A stretch of 42,574 bases of DNA, taken from positions 1 through 42,574 of the forward strand of contig JAURMR010000010.1 of the NCBI GenBank assembly GCA_030830565.1, written 5' to 3'. Source of the stretch: Acidimicrobiales bacterium. GTDB taxonomy: Bacteria > Actinomycetota > Acidimicrobiia > Acidimicrobiales > Acidimicrobilacustridaceae. The notes beneath the pieces are model-generated. The model saw only the letters and a program-made list of their open reading frames with translations. It had not been told where the DNA came from and did not search any database. The translations under genes and the position numbers were made by a program. This document shows positions 1 through 42,574 of the stretch, piece by piece. The number at the start of each line of letters is the position of its first letter. Within the stretch, counting starts at the first letter, position 1.

Positions 1-65
1 ATACGCCCACCAACCTCATTGATGTTGCGCAGGCGCGTTTCACTTTTTGCCGAAACGCGTTTCAC
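1..65 (-). CDS. Possible 5' end of a gene running off the left edge
   Basis: A GTG at 65 opens a frame that stays open to the window edge and would encode a protein starting MKRVSAKSETRLRNINEVGG. An in-frame TAA lies two codons upstream, so this is the first possible start in the frame. AGGA lies seven bases upstream of the GTG and could serve as ribosome-binding site. Only about 21 codons are visible and no family can be recognised. The GTG overlaps the palindrome at 51-64, so the start could be regulated. This may equally be a chance frame. Confidence 0.25.
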   Translation of the reverse strand, partial: MKRVSAKSETRLRNINEVGGR

Positions 66-66
66 T
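34..66. promoter_or_regulatory. Operator-like palindrome with direct repeat
   Basis: CGCGTTTCACT occurs twice, at 34-44 and 56-66, exactly 22 bp apart (about two helical turns). The second copy lies in a perfect 12-bp palindrome, GAAACGCGTTTC (52-63), whose central CG and A/T-rich arms resemble LacI-family operators. No regulator is visible nearby, so the assignment rests on sequence symmetry only. Confidence 0.35.
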
Positions 67-78
67 CCTTATTCCTGT

Positions 79-100
79 AAACCCGCCGACCTGCGGGTTT
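79..100. terminator. Weak terminator-like hairpin
   Basis: AAACCCGC (79-86) and GCGGGTTT (93-100) pair perfectly over 8 bp around a six-base loop. The T-tract is short on the plus strand and absent on the minus strand. It lies downstream of the minus-strand propeller gene ending at 435, though more than 300 bp away. Confidence 0.35.
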
Positions 101-434
101 TGAATTATGCGCCTTCCCCACGAGGGCGGGGATCGACCGGAACGCGGCGCGAAACTCGGCGCAACGGCCCGGAAGCCATGGGGTGAGGCTCGTTCGGGGT
201 CTATCGGGCGGTGGAAGGATCAGTTCAATCGATTCGAAGTTTCGAGCGCTGTTTGGGCGCGCTGAAGCCACCCGGTCCACAATTTGCATCTTGGTTCCAT
301 CGGTGAGAGCGAACTCGCACTCGCTGAGGTTCTAGACACTCTCCTTGTCGGTCTTGGTTCGTTGCGCCCTCAAGACCGGAGTAGTTCCCGCGGACAACAT
401 TCGGTTGTGGTCGGCGGCTCGGAGAGTAGCGAGA
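101..434. other. Gene-poor stretch
   Basis: I see no convincing coding frame here. The only recognisable structure is the 36-bp dispersed repeat at 147-182. A 75-codon minus-strand frame crosses the region but shows no family similarity, and its composition follows the repeat. Confidence 0.5.
147..182. repeat. Dispersed 36-bp repeat, copy A
   Basis: This segment matches 2320-2355 at 32 of 36 positions in the same orientation. Both copies contain CGGCCCGGAAG followed by a CATGGG end. All three frames of the complementary strand are disturbed in one copy or the other, so it is not a shared coding segment. The two copies flank the TolB-like and DUF4287 genes. Confidence 0.6.
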
Positions 435-1544
435 TCAACCAGTGAAGGCAGGCACCACGGGAACTGGTGAACTCGTTGAGGTAGTCGACGAACTCGTCGG
501 CGAAGGGGGTGTCGGGCCGGGACCCCAAGACGGCGTCGAATTCTCGCCGATGCTTGTCAACGCAATCTGGTTGGAACCGTCGGTAGTCATCGTTGTTAGT
601 TGGTAGGTTCCCGACGCACGTGACGCGAAGAGGATGAGCTGCCCATCCGGAGAGAATTTCGGTAGTTTGCTCCGAGTCCCCGAGCTCGTCAGTTGTGTTC
701 GATAAGAACCGTCGGCGTTCATCAAGAAGATCTGATAGTTCGAACCTGAATCCTCGACGTAGACGATCTTCGAGCCATCGGGTGACCACGCCGCAGCGAA
801 GTCGTAACCCTGTCGCGTCGTCAGTCGAGTGCGGTTGGACCCGTCTGCATTCATCGTGCAGATTTCGAGGTTCGAGTCGTTTTCGGGTTCGCAGGTGAAA
901 ACGATTTTCGTTCCGTCAGGTGACCAATTGGGTTCGATGTCGAATCCAGGTGTATTTGTCACGCGAACTTGGTTGGAGCCGTCGGCATCCATCACGTAGA
1001 TCTCCTCGTCGCTGTCACGTCCTGAGGAGAAGACGACCTTCGTGCCGTCGGGCGACCAAGATGGCGATTCATTCTGACCACCAGAGGTGGTGAGTTGCGT
1101 GAGATTCGAACCATCGATGTTCATGATGAAGATCTGGCGGACGCCTCCGACACCTCCTTCGAACACAATTCGATCTCCGCTCGCATTCAACGACGGATAG
1201 GCATCGGTGTCGCTCCGTGTCGTCAGCCGAGTCTGGTTGGAGCCGTCGGCGTCCATTAGGTAGATCTCGTCGTCGCCGTCCCTGTTGCTCGAGAACGCGA
1301 TCTTCCCGTTCGGGCCGGGGAACGTTTCTGAGCCGGCTCGATCAGCCAGAAGTAGAGCCATCGAACTGAAAACCAATACGAGAATCGAAACCGATGCGAA
1401 TGTCTTGGAAGTATGCACGATCGCAGTCTGCCGCAATCGCGCATTACTTCCAAACACCGATTCTGGGGCAAACGTAATTGCGGGCGAGATGGGAGAAGGA
1501 CGCGTTTGAACGGTCTTGAGACTCGCCCGAGACCAGTCAGACAC
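435..1544 (-). CDS. Exported TolB-like (PD40) beta-propeller protein
   Basis: The 369-residue product has a hydrophobic export segment near residues 49-66, then about six PD40/TolB-type blades recognisable by repeated DADGSN.TRLT and SPDGTKIVF motifs. A Ser/Thr/Pro linker follows and the protein ends PVVPAFTG. PD40 propellers usually bind protein or carbohydrate partners outside the cytoplasm; no catalytic residues are visible. The GTG start at 1544 has GAGG six bases upstream. A start at GTG 1418 would give a more normal signal peptide but lacks a ribosome-binding site. The last eight residues are nearly identical to those of the unrelated propeller ending at 3686, which suggests a common sorting signal. 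Confidence 0.85.
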   Translation of the reverse strand: MSDWSRASLKTVQTRPSPISPAITFAPESVFGSNARLRQTAIVHTSKTFASVSILVLVFSSMALLLADRAGSETFPGPNGKIAFSSNRDGDDEIYLMDADGSNQTRLTTRSDTDAYPSLNASGDRIVFEGGVGGVRQIFIMNIDGSNLTQLTTSGGQNESPSWSPDGTKVVFSSGRDSDEEIYVMDADGSNQVRVTNTPGFDIEPNWSPDGTKIVFTCEPENDSNLEICTMNADGSNRTRLTTRQGYDFAAAWSPDGSKIVYVEDSGSNYQIFLMNADGSYRTQLTSSGTRSKLPKFSPDGQLILFASRASGTYQLTTMTTDGSNQIALTSIGENSTPSWGPGPTPPSPTSSSTTSTSSPVPVVPAFTG

Positions 1545-1735
1545 ACTTCGCCTCGCAGAACGAAAAGGTGGAACCCATCACCTCCCGATTTCTCGAAAGG
1601 GCTACTTCAAGAGATTCTTTGCACGCGAAAACCGATTGCCGGTCCTGTTACGAACTTCGGTGCACCGACCGCTTTCCTCGCAGGCGGAAGTATCGATCCA
1701 TCCCCGATGCTGCTGGCCTCTTCAAGTGATCGTTT

Positions 1736-1741
1736 TAAGAT
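1736..1741 (+). promoter_or_regulatory. -10 box, leaderless promoter of the DUF4287 gene
   Basis: TAAGAT is followed by six bases and then the ATG at 1748, so transcription should begin at or next to the start codon. No Shine-Dalgarno sequence is present. Confidence 0.45.
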
Positions 1742-1747
1742 CAAGTA

Positions 1748-2302
1748 ATGAGCGCCAGTTCCGGTGATCGTTCCAAGCACTTCCCTGCCATTGAGCGCAA
1801 GCATGATCAGCCGATGCAGTATTGGTTTGACCTTTTGGCGGAACACGGCGAGGCAAAGTACGACGAACAGATGGCGCTTCTGCGCGACGGGCATGGGTTT
1901 AGCCAAGCTCACGCCAATGCGGTGGTGATGACTCATCGCGGGTCTACAACTACTCGACGCTTCGCTGATCCCGCGGCGTATTTCGCGTCGCTTGACCCGG
2001 CCAAAGCGGCCACTGCGCAGGCGATTTTTGCGGCGATTCAGAAGAGGGTGAAAGGGCTCGAACTTGTCACGGCATGGAATCAGCCGATGCTTCGAAATGA
2101 GTCCGGCTATGTGTTCGGACTCAGCGCTGCGACTGCGCATCTCACGCTTAGCCCGTTGAGTAGTGAAGTGATGGCGCAGTTCGCCGACCGCCTCGCAGGC
2201 CTGAAAGTGAACAAGAAGACCTTCAGCGTGCCCATTGGTTGGAAAGTCGATGCTGCGTTGCTGCAGGACATGGCAGAGGCGCGAATCGTCGAACTCGGCT
2301 GA
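1748..2302 (+). CDS. DUF4287 and DUF1801-like protein
   Basis: The 184-residue cytoplasmic protein has an N-terminal DUF4287 domain (about residues 15-65; KHDQPMQYWFDLL and GFSQAHANAVV motifs) and a C-terminal YdhG/DUF1801-like domain (about residues 72-178; WNQPML, LTLSPLS and FSVPIGWKVD). Both domain families occur in small actinobacterial proteins of unknown biochemical role, and no enzymatic residues can be named. It is monocistronic, with a leaderless-type -10 box just upstream. The dispersed repeat copy B begins 18 bp after its stop codon. Confidence 0.85.
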   Translation: MSASSGDRSKHFPAIERKHDQPMQYWFDLLAEHGEAKYDEQMALLRDGHGFSQAHANAVVMTHRGSTTTRRFADPAAYFASLDPAKAATAQAIFAAIQKRVKGLELVTAWNQPMLRNESGYVFGLSAATAHLTLSPLSSEVMAQFADRLAGLKVNKKTFSVPIGWKVDAALLQDMAEARIVELG

Positions 2303-2319
2303 GAAGCGGGCCGAGTCAG

Positions 2320-2355
2320 GCGCGAATCTCGGCGCGTCGGCCCGGAAGTCATGGG
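2320..2355. repeat. Dispersed 36-bp repeat, copy B
   Basis: Second copy of the repeat at 147-182, with four mismatches and the same orientation. It lies between the DUF4287 gene and the seven-blade propeller gene. Confidence 0.6.
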
Positions 2356-2489
2356 CGAACCCCCTTCGCGGTGATGCCCAGGTCGAGAAGTTGTCCACCA
2401 GGCGCTACGCCACATCCGCGCTGGTGATGGCGCTCTCCGTTATCGTCTGAATTCAGCGGAGTGCCTCTGATCCATCCTTTGGAGACCCC

Positions 2490-3686
2490 GTGATCGCACG
2501 TAAGCCAGTCGTCGTCCTTGCATTGCTTGTGTCGTTCGTGTTCGGCTCGATCGTCGTTGCAAACCCTGCGGGCGCAACGATCAATTCAGCGGTCATCGTG
2601 CCGAGCCCTAATGTTGGTTCTTCCGCGAGTCAACTGGTTGCGGTGGACTGTGTGAGCGAGTCGTGGTGTGTCGCTGTCGGAACTGCGACCGTCTCGACCG
2701 CGAGCCGGGCGCTCATTGAAGTGTGGGATGGCGCAGCGTGGTCAGTGATGTCGAGCTCGAATTCCGGTGTTACCGACGGTCTTTCTTCCGTGTCATGTGT
2801 GAGCGCGTCATGGTGCGCTGCAGTTGGTCTTAGCAACACGGGCTCGAATCACGTGACGTTGGCAGAAGTCTGGGACGGAACGACGTGGTCGATTGTGTCA
2901 AGTCCGAATGCCGGCAATGTCAATGACAGGTTCAATTCCATCTCGTGTGTGAGTCAGTCGTTCTGTGTCGCTGTTGGAACGACTCAAGTGGGTTCGATCG
3001 ATCAGACGTTGATCGAAGTGTGGAACGGGAGTTCGTGGTCAATCGTTTCAAGCCCCAGTCCAGGTCCTGACGGCAGCACCCTCTGGGACGTGGGGTGTTT
3101 GAGTCAGTCGTGGTGCGTTGCGGTTGGCAAAACAGTGTCAAATTCAGCAACAGAGACGTTGGTCGAAGGTTGGAATGGGTCGACGTGGTCAGTGGTGTCG
3201 AGTCCGAATGCCGGCACAATCTTCGACTACTTAGGTTCTGTTTCGTGTGTGAGCCAAACGTGGTGCGTCGCGGTGGGAGTGTCACAGCAGGGATCTGTGG
3301 GTCGGAACTTGGTGGAGACGTGGAATGGGTCGACGTGGTCTGTGGTGTCGAGTCCGAATGTTGGCGCTGGTGCCAACAATTTGTATTCGGTGTCGTGTGT
3401 GAACCAGTCGTCGTGTGCTGCAGTCGGCGTAGTCAACAATGGCAGTAACGATGCAATGTTGATTCAGGCATGGAATGGTTCAAGTTGGTCGATCGTCTCA
3501 AGCCCAAGTACATCGCGTAACAACTTCTTGGGCGGGGTGTCATGCATGAGCGACTCGAAGTGTTTTGCGGCTGGGACCTTTACCTCCTCACCTGTCGAAA
3601 CGTTGACGGTGATGTTGAACGGTTCTGGGTCATCGCCGTCAACGACTGTGCCTTCGGATCCTGTCGTGCCAACTTTCACTGGTTGA
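2490..3686 (+). CDS. Secreted seven-repeat, disulfide-rich beta-propeller-like protein
   Basis: The 398-residue product has a Sec signal peptide (residues 1 to about 29, ending NPAGA) and seven repeats of about 49 residues. Each has the form SVSCvsqsWCvAVG...LiEvWNGssWSvVSSPN.G. Each repeat carries two cysteines six positions apart (C-x5-C), likely a disulfide outside the cell. Seven repeats suggest a closed seven-bladed propeller. The last repeat runs into a Ser/Thr/Pro linker and the terminal sequence PVVPTFTG. The GTG start is chosen because GGAG lies five bases upstream and the signal peptide starts there. The DNA of neighbouring repeats is similar, pointing to internal duplication. The function is probably adhesion or ligand binding, but this is inferred. 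Confidence 0.85.
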   Translation: MIARKPVVVLALLVSFVFGSIVVANPAGATINSAVIVPSPNVGSSASQLVAVDCVSESWCVAVGTATVSTASRALIEVWDGAAWSVMSSSNSGVTDGLSSVSCVSASWCAAVGLSNTGSNHVTLAEVWDGTTWSIVSSPNAGNVNDRFNSISCVSQSFCVAVGTTQVGSIDQTLIEVWNGSSWSIVSSPSPGPDGSTLWDVGCLSQSWCVAVGKTVSNSATETLVEGWNGSTWSVVSSPNAGTIFDYLGSVSCVSQTWCVAVGVSQQGSVGRNLVETWNGSTWSVVSSPNVGAGANNLYSVSCVNQSSCAAVGVVNNGSNDAMLIQAWNGSSWSIVSSPSTSRNNFLGGVSCMSDSKCFAAGTFTSSPVETLTVMLNGSGSSPSTTVPSDPVVPTFTG

Positions 3687-3690
3687 CAGT

Positions 3691-4317
3691 TCAGAACTGC
3701 GGAGTTGCGCCCTCGACCTTTGCGTCGGGATTCGTTGCAGGGTCGCCTTCTGGGAGCAGACCTTCCATCCACGGCCCCATTTTCCAATCGGGCACGGGTG
3801 GTTCGTGCGTTTCGCTCGGAACAAAGGTTGAGCGTTCCACGAGTTCGTAGTGATGCACGTACCGACGACAATTGACGAAGACCTGTTCGGCCCGAACTCG
3901 AACGACCATTTTCGTTCCGGGGAAGAGGGCGAGTGCGTCGTCGTCGGTTTCGATTGTCGCGGTGCCGTTCAGTCGCAATCGTGTTCCATCGGTGAAGTTC
4001 ACAAAGAGCAGTCCGACATTTGGATTGACCGTGATGTTGCCGGTGCTGAGGAACATTCCATTTCCGTCGTACACGGGGAAGATGATCGTGTGTTGATCAA
4101 TCACACGCACGAAGCCAGGTTCGCCCCCTTTGTACGAGCACTCGGGTCGGCCATGTTCGTCGGCAGTCGCGAGGAAGAACATGTCCCTGGCTTCGATGAA
4201 GCGCGCGAGGTCTTCGGATATCTCGTCGGTGGTGATGTCGGCGAGTAAACCTGCAAGACGTGTTGAATCGAACTGTTCCTGTAGTTCGATTTGTCCGCTG
4301 TGGTAGTCGCGTCCCAT
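3691..4317 (-). CDS. Pyridoxamine 5'-phosphate oxidase-like FMN-binding protein
   Basis: The 208-residue protein has the split-barrel fold of PNPOx-like flavin proteins: FLATADEHGRPECSYKGGEPGFVRV, then the IIFPVYDGNGMFLSTGNI segment and NVGLLFVNF. These are the FMN-contacting strands of the family found in small actinobacterial oxidoreductases acting on F420, FMN or haem-type substrates. The exact substrate cannot be told. The frame opens at GTG 4350, but ATG 4317 has GAGG six bases upstream and the GTG has no ribosome-binding site. It converges on the propeller gene with only four bases between the stop codons. Confidence 0.85.
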   Translation of the reverse strand: MGRDYHSGQIELQEQFDSTRLAGLLADITTDEISEDLARFIEARDMFFLATADEHGRPECSYKGGEPGFVRVIDQHTIIFPVYDGNGMFLSTGNITVNPNVGLLFVNFTDGTRLRLNGTATIETDDDALALFPGTKMVVRVRAEQVFVNCRRYVHHYELVERSTFVPSETHEPPVPDWKMGPWMEGLLPEGDPATNPDAKVEGATPQF

Positions 4318-4459
4318 GGGTGGCCTCGTTTCGTTGATGTCGGAACCCACGTTCGCAGGTTGCGGGTGTGAGCGAGAGCTTCCTGTTTCAGCTTGCTGAC
4401 GAGCAGTTCTGAATCGGGAATGAGTCGTTTGACCTATTCACGCCATTGCCGGCGATCTC

Positions 4460-4465
4460 TACACT
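4460..4465 (+). promoter_or_regulatory. -10 box, leaderless promoter of the DUF222-HNH gene
   Basis: TACACT is followed by seven bases and the ATG at 4473. It supports that ATG over the upstream TTG at 4446, which would lie before the expected transcription start. Confidence 0.45.
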
Positions 4466-4472
4466 CGAACAC

Positions 4473-5894
4473 ATGTTCGATACCGCTACGTCCGATTGCA
4501 TCGAGGTGAACAGCTCCATCGGGAGCGGTTGCGACGTTTCTCTTGGCGTGGCGTCGCCGCTTGCGCAGTTGCAGCGGGCGGTCGATGCGCTCTCGGAGTG
4601 GGGCGTGTCTGCCGATGGGCAGTCGTTGGTGGTGTTGCGTCGTGAGATTGATCGGTTGAGCGCGCTCTTGGTTGAGGCCGAGGTTCGGTTCGATAGTGGT
4701 GAGGTGTGGCGAAACGATGGCGCGGGGTCGTTTCGTGGGTGGTTGCGTGACCGTGCAGAGTTGGGATTGAAGGCGGCGACAGTCGAGGCGCGTCGGGTGG
4801 AACGTTTGGAGGCGTGGCCTGAGGTAGCGGCGGCGTGGGTTGAAGGTCGGTTGTGTGGCACAAAGGTCGATGCATTGGTGACGGGTGTGCCGCGTCGGTT
4901 TGTATCGTTGTTTGCCGATCACGCAGCGGGTGTGGTGAAGGCGATTGCACCGTTAGATGTCGAACAAACCACGGTGGCGGTGCGCCAGTGGGTGCGTGCT
5001 GCCGAAGCGGCCGATGGTGCTGAGGAGTTTCGTGAACGTCCGTCTGGTGTGTATCTCGATGCCGGGTTTGATGGTTCGTTTGTGTTGAACGGTGTGTTGA
5101 ATTCGACTGAAGCAGCGATTGTCGATGCCACGTTGCGGGTCTTCGATGTGCCCGACGCGCTCGATGAACACGGCGAGATTGTTGGTGATGTGCGCACACG
5201 CGCGAAACGTCAGGTCGACGCGCTCGTCGCAGCGTGTGAGTTTGCGCTGAATAACCGTGAAGGAACGGGCGAGTCGGGTCGGTTTCAGCCGCATGTGTCG
5301 CTGGTCTTCGATGTGCAACAGCTGCGTGCTGCTGGTTTGGCTGGTGCCGGGGTGGGTTCGCTGGCAGATGTCGACGTGTTGGCCGAACGCAACGAATGGT
5401 CATCTGCCGAGAAGGCCTGGTTCGCTGATGCGTTGAGCTTGCATGGCGATGGTGTGACTGGTGAAGGAATGCTGGTTGATGCCACGGCGATGTCGGCACT
5501 GTCGTGTGACTCGGTTGTGCATGCGTTGCTTACAAACGGTTCGCAGGTGCTGCGGATGGGTCGAAGCGAACGAACTGCGAAACCCTGGCAACGAAAAGCG
5601 ATTGTTGCCCGAGACCGGCATTGTCGAGCACCGGGATGTCGTACAAAACCGAAATTCTGCGATGTCCATCATGTCGATCACTGGATCAATGGAGGAAAAA
5701 CCGATGTCGACCGGATGGTGTTGTTATGCGGCACGCACCATCGCGAGTTTCATAAACCCGGTTACCGAATGGAATTCGCCGAAGACGGCGCATTCACCGT
5801 GCACTCCCCGAACGGGTGGAGTCGGTCAACCCTGCCCGAACACCTCGAGAAACCAGTGTTTCGGAAAGGCGAATGCAGCGACGACGGGTTCTGA
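4473..5894 (+). CDS. DUF222 domain HNH endonuclease-like protein (13E12 repeat family)
   Basis: The 473-residue protein has a long helical DUF222 region followed by a C-terminal HNH nuclease domain. The nuclease domain shows RDRHCRAPGC, then CDVHHVDHWINGGKTDVDRMVLLCGTHH, with the conserved His-His pair and the CxxC/CxxH zinc ligands. This family is multicopy in actinobacterial genomes and is related to mycobacterial 13E12 repeats; its members are thought to be DNA nucleases, possibly selfish, but the role is not established. The ATG at 4473 is preferred (leaderless -10 box; family members often begin MFD). The last codons lie in a 15-bp tandem repeat that continues past the stop. Confidence 0.92.
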   Translation: MFDTATSDCIEVNSSIGSGCDVSLGVASPLAQLQRAVDALSEWGVSADGQSLVVLRREIDRLSALLVEAEVRFDSGEVWRNDGAGSFRGWLRDRAELGLKAATVEARRVERLEAWPEVAAAWVEGRLCGTKVDALVTGVPRRFVSLFADHAAGVVKAIAPLDVEQTTVAVRQWVRAAEAADGAEEFRERPSGVYLDAGFDGSFVLNGVLNSTEAAIVDATLRVFDVPDALDEHGEIVGDVRTRAKRQVDALVAACEFALNNREGTGESGRFQPHVSLVFDVQQLRAAGLAGAGVGSLADVDVLAERNEWSSAEKAWFADALSLHGDGVTGEGMLVDATAMSALSCDSVVHALLTNGSQVLRMGRSERTAKPWQRKAIVARDRHCRAPGCRTKPKFCDVHHVDHWINGGKTDVDRMVLLCGTHHREFHKPGYRMEFAEDGAFTVHSPNGWSRSTLPEHLEKPVFRKGECSDDGF

Positions 5895-5921
5895 GACGAT
5901 GGGCTCTGAGACGACGGGTCT
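5881..5921. repeat. 15-bp tandem repeat across a convergent gene junction
   Basis: ACGACGGGTTCTGAG (5881-5895), ACGATGGGCTCTGAG (5896-5910) and ACGACGGGTCT (5911-5921) form 2.7 imperfect copies. The array covers the stop codons of both the HNH gene (5892-5894) and the converging lipoprotein gene (5920-5922). Confidence 0.75.
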
Positions 5922-6924
5922 ACGAAACCGCCGACGCCCGAAAGCACCCGATGAAGTAGGGGAACTCAGAAGTGGCGGAGTAGTGGTACATCTCGACAAC
6001 TTTGCCGTCGAGATTGATGCGTGAGGTTCGCCCGTGGCACTGGTCAAGGTCAGCGTTGGTCGGAAGGTTCCCGCTGGCGTCACGCTCGACGACGATGGGG
6101 TAGCCGTCGTAGGCATAGCCAACAACGGTGGAAGATCCGGTGGCGGCGTTGCGAATACAGGAGGGGATGTCGTGGTAGTGGTACACGCTGGTTCGCTGCG
6201 GGTGTCCGTCGCATTTGTCTTGAGTTTCGTAGGCAACGGCGTCGCGATTGAGTTCATCGAGCGAGGCAAAAAGCGAGACCCCGTTCTTTAAGACGCCGAC
6301 ACGACCCTTACCAAGGCACGTCGGTGTGACTGCGGCGGTTGGGTTCACCGGAAGTGAAAGCTTCACGTCACTGCTGGCAATTCGATTTGGATTTCGGTCA
6401 TACGCGTAGGCAGGGTCGCTTGAGGCGATGGGGAATGTTCCCGTGACCTCACCAACCGGAAGTCCATTGCTCGTGATGTTGCGTGTCGAACCGCTGACCG
6501 TTTCCGAATACGACGCCATTGGCCAGGAAACCGCTCCCTGAACCGAAATCTTCTTGGTCAGGTCCCAAGTGCCTGCGGTTTCATTGAGCCACGGGCCGGC
6601 GGCATGAGCGCCACCGCCCCGGGAGTTCCCTGCGTCGCACGCGAAGAGTCCTCCAACCGAGGCGCCGGTGAGAGACACCTTTGAAGTACCGATCGGAAGT
6701 TTCGTTGTGTCGGCTGGTGGTCCGACCCAGGTGTTCACGATCAAATCGCCGGTAGCCGACGCTGGCGATGTTGAGGACGATGATCTAGAAGACTCCGATG
6801 CGGAGCTTGAAGGCGCGGAATTACTTGAGCTCGAACATGACGCAAACACGAGTGGTGCAATGAGTGCAAAGCCGAGCGCAAGAGCGATCACAACAACGTT
6901 GCGGAATTGGTAGTCACGTTTCAT
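5920..6924 (-). CDS. YHYH domain lipoprotein
   Basis: The 334-residue protein begins with a lipoprotein signal peptide ending FASC, then a Ser-rich linker. The rest matches the YHYH family: VYHYHDIPSC, GYAYDGYPI, LDQCHG and a final YHYSATSEFPYFIGCF, where the second motif is usually YHYH. Members are surface proteins of unknown function with conserved cysteines and histidines that could bind metal. The frame opens at 6966, but ATG 6924 gives a proper signal peptide, whereas the upstream ATG adds 14 residues that would spoil it. The FUSC-like gene lies 84 bp upstream on the same strand, and the pair may be co-transcribed. Confidence 0.88.
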   Translation of the reverse strand: MKRDYQFRNVVVIALALGFALIAPLVFASCSSSSNSAPSSSASESSRSSSSTSPASATGDLIVNTWVGPPADTTKLPIGTSKVSLTGASVGGLFACDAGNSRGGGAHAAGPWLNETAGTWDLTKKISVQGAVSWPMASYSETVSGSTRNITSNGLPVGEVTGTFPIASSDPAYAYDRNPNRIASSDVKLSLPVNPTAAVTPTCLGKGRVGVLKNGVSLFASLDELNRDAVAYETQDKCDGHPQRTSVYHYHDIPSCIRNAATGSSTVVGYAYDGYPIVVERDASGNLPTNADLDQCHGRTSRINLDGKVVEMYHYSATSEFPYFIGCFRASAVS

Positions 6925-7008
6925 GAGGTTCTCGCTCGGTGGTTTCGTTCGGGGCGGGAGCGCCATTCGCTCCGTCAGGACGTTGCGGCATTGCTCTTTG
7001 AGGCAGGT

Positions 7009-8220
7009 CTACGAGTGCACGACTGCAGTGTCGTTCTGCGTACTCGCTGCTCTGAGGCGACCGGCACCAATGGTGATGCCTGCTGCGATGATGACAAGCG
7101 CGGCGCCAACGAGATTGTCGACCAAACGCTGTTTGCCGATATCGCTGGCCGCACTCATGGTGTACGCGTTGAGTAGCGCCGCGGTAGGCGTGATGAGGAT
7201 GTAATAGATCCATTGACGCGGACTGAATTTCGCGATGATTGCGCCCACGCCAAACACTGCACCGACGATGTACAAGTTGACGGGCATTGGAATGCCGACC
7301 ACTTCGGTGTACTTCGCGTGTCCCATGAGCGCCATGAGTCCGATGAGCGCAACAAGGCCTCCAAACGTTCCAAGCACACGCTGAAGCGTGAGTTTCCACT
7401 CAATATCGCTGCCAACTTGAGTCAGCACAAGGATCGTGGCGATGAAGAATGATCCCGAGGTTTGCTTGGGGTGGTCAATGAAGTAGTACATCGCCACGCC
7501 GGTTAAGACGCAGATCGTGATCGTGTAATTGAGCGCTTCGCTGCGCGGGTTTGGTTTGGGCGTCGGAAGATCGCGCTTGCGGAGGACGAAGTGCAGGAGC
7601 ACGACAGGGACAATCGCTCCGACAAAGAAAAAGACGATGACCCATGTGAGATACGTGGTGTCGAGACGCAGGTCGACCATGGCGTGATGAATGGTGGTGG
7701 CGTTTGAACTGGAGGATCCGCCTCCGCTTCCACTGGCTTGAGCCTTGCTCAATGCATCGGACAGCGTCAGTCCGTTATTGGTGATGATGGTTTTGAGTTG
7801 CCCGAGTTCCATTCGGGGAAGCCACGGAATCGGCGACAGCATCGGCCAGGCCAAGAAAATTGGTACGAGCATGCTTGCGCGGTGCAGACCAAACAGCGAG
7901 AGGCGCCCAACCATGAGTGTCATCAGAATCATCAGGACCGCACCGGTAATGGGCGAGAGGCCAGCGACGATTGCGAGCGGCGCGAGTAGTGCAGCAACCA
8001 GCGACGTGAGGATGCCAACGCGGAGGCCGCCCGCAAGCAGCGCAAATGCGCCGATCAGTGCGCCCATTGCTGCGTAGGTCGCTGAGGGTTGTTTCGTGAT
8101 GATGAGCAGCACGGCCGCCGGCACGATGATCAGCGAAAAGAGGGCAAGAGCAATGCCCGTCCGCCGCATGACGATTGCCGCACGGGGCATCTTCGGCGTG
8201 GTGTCTTGAACTGAAGTCAT
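7009..8220 (-). CDS. FUSC-like integral membrane protein
   Basis: The 403-residue protein has about ten hydrophobic segments in two halves separated by a Ser/Gly-rich extracytoplasmic loop (around residue 165). The second half carries the FUSC/aromatic-acid-exporter hallmark LQRVLGTFGGLVALIG followed by YYILITPTAALLNAY. FUSC proteins export aromatic or fusaric acids, but this one lacks the usual large cytoplasmic domain, so transport activity is inferred. The ATG at 8220 is chosen because GGAG lies seven bases upstream. It is divergent from the sigma-factor gene with 99 bp between the starts. Confidence 0.8.
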   Translation of the reverse strand: MTSVQDTTPKMPRAAIVMRRTGIALALFSLIIVPAAVLLIITKQPSATYAAMGALIGAFALLAGGLRVGILTSLVAALLAPLAIVAGLSPITGAVLMILMTLMVGRLSLFGLHRASMLVPIFLAWPMLSPIPWLPRMELGQLKTIITNNGLTLSDALSKAQASGSGGGSSSSNATTIHHAMVDLRLDTTYLTWVIVFFFVGAIVPVVLLHFVLRKRDLPTPKPNPRSEALNYTITICVLTGVAMYYFIDHPKQTSGSFFIATILVLTQVGSDIEWKLTLQRVLGTFGGLVALIGLMALMGHAKYTEVVGIPMPVNLYIVGAVFGVGAIIAKFSPRQWIYYILITPTAALLNAYTMSAASDIGKQRLVDNLVGAALVIIAAGITIGAGRLRAASTQNDTAVVHS

Positions 8221-8284
8221 CAGAAATCTCCGTCGCAGGCGACTGTGCATCGCAAAGTGGGGGCGAACCTACTTCGGATGGCCA

Positions 8285-8313
8285 TCATCCGTTTTTGACC
8301 TCAGGATCGGAGT
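8285..8313 (+). promoter_or_regulatory. ECF promoter of the sigma-factor gene
   Basis: TCATCC (8285-8290), 17 bases and CGGAGT (8308-8313) form a -35/-10 pair that is repeated with identical hexamers and spacing before the fasciclin gene. It resembles the mycobacterial SigK promoter (CCATCC and CCGAAT). Six bases separate the -10 box from the GTG start, the same leaderless geometry as other genes in this window. Confidence 0.7.
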
Positions 8314-8319
8314 AGAGGC

Positions 8320-9009
8320 GTGACGCTTCTGCCGCTTGAGAGGGAAAACCACCGAGATCTCTCTGTCCCGATGCCTCAGAACGCCCAGTTTGTGCCACGG
8401 TGGGGGTCGCGTCCTATGCCTCTTCGTCGAACCTCTGCCCCAGTTTTAGCGATCGCGACGGACGTTGACTTGATCGCGGGGATTATCAACCGTGATCCTG
8501 AGTCATTGGCCGAGGTCTATCGGCAGCATGGCGGCGCGGTCTATGGACTGAGCCGCAGGGTCCTTGGCGATGATTCGCTAGCTGAAGACGTCACGCAGGA
8601 ACTGTTCCTGCGGCTCTGGAATGAGCCGCGTCGGTTCGATCCAAATCGCGGAACCTTGCGGTCGTTTCTTCAGCGTCAAGCCCACAGTCGATCTGTTGAG
8701 CGAGTCCGGTCGGAAGAGGCGCGACGGAAACGTGAGGATCGTTCCGTTGCTGTTGACGTGAGGCCAATCGAAGACCTCGAATCTGATGTCGTTGCTTCTC
8801 TTGAGTCTGATCGGATCCGCCGTGCGCTCGAGTCGCTCGATCCGGATGAGCGTCGCCCAATCGTGTTGGCCTATTACGGCGGCGCTTCCTATCGCGACGT
8901 TGCTGTCCGACTGGATCTTCCCGAGGGGACAGTAAAGAGTCGGATTCGAACGGGACTTCGACGTTTGTCGTCGTTACTTGAAGATGGTGGACCGGAGGAG
9001 GAGCGATGA
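8320..9009 (+). CDS. sigK: SigK-like ECF RNA polymerase sigma factor
   Basis: The 229-residue protein contains sigma region 2 (LAEVYRQHGGAVYGLSRRVLGDDSLAEDVTQELFLRLWNEPRRFDPNRGTL in outline, about residues 65-115) and region 4 (LDPDERRPIVLAYYGGASYRDVAVRLDLPEGTVKSRIRTGLRRL in outline, about residues 170-215). It directs RNA polymerase to a dedicated promoter set. The following anti-sigma gene overlaps it by four bases (ATGA), so the two are translationally coupled. The family is usually about 190 residues; the extra N-terminus comes from using GTG 8320, which fits a leaderless transcript. ATG 8416 would give a 197-residue protein. The shared promoter upstream implies autoregulation. Confidence 0.9.
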   Translation: MTLLPLERENHRDLSVPMPQNAQFVPRWGSRPMPLRRTSAPVLAIATDVDLIAGIINRDPESLAEVYRQHGGAVYGLSRRVLGDDSLAEDVTQELFLRLWNEPRRFDPNRGTLRSFLQRQAHSRSVERVRSEEARRKREDRSVAVDVRPIEDLESDVVASLESDRIRRALESLDPDERRPIVLAYYGGASYRDVAVRLDLPEGTVKSRIRTGLRRLSSLLEDGGPEEER

Positions 9010-9758
9010 GCGAGTATTCGAATGTGAACTCCGGATCCGACGACGTCTCCGAACTTCTCGGTGTCTACGTGCTCGATGCCGTCGACGATGTTGAACGTCG
9101 TCGAGTTGAGCGCGCTGCTGCAGCCGATCCGCAGATTGCAGCGGAAATTGAACGCCTGAGGGTGGCTTCTGATGCGCTCGGCGCTCGTGCCGACCTCGCT
9201 CCGCCCGCCGGATTGTGGGAGTCGATCCAATCCAAGATCGAACCAACTGCTGTCGCCGGTGGTTCCACTTCGAAGACTGCGACTCAACGCAGAGCTGCCC
9301 GACCATCTCTGGGTCGGCCGTTGTTCCTCGCAGCAGCAGCCGTTGCTGTTGTCTTTGTTATCGGCGCCGGGCTCATCAGCGTCACTCGATCATCGAGCCC
9401 CACCGATTCGGTGGCGTCAATGACTGCGATGGCCAACGACGCAGCGACGAAACCTGGTACTCGGCAGGGCGTTTTGACCGATCCTGACAACACGATGGAA
9501 GTTCGAGTCATCGTGGATGCATCAGGCCATGGTTTCGTTATGTCTGATCCTCTCCCAGCGCTTCCCGACAACGAGACCTATCAACTCTGGTCAGCAGCCA
9601 ACGGCACGATGGTGTCGCTCGGCATGCTGGGTTCGAATCCAGAGATGTCATTGGTCGCGATCGACGGAGCAGTGACTGAACTTGCTCTTACTCGTGAGCC
9701 AGTTCAGGGGAGTGTCTCGCCGACCTCGAACCCCATGGCAACAGGTCGCTTGATCTGA
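9006..9758 (+). CDS. rskA: RskA-type anti-sigma factor
   Basis: The 250-residue protein has a cytoplasmic sigma-binding domain (about residues 12-80), a single membrane span (about 104-126) and an extracytoplasmic RskA domain with ETYQLWSAANG and SLGMLG motifs. No zinc-binding HxxxCxxC motif is present, as in mycobacterial RskA. It should hold the upstream sigma factor inactive at the membrane until it is proteolysed or senses a redox change. Overlap with the sigma gene and the adjacent fasciclin gene match the SigK/RskA regulon layout in mycobacteria. Confidence 0.9.
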   Translation: MSEYSNVNSGSDDVSELLGVYVLDAVDDVERRRVERAAAADPQIAAEIERLRVASDALGARADLAPPAGLWESIQSKIEPTAVAGGSTSKTATQRRAARPSLGRPLFLAAAAVAVVFVIGAGLISVTRSSSPTDSVASMTAMANDAATKPGTRQGVLTDPDNTMEVRVIVDASGHGFVMSDPLPALPDNETYQLWSAANGTMVSLGMLGSNPEMSLVAIDGAVTELALTREPVQGSVSPTSNPMATGRLI

Positions 9759-9790
9759 TTTTCGGAAACTCAAAAAACTTTCGATCTGCG

Positions 9791-9819
9791 TCATCCGGAT
9801 CGGGGGTTGGCTTCGGAGT
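9791..9819 (+). promoter_or_regulatory. ECF promoter of the fasciclin gene
   Basis: TCATCC (9791-9796), 17 bases and CGGAGT (9814-9819). Hexamers, spacing and the following AG match the promoter at 8285-8313, while the spacer differs. Expected transcription start is near 9826, leaving a leader of about 38 bases with AAGGAG six bases before the ATG. Confidence 0.7.
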
Positions 9820-9863
9820 AGGGGTGAAGCACATCACGGTGCTGAAAACCCAAGGAGCTCCGC

Positions 9864-10418
9864 ATGTCTATTCGCCCCCTCAAAGTTGTTGGTGGTCTCA
9901 TCGTCGCAGCGTCATTGACGCTCGGTGCCGTCGCTTGCAGTAGCGACTCGAAGTCAAGCTCGTCTGACACAACGGCAAAGTCGAGCGCATCGACAACAGC
10001 CCCGATGAAGTCCGAAACCATTGTTGACATTGCTGCTGGCAACGCCGACTTCTCGACCCTTGTTGGCGCAGTGAAGTCCGCTGGTCTCGTGGAAACCCTC
10101 TCGGGCAAGGGCCCATTCACGGTGTTTGCACCTACGAACGAAGCATTTGCGAAGCTCCCCGCAGGAACGCTTGCATCGCTCACACCGGAACAGCTCAAGT
10201 CGATCCTCACCTACCACGTCGTTGCCGGTGAAGTTCTGGCCAAGGACGTGAAGCCAGGCAAGGTCAAGACCGTGAACGGTCAAGAACTCACCATCAATGT
10301 CAATGGCGGCAAGGTCACCATCACTGACGCCAAGGGCAACACGGTCAACGTTGTGAAGACCGACATTGTTGGTAGCAACGGCGTCATCCATGTCATCGAC
10401 GGCGTCCTGATGCCGTAG
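9864..10418 (+). CDS. Fasciclin-domain lipoprotein (MPT70/MPT83-like)
   Basis: The 184-residue protein has a lipoprotein signal (lipobox AVAC, Cys25), a Ser/Thr-rich linker and one fasciclin/FAS1 domain (about residues 52-183; [26 protein letters not shown] and [12 protein letters not shown]). FAS1 domains act in adhesion at the cell surface. In mycobacteria the homologous MPT70 and MPT83 are the main SigK targets, and here the gene directly follows the sigma and anti-sigma genes and has its own copy of the candidate ECF promoter. Start codon and ribosome-binding site (AAGGAG) are clear. Confidence 0.95.
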
Positions 10419-10459
10419 TTCGATCTGCGGTACCAGCACTGAACAACAACTGCATGAAC

Positions 10460-10493
10460 GAGCGGGCCTGGGAGTTTCCTAGGCCCGCTCTTT
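10460..10493 (+). terminator. Rho-independent terminator after the fasciclin gene
   Basis: GAGCGGGCCT (10460-10469) pairs with AGGCCCGCTC (10481-10490). Three further pairs, one a G-T wobble, close an AGTTT loop. It is followed by a short T-run. This is the strongest hairpin in the window. Confidence 0.85.
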
Positions 10494-10579
10494 CCGTTCG
10501 CTATCAAGGGTGTACGTGCGGCGGTTGGGGGTTCTGGCCAGCGCGTAGAGTTTCGGCTTTGGATTGAGGAGGCGCCGTC

Positions 10580-12637
10580 GTGACCGAGTGTGGTGAAGAG
10601 TCAGTTCCTGAAGGATCGGTGACGCGCCGACAGGTCTTGAAGGGCGCTGGTGCTCTCGGAGTTGCTGCCGCAGCAATGGCTGCTGGCGTCGCCCCGTCTG
10701 GCGCAACGCCGACGGCGCCGACGATCGCTCCGCGAACCTTTGTCCCGCGCGGACCGCTCACGACCCAACCAAATTTCCTCGTGATCATCGTCGATGAACA
10801 GCGATTCCCGGTTTCGTACGAATCGGCCGCGCTTGCCTCTTGGCGTGCGTCGAATCTTCCGGCGCAGAACCAACTCATGGCGAACGGTATGTCATTTCGC
10901 AATCACCACATCATGGCGACTGCATGCGCCCCGAGCCGAACGTCGCTCCTCACGGGCCAGTACCCATCGCTGCACGGCGTCACGCAAACCTCGGGCATTG
11001 CAAAGTCAGCGCTTGAACAAGATCTCTATTGGTTAGACCCGACAACGGTTCCCACAATGGGAAGTTGGTTCCGTGCAGGTGGATACGACACCTATTGGAA
11101 AGGAAAGTGGCACGTTTCCGACGCCGATCTCTATACGCCCGGTACCCATCAGCCATTTCCTGCGTACAACGCAGACGGAACCCGCAACCTGACAGCAGAG
11201 AACATCTATCTCCAAGCAGACATGTTGGATGAGTTTGGATTCACTGGCTGGATTGGACCCGAACCGCATGGTTCCAACCCCATGGATTCCGGTTCGTCAG
11301 CGCCTGGCGGCGGTGGTCGTGATGACGCTTTTGCCGAGCAAAGCGTCGAACTCATGCAAAACCTTCGCAATTCGCAGAACCCATGGTTGGCGGTTGCCTC
11401 CTTTGTTGATCCGCATGACATCGTGCTTTGGGGGCAACTCGCGTTGCTCGCGGGTCAACGGAGTCCATCAACTTCGTTGAATCTTCAGGGGCAACTGAAC
11501 GGTTCAAATGTGCCTACTGATCTTTTTGATCCCGTTGCGTGGGCACAAACGTTCACTGATGATCTTTCGCAAAAGCCTGATGCGCAAGCAAGTTACGGCG
11601 AGACCTATCCGAAGTCGCTTCAGCCAACACTGACGAACTCTGACTATCAGCGCTTCTACTACCAGTTGCAAAAGACAGTTGATGCACATATCAAAGCGGT
11701 GATTGATGCAGTAACCGCGGACAACATGACCTACCGCGAGACGATCATCATTTACCTCTCCGATCACGGCGATCTGCTTGGTTCGCACGGTGGTCTGCAT
11801 CAGAAGTGGCATGTTGCCTATGACGAAGTGATGAAGGTTCCGTTCGTGATCCACAATCCGGTGGTCTTCCCGTCGGGGGGAACAACTGACGTGCTCACAA
11901 GTCACGCCGACCTCCTGCCCACGATGCTTGGACTCGCAGGTCTTGATCAGTCGGCACTTCTTTCGCAACTCTCGCAAACTCACACCCAAGTGCAACCGCT
12001 ACCCGGTCGTGATTTGTCTGATTTCTTGCTTGGTCTTTCGACGGAATCTTCGATTGCAAATGATCCCCAGTACTTCATGACTGATGACGAGCCGATGCGT
12101 GGCGCGAAGCAAGTTGGTTGGAACGGAACGATGTACGAAGCGGTCGTGCAGCCGTGTCATCTCGAAACAGTTGTCGCAAATCTCCCGACGGGGCCTTTGG
12201 GCCAGATGGAGCGGTGGAAGTACACGCGTTATTTCGACAACCCAAATTTTTGGAGCACTCCAAATAGTCGTGACGTGCAGACGATTGTTGATGGCGTCAC
12301 ACAACGACCGGGTCCGAAGGCTGCGAACACAACTTTGAAACAGTCCGCTGTTCCCGATCAGCTTGAGATCTACAACACGTCGGAAGATCCGTTGGAGCTT
12401 CGCAACATTGCTTCTGATCCGGGACTCATGGCAACGCCGCGCATTTCTGGGATCGTGCAGCAGCTCCAGGACTTGCTCACGCAGGAGAGAAGCGCAAAGC
12501 GCTTGCAGCCTACAGGGTCATCATCGGCATCTTCGACCTCGGGCATGTTCCGCTTCGGTTCAGAAGCTGATTGGGCGCAGCTTTTGCAAAGTGATTCGAG
12601 CGACTCCGAAGAAGCCGTTCCGAAGTTCACGAGTTAG
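10580..12637 (+). CDS. Tat-exported type I sulfatase
   Basis: The 685-residue protein starts with a Tat signal (TRRQVLKG at residues 15-22, then an Ala-rich stretch). The alkaline-phosphatase/sulfatase domain starts with NFLVIIVDEQR (metal-binding Asp near 72). It contains the sulfatase signature C116-A-P-S-R120 with TG at 125-126, where the Cys is normally converted to formylglycine, and a downstream SDHGDLLGSHGG metal site. It probably releases sulfate from an external ester; the substrate is unknown. The GTG start has GAGGAGG seven bases upstream. The C-terminus is Ser-rich and ends AVPKFTS, similar to the tails of the two propeller proteins. No maturation enzyme is encoded here. Confidence 0.93.
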   Translation: MTECGEESVPEGSVTRRQVLKGAGALGVAAAAMAAGVAPSGATPTAPTIAPRTFVPRGPLTTQPNFLVIIVDEQRFPVSYESAALASWRASNLPAQNQLMANGMSFRNHHIMATACAPSRTSLLTGQYPSLHGVTQTSGIAKSALEQDLYWLDPTTVPTMGSWFRAGGYDTYWKGKWHVSDADLYTPGTHQPFPAYNADGTRNLTAENIYLQADMLDEFGFTGWIGPEPHGSNPMDSGSSAPGGGGRDDAFAEQSVELMQNLRNSQNPWLAVASFVDPHDIVLWGQLALLAGQRSPSTSLNLQGQLNGSNVPTDLFDPVAWAQTFTDDLSQKPDAQASYGETYPKSLQPTLTNSDYQRFYYQLQKTVDAHIKAVIDAVTADNMTYRETIIIYLSDHGDLLGSHGGLHQKWHVAYDEVMKVPFVIHNPVVFPSGGTTDVLTSHADLLPTMLGLAGLDQSALLSQLSQTHTQVQPLPGRDLSDFLLGLSTESSIANDPQYFMTDDEPMRGAKQVGWNGTMYEAVVQPCHLETVVANLPTGPLGQMERWKYTRYFDNPNFWSTPNSRDVQTIVDGVTQRPGPKAANTTLKQSAVPDQLEIYNTSEDPLELRNIASDPGLMATPRISGIVQQLQDLLTQERSAKRLQPTGSSSASSTSGMFRFGSEADWAQLLQSDSSDSEEAVPKFTS

Positions 12638-12705
12638 CGGCAAAGCGGCAGAACCAACTCTCTTCTCGCCGTTGTTTGGAACGCAGATTCGACAACGAGG
12701 CCACT

Positions 12706-13857
12706 TCAACTTTTGAATTCGGCATGTCCGTCGTTGTTGAACACCAAATGGTCGTAGCCCTCTTTGAATCCGAAGACCTCAGAAAGCTCGGGGCGTCCGA
12801 ACGACAAGTAGATCGTTCGACGGCCGTCGACGGTGCCGGTGGGCGGCGGTGCTGCGTGCACGGCGTCGGGGCTGTGAAGCGTCACATCGCCTGGTTGTGC
12901 GCTCACGGTGACAACCGGCCAGGACAGCTCTTGTTCACGGCTCGGGCGAACCGACGAAGTTTTGTGTGAGCCAGCGAGGAACATCATCGGCCCTGACTCG
13001 GCAGTCATTTCGCGAACCTGCACGCCAATATGCAATGACGGACACAGGATCGAGTGTCCGCCCAAACCACAATCGACATGCCAAGCGAGATCCGTGAGGC
13101 CTCCGGTGACCCCGGGATTCTTGAGTACAGCGAAGTGCCCGTTTCCGATCTCTGGATGGGCAACAAGTTCAGGGTTTATGGACTCAACGAGTTCCTTGAT
13201 GCGGGCATCGTGTTCAAGTTGATCGATGAGAGGTGAGGCGAGGCTTGTGTAGTGGAGTTGGCAAACGTGCTCTTCACCGCCTTCTGACGTCACCCACCAT
13301 GAATCTCCGTCGTCTGCGGTTGCCTCAGCGGCGAGCCTGTCGATTTCGACATCGAAGGAAGCTGCTTCGTTCGCACTGAAGACACCGCGGACAACCGCGA
13401 ATCCGTGCTCGTTGTAAAAGGAACCGATCTCCGGAAGGGAGTCGGTTCCCCAATGGAAAACCCGATCAAGGTTGGTGCGATTGATCGCCGATGGTTCATA
13501 GAGCGGGCGCCCGGTATAGAGGAGTCGAAGCAGTGGTTCCCAGACGTCGAAATCTCCATAGGTTCCAGTTTCGAATTGGATTCGTTGCTGAATTTGGAGT
13601 GCGGGTGCGGTCAAATATTCCATTGCGAACGCGCCGAACGAGAACGCGTCGATTGCGATGACGGTGCCAGCGTCGTCGGCAGTTCCGAAGGACCATTCAA
13701 CGCATCCGCTATCGACGCGATAGGTGACGGCCTTGCCGTCAGGCAGAACGAACGTAATCGGCGTGAGCTGATTGAAACGTTCGGAACCGATGGATGCCGA
13801 CTTTGAGACGGTGTCGTGGAACTCGGCGAAGTCGATGGATGGTAGAACGAAGGCCAT
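12706..13857 (-). CDS. Phytanoyl-CoA dioxygenase-like protein with N-terminal SCP2-like domain
   Basis: The 383-residue protein joins an N-terminal region resembling SCP2/sterol-carrier domains (about residues 25-120; ends WEPLLRLLYTGRPLY) to an Fe(II)/2-oxoglutarate dioxygenase of the PhyH family (about 140-365). The iron ligands are visible as H260-x-D262 and H334, with R347 as the likely 2-oxoglutarate ligand. It probably hydroxylates a lipid or acyl-CoA that the SCP2-like part binds. The frame opens at 13944, but ATG 13857 is preferred because a TATATT box lies seven bases before it and a divergent gene starts close by. Confidence 0.85.
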   Translation of the reverse strand: MAFVLPSIDFAEFHDTVSKSASIGSERFNQLTPITFVLPDGKAVTYRVDSGCVEWSFGTADDAGTVIAIDAFSFGAFAMEYLTAPALQIQQRIQFETGTYGDFDVWEPLLRLLYTGRPLYEPSAINRTNLDRVFHWGTDSLPEIGSFYNEHGFAVVRGVFSANEAASFDVEIDRLAAEATADDGDSWWVTSEGGEEHVCQLHYTSLASPLIDQLEHDARIKELVESINPELVAHPEIGNGHFAVLKNPGVTGGLTDLAWHVDCGLGGHSILCPSLHIGVQVREMTAESGPMMFLAGSHKTSSVRPSREQELSWPVVTVSAQPGDVTLHSPDAVHAAPPPTGTVDGRRTIYLSFGRPELSEVFGFKEGYDHLVFNNDGHAEFKS

Positions 13858-13864
13858 AGCGTCG

Positions 13865-13870
13865 AATATA
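13865..13870 (-). promoter_or_regulatory. -10 box, leaderless promoter of the PhyH gene
   Basis: On the minus strand TATATT precedes the ATG at 13857 by seven bases. The same A/T-rich patch lies just upstream of the divergent NTF2-like gene and may serve both promoters. Confidence 0.45.
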
Positions 13871-13903
13871 CGAGACGTAACCGTGCATGGGGGAATGGCA
13901 TCG

Positions 13904-14281
13904 ATGGGTTCAACGACACCAGAAGACTTCGAGTTGATGTTCAAAATCGCCTACGAAAGCGGTGACGCGTCTCAGGTTGCTGCGCTCTATGAAGAAGAAG
14001 CGGTTTATGTGCAGCCAGGTAGTGAACAGGTCGTCGTTGGTCGGGCAGGGATCGAAGCGGCGGTAGCGGCGACCTATCAGTTCCTCTCCGATATCGAGGT
14101 TGTTTTTCACGAGTCAGAGATGTTCGAAGTCGTTGGCGAGTACGCCTACTGCCATGGCTCAAGTACGACGAACTTTTCGCTCTCCGATGGCACGCGTCAT
14201 TCGGCGAAATCACGAAGCACAACCGTGCTGCATCGCGGCGAGGACGGTCTGTGGCGTTTAGCGCTCGATCACGCGTCCTAG
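13904..14281 (+). CDS. NTF2/SnoaL-like protein (SgcJ-type)
   Basis: The 125-residue protein has the cone-shaped NTF2-like fold pattern: an N-terminal helix pair (TPEDFELMFKIAYESGDASQVAALYEEEAV), then GRAGIEAAVAATYQFL and strands ending TTVLHRGEDGLWRLALDHAS. Such proteins are small enzymes or binding proteins (isomerase, hydrolase or polyketide-related) and the substrate cannot be read from sequence. ATG 13904 has GGGGGA nine bases upstream; ATG 13895 is also possible. The longer frame from 13772 would overlap the divergent PhyH gene. One base separates its stop from that of the converging bicupin gene. Confidence 0.8.
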   Translation: MGSTTPEDFELMFKIAYESGDASQVAALYEEEAVYVQPGSEQVVVGRAGIEAAVAATYQFLSDIEVVFHESEMFEVVGEYAYCHGSSTTNFSLSDGTRHSAKSRSTTVLHRGEDGLWRLALDHAS

Positions 14282-14282
14282 A

Positions 14283-15098
14283 TCAGGCGAGATCAGTGAG
14301 TTCAAGGAACAGCACGCCTTTGTCACCGGCAGTGATTGTTCCTGTCGAAGCCGCAGGCGGGAGTTCGATATGTGTACCGGCAGGGCACCAACGATTACCA
14401 AAGGTCGCTCCGCCCTCAACGATCCAAATCACACGTTGACCAGAGTTCGACTCGTTGTCGTATGTCGCGAGTGGTGGCAACTCAACATACGCACTTGTGA
14501 AACGTGGTTCATCAACGAGCAGTTTCTTGCGGGGAACGCCGTACCACTCGTAGTCGCGAACATGAGTCATCACCGAGTTCAGGCCCTCGACTTTCGGTGA
14601 TGGTCGTTCGCCGCCCCAGTCGCCGCGCGGGTCGACAAACCATTCGCCAATGTCGAGCGGCGGATCAGGAAGGGGAGTGATGCCTCGTGCAGCGATTTCG
14701 TTGGCATATAACTCTGGTTGATCGCCCCAACCGCCGAATTCACCGAAACTCAGTTCCCAGCAGGTGAGCCCGTGAGGTCCGGCAATGATGGGGCCAAATG
14801 CAGAACCGAGCGGGACATGGATGTGGGTTCCGGGTTCGCAGGGTTCTGTCCCGATCCATCCGCTGCCCCCAAGCACGAACACGACGTGGTTGCTTCGGTG
14901 TCCGTGGCGGCGCACCACCATCCCTGATTCGTAATGCACGTGCGCAGAAAGAAAGTCGGGCCGGATGATCGGCCACTTCTCACGCACGACAGAGACCGAA
15001 CTATCAGCGTTCTGTTGACGTTGGACTTCTGTCCAGTCGATGTCGTCAACATGCCAAAAGATTGGTGTGGCGTCACCGGGAGAGTCAGGAAAAGACAT
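14283..15098 (-). CDS. Bicupin protein
   Basis: The 271-residue protein has two cupin barrels, about residues 48-120 (HVHYESGMVVRRHGHRSNHVVFVLGGSG in outline) and about 195-268 (RVIWIVEGGATFGNRWCPAGTHIELPP). The first barrel keeps histidines that could bind a metal; the second has lost most of them. It may be a dioxygenase, an isomerase or a ligand sensor. It is the last gene of an operon and starts five bases after the FAD-oxidoreductase stop, with AGGA close to the ATG. Confidence 0.8.
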   Translation of the reverse strand: MSFPDSPGDATPIFWHVDDIDWTEVQRQQNADSSVSVVREKWPIIRPDFLSAHVHYESGMVVRRHGHRSNHVVFVLGGSGWIGTEPCEPGTHIHVPLGSAFGPIIAGPHGLTCWELSFGEFGGWGDQPELYANEIAARGITPLPDPPLDIGEWFVDPRGDWGGERPSPKVEGLNSVMTHVRDYEWYGVPRKKLLVDEPRFTSAYVELPPLATYDNESNSGQRVIWIVEGGATFGNRWCPAGTHIELPPAASTGTITAGDKGVLFLELTDLA

Positions 15099-15103
15099 TG
15101 TTC

Positions 15104-16228
15104 CTACTTCTTACGGAGTCCGCCGTAGAGCACCCGTTGCACGAACACGCTGAAAAGCAAAGGCTCAGCAAGTTTGCGCGGAATGCGGAAACGCTTCCCG
15201 TTCGGCTGCACGACGGTAAGTCCCTCTTCCTGAAGGCCGAGGATTGATCCCCACCGATACTCAGAGGCTTTGTAGGTCTTGAGTTTCGACGGCCGGCCAC
15301 GGACAAGTTCCTTCACGTTGGACACGACAATTCGGAATCCCCAGTTACGCGCTGAGCTACGAAGCGGATCGCTGGCGGCGACATCGCCAACAGCGAAGGC
15401 ATTGGGGTGTTCAGGAATGCGAAGGTTCTTGTCGACACGCACGAATCCTTCGTCATCAAGAACCGAAGACGGCAGGAATGAAGAATGGGGAGTAACGCCG
15501 CCAAGCGCCCACAACGTGACATCAGCGGTAAAAGATTCTTGTCCAGTTGACCACTCAACAGGATCGTGAGTGAGGCGATCGCCGCGAAAATCTGTTGGCA
15601 CAATTGCACGGTGATTCGGATGCACGACGACACCGTCGCTCGCTAGTTGGCGGGCCATCCAGCGGCGAACGCTTGGGTGGTAGCCGGGGAGTGGCTCGTC
15701 GTCACTGTGGAACAAGTGCACTGTTGCGTGTGAGCCACGAGCGAGATTGTCGGCAACACTCACGCCAGTTGCTCCGCCACCGATGACTGCGATGGTTGAG
15801 GCAGCCGCAAGTTCGGCATTGATTGCTGAGAGCTCGGTATCAATCGTTTGTAAGTCCTCAACGCGGTCGTGGCGCCAGAAGCCGTTGGAAACACCCGTTG
15901 CGATCACGAAATAGTCATATGGAATCGTTCGGCTCGAGCCGCCGGAAACATCAACGGAGACCTTCGAATGTTCGAAGTCGACGCTGGAAATTTTTCCGTG
16001 GACAACGTCTACTGCATCGAGTTTGCGGAAGCGCCGATACGGAATGAGGTACGTGCGTCGCCACCGAGGAAGATCGATAAGGCGCGTTCCTAATTCCTGA
16101 CCACTTACGAGTGCAGGCCGAGTCGAGATGCCGACAACGTGGCACTTGCGCGCCAATCGAGTGGCGATGAGAGCTCCGGTATCGCCGAGTCCGGCGACGA
16201 CAACAGTTGGTTTACGTGACGAACTCAT
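15104..16228 (-). CDS. FAD-dependent NAD(P)H oxidoreductase (NDH-2-like)
   Basis: The 374-residue protein has two dinucleotide-binding folds: VVVAGLGDTGALIATRL near the N-terminus (FAD) and IAVIGGGATGVSVADNLA in the middle (NAD(P)H). AFAVGDVA near residue 300 completes the FAD site, as in type II NADH dehydrogenases and ferredoxin reductases. No C-terminal membrane helix is obvious. The electron acceptor is not known. ATG 16228 is used because it begins just before the first fold and lies 13 bases after the crotonase stop; the frame opens further upstream, inside the crotonase gene. Confidence 0.85.
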   Translation of the reverse strand: MSSSRKPTVVVAGLGDTGALIATRLARKCHVVGISTRPALVSGQELGTRLIDLPRWRRTYLIPYRRFRKLDAVDVVHGKISSVDFEHSKVSVDVSGGSSRTIPYDYFVIATGVSNGFWRHDRVEDLQTIDTELSAINAELAAASTIAVIGGGATGVSVADNLARGSHATVHLFHSDDEPLPGYHPSVRRWMARQLASDGVVVHPNHRAIVPTDFRGDRLTHDPVEWSTGQESFTADVTLWALGGVTPHSSFLPSSVLDDEGFVRVDKNLRIPEHPNAFAVGDVAASDPLRSSARNWGFRIVVSNVKELVRGRPSKLKTYKASEYRWGSILGLQEEGLTVVQPNGKRFRIPRKLAEPLLFSVFVQRVLYGGLRKK

Positions 16229-16241
16229 TCGTTCGCCAACC

Positions 16242-17045
16242 TCATTCGCCAGTGAAGACGGGGTCGCGCTTTTCGAGGAATGCGCGCGGACCTTCGGCGG
16301 CGTCCTTCGATTGCATGACCTTGCCACCGTGCTTCATCTCAATGGTGAACGCGTCGGTTTCAGGCATCGCTTCGGTTTCACGGAGCGTTGCAAGAATTCC
16401 TTGCACCGCAAGTGGGCCGTTACGTGCAATTCGGGCTGCGATCTCCCGAGCTTTGTTGAGGGCTTGGCCATCAGGCACGACGTGATTGACGAGACCAAGT
16501 TCGTGTGCGCGTTGGGCGGTGAGGTCTTCGCCGGTCAGGAGCATTTCTGCAGCGACGGCGTAGCCAATCTGGCGACGAAGGCGAACGGCTGAACCAGCCA
16601 TGGGGAACAGACCTCGCTGAACCTCGGTGACGCCGAAGACGGCGCTTTCACCAGCAACGCGAATGTCGGTGCCCTGGAGAATTTCGGTTCCACCGGCGCG
16701 AGCAAAGCCCTCAGCCGCCAAGATCACGGGCTTGGTGGGACGGTAGGTCTTGAGCCAGCCGCCGAGGATGACCTCGGGCTGATCCTTGAAGCGCTGCAGC
16801 CATTCGTTGTCGACCACGCCCTCGCGCAGTCGGCCGATCTCAGCGAGATCCATACCTGCGCAAAAGGTGTCGCCCTTGCCAGTGAGGATGGCGACGCGCA
16901 GCGAATCATCGGTGTCGAGGCGGACCCACGCGTCGTAGAGGCGGCAAAGGACTTCAGCGTTCGCTGCGTTCTTCTTTTCGGGACGGTTGATCGTGACGAC
17001 GAGGACGGGGCCCTCGGCCTCGGCCAGCACCAATGGTTCAGACAT
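16242..17045 (-). CDS. Enoyl-CoA hydratase/isomerase (crotonase)
   Basis: The 267-residue crotonase has the oxyanion-hole segment DTFCAGMDL (residues 59-67) and GGTEILQGTDIRVA. Both catalytic glutamates of true hydratases are present, E121 and E141, matching Glu144 and Glu164 of the rat enzyme. It should add water to a trans-2-enoyl-CoA. It is first in an operon with the oxidoreductase and bicupin genes. GGGGGAG lies eight bases before the ATG, and two CCCCTGAG direct repeats (17057-17064 and 17073-17080) sit just upstream, between it and a divergent TetR gene. Confidence 0.92.
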   Translation of the reverse strand: MSEPLVLAEAEGPVLVVTINRPEKKNAANAEVLCRLYDAWVRLDTDDSLRVAILTGKGDTFCAGMDLAEIGRLREGVVDNEWLQRFKDQPEVILGGWLKTYRPTKPVILAAEGFARAGGTEILQGTDIRVAGESAVFGVTEVQRGLFPMAGSAVRLRRQIGYAVAAEMLLTGEDLTAQRAHELGLVNHVVPDGQALNKAREIAARIARNGPLAVQGILATLRETEAMPETDAFTIEMKHGGKVMQSKDAAEGPRAFLEKRDPVFTGE

Positions 17046-17121
17046 TTTGGGTACTCCCCCTGAGCGGATAGACCCCTGAGGTTTACTACGTCAGATCATT
17101 GAGTGCGGAGGCCAGGGAACC

Positions 17122-17127
17122 TAGGGT
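17122..17127 (+). promoter_or_regulatory. -10 box, leaderless promoter of the TetR gene
   Basis: TAGGGT is followed by eight bases and the ATG at 17136, with no ribosome-binding site. Confidence 0.35.
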
Positions 17128-17135
17128 CGGGCCCA

Positions 17136-17747
17136 ATGGAACGCCACCCCACCCAGCAGAAGATTCTCGATGAAACCATTCGGATCATCGAGACGAGTGG
17201 TGAAGCGAGCGTGCGCGTCCACGACATCGAGGTTGCTGTTGGGGTGACGGCGCCGTCGATCTACCACTTCTTCGGAAGCCGTGAAGGACTTGTTACCGCT
17301 GCCCAGGCGGAGCGCCTCGTGAGGAGTTTCGCTGAGTTCAACGCTGTATCGGATCTGATCTTGAGCCGGGTTACGAGTCGCACAGAGTTGCGTGAAGCCG
17401 TCGGCGAACTTCTTTCAATGATCTACGAACCTTCCCGGTCTGTATCTCGCCAGCAGCGCCTCTTTGCTCTCGGAAGTGCCGAAGGGCGGCCTGATCTTGC
17501 CGTGGTTATCGGGGAGGCTGCTCGGGATTTCTTGCATCGGCTCGCGGTGAGTTTTCGGACCTTTAAAGACAAGGGCTGGATTCGGTCCGATCTGGATCTC
17601 GAAGCATTCGTGCAGTGGTTAGCGGGACAGATCCTCGGGCGCGTCTATATCGAACTCGGATGCGAACCCGGTCCGAATCCTGCATGGGACGCGATCTCGA
17701 AAGAAGCGGTTGCATTCGTAGTATTCGGGTCGCTCTCTGACGACTGA
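17136..17747 (+). CDS. TetR/AcrR-family transcriptional regulator
   Basis: The 203-residue protein has an N-terminal helix-turn-helix (ILDETIRIIETSGEASVRVHDIEVAVGVTAPSIYHFFGSREGLV in outline, about residues 9-52) and a helical ligand domain. It is divergent from the crotonase operon, 90 bp away, and probably controls it in response to a pathway metabolite. The upstream GTG 17103 would add 11 residues rich in Gly and Pro; ATG 17136 fits the family length and a leaderless -10 box. Confidence 0.9.
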   Translation: MERHPTQQKILDETIRIIETSGEASVRVHDIEVAVGVTAPSIYHFFGSREGLVTAAQAERLVRSFAEFNAVSDLILSRVTSRTELREAVGELLSMIYEPSRSVSRQQRLFALGSAEGRPDLAVVIGEAARDFLHRLAVSFRTFKDKGWIRSDLDLEAFVQWLAGQILGRVYIELGCEPGPNPAWDAISKEAVAFVVFGSLSDD

Positions 17748-17777
17748 CGTTCACGGGATTGCGTTGAGACGGTGGTT

Positions 17778-19766
17778 ATGGAGACGATCCAGCACTCTGG
17801 GATTCGAAAACCGGTAGCGAGCCCGAGTACTCGGTTTGATCACGTCAGGGCTCTTGATGGGCTTCGTGGACTCGCCGTCGCCCTTGTTGTCGTCTACCAC
17901 TTTGCTCCCGAGGTCCTACCGGCAGGTTTCATTGGTGTCGACATTTTCTTCGTTCTGTCGGGATTCCTCATTACCTCGCTAGCGCTCGGCGAACACCGAA
18001 ACAGTTCAAAGGTTTCATCGAGTGCGTTCTACATGCGGCGTGCTCGCAGACTCTTGCCCGCTGCGATTGTGACTGTTGTTGTTGCCATCGCCCTAGCGGC
18101 CGTTCTGCAGCCCGACTCAACGCGGGCAGCAAACAGGGGAATGGGAATTGCCTCGCTGCTCTATGTCGCTAACTGGTGGATGATCGATCAGCAGAATTCC
18201 TACCAGGCAACGTTTGGTACCGAGTCGCCCCTCAGCCACTTCTGGTCGTTGGCAGTTGAGGAACAGTTCTATGTGTTCTTCCCGTTGTTGTTGCTGGCCG
18301 TAATCGCGATCGTTGCCCGAAGAGGCGGACGAACTGCGTCGCTCGCAACGTGGCTCCTTGCGCTTTCGGTAATTGGAGCATTGGTCTCGGCAACACTGAT
18401 GTCAGTCATGTACTCCGCAGACACTGACCCGTCACGGGTGTATCTCGGGACCGGCACCCGTGTTCACGAAATTTTCGTTGGTGTCGCGGGTGCGTGTGTG
18501 TGGTGGTTGTGGTCCTCGGCATTGCGCGAGCGAGCGTCATTGCGGATACTCACTGGAGTTGCTGCAATATCGGCGATCTTTCTTGGGCTCGTAAGCGTTT
18601 CCTCAAGCTTTCGAGCCTCTTGGCTGTACCACTTCGGCTTTTTGACGATTGCAGTTGCTGCACTCGCGATCATTCTGGCGGCGGTTGCTAGGAGCTCCGT
18701 CATCTCCAAAACTTTTGAGTTCCGTGGCCTGTGTGTGCTCGGCCTGGTTTCCTACAGCGTGTACTTGTGGCATTGGCCAGTTCGAGTCTTCGTTAACTCA
18801 TCGAACACTCCCTTTGATGGCGTTTGGCTTTTCTGTATCCGAATTGCACTCACGGCAGTTGCAGCCTGTCTGTCGTTCTTTCTCATTGAGCGACCATTGC
18901 GTGCAGAGAAACGTGCAAAACGAGTCGCGTTGTATTCGGTCGTGGGAATGGCCGTTGCGCTTTGCGCTGTGTGGGTGATCTCTCGGCCTGTGCCGGCAGC
19001 CTCAACCGAGTTTTCAACCTCAGAGGCGCCAACGGCTGCGGCAGATTTGCAAGGTCCGCTGAAAATTCTCTGGCTGGGTGACTCTGTGGCTTGGGTCCTT
19101 GGTGGAGGTCGCCTTGAGTTCCCTCATCCCACCGGTTACGACTCTCCGTTCGATAGCAGCCGAGTCTTGATCTGGAACAAGGCCGAATTCGGGTGTCCGT
19201 TTGTTGCCTATCCGCAACGGTCATTTGCAGTCGTCAAGGAGAACAATGGGTGGTGTGTTGATCACGACGGGCAGTGGCCGCCGTTGATTTCGCAATTTTC
19301 GCCCGATGTCGTCGCTTGGTCGGGAATCCTTCTTGATACGTACGACAACAAAGTCGATGGGAAATGGATCGCGTTTGGCTCGCCGGAGTGGGATGCGATG
19401 TATCTCTCGCTAATGAACCGAGCGCGAGAGATCGCAACCTCATCTGGCGCGACCTTTATGGTGATCGGCCAAGCTGACCCCCTTGCTGATCCAACGCAAT
19501 CTGGTGACGGACAAGAGACTTTGCTTCCTGAAAACCTTTGGCGATTTGAACATGTTCGCGACTTGCAGCGGAAATTCGCGGAGCAACATTCGAACGACAC
19601 GGTATTTGTCGACTTGCAGCCCATCGTTTGCCCGAATGATTCGTGCAAGGGCGTGGTGATCGATCCAAAGGGAACACGTCCCGATGGGGTTCATTTCACC
19701 AAAGAAGCTGTCCTTGCGATAGCGCCGCAGATGCAGAGCGCGATTGAAAGGGCAATGGGACGGTAG
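17778..19766 (+). CDS. OafA/YrhL-type acyltransferase with SGNH domain
   Basis: The 662-residue membrane protein has an acyltransferase-3 domain (about residues 20-370, about ten membrane spans; ALDGLRGLAVALVVVYHF, GVDIFFVLSGFLIT and SHFWSLAVEEQFYVFFPLL in outline). A C-terminal extracytoplasmic SGNH hydrolase-like domain follows, with GDS in ILWLGDSVAW and a terminal DGVHF motif. Such enzymes acetylate cell-surface glycans or peptidoglycan from outside. GTG 17772 is an alternative start two codons upstream. It follows the TetR gene by 30 bp but is probably independent in function. Confidence 0.93.
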   Translation: METIQHSGIRKPVASPSTRFDHVRALDGLRGLAVALVVVYHFAPEVLPAGFIGVDIFFVLSGFLITSLALGEHRNSSKVSSSAFYMRRARRLLPAAIVTVVVAIALAAVLQPDSTRAANRGMGIASLLYVANWWMIDQQNSYQATFGTESPLSHFWSLAVEEQFYVFFPLLLLAVIAIVARRGGRTASLATWLLALSVIGALVSATLMSVMYSADTDPSRVYLGTGTRVHEIFVGVAGACVWWLWSSALRERASLRILTGVAAISAIFLGLVSVSSSFRASWLYHFGFLTIAVAALAIILAAVARSSVISKTFEFRGLCVLGLVSYSVYLWHWPVRVFVNSSNTPFDGVWLFCIRIALTAVAACLSFFLIERPLRAEKRAKRVALYSVVGMAVALCAVWVISRPVPAASTEFSTSEAPTAAADLQGPLKILWLGDSVAWVLGGGRLEFPHPTGYDSPFDSSRVLIWNKAEFGCPFVAYPQRSFAVVKENNGWCVDHDGQWPPLISQFSPDVVAWSGILLDTYDNKVDGKWIAFGSPEWDAMYLSLMNRAREIATSSGATFMVIGQADPLADPTQSGDGQETLLPENLWRFEHVRDLQRKFAEQHSNDTVFVDLQPIVCPNDSCKGVVIDPKGTRPDGVHFTKEAVLAIAPQMQSAIERAMGR

Positions 19767-19770
19767 CGAG

Positions 19771-19818
19771 TCCGGTTGTCGTTAGATCCGGTTGTCGTTA
19801 GATCCGATTGTCGTTAGA
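19771..19818. repeat. 16-bp tandem repeat at a convergent gene junction
   Basis: TCCGGTTGTCGTTAGA at 19771-19786 and 19787-19802 is perfect; the third copy at 19803-19818 has one change (G to A). The array fills the space between the acyltransferase and kup genes and includes the kup stop codon (19814-19816). Confidence 0.9.
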
Positions 19819-21706
19819 TCTGAATGAGGCGCCCAAATTGCACGACACGATCGGCCGGTAGACCGAAGTAGTGCTGTGGATCGGTGGCGTTTCTCTGCAT
19901 GATTGCAAATACTTCAGCGGGAATGCGTTTGAAGGGACTTTGAGAGCCAGCTTCAACGTTCATTGTGTGAAAGACGAAGACGCAGGTGTCGGGGTTTACT
20001 TCGGGGTGGACCGCGTGGACTCGATTGATGATGTCGAAAAGATCGGGCCGCTCCATGTAGCCATAGGTTGCGGTGGCATCAATGAACCCGCCCGAATGAA
20101 TGTCGAGACGGTTTGCATCATCGACATGAGGAGTCTCGGCAGTGCGCAAGTGGAGGACAACAGTGACTTCATTGATCGCGTGCAAGAGAGCAATTCGTTG
20201 GGCGAGTGCGATCGGAACCCCTTCCTCAATTGTGGGATAGATCGCGACTCCCGGCGTTGTAACGATCTTTTGCGAAGAGAGCAACGACGGCAATTCGTCG
20301 ATGCTGTCTTCGAGCGTCTCGAGGCGGCTGAGGAGTCGTTTGCGTCCCCACTGCCATGTGCTGAGCATCGCCACAATGACCGCTGCGATAACAAGTGGAA
20401 ACCAACCGCCGTGAGTGAACTTCGTGAGGTTGGCGATGAAAAACGCCCCATCAATCACGAGAGCGATCGCCGCTGCAGGGATGACCACCCAAAGTGAGAG
20501 TCCCCATTTCCGGTGGGCGAGAATCGCAACGAGGATTCCGGTAATCACGAAGGTCCCAGTGACGGCAATGCCGTAGGCGGAGGCCAAACGAGAAGAGTCC
20601 TGGAAACCCAGGATAAGTGCCAGAACTGCGACCATGAGCAACCAATTCACTGCTGGCACGTACACCTGCCCCCCTTCGCTGGCCGACGTATGACGAACAG
20701 TCATTCGGGGGAGGTAGCCGAGTCGTATCGCTTGTTGGGTCATCGAGAACGCGCCGGAAACGACCGCTTGAGAAGCGATAACCGTTGCGGCAGTCGCAAA
20801 GATCACCATCGGAATCTGAAGGGCATCTGGAACGAGGAGATAAAAAGAGTTGCTCACTGCGGACGCGTCACGCAGTACGAGCGCACCCTGTCCGAGATAG
20901 TTGAGGTAGAGGGCTGGGGCGACAATCGCGAACCATGAGATGCGAATCGGTGATCGTCCGAACTGGCCCATATCGGCATAGAGGGCCTCGGCGCCCGTCA
21001 CACACAAAACGATTGAGCCGAGGCCAAGGAACGCCAGCATGGGTTCGCCACGAAAAAACGAAATGGCATACGTGGGATTGATTGAGCGAAGAACCGCGGG
21101 CGTCTCAAGAACGCTTATGAGTCCAAGAATGGCGATCGCAAGAAACCACACAACCATGATTGGCCCGAATACCCGGCCAACTCGCCCTGTGCCAAATCGC
21201 TGTGCAGCAAAGAAGAGAAACAGGATGACGAGAGCAATTGGAAGAATCAAAGCGTTGAGACGTGGCGCGGCGACGCCGATTCCCTCAACTGCAGAGAGGA
21301 CTGAGACTGCGGGGGTGATGAGACCGTCGCCGTAGAACAGGGCGGCGCCGATAAGGCCAAGCAGCATGAGTCCGGAACTGGCTTTGTGTCGCTTCACCGC
21401 ATTCGATGCCAAGCTTGCCAGCACCATGATTCCGCCTTCGCCTTGGTTGTCGGCGCGCATCACGATGAGGACATATTTCACCGACACCACCAGTGTCAGC
21501 GTCCAGAAGATCATTGAAAGTGCACCAAGGACGCGCGCCTCAACCACAGGAATGGTGTGCGCACCCGAAAAGATTTCGGAAAATGCGTACAACGGACTTG
21601 TGCCGATATCGCCGAACACGACTCCCAGCGCGCCAACTGCCAGGAGACCAACACGCTTACGCGACTGAGTTGATCGGGTCTCTGGTGGTGCGGTCCCCTC
21701 AATCAT
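19814..21706 (-). CDS. kup: Kup-type potassium uptake permease
   Basis: The 630-residue protein matches KUP/HAK/KT transporters over its length: GVVFGDIGTSPLYAF near residues 33-43, about twelve membrane spans, the internal NQGEGGIMVLASL and ALYADMGQFGR motifs, and a C-terminal cytoplasmic domain ending HYFGLPADRVVQFGRLIQI. It imports potassium with protons. A TAGGCT -10 box six bases before the ATG indicates its own leaderless promoter, so it is not simply the last gene of the dehalogenase operon upstream. Confidence 0.97.
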   Translation of the reverse strand: MIEGTAPPETRSTQSRKRVGLLAVGALGVVFGDIGTSPLYAFSEIFSGAHTIPVVEARVLGALSMIFWTLTLVVSVKYVLIVMRADNQGEGGIMVLASLASNAVKRHKASSGLMLLGLIGAALFYGDGLITPAVSVLSAVEGIGVAAPRLNALILPIALVILFLFFAAQRFGTGRVGRVFGPIMVVWFLAIAILGLISVLETPAVLRSINPTYAISFFRGEPMLAFLGLGSIVLCVTGAEALYADMGQFGRSPIRISWFAIVAPALYLNYLGQGALVLRDASAVSNSFYLLVPDALQIPMVIFATAATVIASQAVVSGAFSMTQQAIRLGYLPRMTVRHTSASEGGQVYVPAVNWLLMVAVLALILGFQDSSRLASAYGIAVTGTFVITGILVAILAHRKWGLSLWVVIPAAAIALVIDGAFFIANLTKFTHGGWFPLVIAAVIVAMLSTWQWGRKRLLSRLETLEDSIDELPSLLSSQKIVTTPGVAIYPTIEEGVPIALAQRIALLHAINEVTVVLHLRTAETPHVDDANRLDIHSGGFIDATATYGYMERPDLFDIINRVHAVHPEVNPDTCVFVFHTMNVEAGSQSPFKRIPAEVFAIMQRNATDPQHYFGLPADRVVQFGRLIQI

Positions 21707-21712
21707 GGGCTG

Positions 21713-21718
21713 AGCCTA
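21713..21718 (-). promoter_or_regulatory. -10 box, leaderless promoter of kup
   Basis: On the minus strand TAGGCT is followed by six bases and the ATG at 21706. Confidence 0.4.
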
Positions 21719-21727
21719 GTAACTGCC

Positions 21728-22468
21728 TCAACTCTCAGGGACAGCCGGGATCATCGAATAGCTATTACCAAGATCGTCTTGGAGCACCTGTGCAGGGTTC
21801 TTCACGGTGACGATATTGAGGTCCTCGGTAAGTGTGCGAGAACTGAACGTCCACCCACTCGGCAGTGTGAGTTTGGCGGCGAGTGTCGGAAGCGATGCAA
21901 GCGTGAGTGTTGGGTCCTTCTGCTGGCTGAACGATTGCATGACAAACACCGCACCATCAGGACTTGTGAGTTGGAAGATTTCTGTACCCGCGTTGTACGT
22001 GAAGATTGTTGAACGACTCACGGGATACGCGAAATAGGGGCGGGCTTGGTCGACAAGCGATCCGATCGGCACCGTCGCCTGTCGATACATCTCGATGCCG
22101 CCGAAGTCGGCTTTTTCAGACACTCCTCCGCCGATTTTCTCGACCCGATTGATCATCCAATGGCGAGGTCCATTCAGCATTGCGACGTTGGCGCCGAACT
22201 CGGTCGCAAGCGCCTTGGGATCGAGGGCCAGCCACTTGTTTTCTGGGCAATCGTTGAGCGGATAGGTGTTGTACACACTCGCAATTGGCTGTGTCTCTTT
22301 GAGGGAGACCAGCAAGACCTCGCAATAGCGGCCATCACGCATGTCCGGCGCGGCGACGTTTGATGTTGTGCTTGGGGTTTGTGAACTCGAATCCGAAGAG
22401 CAGGAAGTCGCGAAGAAGAGACATGCGATTCCAAATGCAAACATTGCGGTACGACGAAAACGTTGCAT
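21728..22468 (-). CDS. Lipoprotein of unknown function
   Basis: The 246-residue protein has a lipoprotein signal (lipobox ATSC near residue 23) and a Ser/Thr linker, then an unrecognised domain with YCEVLLVSL, VYNTYPLNDCPENKW and NGPRHWMINRV. Two cysteines in the mature part could form a disulfide. Its ATG overlaps the TAA of the dehalogenase gene (TAATG), so it is translated as part of that operon. I cannot assign a function. Confidence 0.8.
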   Translation of the reverse strand: MQRFRRTAMFAFGIACLFFATSCSSDSSSQTPSTTSNVAAPDMRDGRYCEVLLVSLKETQPIASVYNTYPLNDCPENKWLALDPKALATEFGANVAMLNGPRHWMINRVEKIGGGVSEKADFGGIEMYRQATVPIGSLVDQARPYFAYPVSRSTIFTYNAGTEIFQLTSPDGAVFVMQSFSQQKDPTLTLASLPTLAAKLTLPSGWTFSSRTLTEDLNIVTVKNPAQVLQDDLGNSYSMIPAVPES

Positions 22469-23382
22469 TAGTTCTGCCCTTGTTTCGTGAATTGATCGAT
22501 GATTTCAATGAGTTCGTCCGGCGCATCTTCTTGAATGAAGTGATTTGCACCGGCGATCACGATGTGATTCTGATTGGCCGCGCCGGGAATCTTGCGTTGC
22601 ATTTTTAGGTGGGCGCCAGCTTTGTAGGAAATCTCATCTTCTGATCCGAAAACGGTGAGGAACGGCTTTGTCCATGTCTCAAGGAAGGCCCACAATTCAC
22701 GACACATCGGAACTCCGGGATTGTCGGGTTGAACGGGGATGAGAAAGGGAAAGATGAGAGGCGACGCTTGGTAGGTGCCATCGGGGAAAGGCGCGTCGAA
22801 AGCAGCTTTCTCGCCGCCGGAAAGTTTCCGTGTTGTTCCGCTTTGAATCACACCGCTAATAGGAAGCTCTTCAACACTGCCTACGAAGGCAAGCCAATTT
22901 TCGATGCCCTTGGTGGCGCCTTCGCCGGCAGGAACGCCGGTGTTGGAGGCAATGACGCGTGCGAAACGGTCACCGTGGAATGGCAACAGGTTGAGACCAG
23001 TGATGCCGCCCCAGTCTTGGCAATACAGCGTGATGTTCGTGAGGTCTTCTGCTTCAAGCCACTGACCCATCCAGTCGATGTGGTTGGCCAGTGAGTAATC
23101 GGCTTTGTTGGCAGGCTTGTCGGAGCGACCCATGCCGATGAGGTCAAGAGCAACAACGCGATGGCCGCGGGCCACGAGTCCGCGAATCATTTTGCGATGC
23201 AGGTACGTCCACGACGGATTTCCGTGGAGCAAGAGCACGGGGTCGGCGTCGCGAGGGCCTTCATCCACGAAATGGAATCGCAAGGCGGTGCCATCGGCCG
23301 CATTGACGGATCGGTAGTGGGGCTCGAAGTCGTAGTCCTCGAGGTTGAGGAACCGTTCGTCCGGGGTACGCAGAAATTCCAT
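22468..23382 (-). CDS. Haloalkane dehalogenase
   Basis: The 304-residue alpha/beta-hydrolase matches HLD-I haloalkane dehalogenases: HGNPSW (53-58, oxyanion), nucleophile D123 in CQDWGG with halide-binding W124, likely acid D249 and base H281 in GANHFIQED. It cleaves carbon-halogen bonds hydrolytically in the cytoplasm. Epoxide hydrolases share the fold and the Asp nucleophile, but the Trp beside the nucleophile and the overall spacing favour dehalogenation. It is the fourth gene of a tight operon under a TetR regulator. The natural substrate is not evident. Confidence 0.9.
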   Translation of the reverse strand: MEFLRTPDERFLNLEDYDFEPHYRSVNAADGTALRFHFVDEGPRDADPVLLLHGNPSWTYLHRKMIRGLVARGHRVVALDLIGMGRSDKPANKADYSLANHIDWMGQWLEAEDLTNITLYCQDWGGITGLNLLPFHGDRFARVIASNTGVPAGEGATKGIENWLAFVGSVEELPISGVIQSGTTRKLSGGEKAAFDAPFPDGTYQASPLIFPFLIPVQPDNPGVPMCRELWAFLETWTKPFLTVFGSEDEISYKAGAHLKMQRKIPGAANQNHIVIAGANHFIQEDAPDELIEIIDQFTKQGQN

Positions 23383-23391
23383 GGTTCTGCT

Positions 23392-24084
23392 CTAGGGCGT
23401 AACGACAGTGTCGACGAGGTTGTCGATGAAGCTTCGAAGGACGAGGATCTGAGCGTCCTCAGCGTTCTCTGCCGCGCTCACCAGCGCCTCAAGAGTCGCA
23501 TCATCGTTCACACGAACAAATCGAGCACGGTCGTAGCGTCGCTCATCGCCGATGATGACGCCTTCGACATCGAACAATGCAACTTGAGTGGCACTGTCAA
23601 CATTTGCGAACGCGTCATCGACTCCCTTGTCAATCAGGAGGACGAGGTCGCCATCTGTGCTCGCTGACGCGTCGTGTGTGTTCGGGAGGCAGGAAAGGAT
23701 GATGGTGAAGTCCATGCCCGCCTTCTTGTGAACGTGGGCCTCTTGAAAGTCTTTGCGTTCCTGCATTGCGAAAAATGACGCGCGGGTGGGGTAGCGAACA
23801 ATGCCGACTCGGTCCCACAGTGGAGTTCCGAGCGGTTGACTCTTCACATCACCGAGATAGGCCACCGCTGCGCCCACTGCGGCCAGCGGACCAACGGGCG
23901 AATACGCGTCGTCGGCAGCTTTGCCTGAGACTCCTTCACGGCCATCGTCGTAGTTCGCAACCTCGACGTACTTCATGAGGTTGAGGGCCCAGAAGCAGCC
24001 GTCGTCCTCTGGCTTCATGTGAAGCCAAGATCCAACGAGTTCGATATTGATCGTCCCGTACGGGTGTTCAAGTTGATCGGCCAT
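23392..24084 (-). CDS. DUF1330-like protein (dimeric alpha/beta barrel)
   Basis: The 230-residue protein contains a conserved stretch FWALNLMKYVEVANY, SPVGPLAAVGAAVAYLG, LWDRVGIVRYPTRASFFAMQ and RKDFQEAHVHKKAGMD. It resembles DUF1330/ABM-type ferredoxin-like folds, in a longer form. These small proteins are often oxygenase- or isomerase-like, with unknown substrates. GAGAGGA lies six bases before the ATG. The dehalogenase starts nine bases after its stop, so the two are co-expressed and may act on the same compound. Confidence 0.75.
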   Translation of the reverse strand: MADQLEHPYGTINIELVGSWLHMKPEDDGCFWALNLMKYVEVANYDDGREGVSGKAADDAYSPVGPLAAVGAAVAYLGDVKSQPLGTPLWDRVGIVRYPTRASFFAMQERKDFQEAHVHKKAGMDFTIILSCLPNTHDASASTDGDLVLLIDKGVDDAFANVDSATQVALFDVEGVIIGDERRYDRARFVRVNDDATLEALVSAAENAEDAQILVLRSFIDNLVDTVVTP

Positions 24085-24128
24085 GAGTGGTCCTCTCTGA
24101 GAGTTGCGAGCGAAGGGTGGAAAGCGGA

Positions 24129-24755
24129 CTACTGAGCGAACGTCAGAAGTGCCAAGACCGATGTCTTGAGGAGTTCTCGGGTTTCATCAACAGAAAGTTG
24201 GAGGTCGACCCGGAAGCGATCAAGAGACTCAGCTTGGGTGAGAGCATCGATTGCGTTGAGCGACTGAGCTCGTTGCGCCTGCGTCATCCGCTCAAATTCT
24301 TGAGCGAAATTGTTTTCAATCTGCTGGCGAAAGAGTGATTTACGGAACTGCACTTGTTCGCTGATGACAGGGTCACTTGATGCTTTGATTGCCATAGCGC
24401 GTGCCGTTGCACCGATGCTGTCGTAGACCTTGAGTCGCGAGTCCACGAATCGGGCAAGTCGGGTACTGAGCTCCCCGTTTCCGATGTCTTCGATGTAGAA
24501 AAGCGGAAGGACCTTCAACTGCTTGTGGGCGATGATCGCCCGAACGAGTGCATCTCGATCTTGGAAGTAGCGATACACCGATCGAGTGGAGACTCCAGCT
24601 CGCTGAGCGATCTGCTCAGGAGTTGGTTCAAGGTTTTCTTCTTCAAAGAGTTCAAGGGCCGCTTCAAGAACTGCTGTGCGACCACGGTCGCGTCGAGCGG
24701 TACGTCCATCGACCGACGTTGTGTTTGAAGCTTCGGGGAGGAGGGGAGTGTTCAT
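24129..24755 (-). CDS. TetR/AcrR-family regulator of the dehalogenase operon
   Basis: The 208-residue protein has a TetR helix-turn-helix (AALELFEEENLEPTPEQIAQRAGVSTRSVYRYFQDRDALV in outline, about residues 32-70) followed by a helical ligand domain. Its ATG overlaps the stop of the DUF2855 gene by four bases (ATGA). It is encoded within the operon whose promoter carries two palindromes at 25885-25920, so it is the most likely protein to bind there and repress its own operon. Confidence 0.9.
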   Translation of the reverse strand: MNTPLLPEASNTTSVDGRTARRDRGRTAVLEAALELFEEENLEPTPEQIAQRAGVSTRSVYRYFQDRDALVRAIIAHKQLKVLPLFYIEDIGNGELSTRLARFVDSRLKVYDSIGATARAMAIKASSDPVISEQVQFRKSLFRQQIENNFAQEFERMTQAQRAQSLNAIDALTQAESLDRFRVDLQLSVDETRELLKTSVLALLTFAQ

Positions 24756-25840
24756 TTCACTGTTTCTTTAGGGAGTGAGCAGATGTAGCCAAGTTTCGGA
24801 TTCGGATGACCGTTTTGAAGTGTTTCGTAAACGCTAAGGACCTGGTCCTCGCCGATGGCGTGAGAAAATTCAATCCAGGAGTCGGTCCACTCTGAATAGT
24901 TCGACCAAGCCGAACCGATCCGGGCGTCAAGAGTGTCTCGGCCCCATTCTTTGGTGCGCTTTGCGATTTGGGATGGAGCGAAAAGAAACTCAGGCTGCGG
25001 CGCGACGAGCGCACTGGCGTCGGTGGCCTTGTGATTCCAATTTGTGTTCCCAACAACCATCGAATGGTGGAGGACGCCCTCGAGGTGGGAATGAACGGAG
25101 CGAAGCAGATCTTGGTTGCCAGCGATGTCGACATAGACCGAAGCGATCGTCTTGATGCTCGGGAACTCGTCGTAGCAAACGACTTCCGAATACACGTTGA
25201 GTGCTTCGACGAATGAGCGATTGTCGGCGGAAGTAAGACCCACCGACGTCAACCCTCGATGTTTAGCGAGCTGAGCGAATCCGATCGCGGTCTTGCTTGA
25301 AGCGCTTGAGACAATCGCTTGCGCTGCACCGAAATCCTCGTTGTCGAGCAAAAAGTCATCGATAACGAAACTTGTGAAGAAGAGTGGGTACAGCACCATC
25401 TGCTGAGGTTCGCGTTCAGCGTCGTAAACGGGATCAGCCGCGCACCGTTGGTAACGGTTGTACGCGCCCGCAAGGCCGACGCGGTGCGGTGCGATATCAC
25501 CGACACCGCGGTCGTCGATCTTGCCCGGAGTGATGATCGTTTCTGAACTCATCGGAAGAAATCCGAAAAGACGTTCGCCGCTGGGAAGCTCGTCGCACTC
25601 GCTCTCGATGACCTCGGCAAATCCCCAGGTTGGGATTCGGCCCCAACCGGAATTGAGCTCCTCAGTCGGAAAGACCTCCCAGTACCGCAGCATGTCGCCA
25701 AAAACGCCGTAGGTAATGTTGTTGGTCGTGAGTGCAAAGTGGTCGATGCGGAGGCGGCATTGACCAGGCGAAAGTGGCGTGGGCGTGTCGGTCACGATCC
25801 GAGTTTCGGAGAGATCAGCACGATTGGTCTCAAGGGTCAT
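24752..25840 (-). CDS. DUF2855 family protein (MDR-like)
   Basis: The 362-residue protein belongs to DUF2855, related to medium-chain dehydrogenase/reductases: an N-terminal GroES-like part (LSPGQCRLRIDHFALTTNNITYGVFGDMLRYW in outline) and a nucleotide-fold-like part with IVSSASSKTAIGFAQLAKHRG. The usual glycine-rich NAD(P) loop is replaced by SSASSKT. The reaction is unknown. ATG 25840 is used; GTG 25847-25849 is three codons upstream. It is the first gene of the operon and lies behind a good TTGACA, 17 bases, TAAGAA promoter. Confidence 0.85.
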   Translation of the reverse strand: MTLETNRADLSETRIVTDTPTPLSPGQCRLRIDHFALTTNNITYGVFGDMLRYWEVFPTEELNSGWGRIPTWGFAEVIESECDELPSGERLFGFLPMSSETIITPGKIDDRGVGDIAPHRVGLAGAYNRYQRCAADPVYDAEREPQQMVLYPLFFTSFVIDDFLLDNEDFGAAQAIVSSASSKTAIGFAQLAKHRGLTSVGLTSADNRSFVEALNVYSEVVCYDEFPSIKTIASVYVDIAGNQDLLRSVHSHLEGVLHHSMVVGNTNWNHKATDASALVAPQPEFLFAPSQIAKRTKEWGRDTLDARIGSAWSNYSEWTDSWIEFSHAIGEDQVLSVYETLQNGHPNPKLGYICSLPKETVK

Positions 25841-25870
25841 CGGGAGCACTTTCAGCGAGCAGTTGGGAAT

Positions 25871-25899
25871 TTCTTAGCGACTCCGACAGATTCTGTCAA
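25871..25899 (-). promoter_or_regulatory. Promoter of the DUF2855-dehalogenase operon
   Basis: On the minus strand TTGACA (25899 to 25894) and TAAGAA (25876 to 25871) are separated by 17 bases. The -35 box overlaps the palindrome at 25885-25897. Confidence 0.7.
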
Positions 25900-25920
25900 T
25901 CGTCTTGACAGAATTCCGTC
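25885..25920. promoter_or_regulatory. Double palindromic operator for the TetR regulator
   Basis: GACAGATTCTGTC (25885-25897) is a perfect palindrome around one central base. GACAGAATTCCGTC (25907-25920) is a second palindrome with one mismatched pair. Their centres are about 22 bp apart. The -35 boxes of both divergent promoters (TTGACA on each strand) lie partly inside them, so binding would block both. Confidence 0.7.
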
Positions 25921-25931
25921 GGCGGTACGAT
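25905..25931 (+). promoter_or_regulatory. Promoter of the cysteine-rich protein gene
   Basis: TTGACA (25905-25910), 15 bases and TACGAT (25926-25931). Six bases later comes the ATG at 25938, so the mRNA is probably leaderless. The -35 box overlaps the second palindrome. Confidence 0.55.
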
Positions 25932-25937
25932 CCCCCC

Positions 25938-26624
25938 ATGACTTCCGCGTCGACTCCCGCGCCGTTCGATGCGAACGATTCGGCGAACCCCGTAATTGTC
26001 GACGGAGAGGTCACTTGGACATTCGATGCGCAGTTCCTCTCCTCGAACTGGACATGCATTTGGGGTCGAGGTTGTTTGGGGATTCACGACGAACCCTCTG
26101 AAGATCTGCAACAAGGGTGCTGTTCTGTCGGAGCGGAACTCGATGGCGAGGACGAGTCGAGAATGATCAGTGCCTTTGCGGCAATGATCGATCCTTCACT
26201 GTTTCAGTTTCACGACGCAGCGCTTGATGGTGGGGTATTCGCCAATGAAAAGGCGACGAATACTCGTGTTGTCGATGGCGCTTGCATCTTTCTTAATCGG
26301 CCTGGTTTTGCGGGCGGAGCCGGTTGTGCGTTGCATCTTGCAGCCGTCGAAAGTGGCGAATCGCCGATCGACTGGAAACCATCGGTGTGCTGGCAACTAC
26401 CAATCAAAATTGACTGGGTTGAAGCCTCGCCGACGACCGAGACGGCAACGCTGCGTCGTTGGTCGCGCGCCGATTGGGGAGACGAAGGCGAGACGATGGC
26501 GTGGTGTTGCACCGAAGGTGACCGTGCCTATGTCGGCGATCGGCCGGTGATCGAGTCGCTCGCTGCGGAACTCACTGAACTTGTGGGCGAAGAAGTGTTC
26601 GTGGAACTCAAGCGACGCCTGTAG
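25938..26624 (+). CDS. Cysteine-rich protein, resembling YkgJ/DUF3109 metal-binding proteins
   Basis: The 228-residue soluble protein has nine cysteines (40, 46, 61, 62, 116, 130, 151, 190, 191). The order GCC, C-x13-C and WKPSVCWQLPI recalls YkgJ/DUF3109 proteins, which bind zinc or an iron-sulfur cluster through CC, C and KPxxCxxxP positions. Here the pattern is extended by a C-terminal WCC pair. A metal-binding or redox role is inferred. It is divergent from the dehalogenase operon and shares its operator region, so it is probably controlled by the same TetR protein. Confidence 0.8.
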   Translation: MTSASTPAPFDANDSANPVIVDGEVTWTFDAQFLSSNWTCIWGRGCLGIHDEPSEDLQQGCCSVGAELDGEDESRMISAFAAMIDPSLFQFHDAALDGGVFANEKATNTRVVDGACIFLNRPGFAGGAGCALHLAAVESGESPIDWKPSVCWQLPIKIDWVEASPTTETATLRRWSRADWGDEGETMAWCCTEGDRAYVGDRPVIESLAAELTELVGEEVFVELKRRL

Positions 26625-26708
26625 TCACCGATTCAGTCAACTGGCAGTAGCGGCGTTGCATCAGCACCTGAACACGTAGAACGCTTGAGGTTTGGCAAGA
26701 CGTGGTGA

Positions 26709-26736
26709 GTCATGGGTGCTTGAATGCGCCCATGAC
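26709..26736. promoter_or_regulatory. Inverted repeat over the ALDH start codon
   Basis: GTCATGGG (26709-26716) and CCCATGAC (26729-26736) form a perfect 8-bp inverted repeat 12 bases apart. The right arm contains the ATG at 26732. It could be an operator or an mRNA hairpin hiding the start codon. Confidence 0.45.
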
Positions 26737-28093
26737 TTCTGTGGCTGACACACTTCGAATTGCCTACAACAAGGGGCTCACTCGGCCGTTGGCGTGGCGT
26801 AAGCATCAACTCGAGCAGATGGTAAAGATGCTTGAGGAGAATGAATCAGCATTTCTTGACGCGCTTGCGACCGACCTCGGCAAGCCGCGTGTCGAAGGAT
26901 TTATCACTGACATCGCATTCGTGACAAGCGAAGTGAAGTCAATGATCAAGAACCTTAAGAAGTGGAACAAGCCCGAACGTGTTGGGACGCCACTTGTGGC
27001 CATGCCTGGTAAATCGAGTCTCATCCCTGAACCGGTGGGCGTTGTTCTGGTGATTGCACCCTGGAACTACCCAATCCATCTTTTACTGGTTCCCGTTGCT
27101 GGGGCAATCGCTGCAGGTAACGCAGTGGTGATGAAGCCATCGGAAGTCACAGAATCCACCTCTGCATTGTTGGCAACACTGGTACCGAAGTATCTCGATA
27201 GTTCGGCGATCGCCCTTGTCGAGGGCGGAGTTCCCGAAACAACGGAACTCCTTACGCAGCACTTTGATCACATCTTCTACACCGGCAACGGCACTGTTGG
27301 TCGAGTTGTTATGGCAGCAGCGGTAAAGAATCTCACGCCCGTCACGCTCGAACTCGGTGGCAAGAGTCCGGTCATTATCGATGCAACCGCAAATCTTCGC
27401 GTTGCTGCTCGACGAATTGCATGGGGCAAGTGGCTGAACGCAGGACAGACCTGTATCGCACCCGATTACGTGATGGTGAATGCATCGGTGCGTGACGGTT
27501 TTGTAGAAGAACTTGGGAAAGCGGTCGCGGAATTCTTTGGTTCCGATCCAAAGGAGAGCAAGAGTTACGGACGCATCGTGTCTCCCCACCACTTCGCTCG
27601 GGTGTCATCGCTCATGGAAGGTGGGACCGCAGTGATCGGCGGCGAGACCGACGCATCGACGCGTTACATCGCTCCAACTGTTCTTCTCGACGTGAATCCC
27701 GATGCACAGATCATGAAAGAAGAGATTTTCGGTCCGCTCCTTCCCGTCATCGATGTCGCTTCGACTGGCGAAGCAATTGCTCACATCAATGCAAATCCGC
27801 ATCCGCTTGCGCTGTATCTCTTCACCGGCGACAAACGTGTCGCCGCCGATGTTGTCAATCGAACAACGGCTGGCGGAGTCACTGTGAATGGAACAATCAT
27901 GCATTTCTCGAATCCGAATCTTCCATTCGGTGGAATTGGCGAAAGTGGTATGGGTGGGTATCACGGCAAGGCTGGAGTTCGTTTGTTCCAGCACATGAAA
28001 CCCGTGCTGACCCGTGGAACCAAGATCGATCCATCAATTGCGTATCCGCCATACACCGATCGCAAGGCAAAGATCTTTCGTAAGGTTCTTTGA
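26732..28093 (+). CDS. NAD(P)-dependent aldehyde dehydrogenase
   Basis: The 453-residue protein is a complete aldehyde dehydrogenase of the short ALDH3-like type: PWNYP with N112, K135, E207 in ELGGKSP and catalytic C241 in GQTCIAPDY. It oxidises an aldehyde, probably aliphatic, to the acid. The frame opens at GTG 26702, but ATG 26732 matches the family N-terminus (TLRIAYNKG). A C-terminal hydrophobic anchor, common in fatty ALDH3, is absent. The gene seems to stand alone. Confidence 0.93.
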   Translation: MTSVADTLRIAYNKGLTRPLAWRKHQLEQMVKMLEENESAFLDALATDLGKPRVEGFITDIAFVTSEVKSMIKNLKKWNKPERVGTPLVAMPGKSSLIPEPVGVVLVIAPWNYPIHLLLVPVAGAIAAGNAVVMKPSEVTESTSALLATLVPKYLDSSAIALVEGGVPETTELLTQHFDHIFYTGNGTVGRVVMAAAVKNLTPVTLELGGKSPVIIDATANLRVAARRIAWGKWLNAGQTCIAPDYVMVNASVRDGFVEELGKAVAEFFGSDPKESKSYGRIVSPHHFARVSSLMEGGTAVIGGETDASTRYIAPTVLLDVNPDAQIMKEEIFGPLLPVIDVASTGEAIAHINANPHPLALYLFTGDKRVAADVVNRTTAGGVTVNGTIMHFSNPNLPFGGIGESGMGGYHGKAGVRLFQHMKPVLTRGTKIDPSIAYPPYTDRKAKIFRKVL

Positions 28094-28305
28094 CGTAACG
28101 AACTACGAGTTGCGAAGCCTGCTTGGAGGTAGCAACAGGGGAGCGGAGGTTCTTTGTACGTTGAAGAATTCCACCGCTTTCCGGGGACGCTAGGTACCCT
28201 CCCAGAAGAAACCCGCTTCTCGAGGGAACTGCGTTGCTGACAATCGGCTGTTGTGTTCGTCGAAACGATCTCTTCGTCTCGTAGAAGCACGACGAAGGGA
28301 TTGTC

Positions 28306-29442
28306 ATGTCCGCATCTTCCTCCTCTGAGGTTCGAGATGGCATTGGCCATGTTCCAGTTCGACCGGTGGCAGTTGTCTACTGCGAAGGGAACTTCGGAAA
28401 AATCGACGGAAAGACCGCAAATGGACTCGTTCGTCAGAGCGAAGCGTATGCAATTTCGTCTGTCATCGACAGCACGTGTCATAAACGTGACGCCGGGATG
28501 GTGCTCGATGGCGTGCCAAATGGTGTTCGGATTGTTTCTGATCTTGATGAAGCGCTTGCCTACGGGCATGGCAACCCTGGCGTCTTCATCGTCGGTTTGG
28601 CGCCGACCAGCGGACTTCTCTCGCTTGAAGAACGCAATGTGATTCTTCATGCGATTGCGCGCGGCCTTCACATCGTGAGTGGATTGCATGAGTTCCTCAC
28701 CCAAGACCCGGAGTTTGTTGCTGCAGCTCATGGCGCCGGTGTGCTCATCACTGACGTTCGAATGCCCCGAGAGAAGAAAGATCTTCGAATGTTCACTGGT
28801 CGCATTAGGGACGTGACCTGTCCAAGGATCGCTGTTCTTGGGACTGATGGGGCCATTGGAAAACGAACGACCGCAACGATTCTCACAAAGGCCCTCAACG
28901 ACCATGGAATCCGAGCGGTGATGGTGAGTACCGGCCAAACCGGGCTTATCCAGGGGGCTCGATACGGCGTTGCACTTGATGCCGTGCCGGCCCAATTCGT
29001 GACTGGTGAACTCGAAGCGACAGTGCTTGAAGCATTCGATAACGAGAATCCTGATGTGATCATCGTTGAGGGCCAGGGAGCACTGAGTCACCCGACGTAT
29101 TTGAGTTCAACGGCAATTCTGCGCGGGAGCCAACCGCAAGGTGTTGTGCTCCAACATGCACCAACACGGAACTACGTAAGCGATTTTCCTGACTTCCCAA
29201 TGCCCAGCGCCTCAAGTGAAATCAAGCTCATAGAGCACTTTGCCAACACGAAGGTCATTGGGCTGACAATCAACCATGAGGGCATGACTGAGTCGGAGGT
29301 TGGCACTGCGATCGCGGGATATGAGATGGAACTTGGAATTCCAGTCACCGATGCTTTATGGCGATCGGGAGATCGACTCGTTGCGATGGTTGTTTCCGCA
29401 TTCCCTTCGCTTCAGTCGGGCGAACCGCTTGATGTCCCTTGA
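28306..29442 (+). CDS. dgcN: DUF1611 protein, DgcN-like D-amino acid N-acyltransferase
   Basis: The 378-residue protein matches DUF1611 along its length. It has an N-terminal Rossmann-like part (VAVVYCEGNFGKIDGKTANGL) and a C-terminal P-loop-like domain with G179-TDGAIGKRTT, then VIIVEGQGALSHP. DgcN of this family takes part in D-glutamate breakdown by N-acetylating it. The next gene, overlapping by four bases, is a racemase, which fits a role in D- or L-amino acid interconversion. AGGGA lies five bases before the ATG. The exact substrate here is inferred. Confidence 0.88.
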   Translation: MSASSSSEVRDGIGHVPVRPVAVVYCEGNFGKIDGKTANGLVRQSEAYAISSVIDSTCHKRDAGMVLDGVPNGVRIVSDLDEALAYGHGNPGVFIVGLAPTSGLLSLEERNVILHAIARGLHIVSGLHEFLTQDPEFVAAAHGAGVLITDVRMPREKKDLRMFTGRIRDVTCPRIAVLGTDGAIGKRTTATILTKALNDHGIRAVMVSTGQTGLIQGARYGVALDAVPAQFVTGELEATVLEAFDNENPDVIIVEGQGALSHPTYLSSTAILRGSQPQGVVLQHAPTRNYVSDFPDFPMPSASSEIKLIEHFANTKVIGLTINHEGMTESEVGTAIAGYEMELGIPVTDALWRSGDRLVAMVVSAFPSLQSGEPLDVP

Positions 29443-30497
29443 GTGCCCCACGGATTGAAATTGACCTCGCAAAGATCTCATTGAATGCGGCGAGTCTGGT
29501 TGCGCTCGCTGACCAAAAGGGAGTCCGAGTTACGGCAGTGACGAAGGCTTTCGGCGGGCGACCCGATATCGCTCGTGCACTCGTCGGTGCCGGTGTTGCC
29601 GCACTGGGCGACTCGCGAATTGAAAACATTGAACGATTGCGAACTGATTGTGTGCAGTCGCCCGCAATCTTGATTCGTTCGCCAATGCCGAGCCAAGCGC
29701 GTCGTGTTGTTCGAAATGCAGAGATCTCGCTCAACACAGACCTCGAAACGATTGAGTTGCTATCGAAATTTGCAGTGGATCTTGGAGTCGTTCACGGGAT
29801 CGTCCTTATGGTCGAACTTGGTGATTTGCGAGAAGGATTCATGCCAGAAGAGATGGATGCCGCGCTCAAACACGTGCTTACGCTGCCGCAACTTCATTTC
29901 GCAGGGATCGGCACGAACCTGGCCTGCCGAAGTGGCGTCATCCCCGATGTGCAAAATATGGGCGAACTCTCACGTCTGGCCGATCAACTCGAGGCTGATC
30001 ACTCGGTGAGTATTGATGTCGTTTCGGGTGGTAACTCCGCAAACCTCGACTGGCTTACGAGTGGAAATCCAATCGGGCGCGTGAATGATCTGCGTCTCGG
30101 GGAATCGATTCTGCTGGGTTGCGAACCGCTCCATCGACGGCCGCTCGAGGGCCTTCACCAGGATTGTTTTGCGGTTATTGGTGAAGTCATCGAGTCACGC
30201 CGTAAGCCGACGACGCCATGGGGGCAAACAGCGCAGTCGGCTTTCCCGCGCGACAAAGATGTTTGTAAGGGAGGCGGTGAATGGCAGACGATCGTTGCAA
30301 TCGGACGACAAGACACTGACCCGGAAGGTCTTTCGATGCCTGAAGGGGCGACGTACCTCGGCGCAAGTAGTGATCATCTCGTACTTGGCACCGAGCAGCA
30401 GCACCGAGCTGGTTCGGAATTGAGGTTCGTGCCGGACTACAGCGCGTTGGTGCGTTCAATGACCTGTTCAAGCGTTCGGCAGGTGCGTTGCACGTGA
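29439..30497 (+). CDS. PLP-dependent amino-acid racemase (ornithine/alanine racemase-like)
   Basis: The 352-residue protein is a fold-type III PLP enzyme: IEIDLAKISLNAASL, then K36 in VTAVTKAFGG as the PLP lysine, DSRIENIERLR, and VLMVELGDLREGFMPEEM. This is the pattern of Clostridium-type ornithine racemases rather than biosynthetic Alr. It starts at TTG 29439, overlapping the DgcN stop (TTGA), so the two proteins are translationally coupled. The pair suggests racemisation followed by N-acylation, or the reverse. Substrate preference cannot be read from sequence. Confidence 0.88.
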   Translation: MSAPRIEIDLAKISLNAASLVALADQKGVRVTAVTKAFGGRPDIARALVGAGVAALGDSRIENIERLRTDCVQSPAILIRSPMPSQARRVVRNAEISLNTDLETIELLSKFAVDLGVVHGIVLMVELGDLREGFMPEEMDAALKHVLTLPQLHFAGIGTNLACRSGVIPDVQNMGELSRLADQLEADHSVSIDVVSGGNSANLDWLTSGNPIGRVNDLRLGESILLGCEPLHRRPLEGLHQDCFAVIGEVIESRRKPTTPWGQTAQSAFPRDKDVCKGGGEWQTIVAIGRQDTDPEGLSMPEGATYLGASSDHLVLGTEQQHRAGSELRFVPDYSALVRSMTCSSVRQVRCT

Positions 30498-30590
30498 AGT
30501 GTTGTTCGTGAGATGAAGTGAGGGGTGGACCCCAGTTGATTCCCGATTCTCTAAAGTGCGAGACCAAGCGCTGGCGAGAGGTTCGTATCG

Positions 30591-31448
30591 ATGCCCGATT
30601 GGAATGCCATAGCGAAGAGAAACTCGCGATCAGTTCAGACGACGATCGGGTGGATCTTTTGGGATCCCGGCGCGGTGCAGCGTTTCGAGGCCCTTGGCCT
30701 TCCGGGACCGATCGGTTACATCGCATCTCGTTGCGCTCCGCTTTCTGCCGCGGGACCGGACGCAGTCATCGCTGCATTCGGATCCATCAGTCCTCAGGCG
30801 ATCGCGTTCACCTTTGATTTGGTGGCGGCAACGACGGACTTTGCGTCCGTCTGGAGGGCGCGGAACGAAGCGGTTGTCGAAGGCCTCCACAACTACGCAC
30901 CGGAAATCGTTCCTGCACTTGAGGAACTTGGATCCGAACTTTGGCCAGTCGTCGATCAATTGCCTACCGCCGGACGCGTTTTCTTTGCTTCGCATCTGAC
31001 GATGGAGCGGCCAGCAGACCCACTGCTTTCGGGCTGGCACGCAGTGAACTGTTTGCGTGAATGGCGCGGCGACTCACATTGGGCAGTGGTTGCTGCATCG
31101 GGCCTGACAGGTATTGAAGCGTCGATCCTCCATAACGCATGGTTGGGTTACGAAGACGGTTGGCTGCCGACATCCCGTGGAAGTAGCGCAGAAGAAATTC
31201 AGGTTGGATGGGATCGGCTTGCGGCACGTGGCGTTGTCCGAGATCGAGTCGTCACTGAGGAAGGTTTGTCACTCCGTCAACAGATCGAAGATGACACCGA
31301 TCGCTTAACGACGCTTCCGTGGAAACTTCTCGGTGAAACTGCATCGACCGAGTTCGCAGAGAGATTTGAACCGCCATGCGAACGCCTCCTCCTGCGAGTC
31401 GACGAAACCGCTGGGCCGAACTACCAACCCGCATCTCGACCTCATTAG
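30591..31448 (+). CDS. SCO6745 family protein
   Basis: The 285-residue protein matches the actinobacterial SCO6745 (SalK-like) family: GLPGPIGYIASRCAPLSAAGPDAVIAAF near the N-terminus, a central WHAVNCLREWRGDSHWAVVAASGLTGIEASIL in outline, and a helix-turn-helix-like C-terminal part. The biochemical role of the family is unknown; some members sit in antibiotic clusters. GAGAGG lies nine bases before the ATG. It follows the racemase by about 90 bp and may be an independent unit. Confidence 0.85.
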   Translation: MPDWNAIAKRNSRSVQTTIGWIFWDPGAVQRFEALGLPGPIGYIASRCAPLSAAGPDAVIAAFGSISPQAIAFTFDLVAATTDFASVWRARNEAVVEGLHNYAPEIVPALEELGSELWPVVDQLPTAGRVFFASHLTMERPADPLLSGWHAVNCLREWRGDSHWAVVAASGLTGIEASILHNAWLGYEDGWLPTSRGSSAEEIQVGWDRLAARGVVRDRVVTEEGLSLRQQIEDDTDRLTTLPWKLLGETASTEFAERFEPPCERLLLRVDETAGPNYQPASRPH

Positions 31449-31456
31449 CGCGAATC

Positions 31457-31491
31457 AAAGCGAAATGACCAAAGCGAGATGACCAAAGAGG
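31457..31491. repeat. 14-bp tandem repeat at a convergent gene junction
   Basis: AAAGCGAAATGACC (31457-31470), AAAGCGAGATGACC (31471-31484) and AAAGAGG (31485-31491) form 2.5 copies between the converging SCO6745 and lipase-like genes. Confidence 0.75.
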
Positions 31492-31510
31492 TTGGTGTTC
31501 AGTCCGCTGG

Positions 31511-33136
31511 TTATCGGTGACGGACCTTCTTCACAATCCAGATACCAAGAAGGATCAAGAGAGCTAAGGCGATCACGACGACAAGAATGATGAGGGCAAC
31601 AGTCCAAGCGATCAAGCGTTTGGTTTGGGTGGGTGTCAGATTGCGTTGAATGTCGGTCGTCGATGAAATACGAAGATTCGTGATCTTGGCCACAGCCGAC
31701 TGCGAAGCGGCTGATCCACGAGTCGGACCTTGAACAACAAGTGACAACGTGTGCGAGCCCGAGCCAATGTCATAGAGGATGAGGAAGCGTCCGTCAGTTC
31801 CGGTCCCTTCGACGGGTGGAGCAAAGGTTGAGCGTTCACGTCCGTCGATAAACAGATGGAAGGTGTCAGTCGCCAGTCCGGCAACAGATGCATCGAAGGT
31901 CAACCAGAGTGAGTCCTGGTCCGTCGTGAATTCGAAATTTGCAACGGTGTCTTGGGCGGTTGCGACGGCAAGACCTGCATTTGGGTCATCAATCGCAGTG
32001 GAGAGATAGTCGACCGATGCATTTTGTGTCGGTGGTGGCGCGACACCTTCCGCAATGAGCGCAAGTTCCTGTGAGGGGTCTGGTGAAGTCTGCTGCCAGG
32101 TTGTGGCGAGCGAAGAAACCGGCCCTCCGAGCAACGGTGACCACCAAAGGCCAACGCCAGAAGTTTTCGATGCGGCCGAATCGGCGTACCAGCCGATGGG
32201 GTACTGGTGCTTATCGACACCGGGGTCTGAGGACGGCGGCTTCAAATGCACATCGACGACTTGCCCAAGCCCTGGATACCCCGCGTAGGGCTCACCGACG
32301 AGAGAGATGTAGTTGTCAACAAATGTTTGGTTCGGGCCGCGACCTACATCGAGTCGAGTCAGTTTGTAGCGAAGATCGTTCTTTGCTCCGCCAATACGAG
32401 CGAGGTTTACCTCGGGTGAATCAAACAATGTGAGTTGTCGCGGGGGAACTGAGAGCCCGAGTGCAGCAGTGGTTGCGACGTTTGCGCCGAAACTGTGTCC
32501 AATCAGGTGGACCTGGCCTCCATTCGTTGAGAACGCAGAGGAAAGCGATTGATCGACCACAGTTGCCATCCGGTGACCATTCACTTCTGTTGCACGTTCG
32601 GGCGCGTAGGCCGCAAGTGCGCTCATATCGGTCGCACTTTGATCAACCCAGCTGTACATGAGGATCGTTGCGGTGGGATCTGCAGCTTGAAGCGATGACG
32701 CCAGATTTGCGAATAACGAGATGGAAGGTTGTCCGGTTTTCGGGTCGACCATCGCAGGATTCCACATTGTGACGAGGTCCGCCGACGTTGCCTGCGCATT
32801 CTCGTAGGTTGCAAGGAGCCCAGCAGCCCAACCATGTGTCATCACGATGACGTTCCCGCCATTGATCGATTCCGGTGCAACTGAAGCGAAGGTCGTCCCG
32901 TTCCATTTGCCAAGACGTTGCGAAAGCGGGAATGGGCTGACGTTTGTTTGCAGGGTCTCGGGAACTCCAGCAGGAGCGGGATAGGCCGAGAGCGGTGTTG
33001 GAACCGATGCATTGAGAATCGAACAACCGGCAATGACGAGAGTGCAGAAGGCAATCGAAACGGCGAACACCCGCGATCGGCGAATCGGCAGTCGAGAACG
33101 CAGAGCAACGTCTTTGGTCGCAGGTGTTGAAGTCAC
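31511..33136 (-). CDS. Membrane-tethered lipase-like alpha/beta hydrolase
   Basis: The 541-residue protein has a lipoprotein-type signal (lipobox IAGC, C38) and an alpha/beta-hydrolase domain related to pancreatic-type lipases, with nucleophile S215 in IGHSFGAN, VMTHGWAAG for the oxyanion region and LFDSPEVNL. A beta-rich region follows, and a C-terminal membrane span (about 508-535) ends in basic residues (KKVRHR). The enzyme would sit outside the cell, held at both ends. It probably hydrolyses lipid or ester substrates. The start is GTG 33136 with no strong ribosome-binding site. Confidence 0.85.
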   Translation of the reverse strand: MTSTPATKDVALRSRLPIRRSRVFAVSIAFCTLVIAGCSILNASVPTPLSAYPAPAGVPETLQTNVSPFPLSQRLGKWNGTTFASVAPESINGGNVIVMTHGWAAGLLATYENAQATSADLVTMWNPAMVDPKTGQPSISLFANLASSLQAADPTATILMYSWVDQSATDMSALAAYAPERATEVNGHRMATVVDQSLSSAFSTNGGQVHLIGHSFGANVATTAALGLSVPPRQLTLFDSPEVNLARIGGAKNDLRYKLTRLDVGRGPNQTFVDNYISLVGEPYAGYPGLGQVVDVHLKPPSSDPGVDKHQYPIGWYADSAASKTSGVGLWWSPLLGGPVSSLATTWQQTSPDPSQELALIAEGVAPPPTQNASVDYLSTAIDDPNAGLAVATAQDTVANFEFTTDQDSLWLTFDASVAGLATDTFHLFIDGRERSTFAPPVEGTGTDGRFLILYDIGSGSHTLSLVVQGPTRGSAASQSAVAKITNLRISSTTDIQRNLTPTQTKRLIAWTVALIILVVVIALALLILLGIWIVKKVRHR

Positions 33137-33254
33137 AGTGCGGCGAGACTACCGGCGCCTCTCAACAGAGTCCGCGGCAGCAGCAAATGATCGGCCGATG
33201 ATTTCGTTCGTTCTTTCGGCGAATTCGGCAAGAAGCTGTAGTACTGAAATAGTG

Positions 33255-33260
33255 TATGAT
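33255..33260 (+). promoter_or_regulatory. -10 box, leaderless promoter of the MarR-MFS operon
   Basis: TATGAT is followed by eight bases and the ATG at 33269. TAGTA (33239-33243) and TACTA (33264-33268) flank it as a loose inverted repeat and could be part of a MarR operator. Confidence 0.5.
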
Positions 33261-33268
33261 CTCTACTA

Positions 33269-33703
33269 ATGAAGACCTCAACCGCTCTCATTCGGGAACT
33301 CGCGGAACTCGCTCCGCTTTTCGACCGCCTGCGGGCCGATGGCTTGCGGCGACGACAACTCACACTGCCCCGTCGACGGCTCCTGATGTTCTTGCACGAA
33401 TCGGGTCCGCTTCGCTCAAGCGAACTCGCCCAGCGTTTGGCGGTAACCCCACGCGCTGTCACTGCACTTGTGGACGGCTTAGTTGAGTCTGGGTATGTCG
33501 AACGACGGCCGGATCCTTCCGATCGTCGGGCAATGTTCGTCGAACTCACCGAATCAGGAACAGCAATTTGTAGCGATATGCAGCGATCCTTCGACAGTTT
33601 CGCCACGCAACTCTTTGCCGGAATCGGATCCGGCGACGTCGATGCCGCGCTTCAAACGATCTCTGTGGTTCGACAGAACTTCGAACGGCTGCTGGCTTCC
33701 TAA
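33269..33703 (+). CDS. MarR-family transcriptional regulator
   Basis: The 144-residue protein has the winged helix of MarR repressors: LRSSELAQRLAVTPRAVTALVDGLVESGYVERRPDPSDRRAMFVELTESG in outline (about residues 50-98), with the DPSDRR wing. It is followed by an efflux-pump gene 44 bp downstream and probably represses both itself and the pump until a toxic compound binds. Confidence 0.92.
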   Translation: MKTSTALIRELAELAPLFDRLRADGLRRRQLTLPRRRLLMFLHESGPLRSSELAQRLAVTPRAVTALVDGLVESGYVERRPDPSDRRAMFVELTESGTAICSDMQRSFDSFATQLFAGIGSGDVDAALQTISVVRQNFERLLAS

Positions 33704-33747
33704 ACACACCGAACGTCTCAACGTCACGAAACGAAAGAACGAACACC

Positions 33748-35331
33748 ATGTCGAGTCGCTGGACTCCGGAACGAATCCATCAGCGTCGTTGGTTCACGCT
33801 CATTGCGATCTGTATCGCAGTGACAATTACATCGATCGACAACACCATCATGAACGTCGGCCTGCCGTCGATTGTTCGCGGAGTTGGAGCATCGCAGGCG
33901 CAGTTGCAGTGGTTAATCGACTCCTACACGATTGTGTTTGCCTGTTTGCTACTCACCATGGGTGCGATCGGTGACAAGTGGGGTCGACATCGGACGATGA
34001 TGATTGGGCTGGTGATTTTCGGCGGCTTCTCTGCAGTTGCAAGCCAAGCCGGCACTGCGAATTCGCTCATCATTTGCCGGGGACTCATGGGCATTGGTGG
34101 CGCAATGATCCTCCCTGCAACATTGGCGATTCTGAGTAACACCTTTGAAGGCAAAGAGCGCTCGAAGGCAATTGGAATCTGGGCGGCTGTCGCTGGTATC
34201 GGGGTTGCGGCAGGTCCACTTCTGGGTGGATTCCTTCTTGATCATTTTTGGTGGGGATCGATCTTCCTCATCAACGTCCCGATCTGCGTGATTGCAGTTG
34301 CGATGGGATGGTTTCTCGTCCCGCCGTCGAAAAGCGCTGACGAAGGTCACCGACTCGATCCGATGGGTGCGGTGCTTTCAATCGTTGCGCTCGTTGGTCT
34401 GCTCTACGGAATCATCGAGATTCCAGAAAAAGGATGGTCAAGTCCCGAAGTGCTTTTTGCCGTTAGCGCCGGTGTCGTTTTCCTTGCGGTTTTCACTTGG
34501 TGGGAATTACGGAGCGATCATCCAATGCTTGATCTCAACTTCTTCCGTAACCCGCGCTTTAGCGCTGCGAGCATGACGATCACGATTAATTATTTCGTGA
34601 TGTTTGGGTCGACATTCCTCATCGTCCAGTACTTCCAATTCATCCTTGGATATTCACCGCTCAAAGCCGGCGTGATGACGGCGCCCGTGGCTGTAGGGCT
34701 GATGCTCACAAGTCCGCAGGCTCACAAGTTCGTGGCCCGATGGGGAACGACACGGGTTGTCATTCTTGGTCTGCTCATTTGTTCAGGAGTGATGTTTTGT
34801 TATGGCATTGAATCAATCATTGCTTCGGACATCGGCGGAATCGTGGTGCGTGCGATCTTCGGTTGCGGTCTCGCGCTGACCGCCACTCCTGCGACTGAAT
34901 CCATTATGGGCGCGTTGCCGCGAGATCGTGCAGGGGTTGGTTCTGCAGTAAATGACACCACCCGTCAGATCGGCGGCGCGCTTGGTGTGGCAGTTATCGG
35001 CAGTTTGTTTGCGTGGCGGTATCAGGTGTCGTTAGCTGATCTCTCGGGGCTTCCCGCCAATGCGGCATCAGCTGCGCAGAACTCAATTGGTAAGGCCATC
35101 GAAGTCGCGAAAGAACTCCCTTCTGATCAAGCGGCGCTCCTGCTCGAGAACGCAGAGCAGGCCTATGTCTCGGGCATGCGCGTGGGGGTTTGGACCTGCG
35201 CGCTGATCTTGATTGGTGCTGCGATTCTCACCGCAAAGTTCCTTCCATCGACTCCAGCCACCCCTGATGACGATGCTGAACTACGCGAGGCGGAGATCGA
35301 AGCTGTCTCGCTCGACGACGGAATCATCTGA
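33748..35331 (+). CDS. DHA2-type MFS drug exporter (EmrB/QacA family)
   Basis: The 527-residue protein has about 14 membrane spans and DHA2 motifs: SIDNTIMNVGLPSI in the first helix, GAIGDKWGRHR (motif A), and GIWAAVAGIGVAAGPLLGG (motif C), typical of proton-driven drug antiporters. It exports lipophilic drugs or metabolites. It follows the MarR gene in the same direction and is probably co-transcribed. The C-terminus is a short acidic cytoplasmic tail. Confidence 0.93.
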   Translation: MSSRWTPERIHQRRWFTLIAICIAVTITSIDNTIMNVGLPSIVRGVGASQAQLQWLIDSYTIVFACLLLTMGAIGDKWGRHRTMMIGLVIFGGFSAVASQAGTANSLIICRGLMGIGGAMILPATLAILSNTFEGKERSKAIGIWAAVAGIGVAAGPLLGGFLLDHFWWGSIFLINVPICVIAVAMGWFLVPPSKSADEGHRLDPMGAVLSIVALVGLLYGIIEIPEKGWSSPEVLFAVSAGVVFLAVFTWWELRSDHPMLDLNFFRNPRFSAASMTITINYFVMFGSTFLIVQYFQFILGYSPLKAGVMTAPVAVGLMLTSPQAHKFVARWGTTRVVILGLLICSGVMFCYGIESIIASDIGGIVVRAIFGCGLALTATPATESIMGALPRDRAGVGSAVNDTTRQIGGALGVAVIGSLFAWRYQVSLADLSGLPANAASAAQNSIGKAIEVAKELPSDQAALLLENAEQAYVSGMRVGVWTCALILIGAAILTAKFLPSTPATPDDDAELREAEIEAVSLDDGII

Positions 35332-35387
35332 TTCCATCGTCGCCTTGACGCGGTTATCGTTCTGCGACCGCAACCCGAGGGGGAACA

Positions 35388-35684
35388 ATGGCAAAGCGCG
35401 TAATGATCGCAACAATGAAGTCCAATCCAGGACAGCGCGATGAACTACTTGCGCAATTCGGCGACATGTTTGCTGTTGCAAATGCTGAAGCAGGCACCGA
35501 GATCTATACCCTCGTTGCTGGCGATGATCCCGACACGATTTACATGATCGAGCAGTACGCCGATCAAGCCGCTATGGATGCACATATGGGAAGCGAGACG
35601 CTCGCTGCGCTCTACCCAAAGATTGGCCCATTCATGGCCGACGGTGGCGCAGTGATGGGATCAGTACACTCCGAACTCGACTGA
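35388..35684 (+). CDS. ABM-domain protein (antibiotic biosynthesis monooxygenase-like)
   Basis: The 98-residue protein has the small ferredoxin-like ABM fold: KSNPGQRDELLAQF, EAGTEIYTLVAGDDPDTIYMIEQYADQAAMDAHMGS in outline. These dimers act as cofactor-free monooxygenases or as unknown binding proteins. GGGGGA lies three bases before the ATG. It follows the efflux pump by 56 bp and could be co-transcribed. The stop codon lies in a small hairpin shared with the converging DUF2237 gene. Confidence 0.85.
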   Translation: MAKRVMIATMKSNPGQRDELLAQFGDMFAVANAEAGTEIYTLVAGDDPDTIYMIEQYADQAAMDAHMGSETLAALYPKIGPFMADGGAVMGSVHSELD

Positions 35685-35696
35685 ATTTTTCAGTCG
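35678..35696. terminator. Symmetric hairpin over two stop codons
   Basis: CGACTGA (35678-35684) pairs with TCAGTCG (35690-35696) around ATTTT. The arms contain the TGA stops of the converging ABM and DUF2237 genes. It could end transcription from both sides but lacks a proper T-run. Confidence 0.4.
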
Positions 35697-36100
35697 GGAT
35701 CGAGAAGGCTGCTGAGGTCTGGCGGCACATCGATCGCCAGCCGTTGCAACCATTCGAGCGGAATGACCTCGAGTGTCTTCTGATTGGTTGAAGCGAGAAC
35801 GACGGGAGCAGCGCAGCCATCGTTGTACGCGATGGCCCAGTTGCGCGCCGTAACGCACCAGCGATCACCAGGAACGAGCCCAGGAAATCGATACTGCGGT
35901 ATCGGGGTGATCAGGTCGTTACCTATTGATCTCTGGTGTTCAAGAAACTCGGGGGTCATGACTGCACAAATGGTGTGCAGCCCGATGTCTTCGGGACCGG
36001 TGGTGCAGCATCCATCCCGAAGAAAACCTGTCATTGGGTCAGTGCCACAGGGTTCAAGCGCTTCGCCAAGGACATTGCGGTCGCCACTTTCGGGATGCAT
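35690..36100 (-). CDS. DUF2237 family protein
   Basis: The 136-residue protein matches DUF2237: RNVLGEALEPCGTDPMTGFLRDGCCTTGPEDIGLHTICAVMT, GNDLITP, FPGLVPGDRWCVTA. Conserved Cys residues suggest a metal or redox site, but the function is unknown. The ATG at 36100 overlaps the TAA of the thioesterase gene (TAATG) and has GGAG eight bases upstream, so the longer frame to 36121 is not used. Confidence 0.9.
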   Translation of the reverse strand: MHPESGDRNVLGEALEPCGTDPMTGFLRDGCCTTGPEDIGLHTICAVMTPEFLEHQRSIGNDLITPIPQYRFPGLVPGDRWCVTARNWAIAYNDGCAAPVVLASTNQKTLEVIPLEWLQRLAIDVPPDLSSLLDPD

Positions 36101-36762
36101 TACTTCGTCTCCGATTTCCAACCCTGGGTCATGATGAAAATTCCTTCGGCACGGGCAGTGATCTCACCATCGATCGAGATCGTTCCGAGCGTAAAGACTT
36201 TGCGGCCCTCGACCCTGTCGACCCAACTTTCGAGTTGAAGTTCGCGTTCAATCCATGTTGGGCGTTCATAGCGAATAGAAAGCGTGCCGGTGAATCCGCC
36301 GAGTCCGTTGCAAACGTTCGTGGCACCAAGCAACTCATCGAATAGCAACGCAATGATTCCGCCGTGGACCATCCCAGGAGGACCGTTGTACTGCGCACCA
36401 AGAAACGCTCGACCAGTTGTACGTCCGTCGACGACCGTGAATTCGACATCGGCCGAAAGCGGGTTGAGTGGGCCAATGATTGGGCTCCATGGAAAGAAGA
36501 CTCGTGGTTCATTCGCTTGCGCTCCGATTGGTCCGCGATCTCCCAAGCGTCCCTGCATCGGCGTGCCGTCAACGCGATGTGGCTCAAGGAGAGCCGCAGC
36601 TTCGTCAATGAGAGCCGCTGCTCGTTCAAGTGACTCCGTCGGCGCGTCGGCACGACGCAGCGCACTGATGAGTGCGCGAGTCGAAGCGGCGACCGACTCG
36701 GTGCCCGCTTCGTCTTCGAGCGTCCAACCCGCTTGAAATGGCGCGGGCTCCTGGTTGGTCAT
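36100..36762 (-). CDS. PaaI-type hotdog thioesterase
   Basis: The 220-residue protein has an N-terminal helical region and a C-terminal hotdog domain (about residues 100-210) with GPPGMVHGGIIALLFDELLG, the catalytic helix of PaaI/YbgC thioesterases. It probably hydrolyses an acyl-CoA. Its start overlaps the SDR stop by four bases (ATGA) and its stop overlaps the DUF2237 start, so three genes are tightly coupled. The acyl chain is not known. Confidence 0.88.
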   Translation of the reverse strand: MTNQEPAPFQAGWTLEDEAGTESVAASTRALISALRRADAPTESLERAAALIDEAAALLEPHRVDGTPMQGRLGDRGPIGAQANEPRVFFPWSPIIGPLNPLSADVEFTVVDGRTTGRAFLGAQYNGPPGMVHGGIIALLFDELLGATNVCNGLGGFTGTLSIRYERPTWIERELQLESWVDRVEGRKVFTLGTISIDGEITARAEGIFIMTQGWKSETK

Positions 36763-37559
36763 GCGTTGTAACCGAATCCTTCTGTTGTGGCGCTTGAGCC
36801 GGGAAGGCCCGGTTCAAGTCGTCCGGTCAGCCAACCGCCGTCGACGACGAGTTCTGTTCCAGTGATGTAGCTGGCTTCAGCGCTTGCGAGAAACGCAACG
36901 GCCGCGGCAATTTCATTTGGGTAACCGATGCGTTGAATGGCTTGCTGCTGGTACGGCATCGTTTCGAGAATCGGATCATTGATGGGGTTCCCCATCACGG
37001 TATTCACGCCACCGGGATGCACCGAGTTCACTCGGATACCGAATCGGCCCCATTCCATTGCTGCGGTCTTTGTCATTCCACGGATTGCAAACTTGGAAGC
37101 GGTGTAGGACACCAATCCGTTTTTGGAGGCGATGCCGTCGATCGACGAGATGTTCACGATTGATCCGCCGCCGGATTCCTTCATGAGGGGCAGAGCGGAT
37201 TTCATTCCGAGGAAGCAGCCGACCTGATTGACGTTGATGACCGCCATGTAGGCCTCAAGAGTTGTGTCTTCAATCGCTGATGGCCAGATAATTGCCGCGT
37301 TGTTGATGAGGGCGTCAAGACGACCGCCAAAATCCTTGGTGGCGGCGATCGCTGATTGCCATTCAGCTTCCTTGCTGACATCAAGATGGACGTAGGTGGC
37401 AGTGGCGCCGATGTCGGCGGCAACGGCTTGACCTTCGACATCAAGAACATCGGCCAAGACGACCTTTGCTCCTTCGCTGGCGAACAGTCGAGCTTCCGCC
37501 TCGCCTTGACCGCGTGCTGCGCCTGTAACGATGACAACCTTGCCGTCGAATCGACCCAT
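36759..37559 (-). CDS. Short-chain dehydrogenase/reductase
   Basis: The 266-residue classical SDR has the cofactor motif TGAARGQG (12-19), NNAA (86-89), the catalytic S138 or S139 with Y152 and K156 (YTASK), and the C-terminal VDGGW. Such enzymes oxidise or reduce alcohols and ketones with NAD(P). The frame opens at 37727, but ATG 37559 matches the family start and has AGGGGG four bases upstream. It is first in the SDR-thioesterase-DUF2237 operon. Confidence 0.93.
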   Translation of the reverse strand: MGRFDGKVVIVTGAARGQGEAEARLFASEGAKVVLADVLDVEGQAVAADIGATATYVHLDVSKEAEWQSAIAATKDFGGRLDALINNAAIIWPSAIEDTTLEAYMAVINVNQVGCFLGMKSALPLMKESGGGSIVNISSIDGIASKNGLVSYTASKFAIRGMTKTAAMEWGRFGIRVNSVHPGGVNTVMGNPINDPILETMPYQQQAIQRIGYPNEIAAAVAFLASAEASYITGTELVVDGGWLTGRLEPGLPGSSATTEGFGYNA

Positions 37560-37708
37560 GATTCCCCCTCTTGCTCTGCCCCTCTCACGGGGGCGCCGGG
37601 GCGAGTGTAGGGAATCACGGCACCGAGGGCTGCTCTGGGAGCGGTGGTTGGTCCCGAGCGGCGCGGTCTGTTCTACTTTGGGGGTTACATCCGTTTCCGA
37701 GGAGACCC

Positions 37709-38266
37709 GTGAAGATTCGCCGCACACTCATCGCCGCCGCCGCCGTGGCACTGTTCGTCCCTGTTGTCGCCTGCTCGAGTGATTCGTCGTCGAACAGCTC
37801 GACATCGACAACCGTCACCAGTGGTGAACAGGTCACCGACACCGCATGTCCGTTCACCGGAACCGTGGGCACCACGTCCGGGGGAAAGGCTGGAACCGCC
37901 TCAGCGCTGGGCTCGATCTCGACATCGAAGGATGGATGTGTTGACAACATCCAGCTGAAGATGGGTTCGGGAGTCGGTGCATGGTCTGCGGCCTACGCAA
38001 CGGGACCGGTAGTCGACGCATCTGGCGCCACAGTTGCAGCGCAAGGACAGGCAACGCTCGTTGTCACGCTTCAGCAGGGCTCATGGAGTGGATCTCCGGC
38101 AGCACCCACGACGGTGTTGCCTGTTCAGCTCGATTATGTGAAGTCGATCAACGTTGTGAACGGCCCGAGCGGTTCACTTCTTGTTGTCTTTGGTCTTTCG
38201 GCCAAGAAGCCCTATCAGGCGAGCGACTCACAGAACCCGGCGTACGTATCGCTTGGCATTGGCTGA
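37709..38266 (+). CDS. AMIN-like domain lipoprotein
   Basis: The 185-residue protein has a lipoprotein signal (lipobox VVAC, C22), a Ser/Thr linker and a beta-rich domain with DNIQLKM, AAYATGPVVDASG and LDYVKSINVVNGPSGSLLVVFGL. It resembles actinobacterial AMIN-like cell-wall lipoproteins, but the match is loose. The GTG start is chosen because GAGGAG lies four bases upstream and the signal peptide begins there. It is divergent from the SDR gene, and the amidohydrolase gene starts 13 bases after its stop. Confidence 0.8.
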   Translation: MKIRRTLIAAAAVALFVPVVACSSDSSSNSSTSTTVTSGEQVTDTACPFTGTVGTTSGGKAGTASALGSISTSKDGCVDNIQLKMGSGVGAWSAAYATGPVVDASGATVAAQGQATLVVTLQQGSWSGSPAAPTTVLPVQLDYVKSINVVNGPSGSLLVVFGLSAKKPYQASDSQNPAYVSLGIG

Positions 38267-38279
38267 TCGAGAAGCCATC

Positions 38280-39995
38280 ATGGCAACCGACCAGATCCTG
38301 ACTGCGTCCACGATCATCACGATGGACGAGAACGCTCCGCGTGCAACAGCGGTTGCGGTGAAAGCGGACGGCACAATTGCTGCAGTCGGTGATGTGGCGG
38401 TCTGTAAAGCCGCATTGCCCGACGCGGCAGTGGCCGACCTTGGCGACACGGCATTGCTCCCTGGGTTTGTTGAGTCGCATTCACATCCGGTGTTAAGCGG
38501 CATCATGACGCAAGAGCCGGCGTACTGGATCGCTCCCTATGTGGGGTATCCGAAGTGGATCGATGTCACCGACCTGTTCACCAGGCTTCAGAAGGAACAG
38601 CCAGCGGGGAAGACGCTGTTGTTCAACGGCCTCGATCGGTTGCTCCAGGGATGCAGCGCACCAGACGCGAAAGTGCTCGACGAGTTCTTCCCCGATCGGC
38701 CAGTGCTGATCGCTGATAACTCAGGTCACGCGGTCTATTTGAATACTGAAGCCATCAAAAAATTAGGTTGGGACACCACGCCACCCACGGATCCGGTCGG
38801 TGGATCGTTTGCGCGGAATGCCGATGGCTCACTCACCGGCATCGCGTATGAAATTCCGGCAATGATGGAAGCGGTTCTTCCGCTTCTTGGGGAAGTCCTG
38901 AAGAACCCTTTGGCATCGGCTGCGCAGTGGTATTCGCTCATGGCAGGCAACGGCATTACGTCGACGTCGGAGATGACCTACAACGACTCGCTCAAGTCGG
39001 CGTTTGAGGCGATGGCCGCGCTCCCGAGTTGTCCGTTGCGCATTTCGCTCTATCACGTGTCGACTGATGATGCCTGTGGTGAACAGTTCGAGTCGAAGAT
39101 TCCTGCGTCAATGCTCACGAAGCGGGGCATCAAGTTGTGGGCCGACGGTTCGCCGTGGGTTGGAAATGTCGCGCTGACGTTTCCATATCTCGATACCGAG
39201 GTAACACGAGCTGCGGGGATCAAGCCGGGGACGCCAGGAATCGAAGTGATGAACTACAGCCGAGCACAGCTCGATGTCATCCTCGACAAGTATGCGCCAC
39301 AGGGTTGGCAAATGGCCTTCCATGTAAATGGGGATGCGGCACTCGATGTTGTGCTCGACGCATACGAAGCAGCGCTTACCAAGTTCAACCTTCTCGGAAC
39401 TGACCACCGTTGGCGCATTGAGCACCTTGGTGCGGCTCGTGCCGATCAATTCGGTCGCGCCGCAAAACTTGGTGTGTATGCGTCAATGGGCCCGTTTCAG
39501 TTCCAGTATTGGGGCGATCTTCTCGATGGTCAGGTGTTCGACCACGAACATGGTGCCGAGTGGTGTCGCGTGAAGGACGCAACGAATGCGGGACTTCGTC
39601 CCTCGTATCACAACGATGGCTCGGTCACTCCGCCATCACCGCTGGGAAATATCAAGACCTGCGTCACTCGAACAACCAATTCAGGTGTTGAGCGCGGTCC
39701 TGATCAGAAAGTGACACTTGATCAAGCGCTTCGAGCCCAAACGATTGATGCGGCATTTATCCTTGGTCGTGAAAATGAAATTGGGTCAATTGAAGTAGGG
39801 AAGCTCGCCGACTTCGTGCAATTGTCGGCCGATCCCTACACAGTCGACCCATTGCATCTCTCCGACGGGATCTCTGTGCTCGGTACGTGGCTGTCGGGAC
39901 AGAAACTTGACCTTGAAGCGTTCCAGAAAGCAGCTGGCGTCGTTGATCCGGCGCCGCATATGCACCTTGCCACGATTCCGCATCGTTGCTGCTGA
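38280..39995 (+). CDS. YtcJ-type amidohydrolase
   Basis: The 571-residue protein belongs to amidohydrolase family 3: metal ligands H67 and H69 in ESHSHP, then GIKLWADGSPW (usual carbamylated lysine region), FHVNGDAALD, RIEHLG, and YHNDGSVTPPSPL near the C-terminus. It hydrolyses C-N bonds of an unknown substrate. ATG 38280 is the first good start; the frame extends upstream into the lipoprotein gene. No signal peptide is present, so it is cytoplasmic. Co-expression with the preceding lipoprotein is likely from spacing. Confidence 0.92.
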   Translation: MATDQILTASTIITMDENAPRATAVAVKADGTIAAVGDVAVCKAALPDAAVADLGDTALLPGFVESHSHPVLSGIMTQEPAYWIAPYVGYPKWIDVTDLFTRLQKEQPAGKTLLFNGLDRLLQGCSAPDAKVLDEFFPDRPVLIADNSGHAVYLNTEAIKKLGWDTTPPTDPVGGSFARNADGSLTGIAYEIPAMMEAVLPLLGEVLKNPLASAAQWYSLMAGNGITSTSEMTYNDSLKSAFEAMAALPSCPLRISLYHVSTDDACGEQFESKIPASMLTKRGIKLWADGSPWVGNVALTFPYLDTEVTRAAGIKPGTPGIEVMNYSRAQLDVILDKYAPQGWQMAFHVNGDAALDVVLDAYEAALTKFNLLGTDHRWRIEHLGAARADQFGRAAKLGVYASMGPFQFQYWGDLLDGQVFDHEHGAEWCRVKDATNAGLRPSYHNDGSVTPPSPLGNIKTCVTRTTNSGVERGPDQKVTLDQALRAQTIDAAFILGRENEIGSIEVGKLADFVQLSADPYTVDPLHLSDGISVLGTWLSGQKLDLEAFQKAAGVVDPAPHMHLATIPHRCC

Positions 39996-40020
39996 CGCGT
40001 TTCGGTGACGTCAGTGCAGC
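39988..40020. terminator. Hairpin at the amidohydrolase/permease convergent junction
   Basis: GCTGCTGACG (39988-39997) pairs with CGTCA (40009-40013) and GCAGC (40016-40020), with a two-base bulge. It overlaps both 3' ends and may act on both strands. Confidence 0.35.
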
Positions 40021-40793
40021 GTGAAGGCCAGTACGACGGCACACACGATTCCGTACATGCCGATGATGCTGCGCAGTAACGACGGTTTGAGACCTTGGGC
40101 GACGCGAGCTCCGATCCAACCGCCAAGCAGCGAGAGTGGAGCCATTAACAGAACGGTCCACCACTGGACTGGCCCCCACAGCGCAAAAATCACGACCGCG
40201 ACAATGTTGATCGAGAACTGCAGAACACTCTTGAGAGCATTCAGCTTCTGTAGGTGATCACTTAACGTGATTCCAAGGACTGCGAGAAGGATGACGCCGA
40301 GGACGCCACCGAAATAGCCGCCGTAGATGGCGGCAAGGAAGACGCCGATTCTCGTTGCGATGTCGTGGTCTGTGACGACGATGTCACCCGTTTCCGGGTG
40401 AAGTGATGTGAGGCGACGCTGGATTCTTGGCTGCAGGAGCAACAGAAGCGCCGCAACGAGAACGAGAATTGGCACAAGAAATTTGAAAATACGTTCCGAG
40501 GTGGTGAGTAGGAGTGCTGCGCCGAGGAGCGAACCAGCGAATGCGAACGGAAGCAGTGTTCGGATTCGGGCCTGCTGTCCATCGAGTTCGCGTCGATAAC
40601 CAGCGATTCCGCCGATGTAACCCGGAACAAGGGCGACGGTGTTGGTGACGTTGGCAGTAACGGGACTCAATCCTGCGGCGAGAAGCGCAGGGAAGGTGAG
40701 CAAGGTTCCGCCACCGGCGACGGCATTGATGACCCCGGCGAGGAGAGCGGTGACGGCAAGAAGAACGATGCCGCCGGCGCTCACATGATCCAT
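40011..40793 (-). CDS. TauE/SafE (TSUP) family permease
   Basis: The 260-residue membrane protein has about eight hydrophobic spans in two related halves. The repeat motif GVINAVAGGGTLLTFPALLAAGLSPVTANVTNTV (in outline) is typical of sulfite/anion exporters of the TSUP family. Its substrate could be sulfite, an organosulfonate or another organic anion. The frame opens at 40943, but ATG 40793 is preferred because it matches the family start and has a TACGAT box eight bases upstream. It is divergent from the crotonase gene. Confidence 0.88.
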   Translation of the reverse strand: MDHVSAGGIVLLAVTALLAGVINAVAGGGTLLTFPALLAAGLSPVTANVTNTVALVPGYIGGIAGYRRELDGQQARIRTLLPFAFAGSLLGAALLLTTSERIFKFLVPILVLVAALLLLLQPRIQRRLTSLHPETGDIVVTDHDIATRIGVFLAAIYGGYFGGVLGVILLAVLGITLSDHLQKLNALKSVLQFSINIVAVVIFALWGPVQWWTVLLMAPLSLLGGWIGARVAQGLKPSLLRSIIGMYGIVCAVVLAFTLH

Positions 40794-40801
40794 GGACGAC
40801 G

Positions 40802-40807
40802 ATCGTA
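40802..40807 (-). promoter_or_regulatory. -10 box, leaderless promoter of the TSUP gene
   Basis: On the minus strand TACGAT is followed by eight bases and the ATG at 40793. Confidence 0.4.
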
Positions 40808-40869
40808 GGAGGCGCGACGTGGTCAAGGTTGTGGTGGACTTGGTGAAACGAGTGTTTTGGGGGAATGGC

Positions 40870-41676
40870 GTGGCAATTGTCGAACGAGAAATGGTCGAAG
40901 ATGGCATTTTGAAGGTCACGCTCAATGACCCCGACCGGTACAACGCACTTACGCCGGGGCTTATCGATGGCCTTGCGGATGTATTTGCATCGATCCGCCG
41001 CGACCGTGAGGTGCGAGTAGTGATCCTCAGCGGTAACGGCCGGGGATTTTGTGCAGGTGCCGATATGAGCGGGACAGGTGGAGTTCCTGATCATGCGCGC
41101 GGGCGCGGGCCGGTGGGCTTCGTTCACGAAATGCAGGAACATCTGATGGACGTTGTTCTTGCTATTCACGAGACCCCTCAGCCAGTCATTGCTGCGCTTC
41201 ATGGTGCGGTTGTGGGCGGTGGTCTTGCGCTGGCGCTCACATGTGATCTTCGTGTGGCGACGAACGACGCGTTCTTTGCGTCGCATTTCATTCGTGTGGG
41301 CTTATCGTCCTGCGATCTCGGAACCAGTTATTGGTTGCCGCGCATTTGTGGTCCAACGATTGCCGCCGAATTGATGCTGACCGGCCGACGCTTCAGCGCC
41401 GACGAAGCCCGGGGGTATGGCGTGGTGAACAGGGTGACGACCGATGAGGAACTTCTCCCGACAGCGCTCGAACTCGCTGGGATGATTGCGGACAATTCTG
41501 AATACGGCGTGCGAATGACCAAAGTAGGGATGTGGGCGAATCTCGATGCATCAAGTTTGCGTTCGGCAATGGAACTCGAGAATCGCACGCAAGTACTTGG
41601 CACGTTCACCGGAAATATGACCGAAGCAGGCGAAGCGTTCCGTGAAAAGCGTGCGCCCGAATGGAAGTCGATGTGA
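40870..41676 (+). CDS. Crotonase-family protein lacking both hydratase glutamates
   Basis: The 268-residue protein is a crotonase with the oxyanion segment GFCAGADMSG (59-68) and GGGLALALTCDLRVA. At the positions of the two catalytic glutamates of enoyl-CoA hydratases it has A120 and F140, so classical hydration is unlikely. D149 (SSCDLGT) matches an acidic residue used by dienoyl-CoA isomerases, so an isomerase or other reaction is possible. The frame opens at 40792, but GTG 40870 has GGGGGA five bases upstream. The alpha/beta hydrolase gene starts one base after its stop. Confidence 0.88.
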   Translation: MAIVEREMVEDGILKVTLNDPDRYNALTPGLIDGLADVFASIRRDREVRVVILSGNGRGFCAGADMSGTGGVPDHARGRGPVGFVHEMQEHLMDVVLAIHETPQPVIAALHGAVVGGGLALALTCDLRVATNDAFFASHFIRVGLSSCDLGTSYWLPRICGPTIAAELMLTGRRFSADEARGYGVVNRVTTDEELLPTALELAGMIADNSEYGVRMTKVGMWANLDASSLRSAMELENRTQVLGTFTGNMTEAGEAFREKRAPEWKSM

Positions 41677-41677
41677 C

Positions 41678-42472
41678 ATGCCCACGGAACGATTGAACGG
41701 TATTGATCTCCATTGGGAACAAGCGGGCGAGGGGCCTCGTTTGTTGATGTTCAACGGGTCGGGCTCAACCATCGAACGCATGCGTCCACTCATGCAGGTT
41801 CTTGCAACGCAGTTCGATGTTGTTCTGCACGACCAACGAGGACTTGGCCGCAGCCAAATCCCGGCAGGTCCCTATTCGATGGCCGACTACGCCGCGGATG
41901 CAATTGCACTTGTCGATTATCTCGGCTGGGACACCTTCAACGTCATAGGAATCAGCTTTGGCGGCATGGTTGCCCAAGAATTCACAGTCACCGTTCCCGA
42001 TCGGGTAGAGCGACTTGCGCTGCTGTGTACTTCGCCTGGTGGTGACGGTGGTTCTTCCTATCCACTTCATGAGCTTCGTTCGAAGAGTGCACAAGAACGC
42101 GCGGAAATTTCGATGACGATCATGGACACGCGATTTACGCCGGAATGGCTTGAGTCTCATCCCGCCGATCAAATGTTCGTGCAGGGTAGTAGCGGCGACT
42201 TTTCACCGGCTTCCGGTTCCGAGGCGGAGCGCGGAGAACTCGAGCAACTCAACGCACGGAGTTCTCACGATGTTTGGGATCGGCTCGACCGCATCACTGC
42301 GCCAACGTTCATCGGTGCAGGTCGTTACGACGGTATTGCCCCGCTTTCAAACAGTGAGTCGATGGCCGAGCGGATTCCGAACGCGCAACTGCACGTGTAC
42401 GAGGGCGGTCACGGGTTCTTCGCACAAGATGCGAATGCGTTCCCCGACATCCTCAGTTTTCTAGCTGGTTGA
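41678..42472 (+). CDS. Alpha/beta hydrolase
   Basis: The 264-residue protein has the alpha/beta-hydrolase pattern: NGSGST in the oxyanion region, DQRGLGRS, nucleophile S93 in GISFGG, an Asp in GRYDGIAP and the His of GGHGFF. It is related to ring-opening and ester hydrolases (3-oxoadipate enol-lactonase type), and the substrate is unknown. The ATG lies two bases after the crotonase stop, so the pair is co-translated and may act on one pathway. Confidence 0.92.
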   Translation: MPTERLNGIDLHWEQAGEGPRLLMFNGSGSTIERMRPLMQVLATQFDVVLHDQRGLGRSQIPAGPYSMADYAADAIALVDYLGWDTFNVIGISFGGMVAQEFTVTVPDRVERLALLCTSPGGDGGSSYPLHELRSKSAQERAEISMTIMDTRFTPEWLESHPADQMFVQGSSGDFSPASGSEAERGELEQLNARSSHDVWDRLDRITAPTFIGAGRYDGIAPLSNSESMAERIPNAQLHVYEGGHGFFAQDANAFPDILSFLAG

Positions 42473-42484
42473 AGCGGTTGCGGC

Positions 42485-42574
42485 TCAGGTCATTTGCGCC
42501 ATGAACTGATTCAGGTCGAAGTACTCGCGCCACTTTGCGATCTTGTCGCCCTCGAATTCAAAGATGCCGAGAAC
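42485..42574 (-). CDS. 3' end of an NTF2/SnoaL-like gene, cut by the window edge
   Basis: The last 29 codons read VLGIFEFEGDKIAKWREYFD and end LNQFMAQMT before a TGA at 42485-42487. The GDKIAKWREYFD pattern is typical of the C-terminus of SnoaL/limonene-epoxide-hydrolase-like NTF2 proteins. It converges on the alpha/beta hydrolase, 12 bases away. The start lies beyond the window. Confidence 0.75.
   Translation of the reverse strand, partial: VLGIFEFEGDKIAKWREYFDLNQFMAQMT

Follow-up and report, generated by a model that had tools for sequence, protein, structure and literature searches.

The C-terminal pentapeptide Px(F/Y)TG of Acidimicrobiia is, with a probability of about 0.6 as judged from sequence comparison, a surface-sorting and anchoring signal that would be captured at the free C-terminus after export. 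This reading is based on a motif that lies exactly at the C-terminus, is associated with export signals, stays conserved although the linker before it is hypervariable, and gives way to SLH or LPXTG anchors in relatives. The tail is given here as found in the window (the whole stretch of DNA analysed, 42,574 nucleotides) and in related genomes; its occurrence is confirmed and extends far beyond the window.

Results

Tails of the three window proteins

An earlier note on this DNA described a shared tail, VPxFT(G/S), on three unrelated exported proteins. The three tails are found at stop codons as described and are encoded by different codons (Table 1). The main domains are indeed unrelated (PF07676 propeller; PF00884 sulfatase; repeat protein with no Pfam match above the cut-off), and all three proteins carry export signals: the N-termini of the PD40 and seven-repeat proteins are Sec-like, and that of the sulfatase is Tat-type (TRRQVLKG). 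Close homologues of the sulfatase (72% and 87% identical, both collected via the tail pattern) end in VPEFTG and VPKFTG; at the sequence level, the final S of the window sulfatase is a variant of the terminal G. Tail-bearing relatives exist for all three proteins, but they were collected through the tail and hence give no measure of its loss.

Table 1. Tail-bearing proteins of the window and their C-terminal features
Feature	Position	Strand	Characteristics
PD40 (WD40-like) beta-propeller protein	435..1544	-	369 aa; exported; tail-bearing; PF07676, E 1.4e-40
Ser/Thr/Pro-rich linker preceding the PD40 protein tail	462..524	-	GPGPTPPSPTSSSTTSTSSPV
PD40 protein C-terminal tail and stop	435..461	-	PVVPAFTG
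Seven-repeat secreted protein	2490..3686	+	398 aa; Sec-type signal; tail-bearing; relatives with the tail in alignment A3
Ser/Thr/Pro linker preceding the seven-repeat protein tail	3621..3659	+	GSGSSPSTTVPSD
Seven-repeat protein C-terminal tail and stop	3660..3686	+	PVVPTFTG
Sulfatase	10580..12637	+	685 aa; tail-bearing; PF00884, E 5.7e-42
Sulfatase Tat-type signal region	10622..10708	+	TRRQVLKGAGALGVAAAAMAAGVAPSGAT
Ser-rich acidic linker preceding the sulfatase tail	12515..12613	+	
Sulfatase C-terminal tail and stop	12614..12637	+	AVPKFTS; S variant

Abundance and consensus

The VPxFTG-stop pattern (GTNCCNNNNTTYACNGGNTRR) has 11 matches in the 2.0-Mb genome carrying the window vs 2 for the reversed control. 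All 11 coincide in frame with the end of an open frame; six of these frames extend past the fetched stretch, and one is just 54 codons long there. The same pattern has 121 matches in 37 genomes of the family vs 3 for the reversed control, and a broader pattern has 163 vs 7 in 10 family genomes. Up to 30 pattern matches, not all read as frames, are found in one genome (G293).

Some family genomes have zero strict matches. They were initially taken as tail-less, a view that was dropped since their orthologues carry variant tails (TPAFTG, APAYTG, GPVYTG and similar endings). The core is therefore Px(F/Y)TG at the free C-terminus: the tail proposed in the earlier note is real, but its V and F are mere preferences and the final S is a variant. 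In 200 unique tails (collected on Px(F/Y)TG), position -6 is mostly V, A or T (L in 4 tails), -5 is P, -3 is F or Y, -2 is T and -1 is G; the last residue of the tail is Gly, rarely Ser or Ala. Among 1053 proteins (370,401 residues) of the fetched stretches, the motif stands at the C-terminus in 69 cases and inside the chain in 6, the terminal count being inflated by the choice of stretches around tails.

Of 128 frames, alignment A1 omits the 22 shorter than 90 codons and, among the remaining 106, another 8 that were near duplicates or probably arose by chance. In alignment A2, VPxFTG is invariant in all nine rows (chosen for the tail) and the linker is unalignable. The P, T and G codons of the tail vary, so what is conserved is the peptide rather than a stretch of duplicated DNA. 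A recently copied DNA cassette, already discounted in the earlier note because codons differ among bearers, is rejected.

Association with export

In the fetched stretches, which had been selected because they surround tails, a crude signal-peptide rule predicts 259 exported soluble proteins; 52 of them carry the tail vs 13 of the 731 others (Fisher odds ratio 13.9, P 5.6e-21). The excess on exported proteins that the earlier interpretation called for is thus found within this sample. In the fetched stretches of the window's own genome, 14 of the 15 tail genes encode an export-like N-terminus and the remaining one is truncated at the edge of its contig. The 13 tail proteins not called exported include two adjacent ubiquitin-domain proteins (G316) that lack an evident signal peptide.

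Bearers have unrelated domains and mostly Sec- or Tat-type signals; as both types share the tail, it would act after export. As with C-terminal sorting tags in general, one genome has many exported proteins that end exactly in this tail but are otherwise unrelated. The sorting or secretion signal first proposed stands as a short, helix-free C-terminal signal used in a tag-like manner, mostly on exported proteins; for the matching processing gene proposed with it, no candidate emerged.

Orthologues and replacement by anchors

A profile search with the A2 family over 11 genomes of the window's family gave 11 strong matches, located in 10 of these genomes. Nine of them end in Px(F/Y)TG (one, from G145, being itself a query row), so that the tail is retained in most orthologues of this family. 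One ends in PRYAG, and one (L291 of G413) carries three SLH repeats at the tail's place (PF00395, E 1.5e-35). A further protein (L300 of G020) ends in LPLTG, a helix and RRR; L039, with a VPRFTG end, shares 41% identity with it over 389 residues. Each swap is a single case. They narrow 'sorting or secretion' towards surface anchoring. Another strong A2 homologue of G020 (L293) has neither tail nor anchor.

The NCBIfam choice-of-anchor Q domain is matched by 18 of 98 tail proteins. Among 30 loci of this domain in tail-poor or tail-less genomes, three (G161, G027, G199) have LPSTG, LPATG or LPTTG and a helix behind it; in these 30 loci, nine proteins stop at the domain end or within about 12 residues past it, so the domain alone is no proof of anchoring.

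Neighbouring genes and sortases

Only common metabolic families recur beside tail genes (clustering of 40, later 79, stretches, each with the window). Seven neighbour clusters passed a stricter rule; judged by eye, two are SDR and the others are of enoyl-CoA hydratase, acyl-CoA dehydrogenase, thiolase, aldehyde dehydrogenase and alcohol dehydrogenase type. An ABC-transporter-like cluster (7 genomes) of the 40-stretch comparison is absent from the clusters of the 79-stretch comparison. Sortase domains are encoded by 34 of 37 family genomes and 23 of 24 other genomes, so that almost every genome has them whether or not it bears tails; the family's sortases mostly read TLMAC. Sortase was the obvious candidate partner; its presence lends no support, as it does not track the tail. 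Neither the neighbours nor the sortases yield a candidate for the matching processing or export gene predicted earlier.

The tail could be a helix-free sortase signal: sortase would cut between T and G of Px(F/Y)TG, free one glycine and join the protein to the wall. This is unlikely. The Thr-Gly end resembles that of LPXTG, whose T-G bond is the cleavage site of sortase (PMC13251363), sortases are widespread, and LPLTG takes the tail's place in a homologue. However, the tail has no substrate-holding helix and its P-to-T spacing is one residue longer. Classical LPATG-helix-RRR proteins coexist with tails (G316, G328), similar sortases are found by profile search in genomes with few or no tails (G048, G072, G190, G095), and a genome with a tail gene (L032 of G103; 87% complete) has no sortase found. 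The second sortase has a patchy occurrence (G403 gives two matches, G023 a single one). The coexistence with LPATG proteins and the independence of sortase presence would place the putative tail system beside sortase/LPXTG.

Taxonomic distribution

The Px(F/Y)TG tail is patchy in further families of Acidimicrobiia. Near relatives differ in it: G258 from other f8 genomes, G277 from G227 and G338, and the f41 genera g102/g115 from g111; G110 has ATFTG. A scan for VVPAFTG-stop (one genome per species) gave 47 stretches. In-frame ends of at least 90 residues belong to records titled Acidimicrobiales, Microthrixaceae, Candidatus Microthrix, Actinomycetota, Actinomycetes bacterium and to MAGs titled Bifidobacterium breve; the remaining in-frame ends are under 90 residues. 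VVPAFTG-pattern matches in Sphingomonas and Streptomyces have no stop-ended tail. Outside Acidimicrobiia, the broad pattern reaches a maximum of 6 matches per genome in the wider phylum (G561; pattern matches, frames not read). Phage origin was considered: VVPAFTG-stop, the one variant scanned, has 0 matches in viral contigs.

Discussion

Proposed mechanism

In the anchoring reading, a bearer would cross the membrane through Sec or Tat owing to its N-terminal signal. Its C-terminus, usually (V/A/T)PxFTG after a Thr/Pro-rich linker, would then be free outside the membrane, with no membrane helix holding it. A dedicated envelope factor (receptor or transpeptidase) would capture this pentapeptide and fix the protein to the cell surface. 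As no partner gene was found, this mechanism is an inference, both in its surface-anchoring outcome and in the reading of the free carboxyl end. More tentatively, the tail may define a separate class of sorting system in Acidimicrobiia, in which a soluble, helix-free pentapeptide, recognized at its carboxyl end following Sec or Tat export and with its own receptor or transpeptidase, would operate beside sortase and would be gained or lost as a unit.

Two other roles are improbable. Tail-specific proteases recognize a C-terminal position and a free carboxyl end, which the tail offers; a quality-control tag marking export-failed precursors or unprotected exported proteins for such a protease would however not be expected to be swapped for SLH or LPLTG anchors or to follow a Thr/Pro-rich linker. 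Equally doubtful is a second-step secretion signal giving release through an outer layer without anchor, which would suit bearer enzymes that possibly act off the cell (GH5, GH10, sulfatase, PhoD, M28 peptidase), since the tail is replaced by retention modules (SLH, LPXTG) and Acidimicrobiia have, to our knowledge, no outer membrane.

Comparison with known systems

Like LPXTG signals, the tail is C-terminal, is carried by exported proteins and includes Pro and Thr-Gly; LPXTG shares with it the place in the homologue and after choice-of-anchor Q domains described above. Unlike them, it has no Leu as a rule, so that it is not an LPXTG-like pentapeptide, and its motif forms the last residues of the protein, with no hydrophobic helix (tails were collected as motifs directly before the stop) and no basic end. 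As for PEP-CTERM, GlyGly-CTERM and MYXO-CTERM, a short C-terminal motif is found on many unrelated exported proteins per genome, with a patchy distribution. PEP-CTERM comprises a motif, a helix and a basic cluster and belongs to bacteria with two membranes (PMC1569441); the tail is a motif alone, in actinobacteria, and has neither the PEP motif nor the helix nor the basic cluster. SLH domains occupy the tail's place in one orthologue, but are folded repeats of about 44 residues vs five for the tail.

T9SS C-terminal signals are carried by varied exported proteins of Bacteroidota, with possible surface attachment, and are folded domains of about 70-80 residues. The tail shares the C-terminal site and the variety of exported bearers, but has no conserved folded domain: conservation is limited to the 5-6 end residues. 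No sorting-signal model is among the NCBIfam or Pfam families listed (25 of 63 and 25 of 62) for the 98 tail proteins, nor over the tail in two sets of 8 single proteins; short motifs can escape HMMs. No description of this tail was found in a search of the literature on sorting signals and on the motif letters.

Significance

The C-terminal sorting tags compared here from the literature, LPXTG and PEP-CTERM, include a membrane helix that is believed to keep the substrate in place for the enzyme. If the anchoring reading is true, a bare, helix-free C-terminus of five residues can code for surface attachment, and an undiscovered receptor or ligase is predicted. As the tail is patchily distributed, its partner should be findable by phylogenetic profiling. 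The tail could serve as a minimal display tag. Located at a site where relatives have established surface anchors, it looks like an undescribed surface-attachment tag of freshwater actinobacteria, and would open access to the surface proteome in uncultivated members of this group.

Tails of the window and of its genome

The earlier note had described a common tail, VPxFT(G/S), on three exported proteins of the window. All three tails were found directly before the stop codons, as claimed (see the table). The domain scan bore out that the carriers are unrelated; for the seven-repeat protein, a Pfam search gave nothing above cut-off. The proposed export signals were also recovered: Sec-like N-termini in two carriers, Tat-type (TRRQVLKG) in the sulfatase. 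Another exported protein of the window has no LPXTG motif despite a C-terminal membrane helix and a KKVRHR end.

The window is contig 43 of its genome (2.0 Mb, 71% complete). The strict pattern, VPxFTG-stop, has 11 matches in this genome vs 2 for the reversed pattern (control). All 11 are in-frame ends of open frames, six of which extend beyond the fetched stretch; the carriers include beta-helix proteins, propellers and a PARCEL-repeat protein. With any residue allowed at the last position, two further tails are gained, VPAFTA (391-residue frame) and VPKFTS of the sulfatase; a 55-codon frame that also matches is excluded from the count. An export-like N-terminus is encoded by 14 of the 15 tail genes covered by the stretches from this genome; the remaining gene is truncated at a contig end. 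Three tail genes lie near each other on contig 36: the N-termini of the first two are alike, and one other predicted gene separates the second from the third.

Tails and other C-termini. Coordinates are those of the tail in the first three rows and of the gene or genes in the rows below. G, genome; L, fetched locus; A2, alignment of one orthologue family of tail bearers; SLH, S-layer homology.
C-terminus	Source	Coordinates	Strand	Carrier
PVVPAFTG	window	435-461	-	PD40 propeller
PVVPTFTG	window	3660-3686	+	seven-repeat protein
AVPKFTS	window	12614-12637	+	sulfatase
KKVRHR	window	31511-33136	-	exported protein, hydrolase-like by eye
APAFTG, VPAFTG, APAFTG	own genome, L271	8045-11488		three tail genes
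VAPNFTG	G316 contig 14, L256	15991-16686	+	ubiquitin-domain gene
VVPGFTG	G316 contig 14, L256	16709-17401	+	ubiquitin-domain gene, adjacent
VPTFTG	G145			A2 match, itself an A2 row
TPAFTG	G410, G260, G414			A2 matches
TPSFTG	G407, G410			A2 matches
APAYTG	G408			A2 match
APRYTG	G035			A2 match
GPVYTG	G403			A2 match
TPRYAG	G415			A2 match, variant outside Px(F/Y)TG
three SLH repeats	G413			A2 match

Tails among exported proteins

The earlier note read the tail as a terminal sorting or secretion signal and proposed to look for an excess among exported proteins. Such an excess was found. The fetched stretches have 990 complete frames of 100 residues or more, and tails end 52 of the 259 that were called exported and soluble vs 13 of the 731 others (P 5.6e-21; the stretches were selected to contain tails, and export was called with a crude signal rule). 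Of these 13, several have a hydrophobic start further in or an apparent truncation. Two are the ubiquitin-domain proteins of G316, a genome of the window's genus, with no evident signal peptide: in each, a ubiquitin domain (PF00240, E 3.5e-28 and 8.7e-31) at the N-terminus is fused to an unknown domain. Within the 370,401 residues of the fetched stretches, Px(F/Y)TG stands at the C-terminus 69 times vs 6 internal; the commonest last three residues are FTG (61), YTG (8), then RRR (7).

Breadth of the motif

The motif is wider than strict VPxFTG. In A2, VPxFTG is invariant in 9 of 9 rows (picked for the tail) and the linker is unalignable. The family resembles squalene-cyclase-like toroids by eye; a Pfam search of one member (L123) gave no match. 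When 32 genomes were searched with the A2 profile, 11 proteins matched strongly (E at most 1.2e-76). They come from 10 of the 11 genomes that belong to the window's family, and nine end in Px(F/Y)TG; since the tail is part of the model, the search is partly informed by it. Four genomes taken as tail-less under the strict pattern (G403, G407, G260, G035) were rejected as such: their A2 orthologues end in Px(F/Y)TG, so these genomes do bear tails. Outside the window's family, weak matches in family f41 end in VPRFTG (G028, G076), and the match in G196 ends without tail. In G020, a strong match (L293) is without tail and a weak match (L300) ends in LPLTG, helix and RRR; L300 is 41% identical across 389 residues to the VPRFTG-ending L039 of G076.

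The profile built from 200 unique tails, which were collected by the core motif itself, prefers V, A or T at -6 and has F (182) or Y (18) at -3. The linkers contain 18% Thr and 14% Pro vs 9% and 6.5% in protein bodies.

Distribution

At least one strict match occurs in 30 of 37 genomes of the window's family (121 in total vs 3 controls, summed by hand). An initial set of loci gave 128 unique tail frames, 106 of at least 90 codons; 98 were aligned and domain-scanned. The NCBIfam choice-of-anchor Q domain is found in 18 of these 98; others include propeller, fibronectin III, sulfatase and GH10.

The class-wide scan of 395 genomes used the broad pattern CCNNNNTWYACNGGNTGA, with 163 matches vs 7 controls in 10 genomes of the window's family. 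Outside this family matches are patchy: f41, G060 21, G119 17, G044 10, G028 and G076 9 each, G064 4, G048 and G072 only 1 each; f21, G277 14, G338 2, G227 0; f8, G258 10, the remaining nine genomes 0 or 1; f52, G218 4, G103 3. Raw pattern counts are 4 in G131 and 3 each in G004, G096, G127 and G383. Gene reading confirmed tail bearers in G258 (e.g. LSPRFTG), G277 (e.g. APAYTG) and f41, among them ice-binding, GH5, BNR and collagen-repeat proteins. A choice-of-anchor Q protein of G110 (f9, L461) ends in AAATFTG, which suggests a Pro-less variant in another family. In the phylum scan (396 genomes), the highest count outside the class is 6 raw broad-pattern matches in a genome; G561 (f94, 2.0 Mb) has 6 vs 0 controls.

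Sortases and partner search

Of 37 family genomes 34 have a sortase domain, as do 23 of 24 other genomes, and sortases do not follow the number of tails in these genomes. G083 has 20 tail matches and one sortase; in G103, with a tail gene, a sortase was looked for and none found; G048 and G072, both tail-poor, carry a similar one. LPATG-helix-RRR proteins are found together with tail genes in G316 and G328. Clustering of tail-gene neighbourhoods for a partner gave nothing but metabolic families. At six loci (L178, L180, L185, L193, L197, L202) the sortase that these family genomes share, with active-site motif TLMAC in most, adjoins a membrane gene and a gene for an ABC ATP-binding protein, which resemble cytochrome c biogenesis ccmA/ccmB.

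Relation to known sorting tags and proposed role

MYXO-CTERM and GlyGly-CTERM are other named CTERM tags. The LPXTG and PEP-CTERM sorting signals, as described in PMC13251363 and PMC1569441 respectively, consist of motif, helix and basic end; the Px(F/Y)TG tail differs from both in having no helix. A literature search, largely without subscription papers, found no report of this tail. The tail is best seen as a variant of the C-terminal sorting tag, and it may well form a separate class.

Tat-type bearers (the window sulfatase, L015, L416) and Sec-type bearers end in the same tail, which would place its recognition after export by either route. In a tail that has no helix, the most straightforward target for recognition would be the free C-terminus.

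Relatives carry SLH repeats (G413) or an LPXTG signal (L300) at the tail position. Thirty choice-of-anchor Q loci of tail-poor or tail-less genomes were compared: three have LPXTG-type ends with helix (LPSTG, G161; LPATG, G027; LPTTG, G199), one a helix with SRRR (G314) and one ends in ATFTG (G110); nine end at or shortly past the domain (G030, G243, G050, G207, G087, G010, G368, G142, G020); four are longer with no recognised signal (G303, G013, G214, G048); six extend past the fetched stretch and six are unresolved. Surface anchoring is therefore favoured: the ends of these relatives and of the choice-of-anchor Q proteins point to it as the role that the tail may serve.
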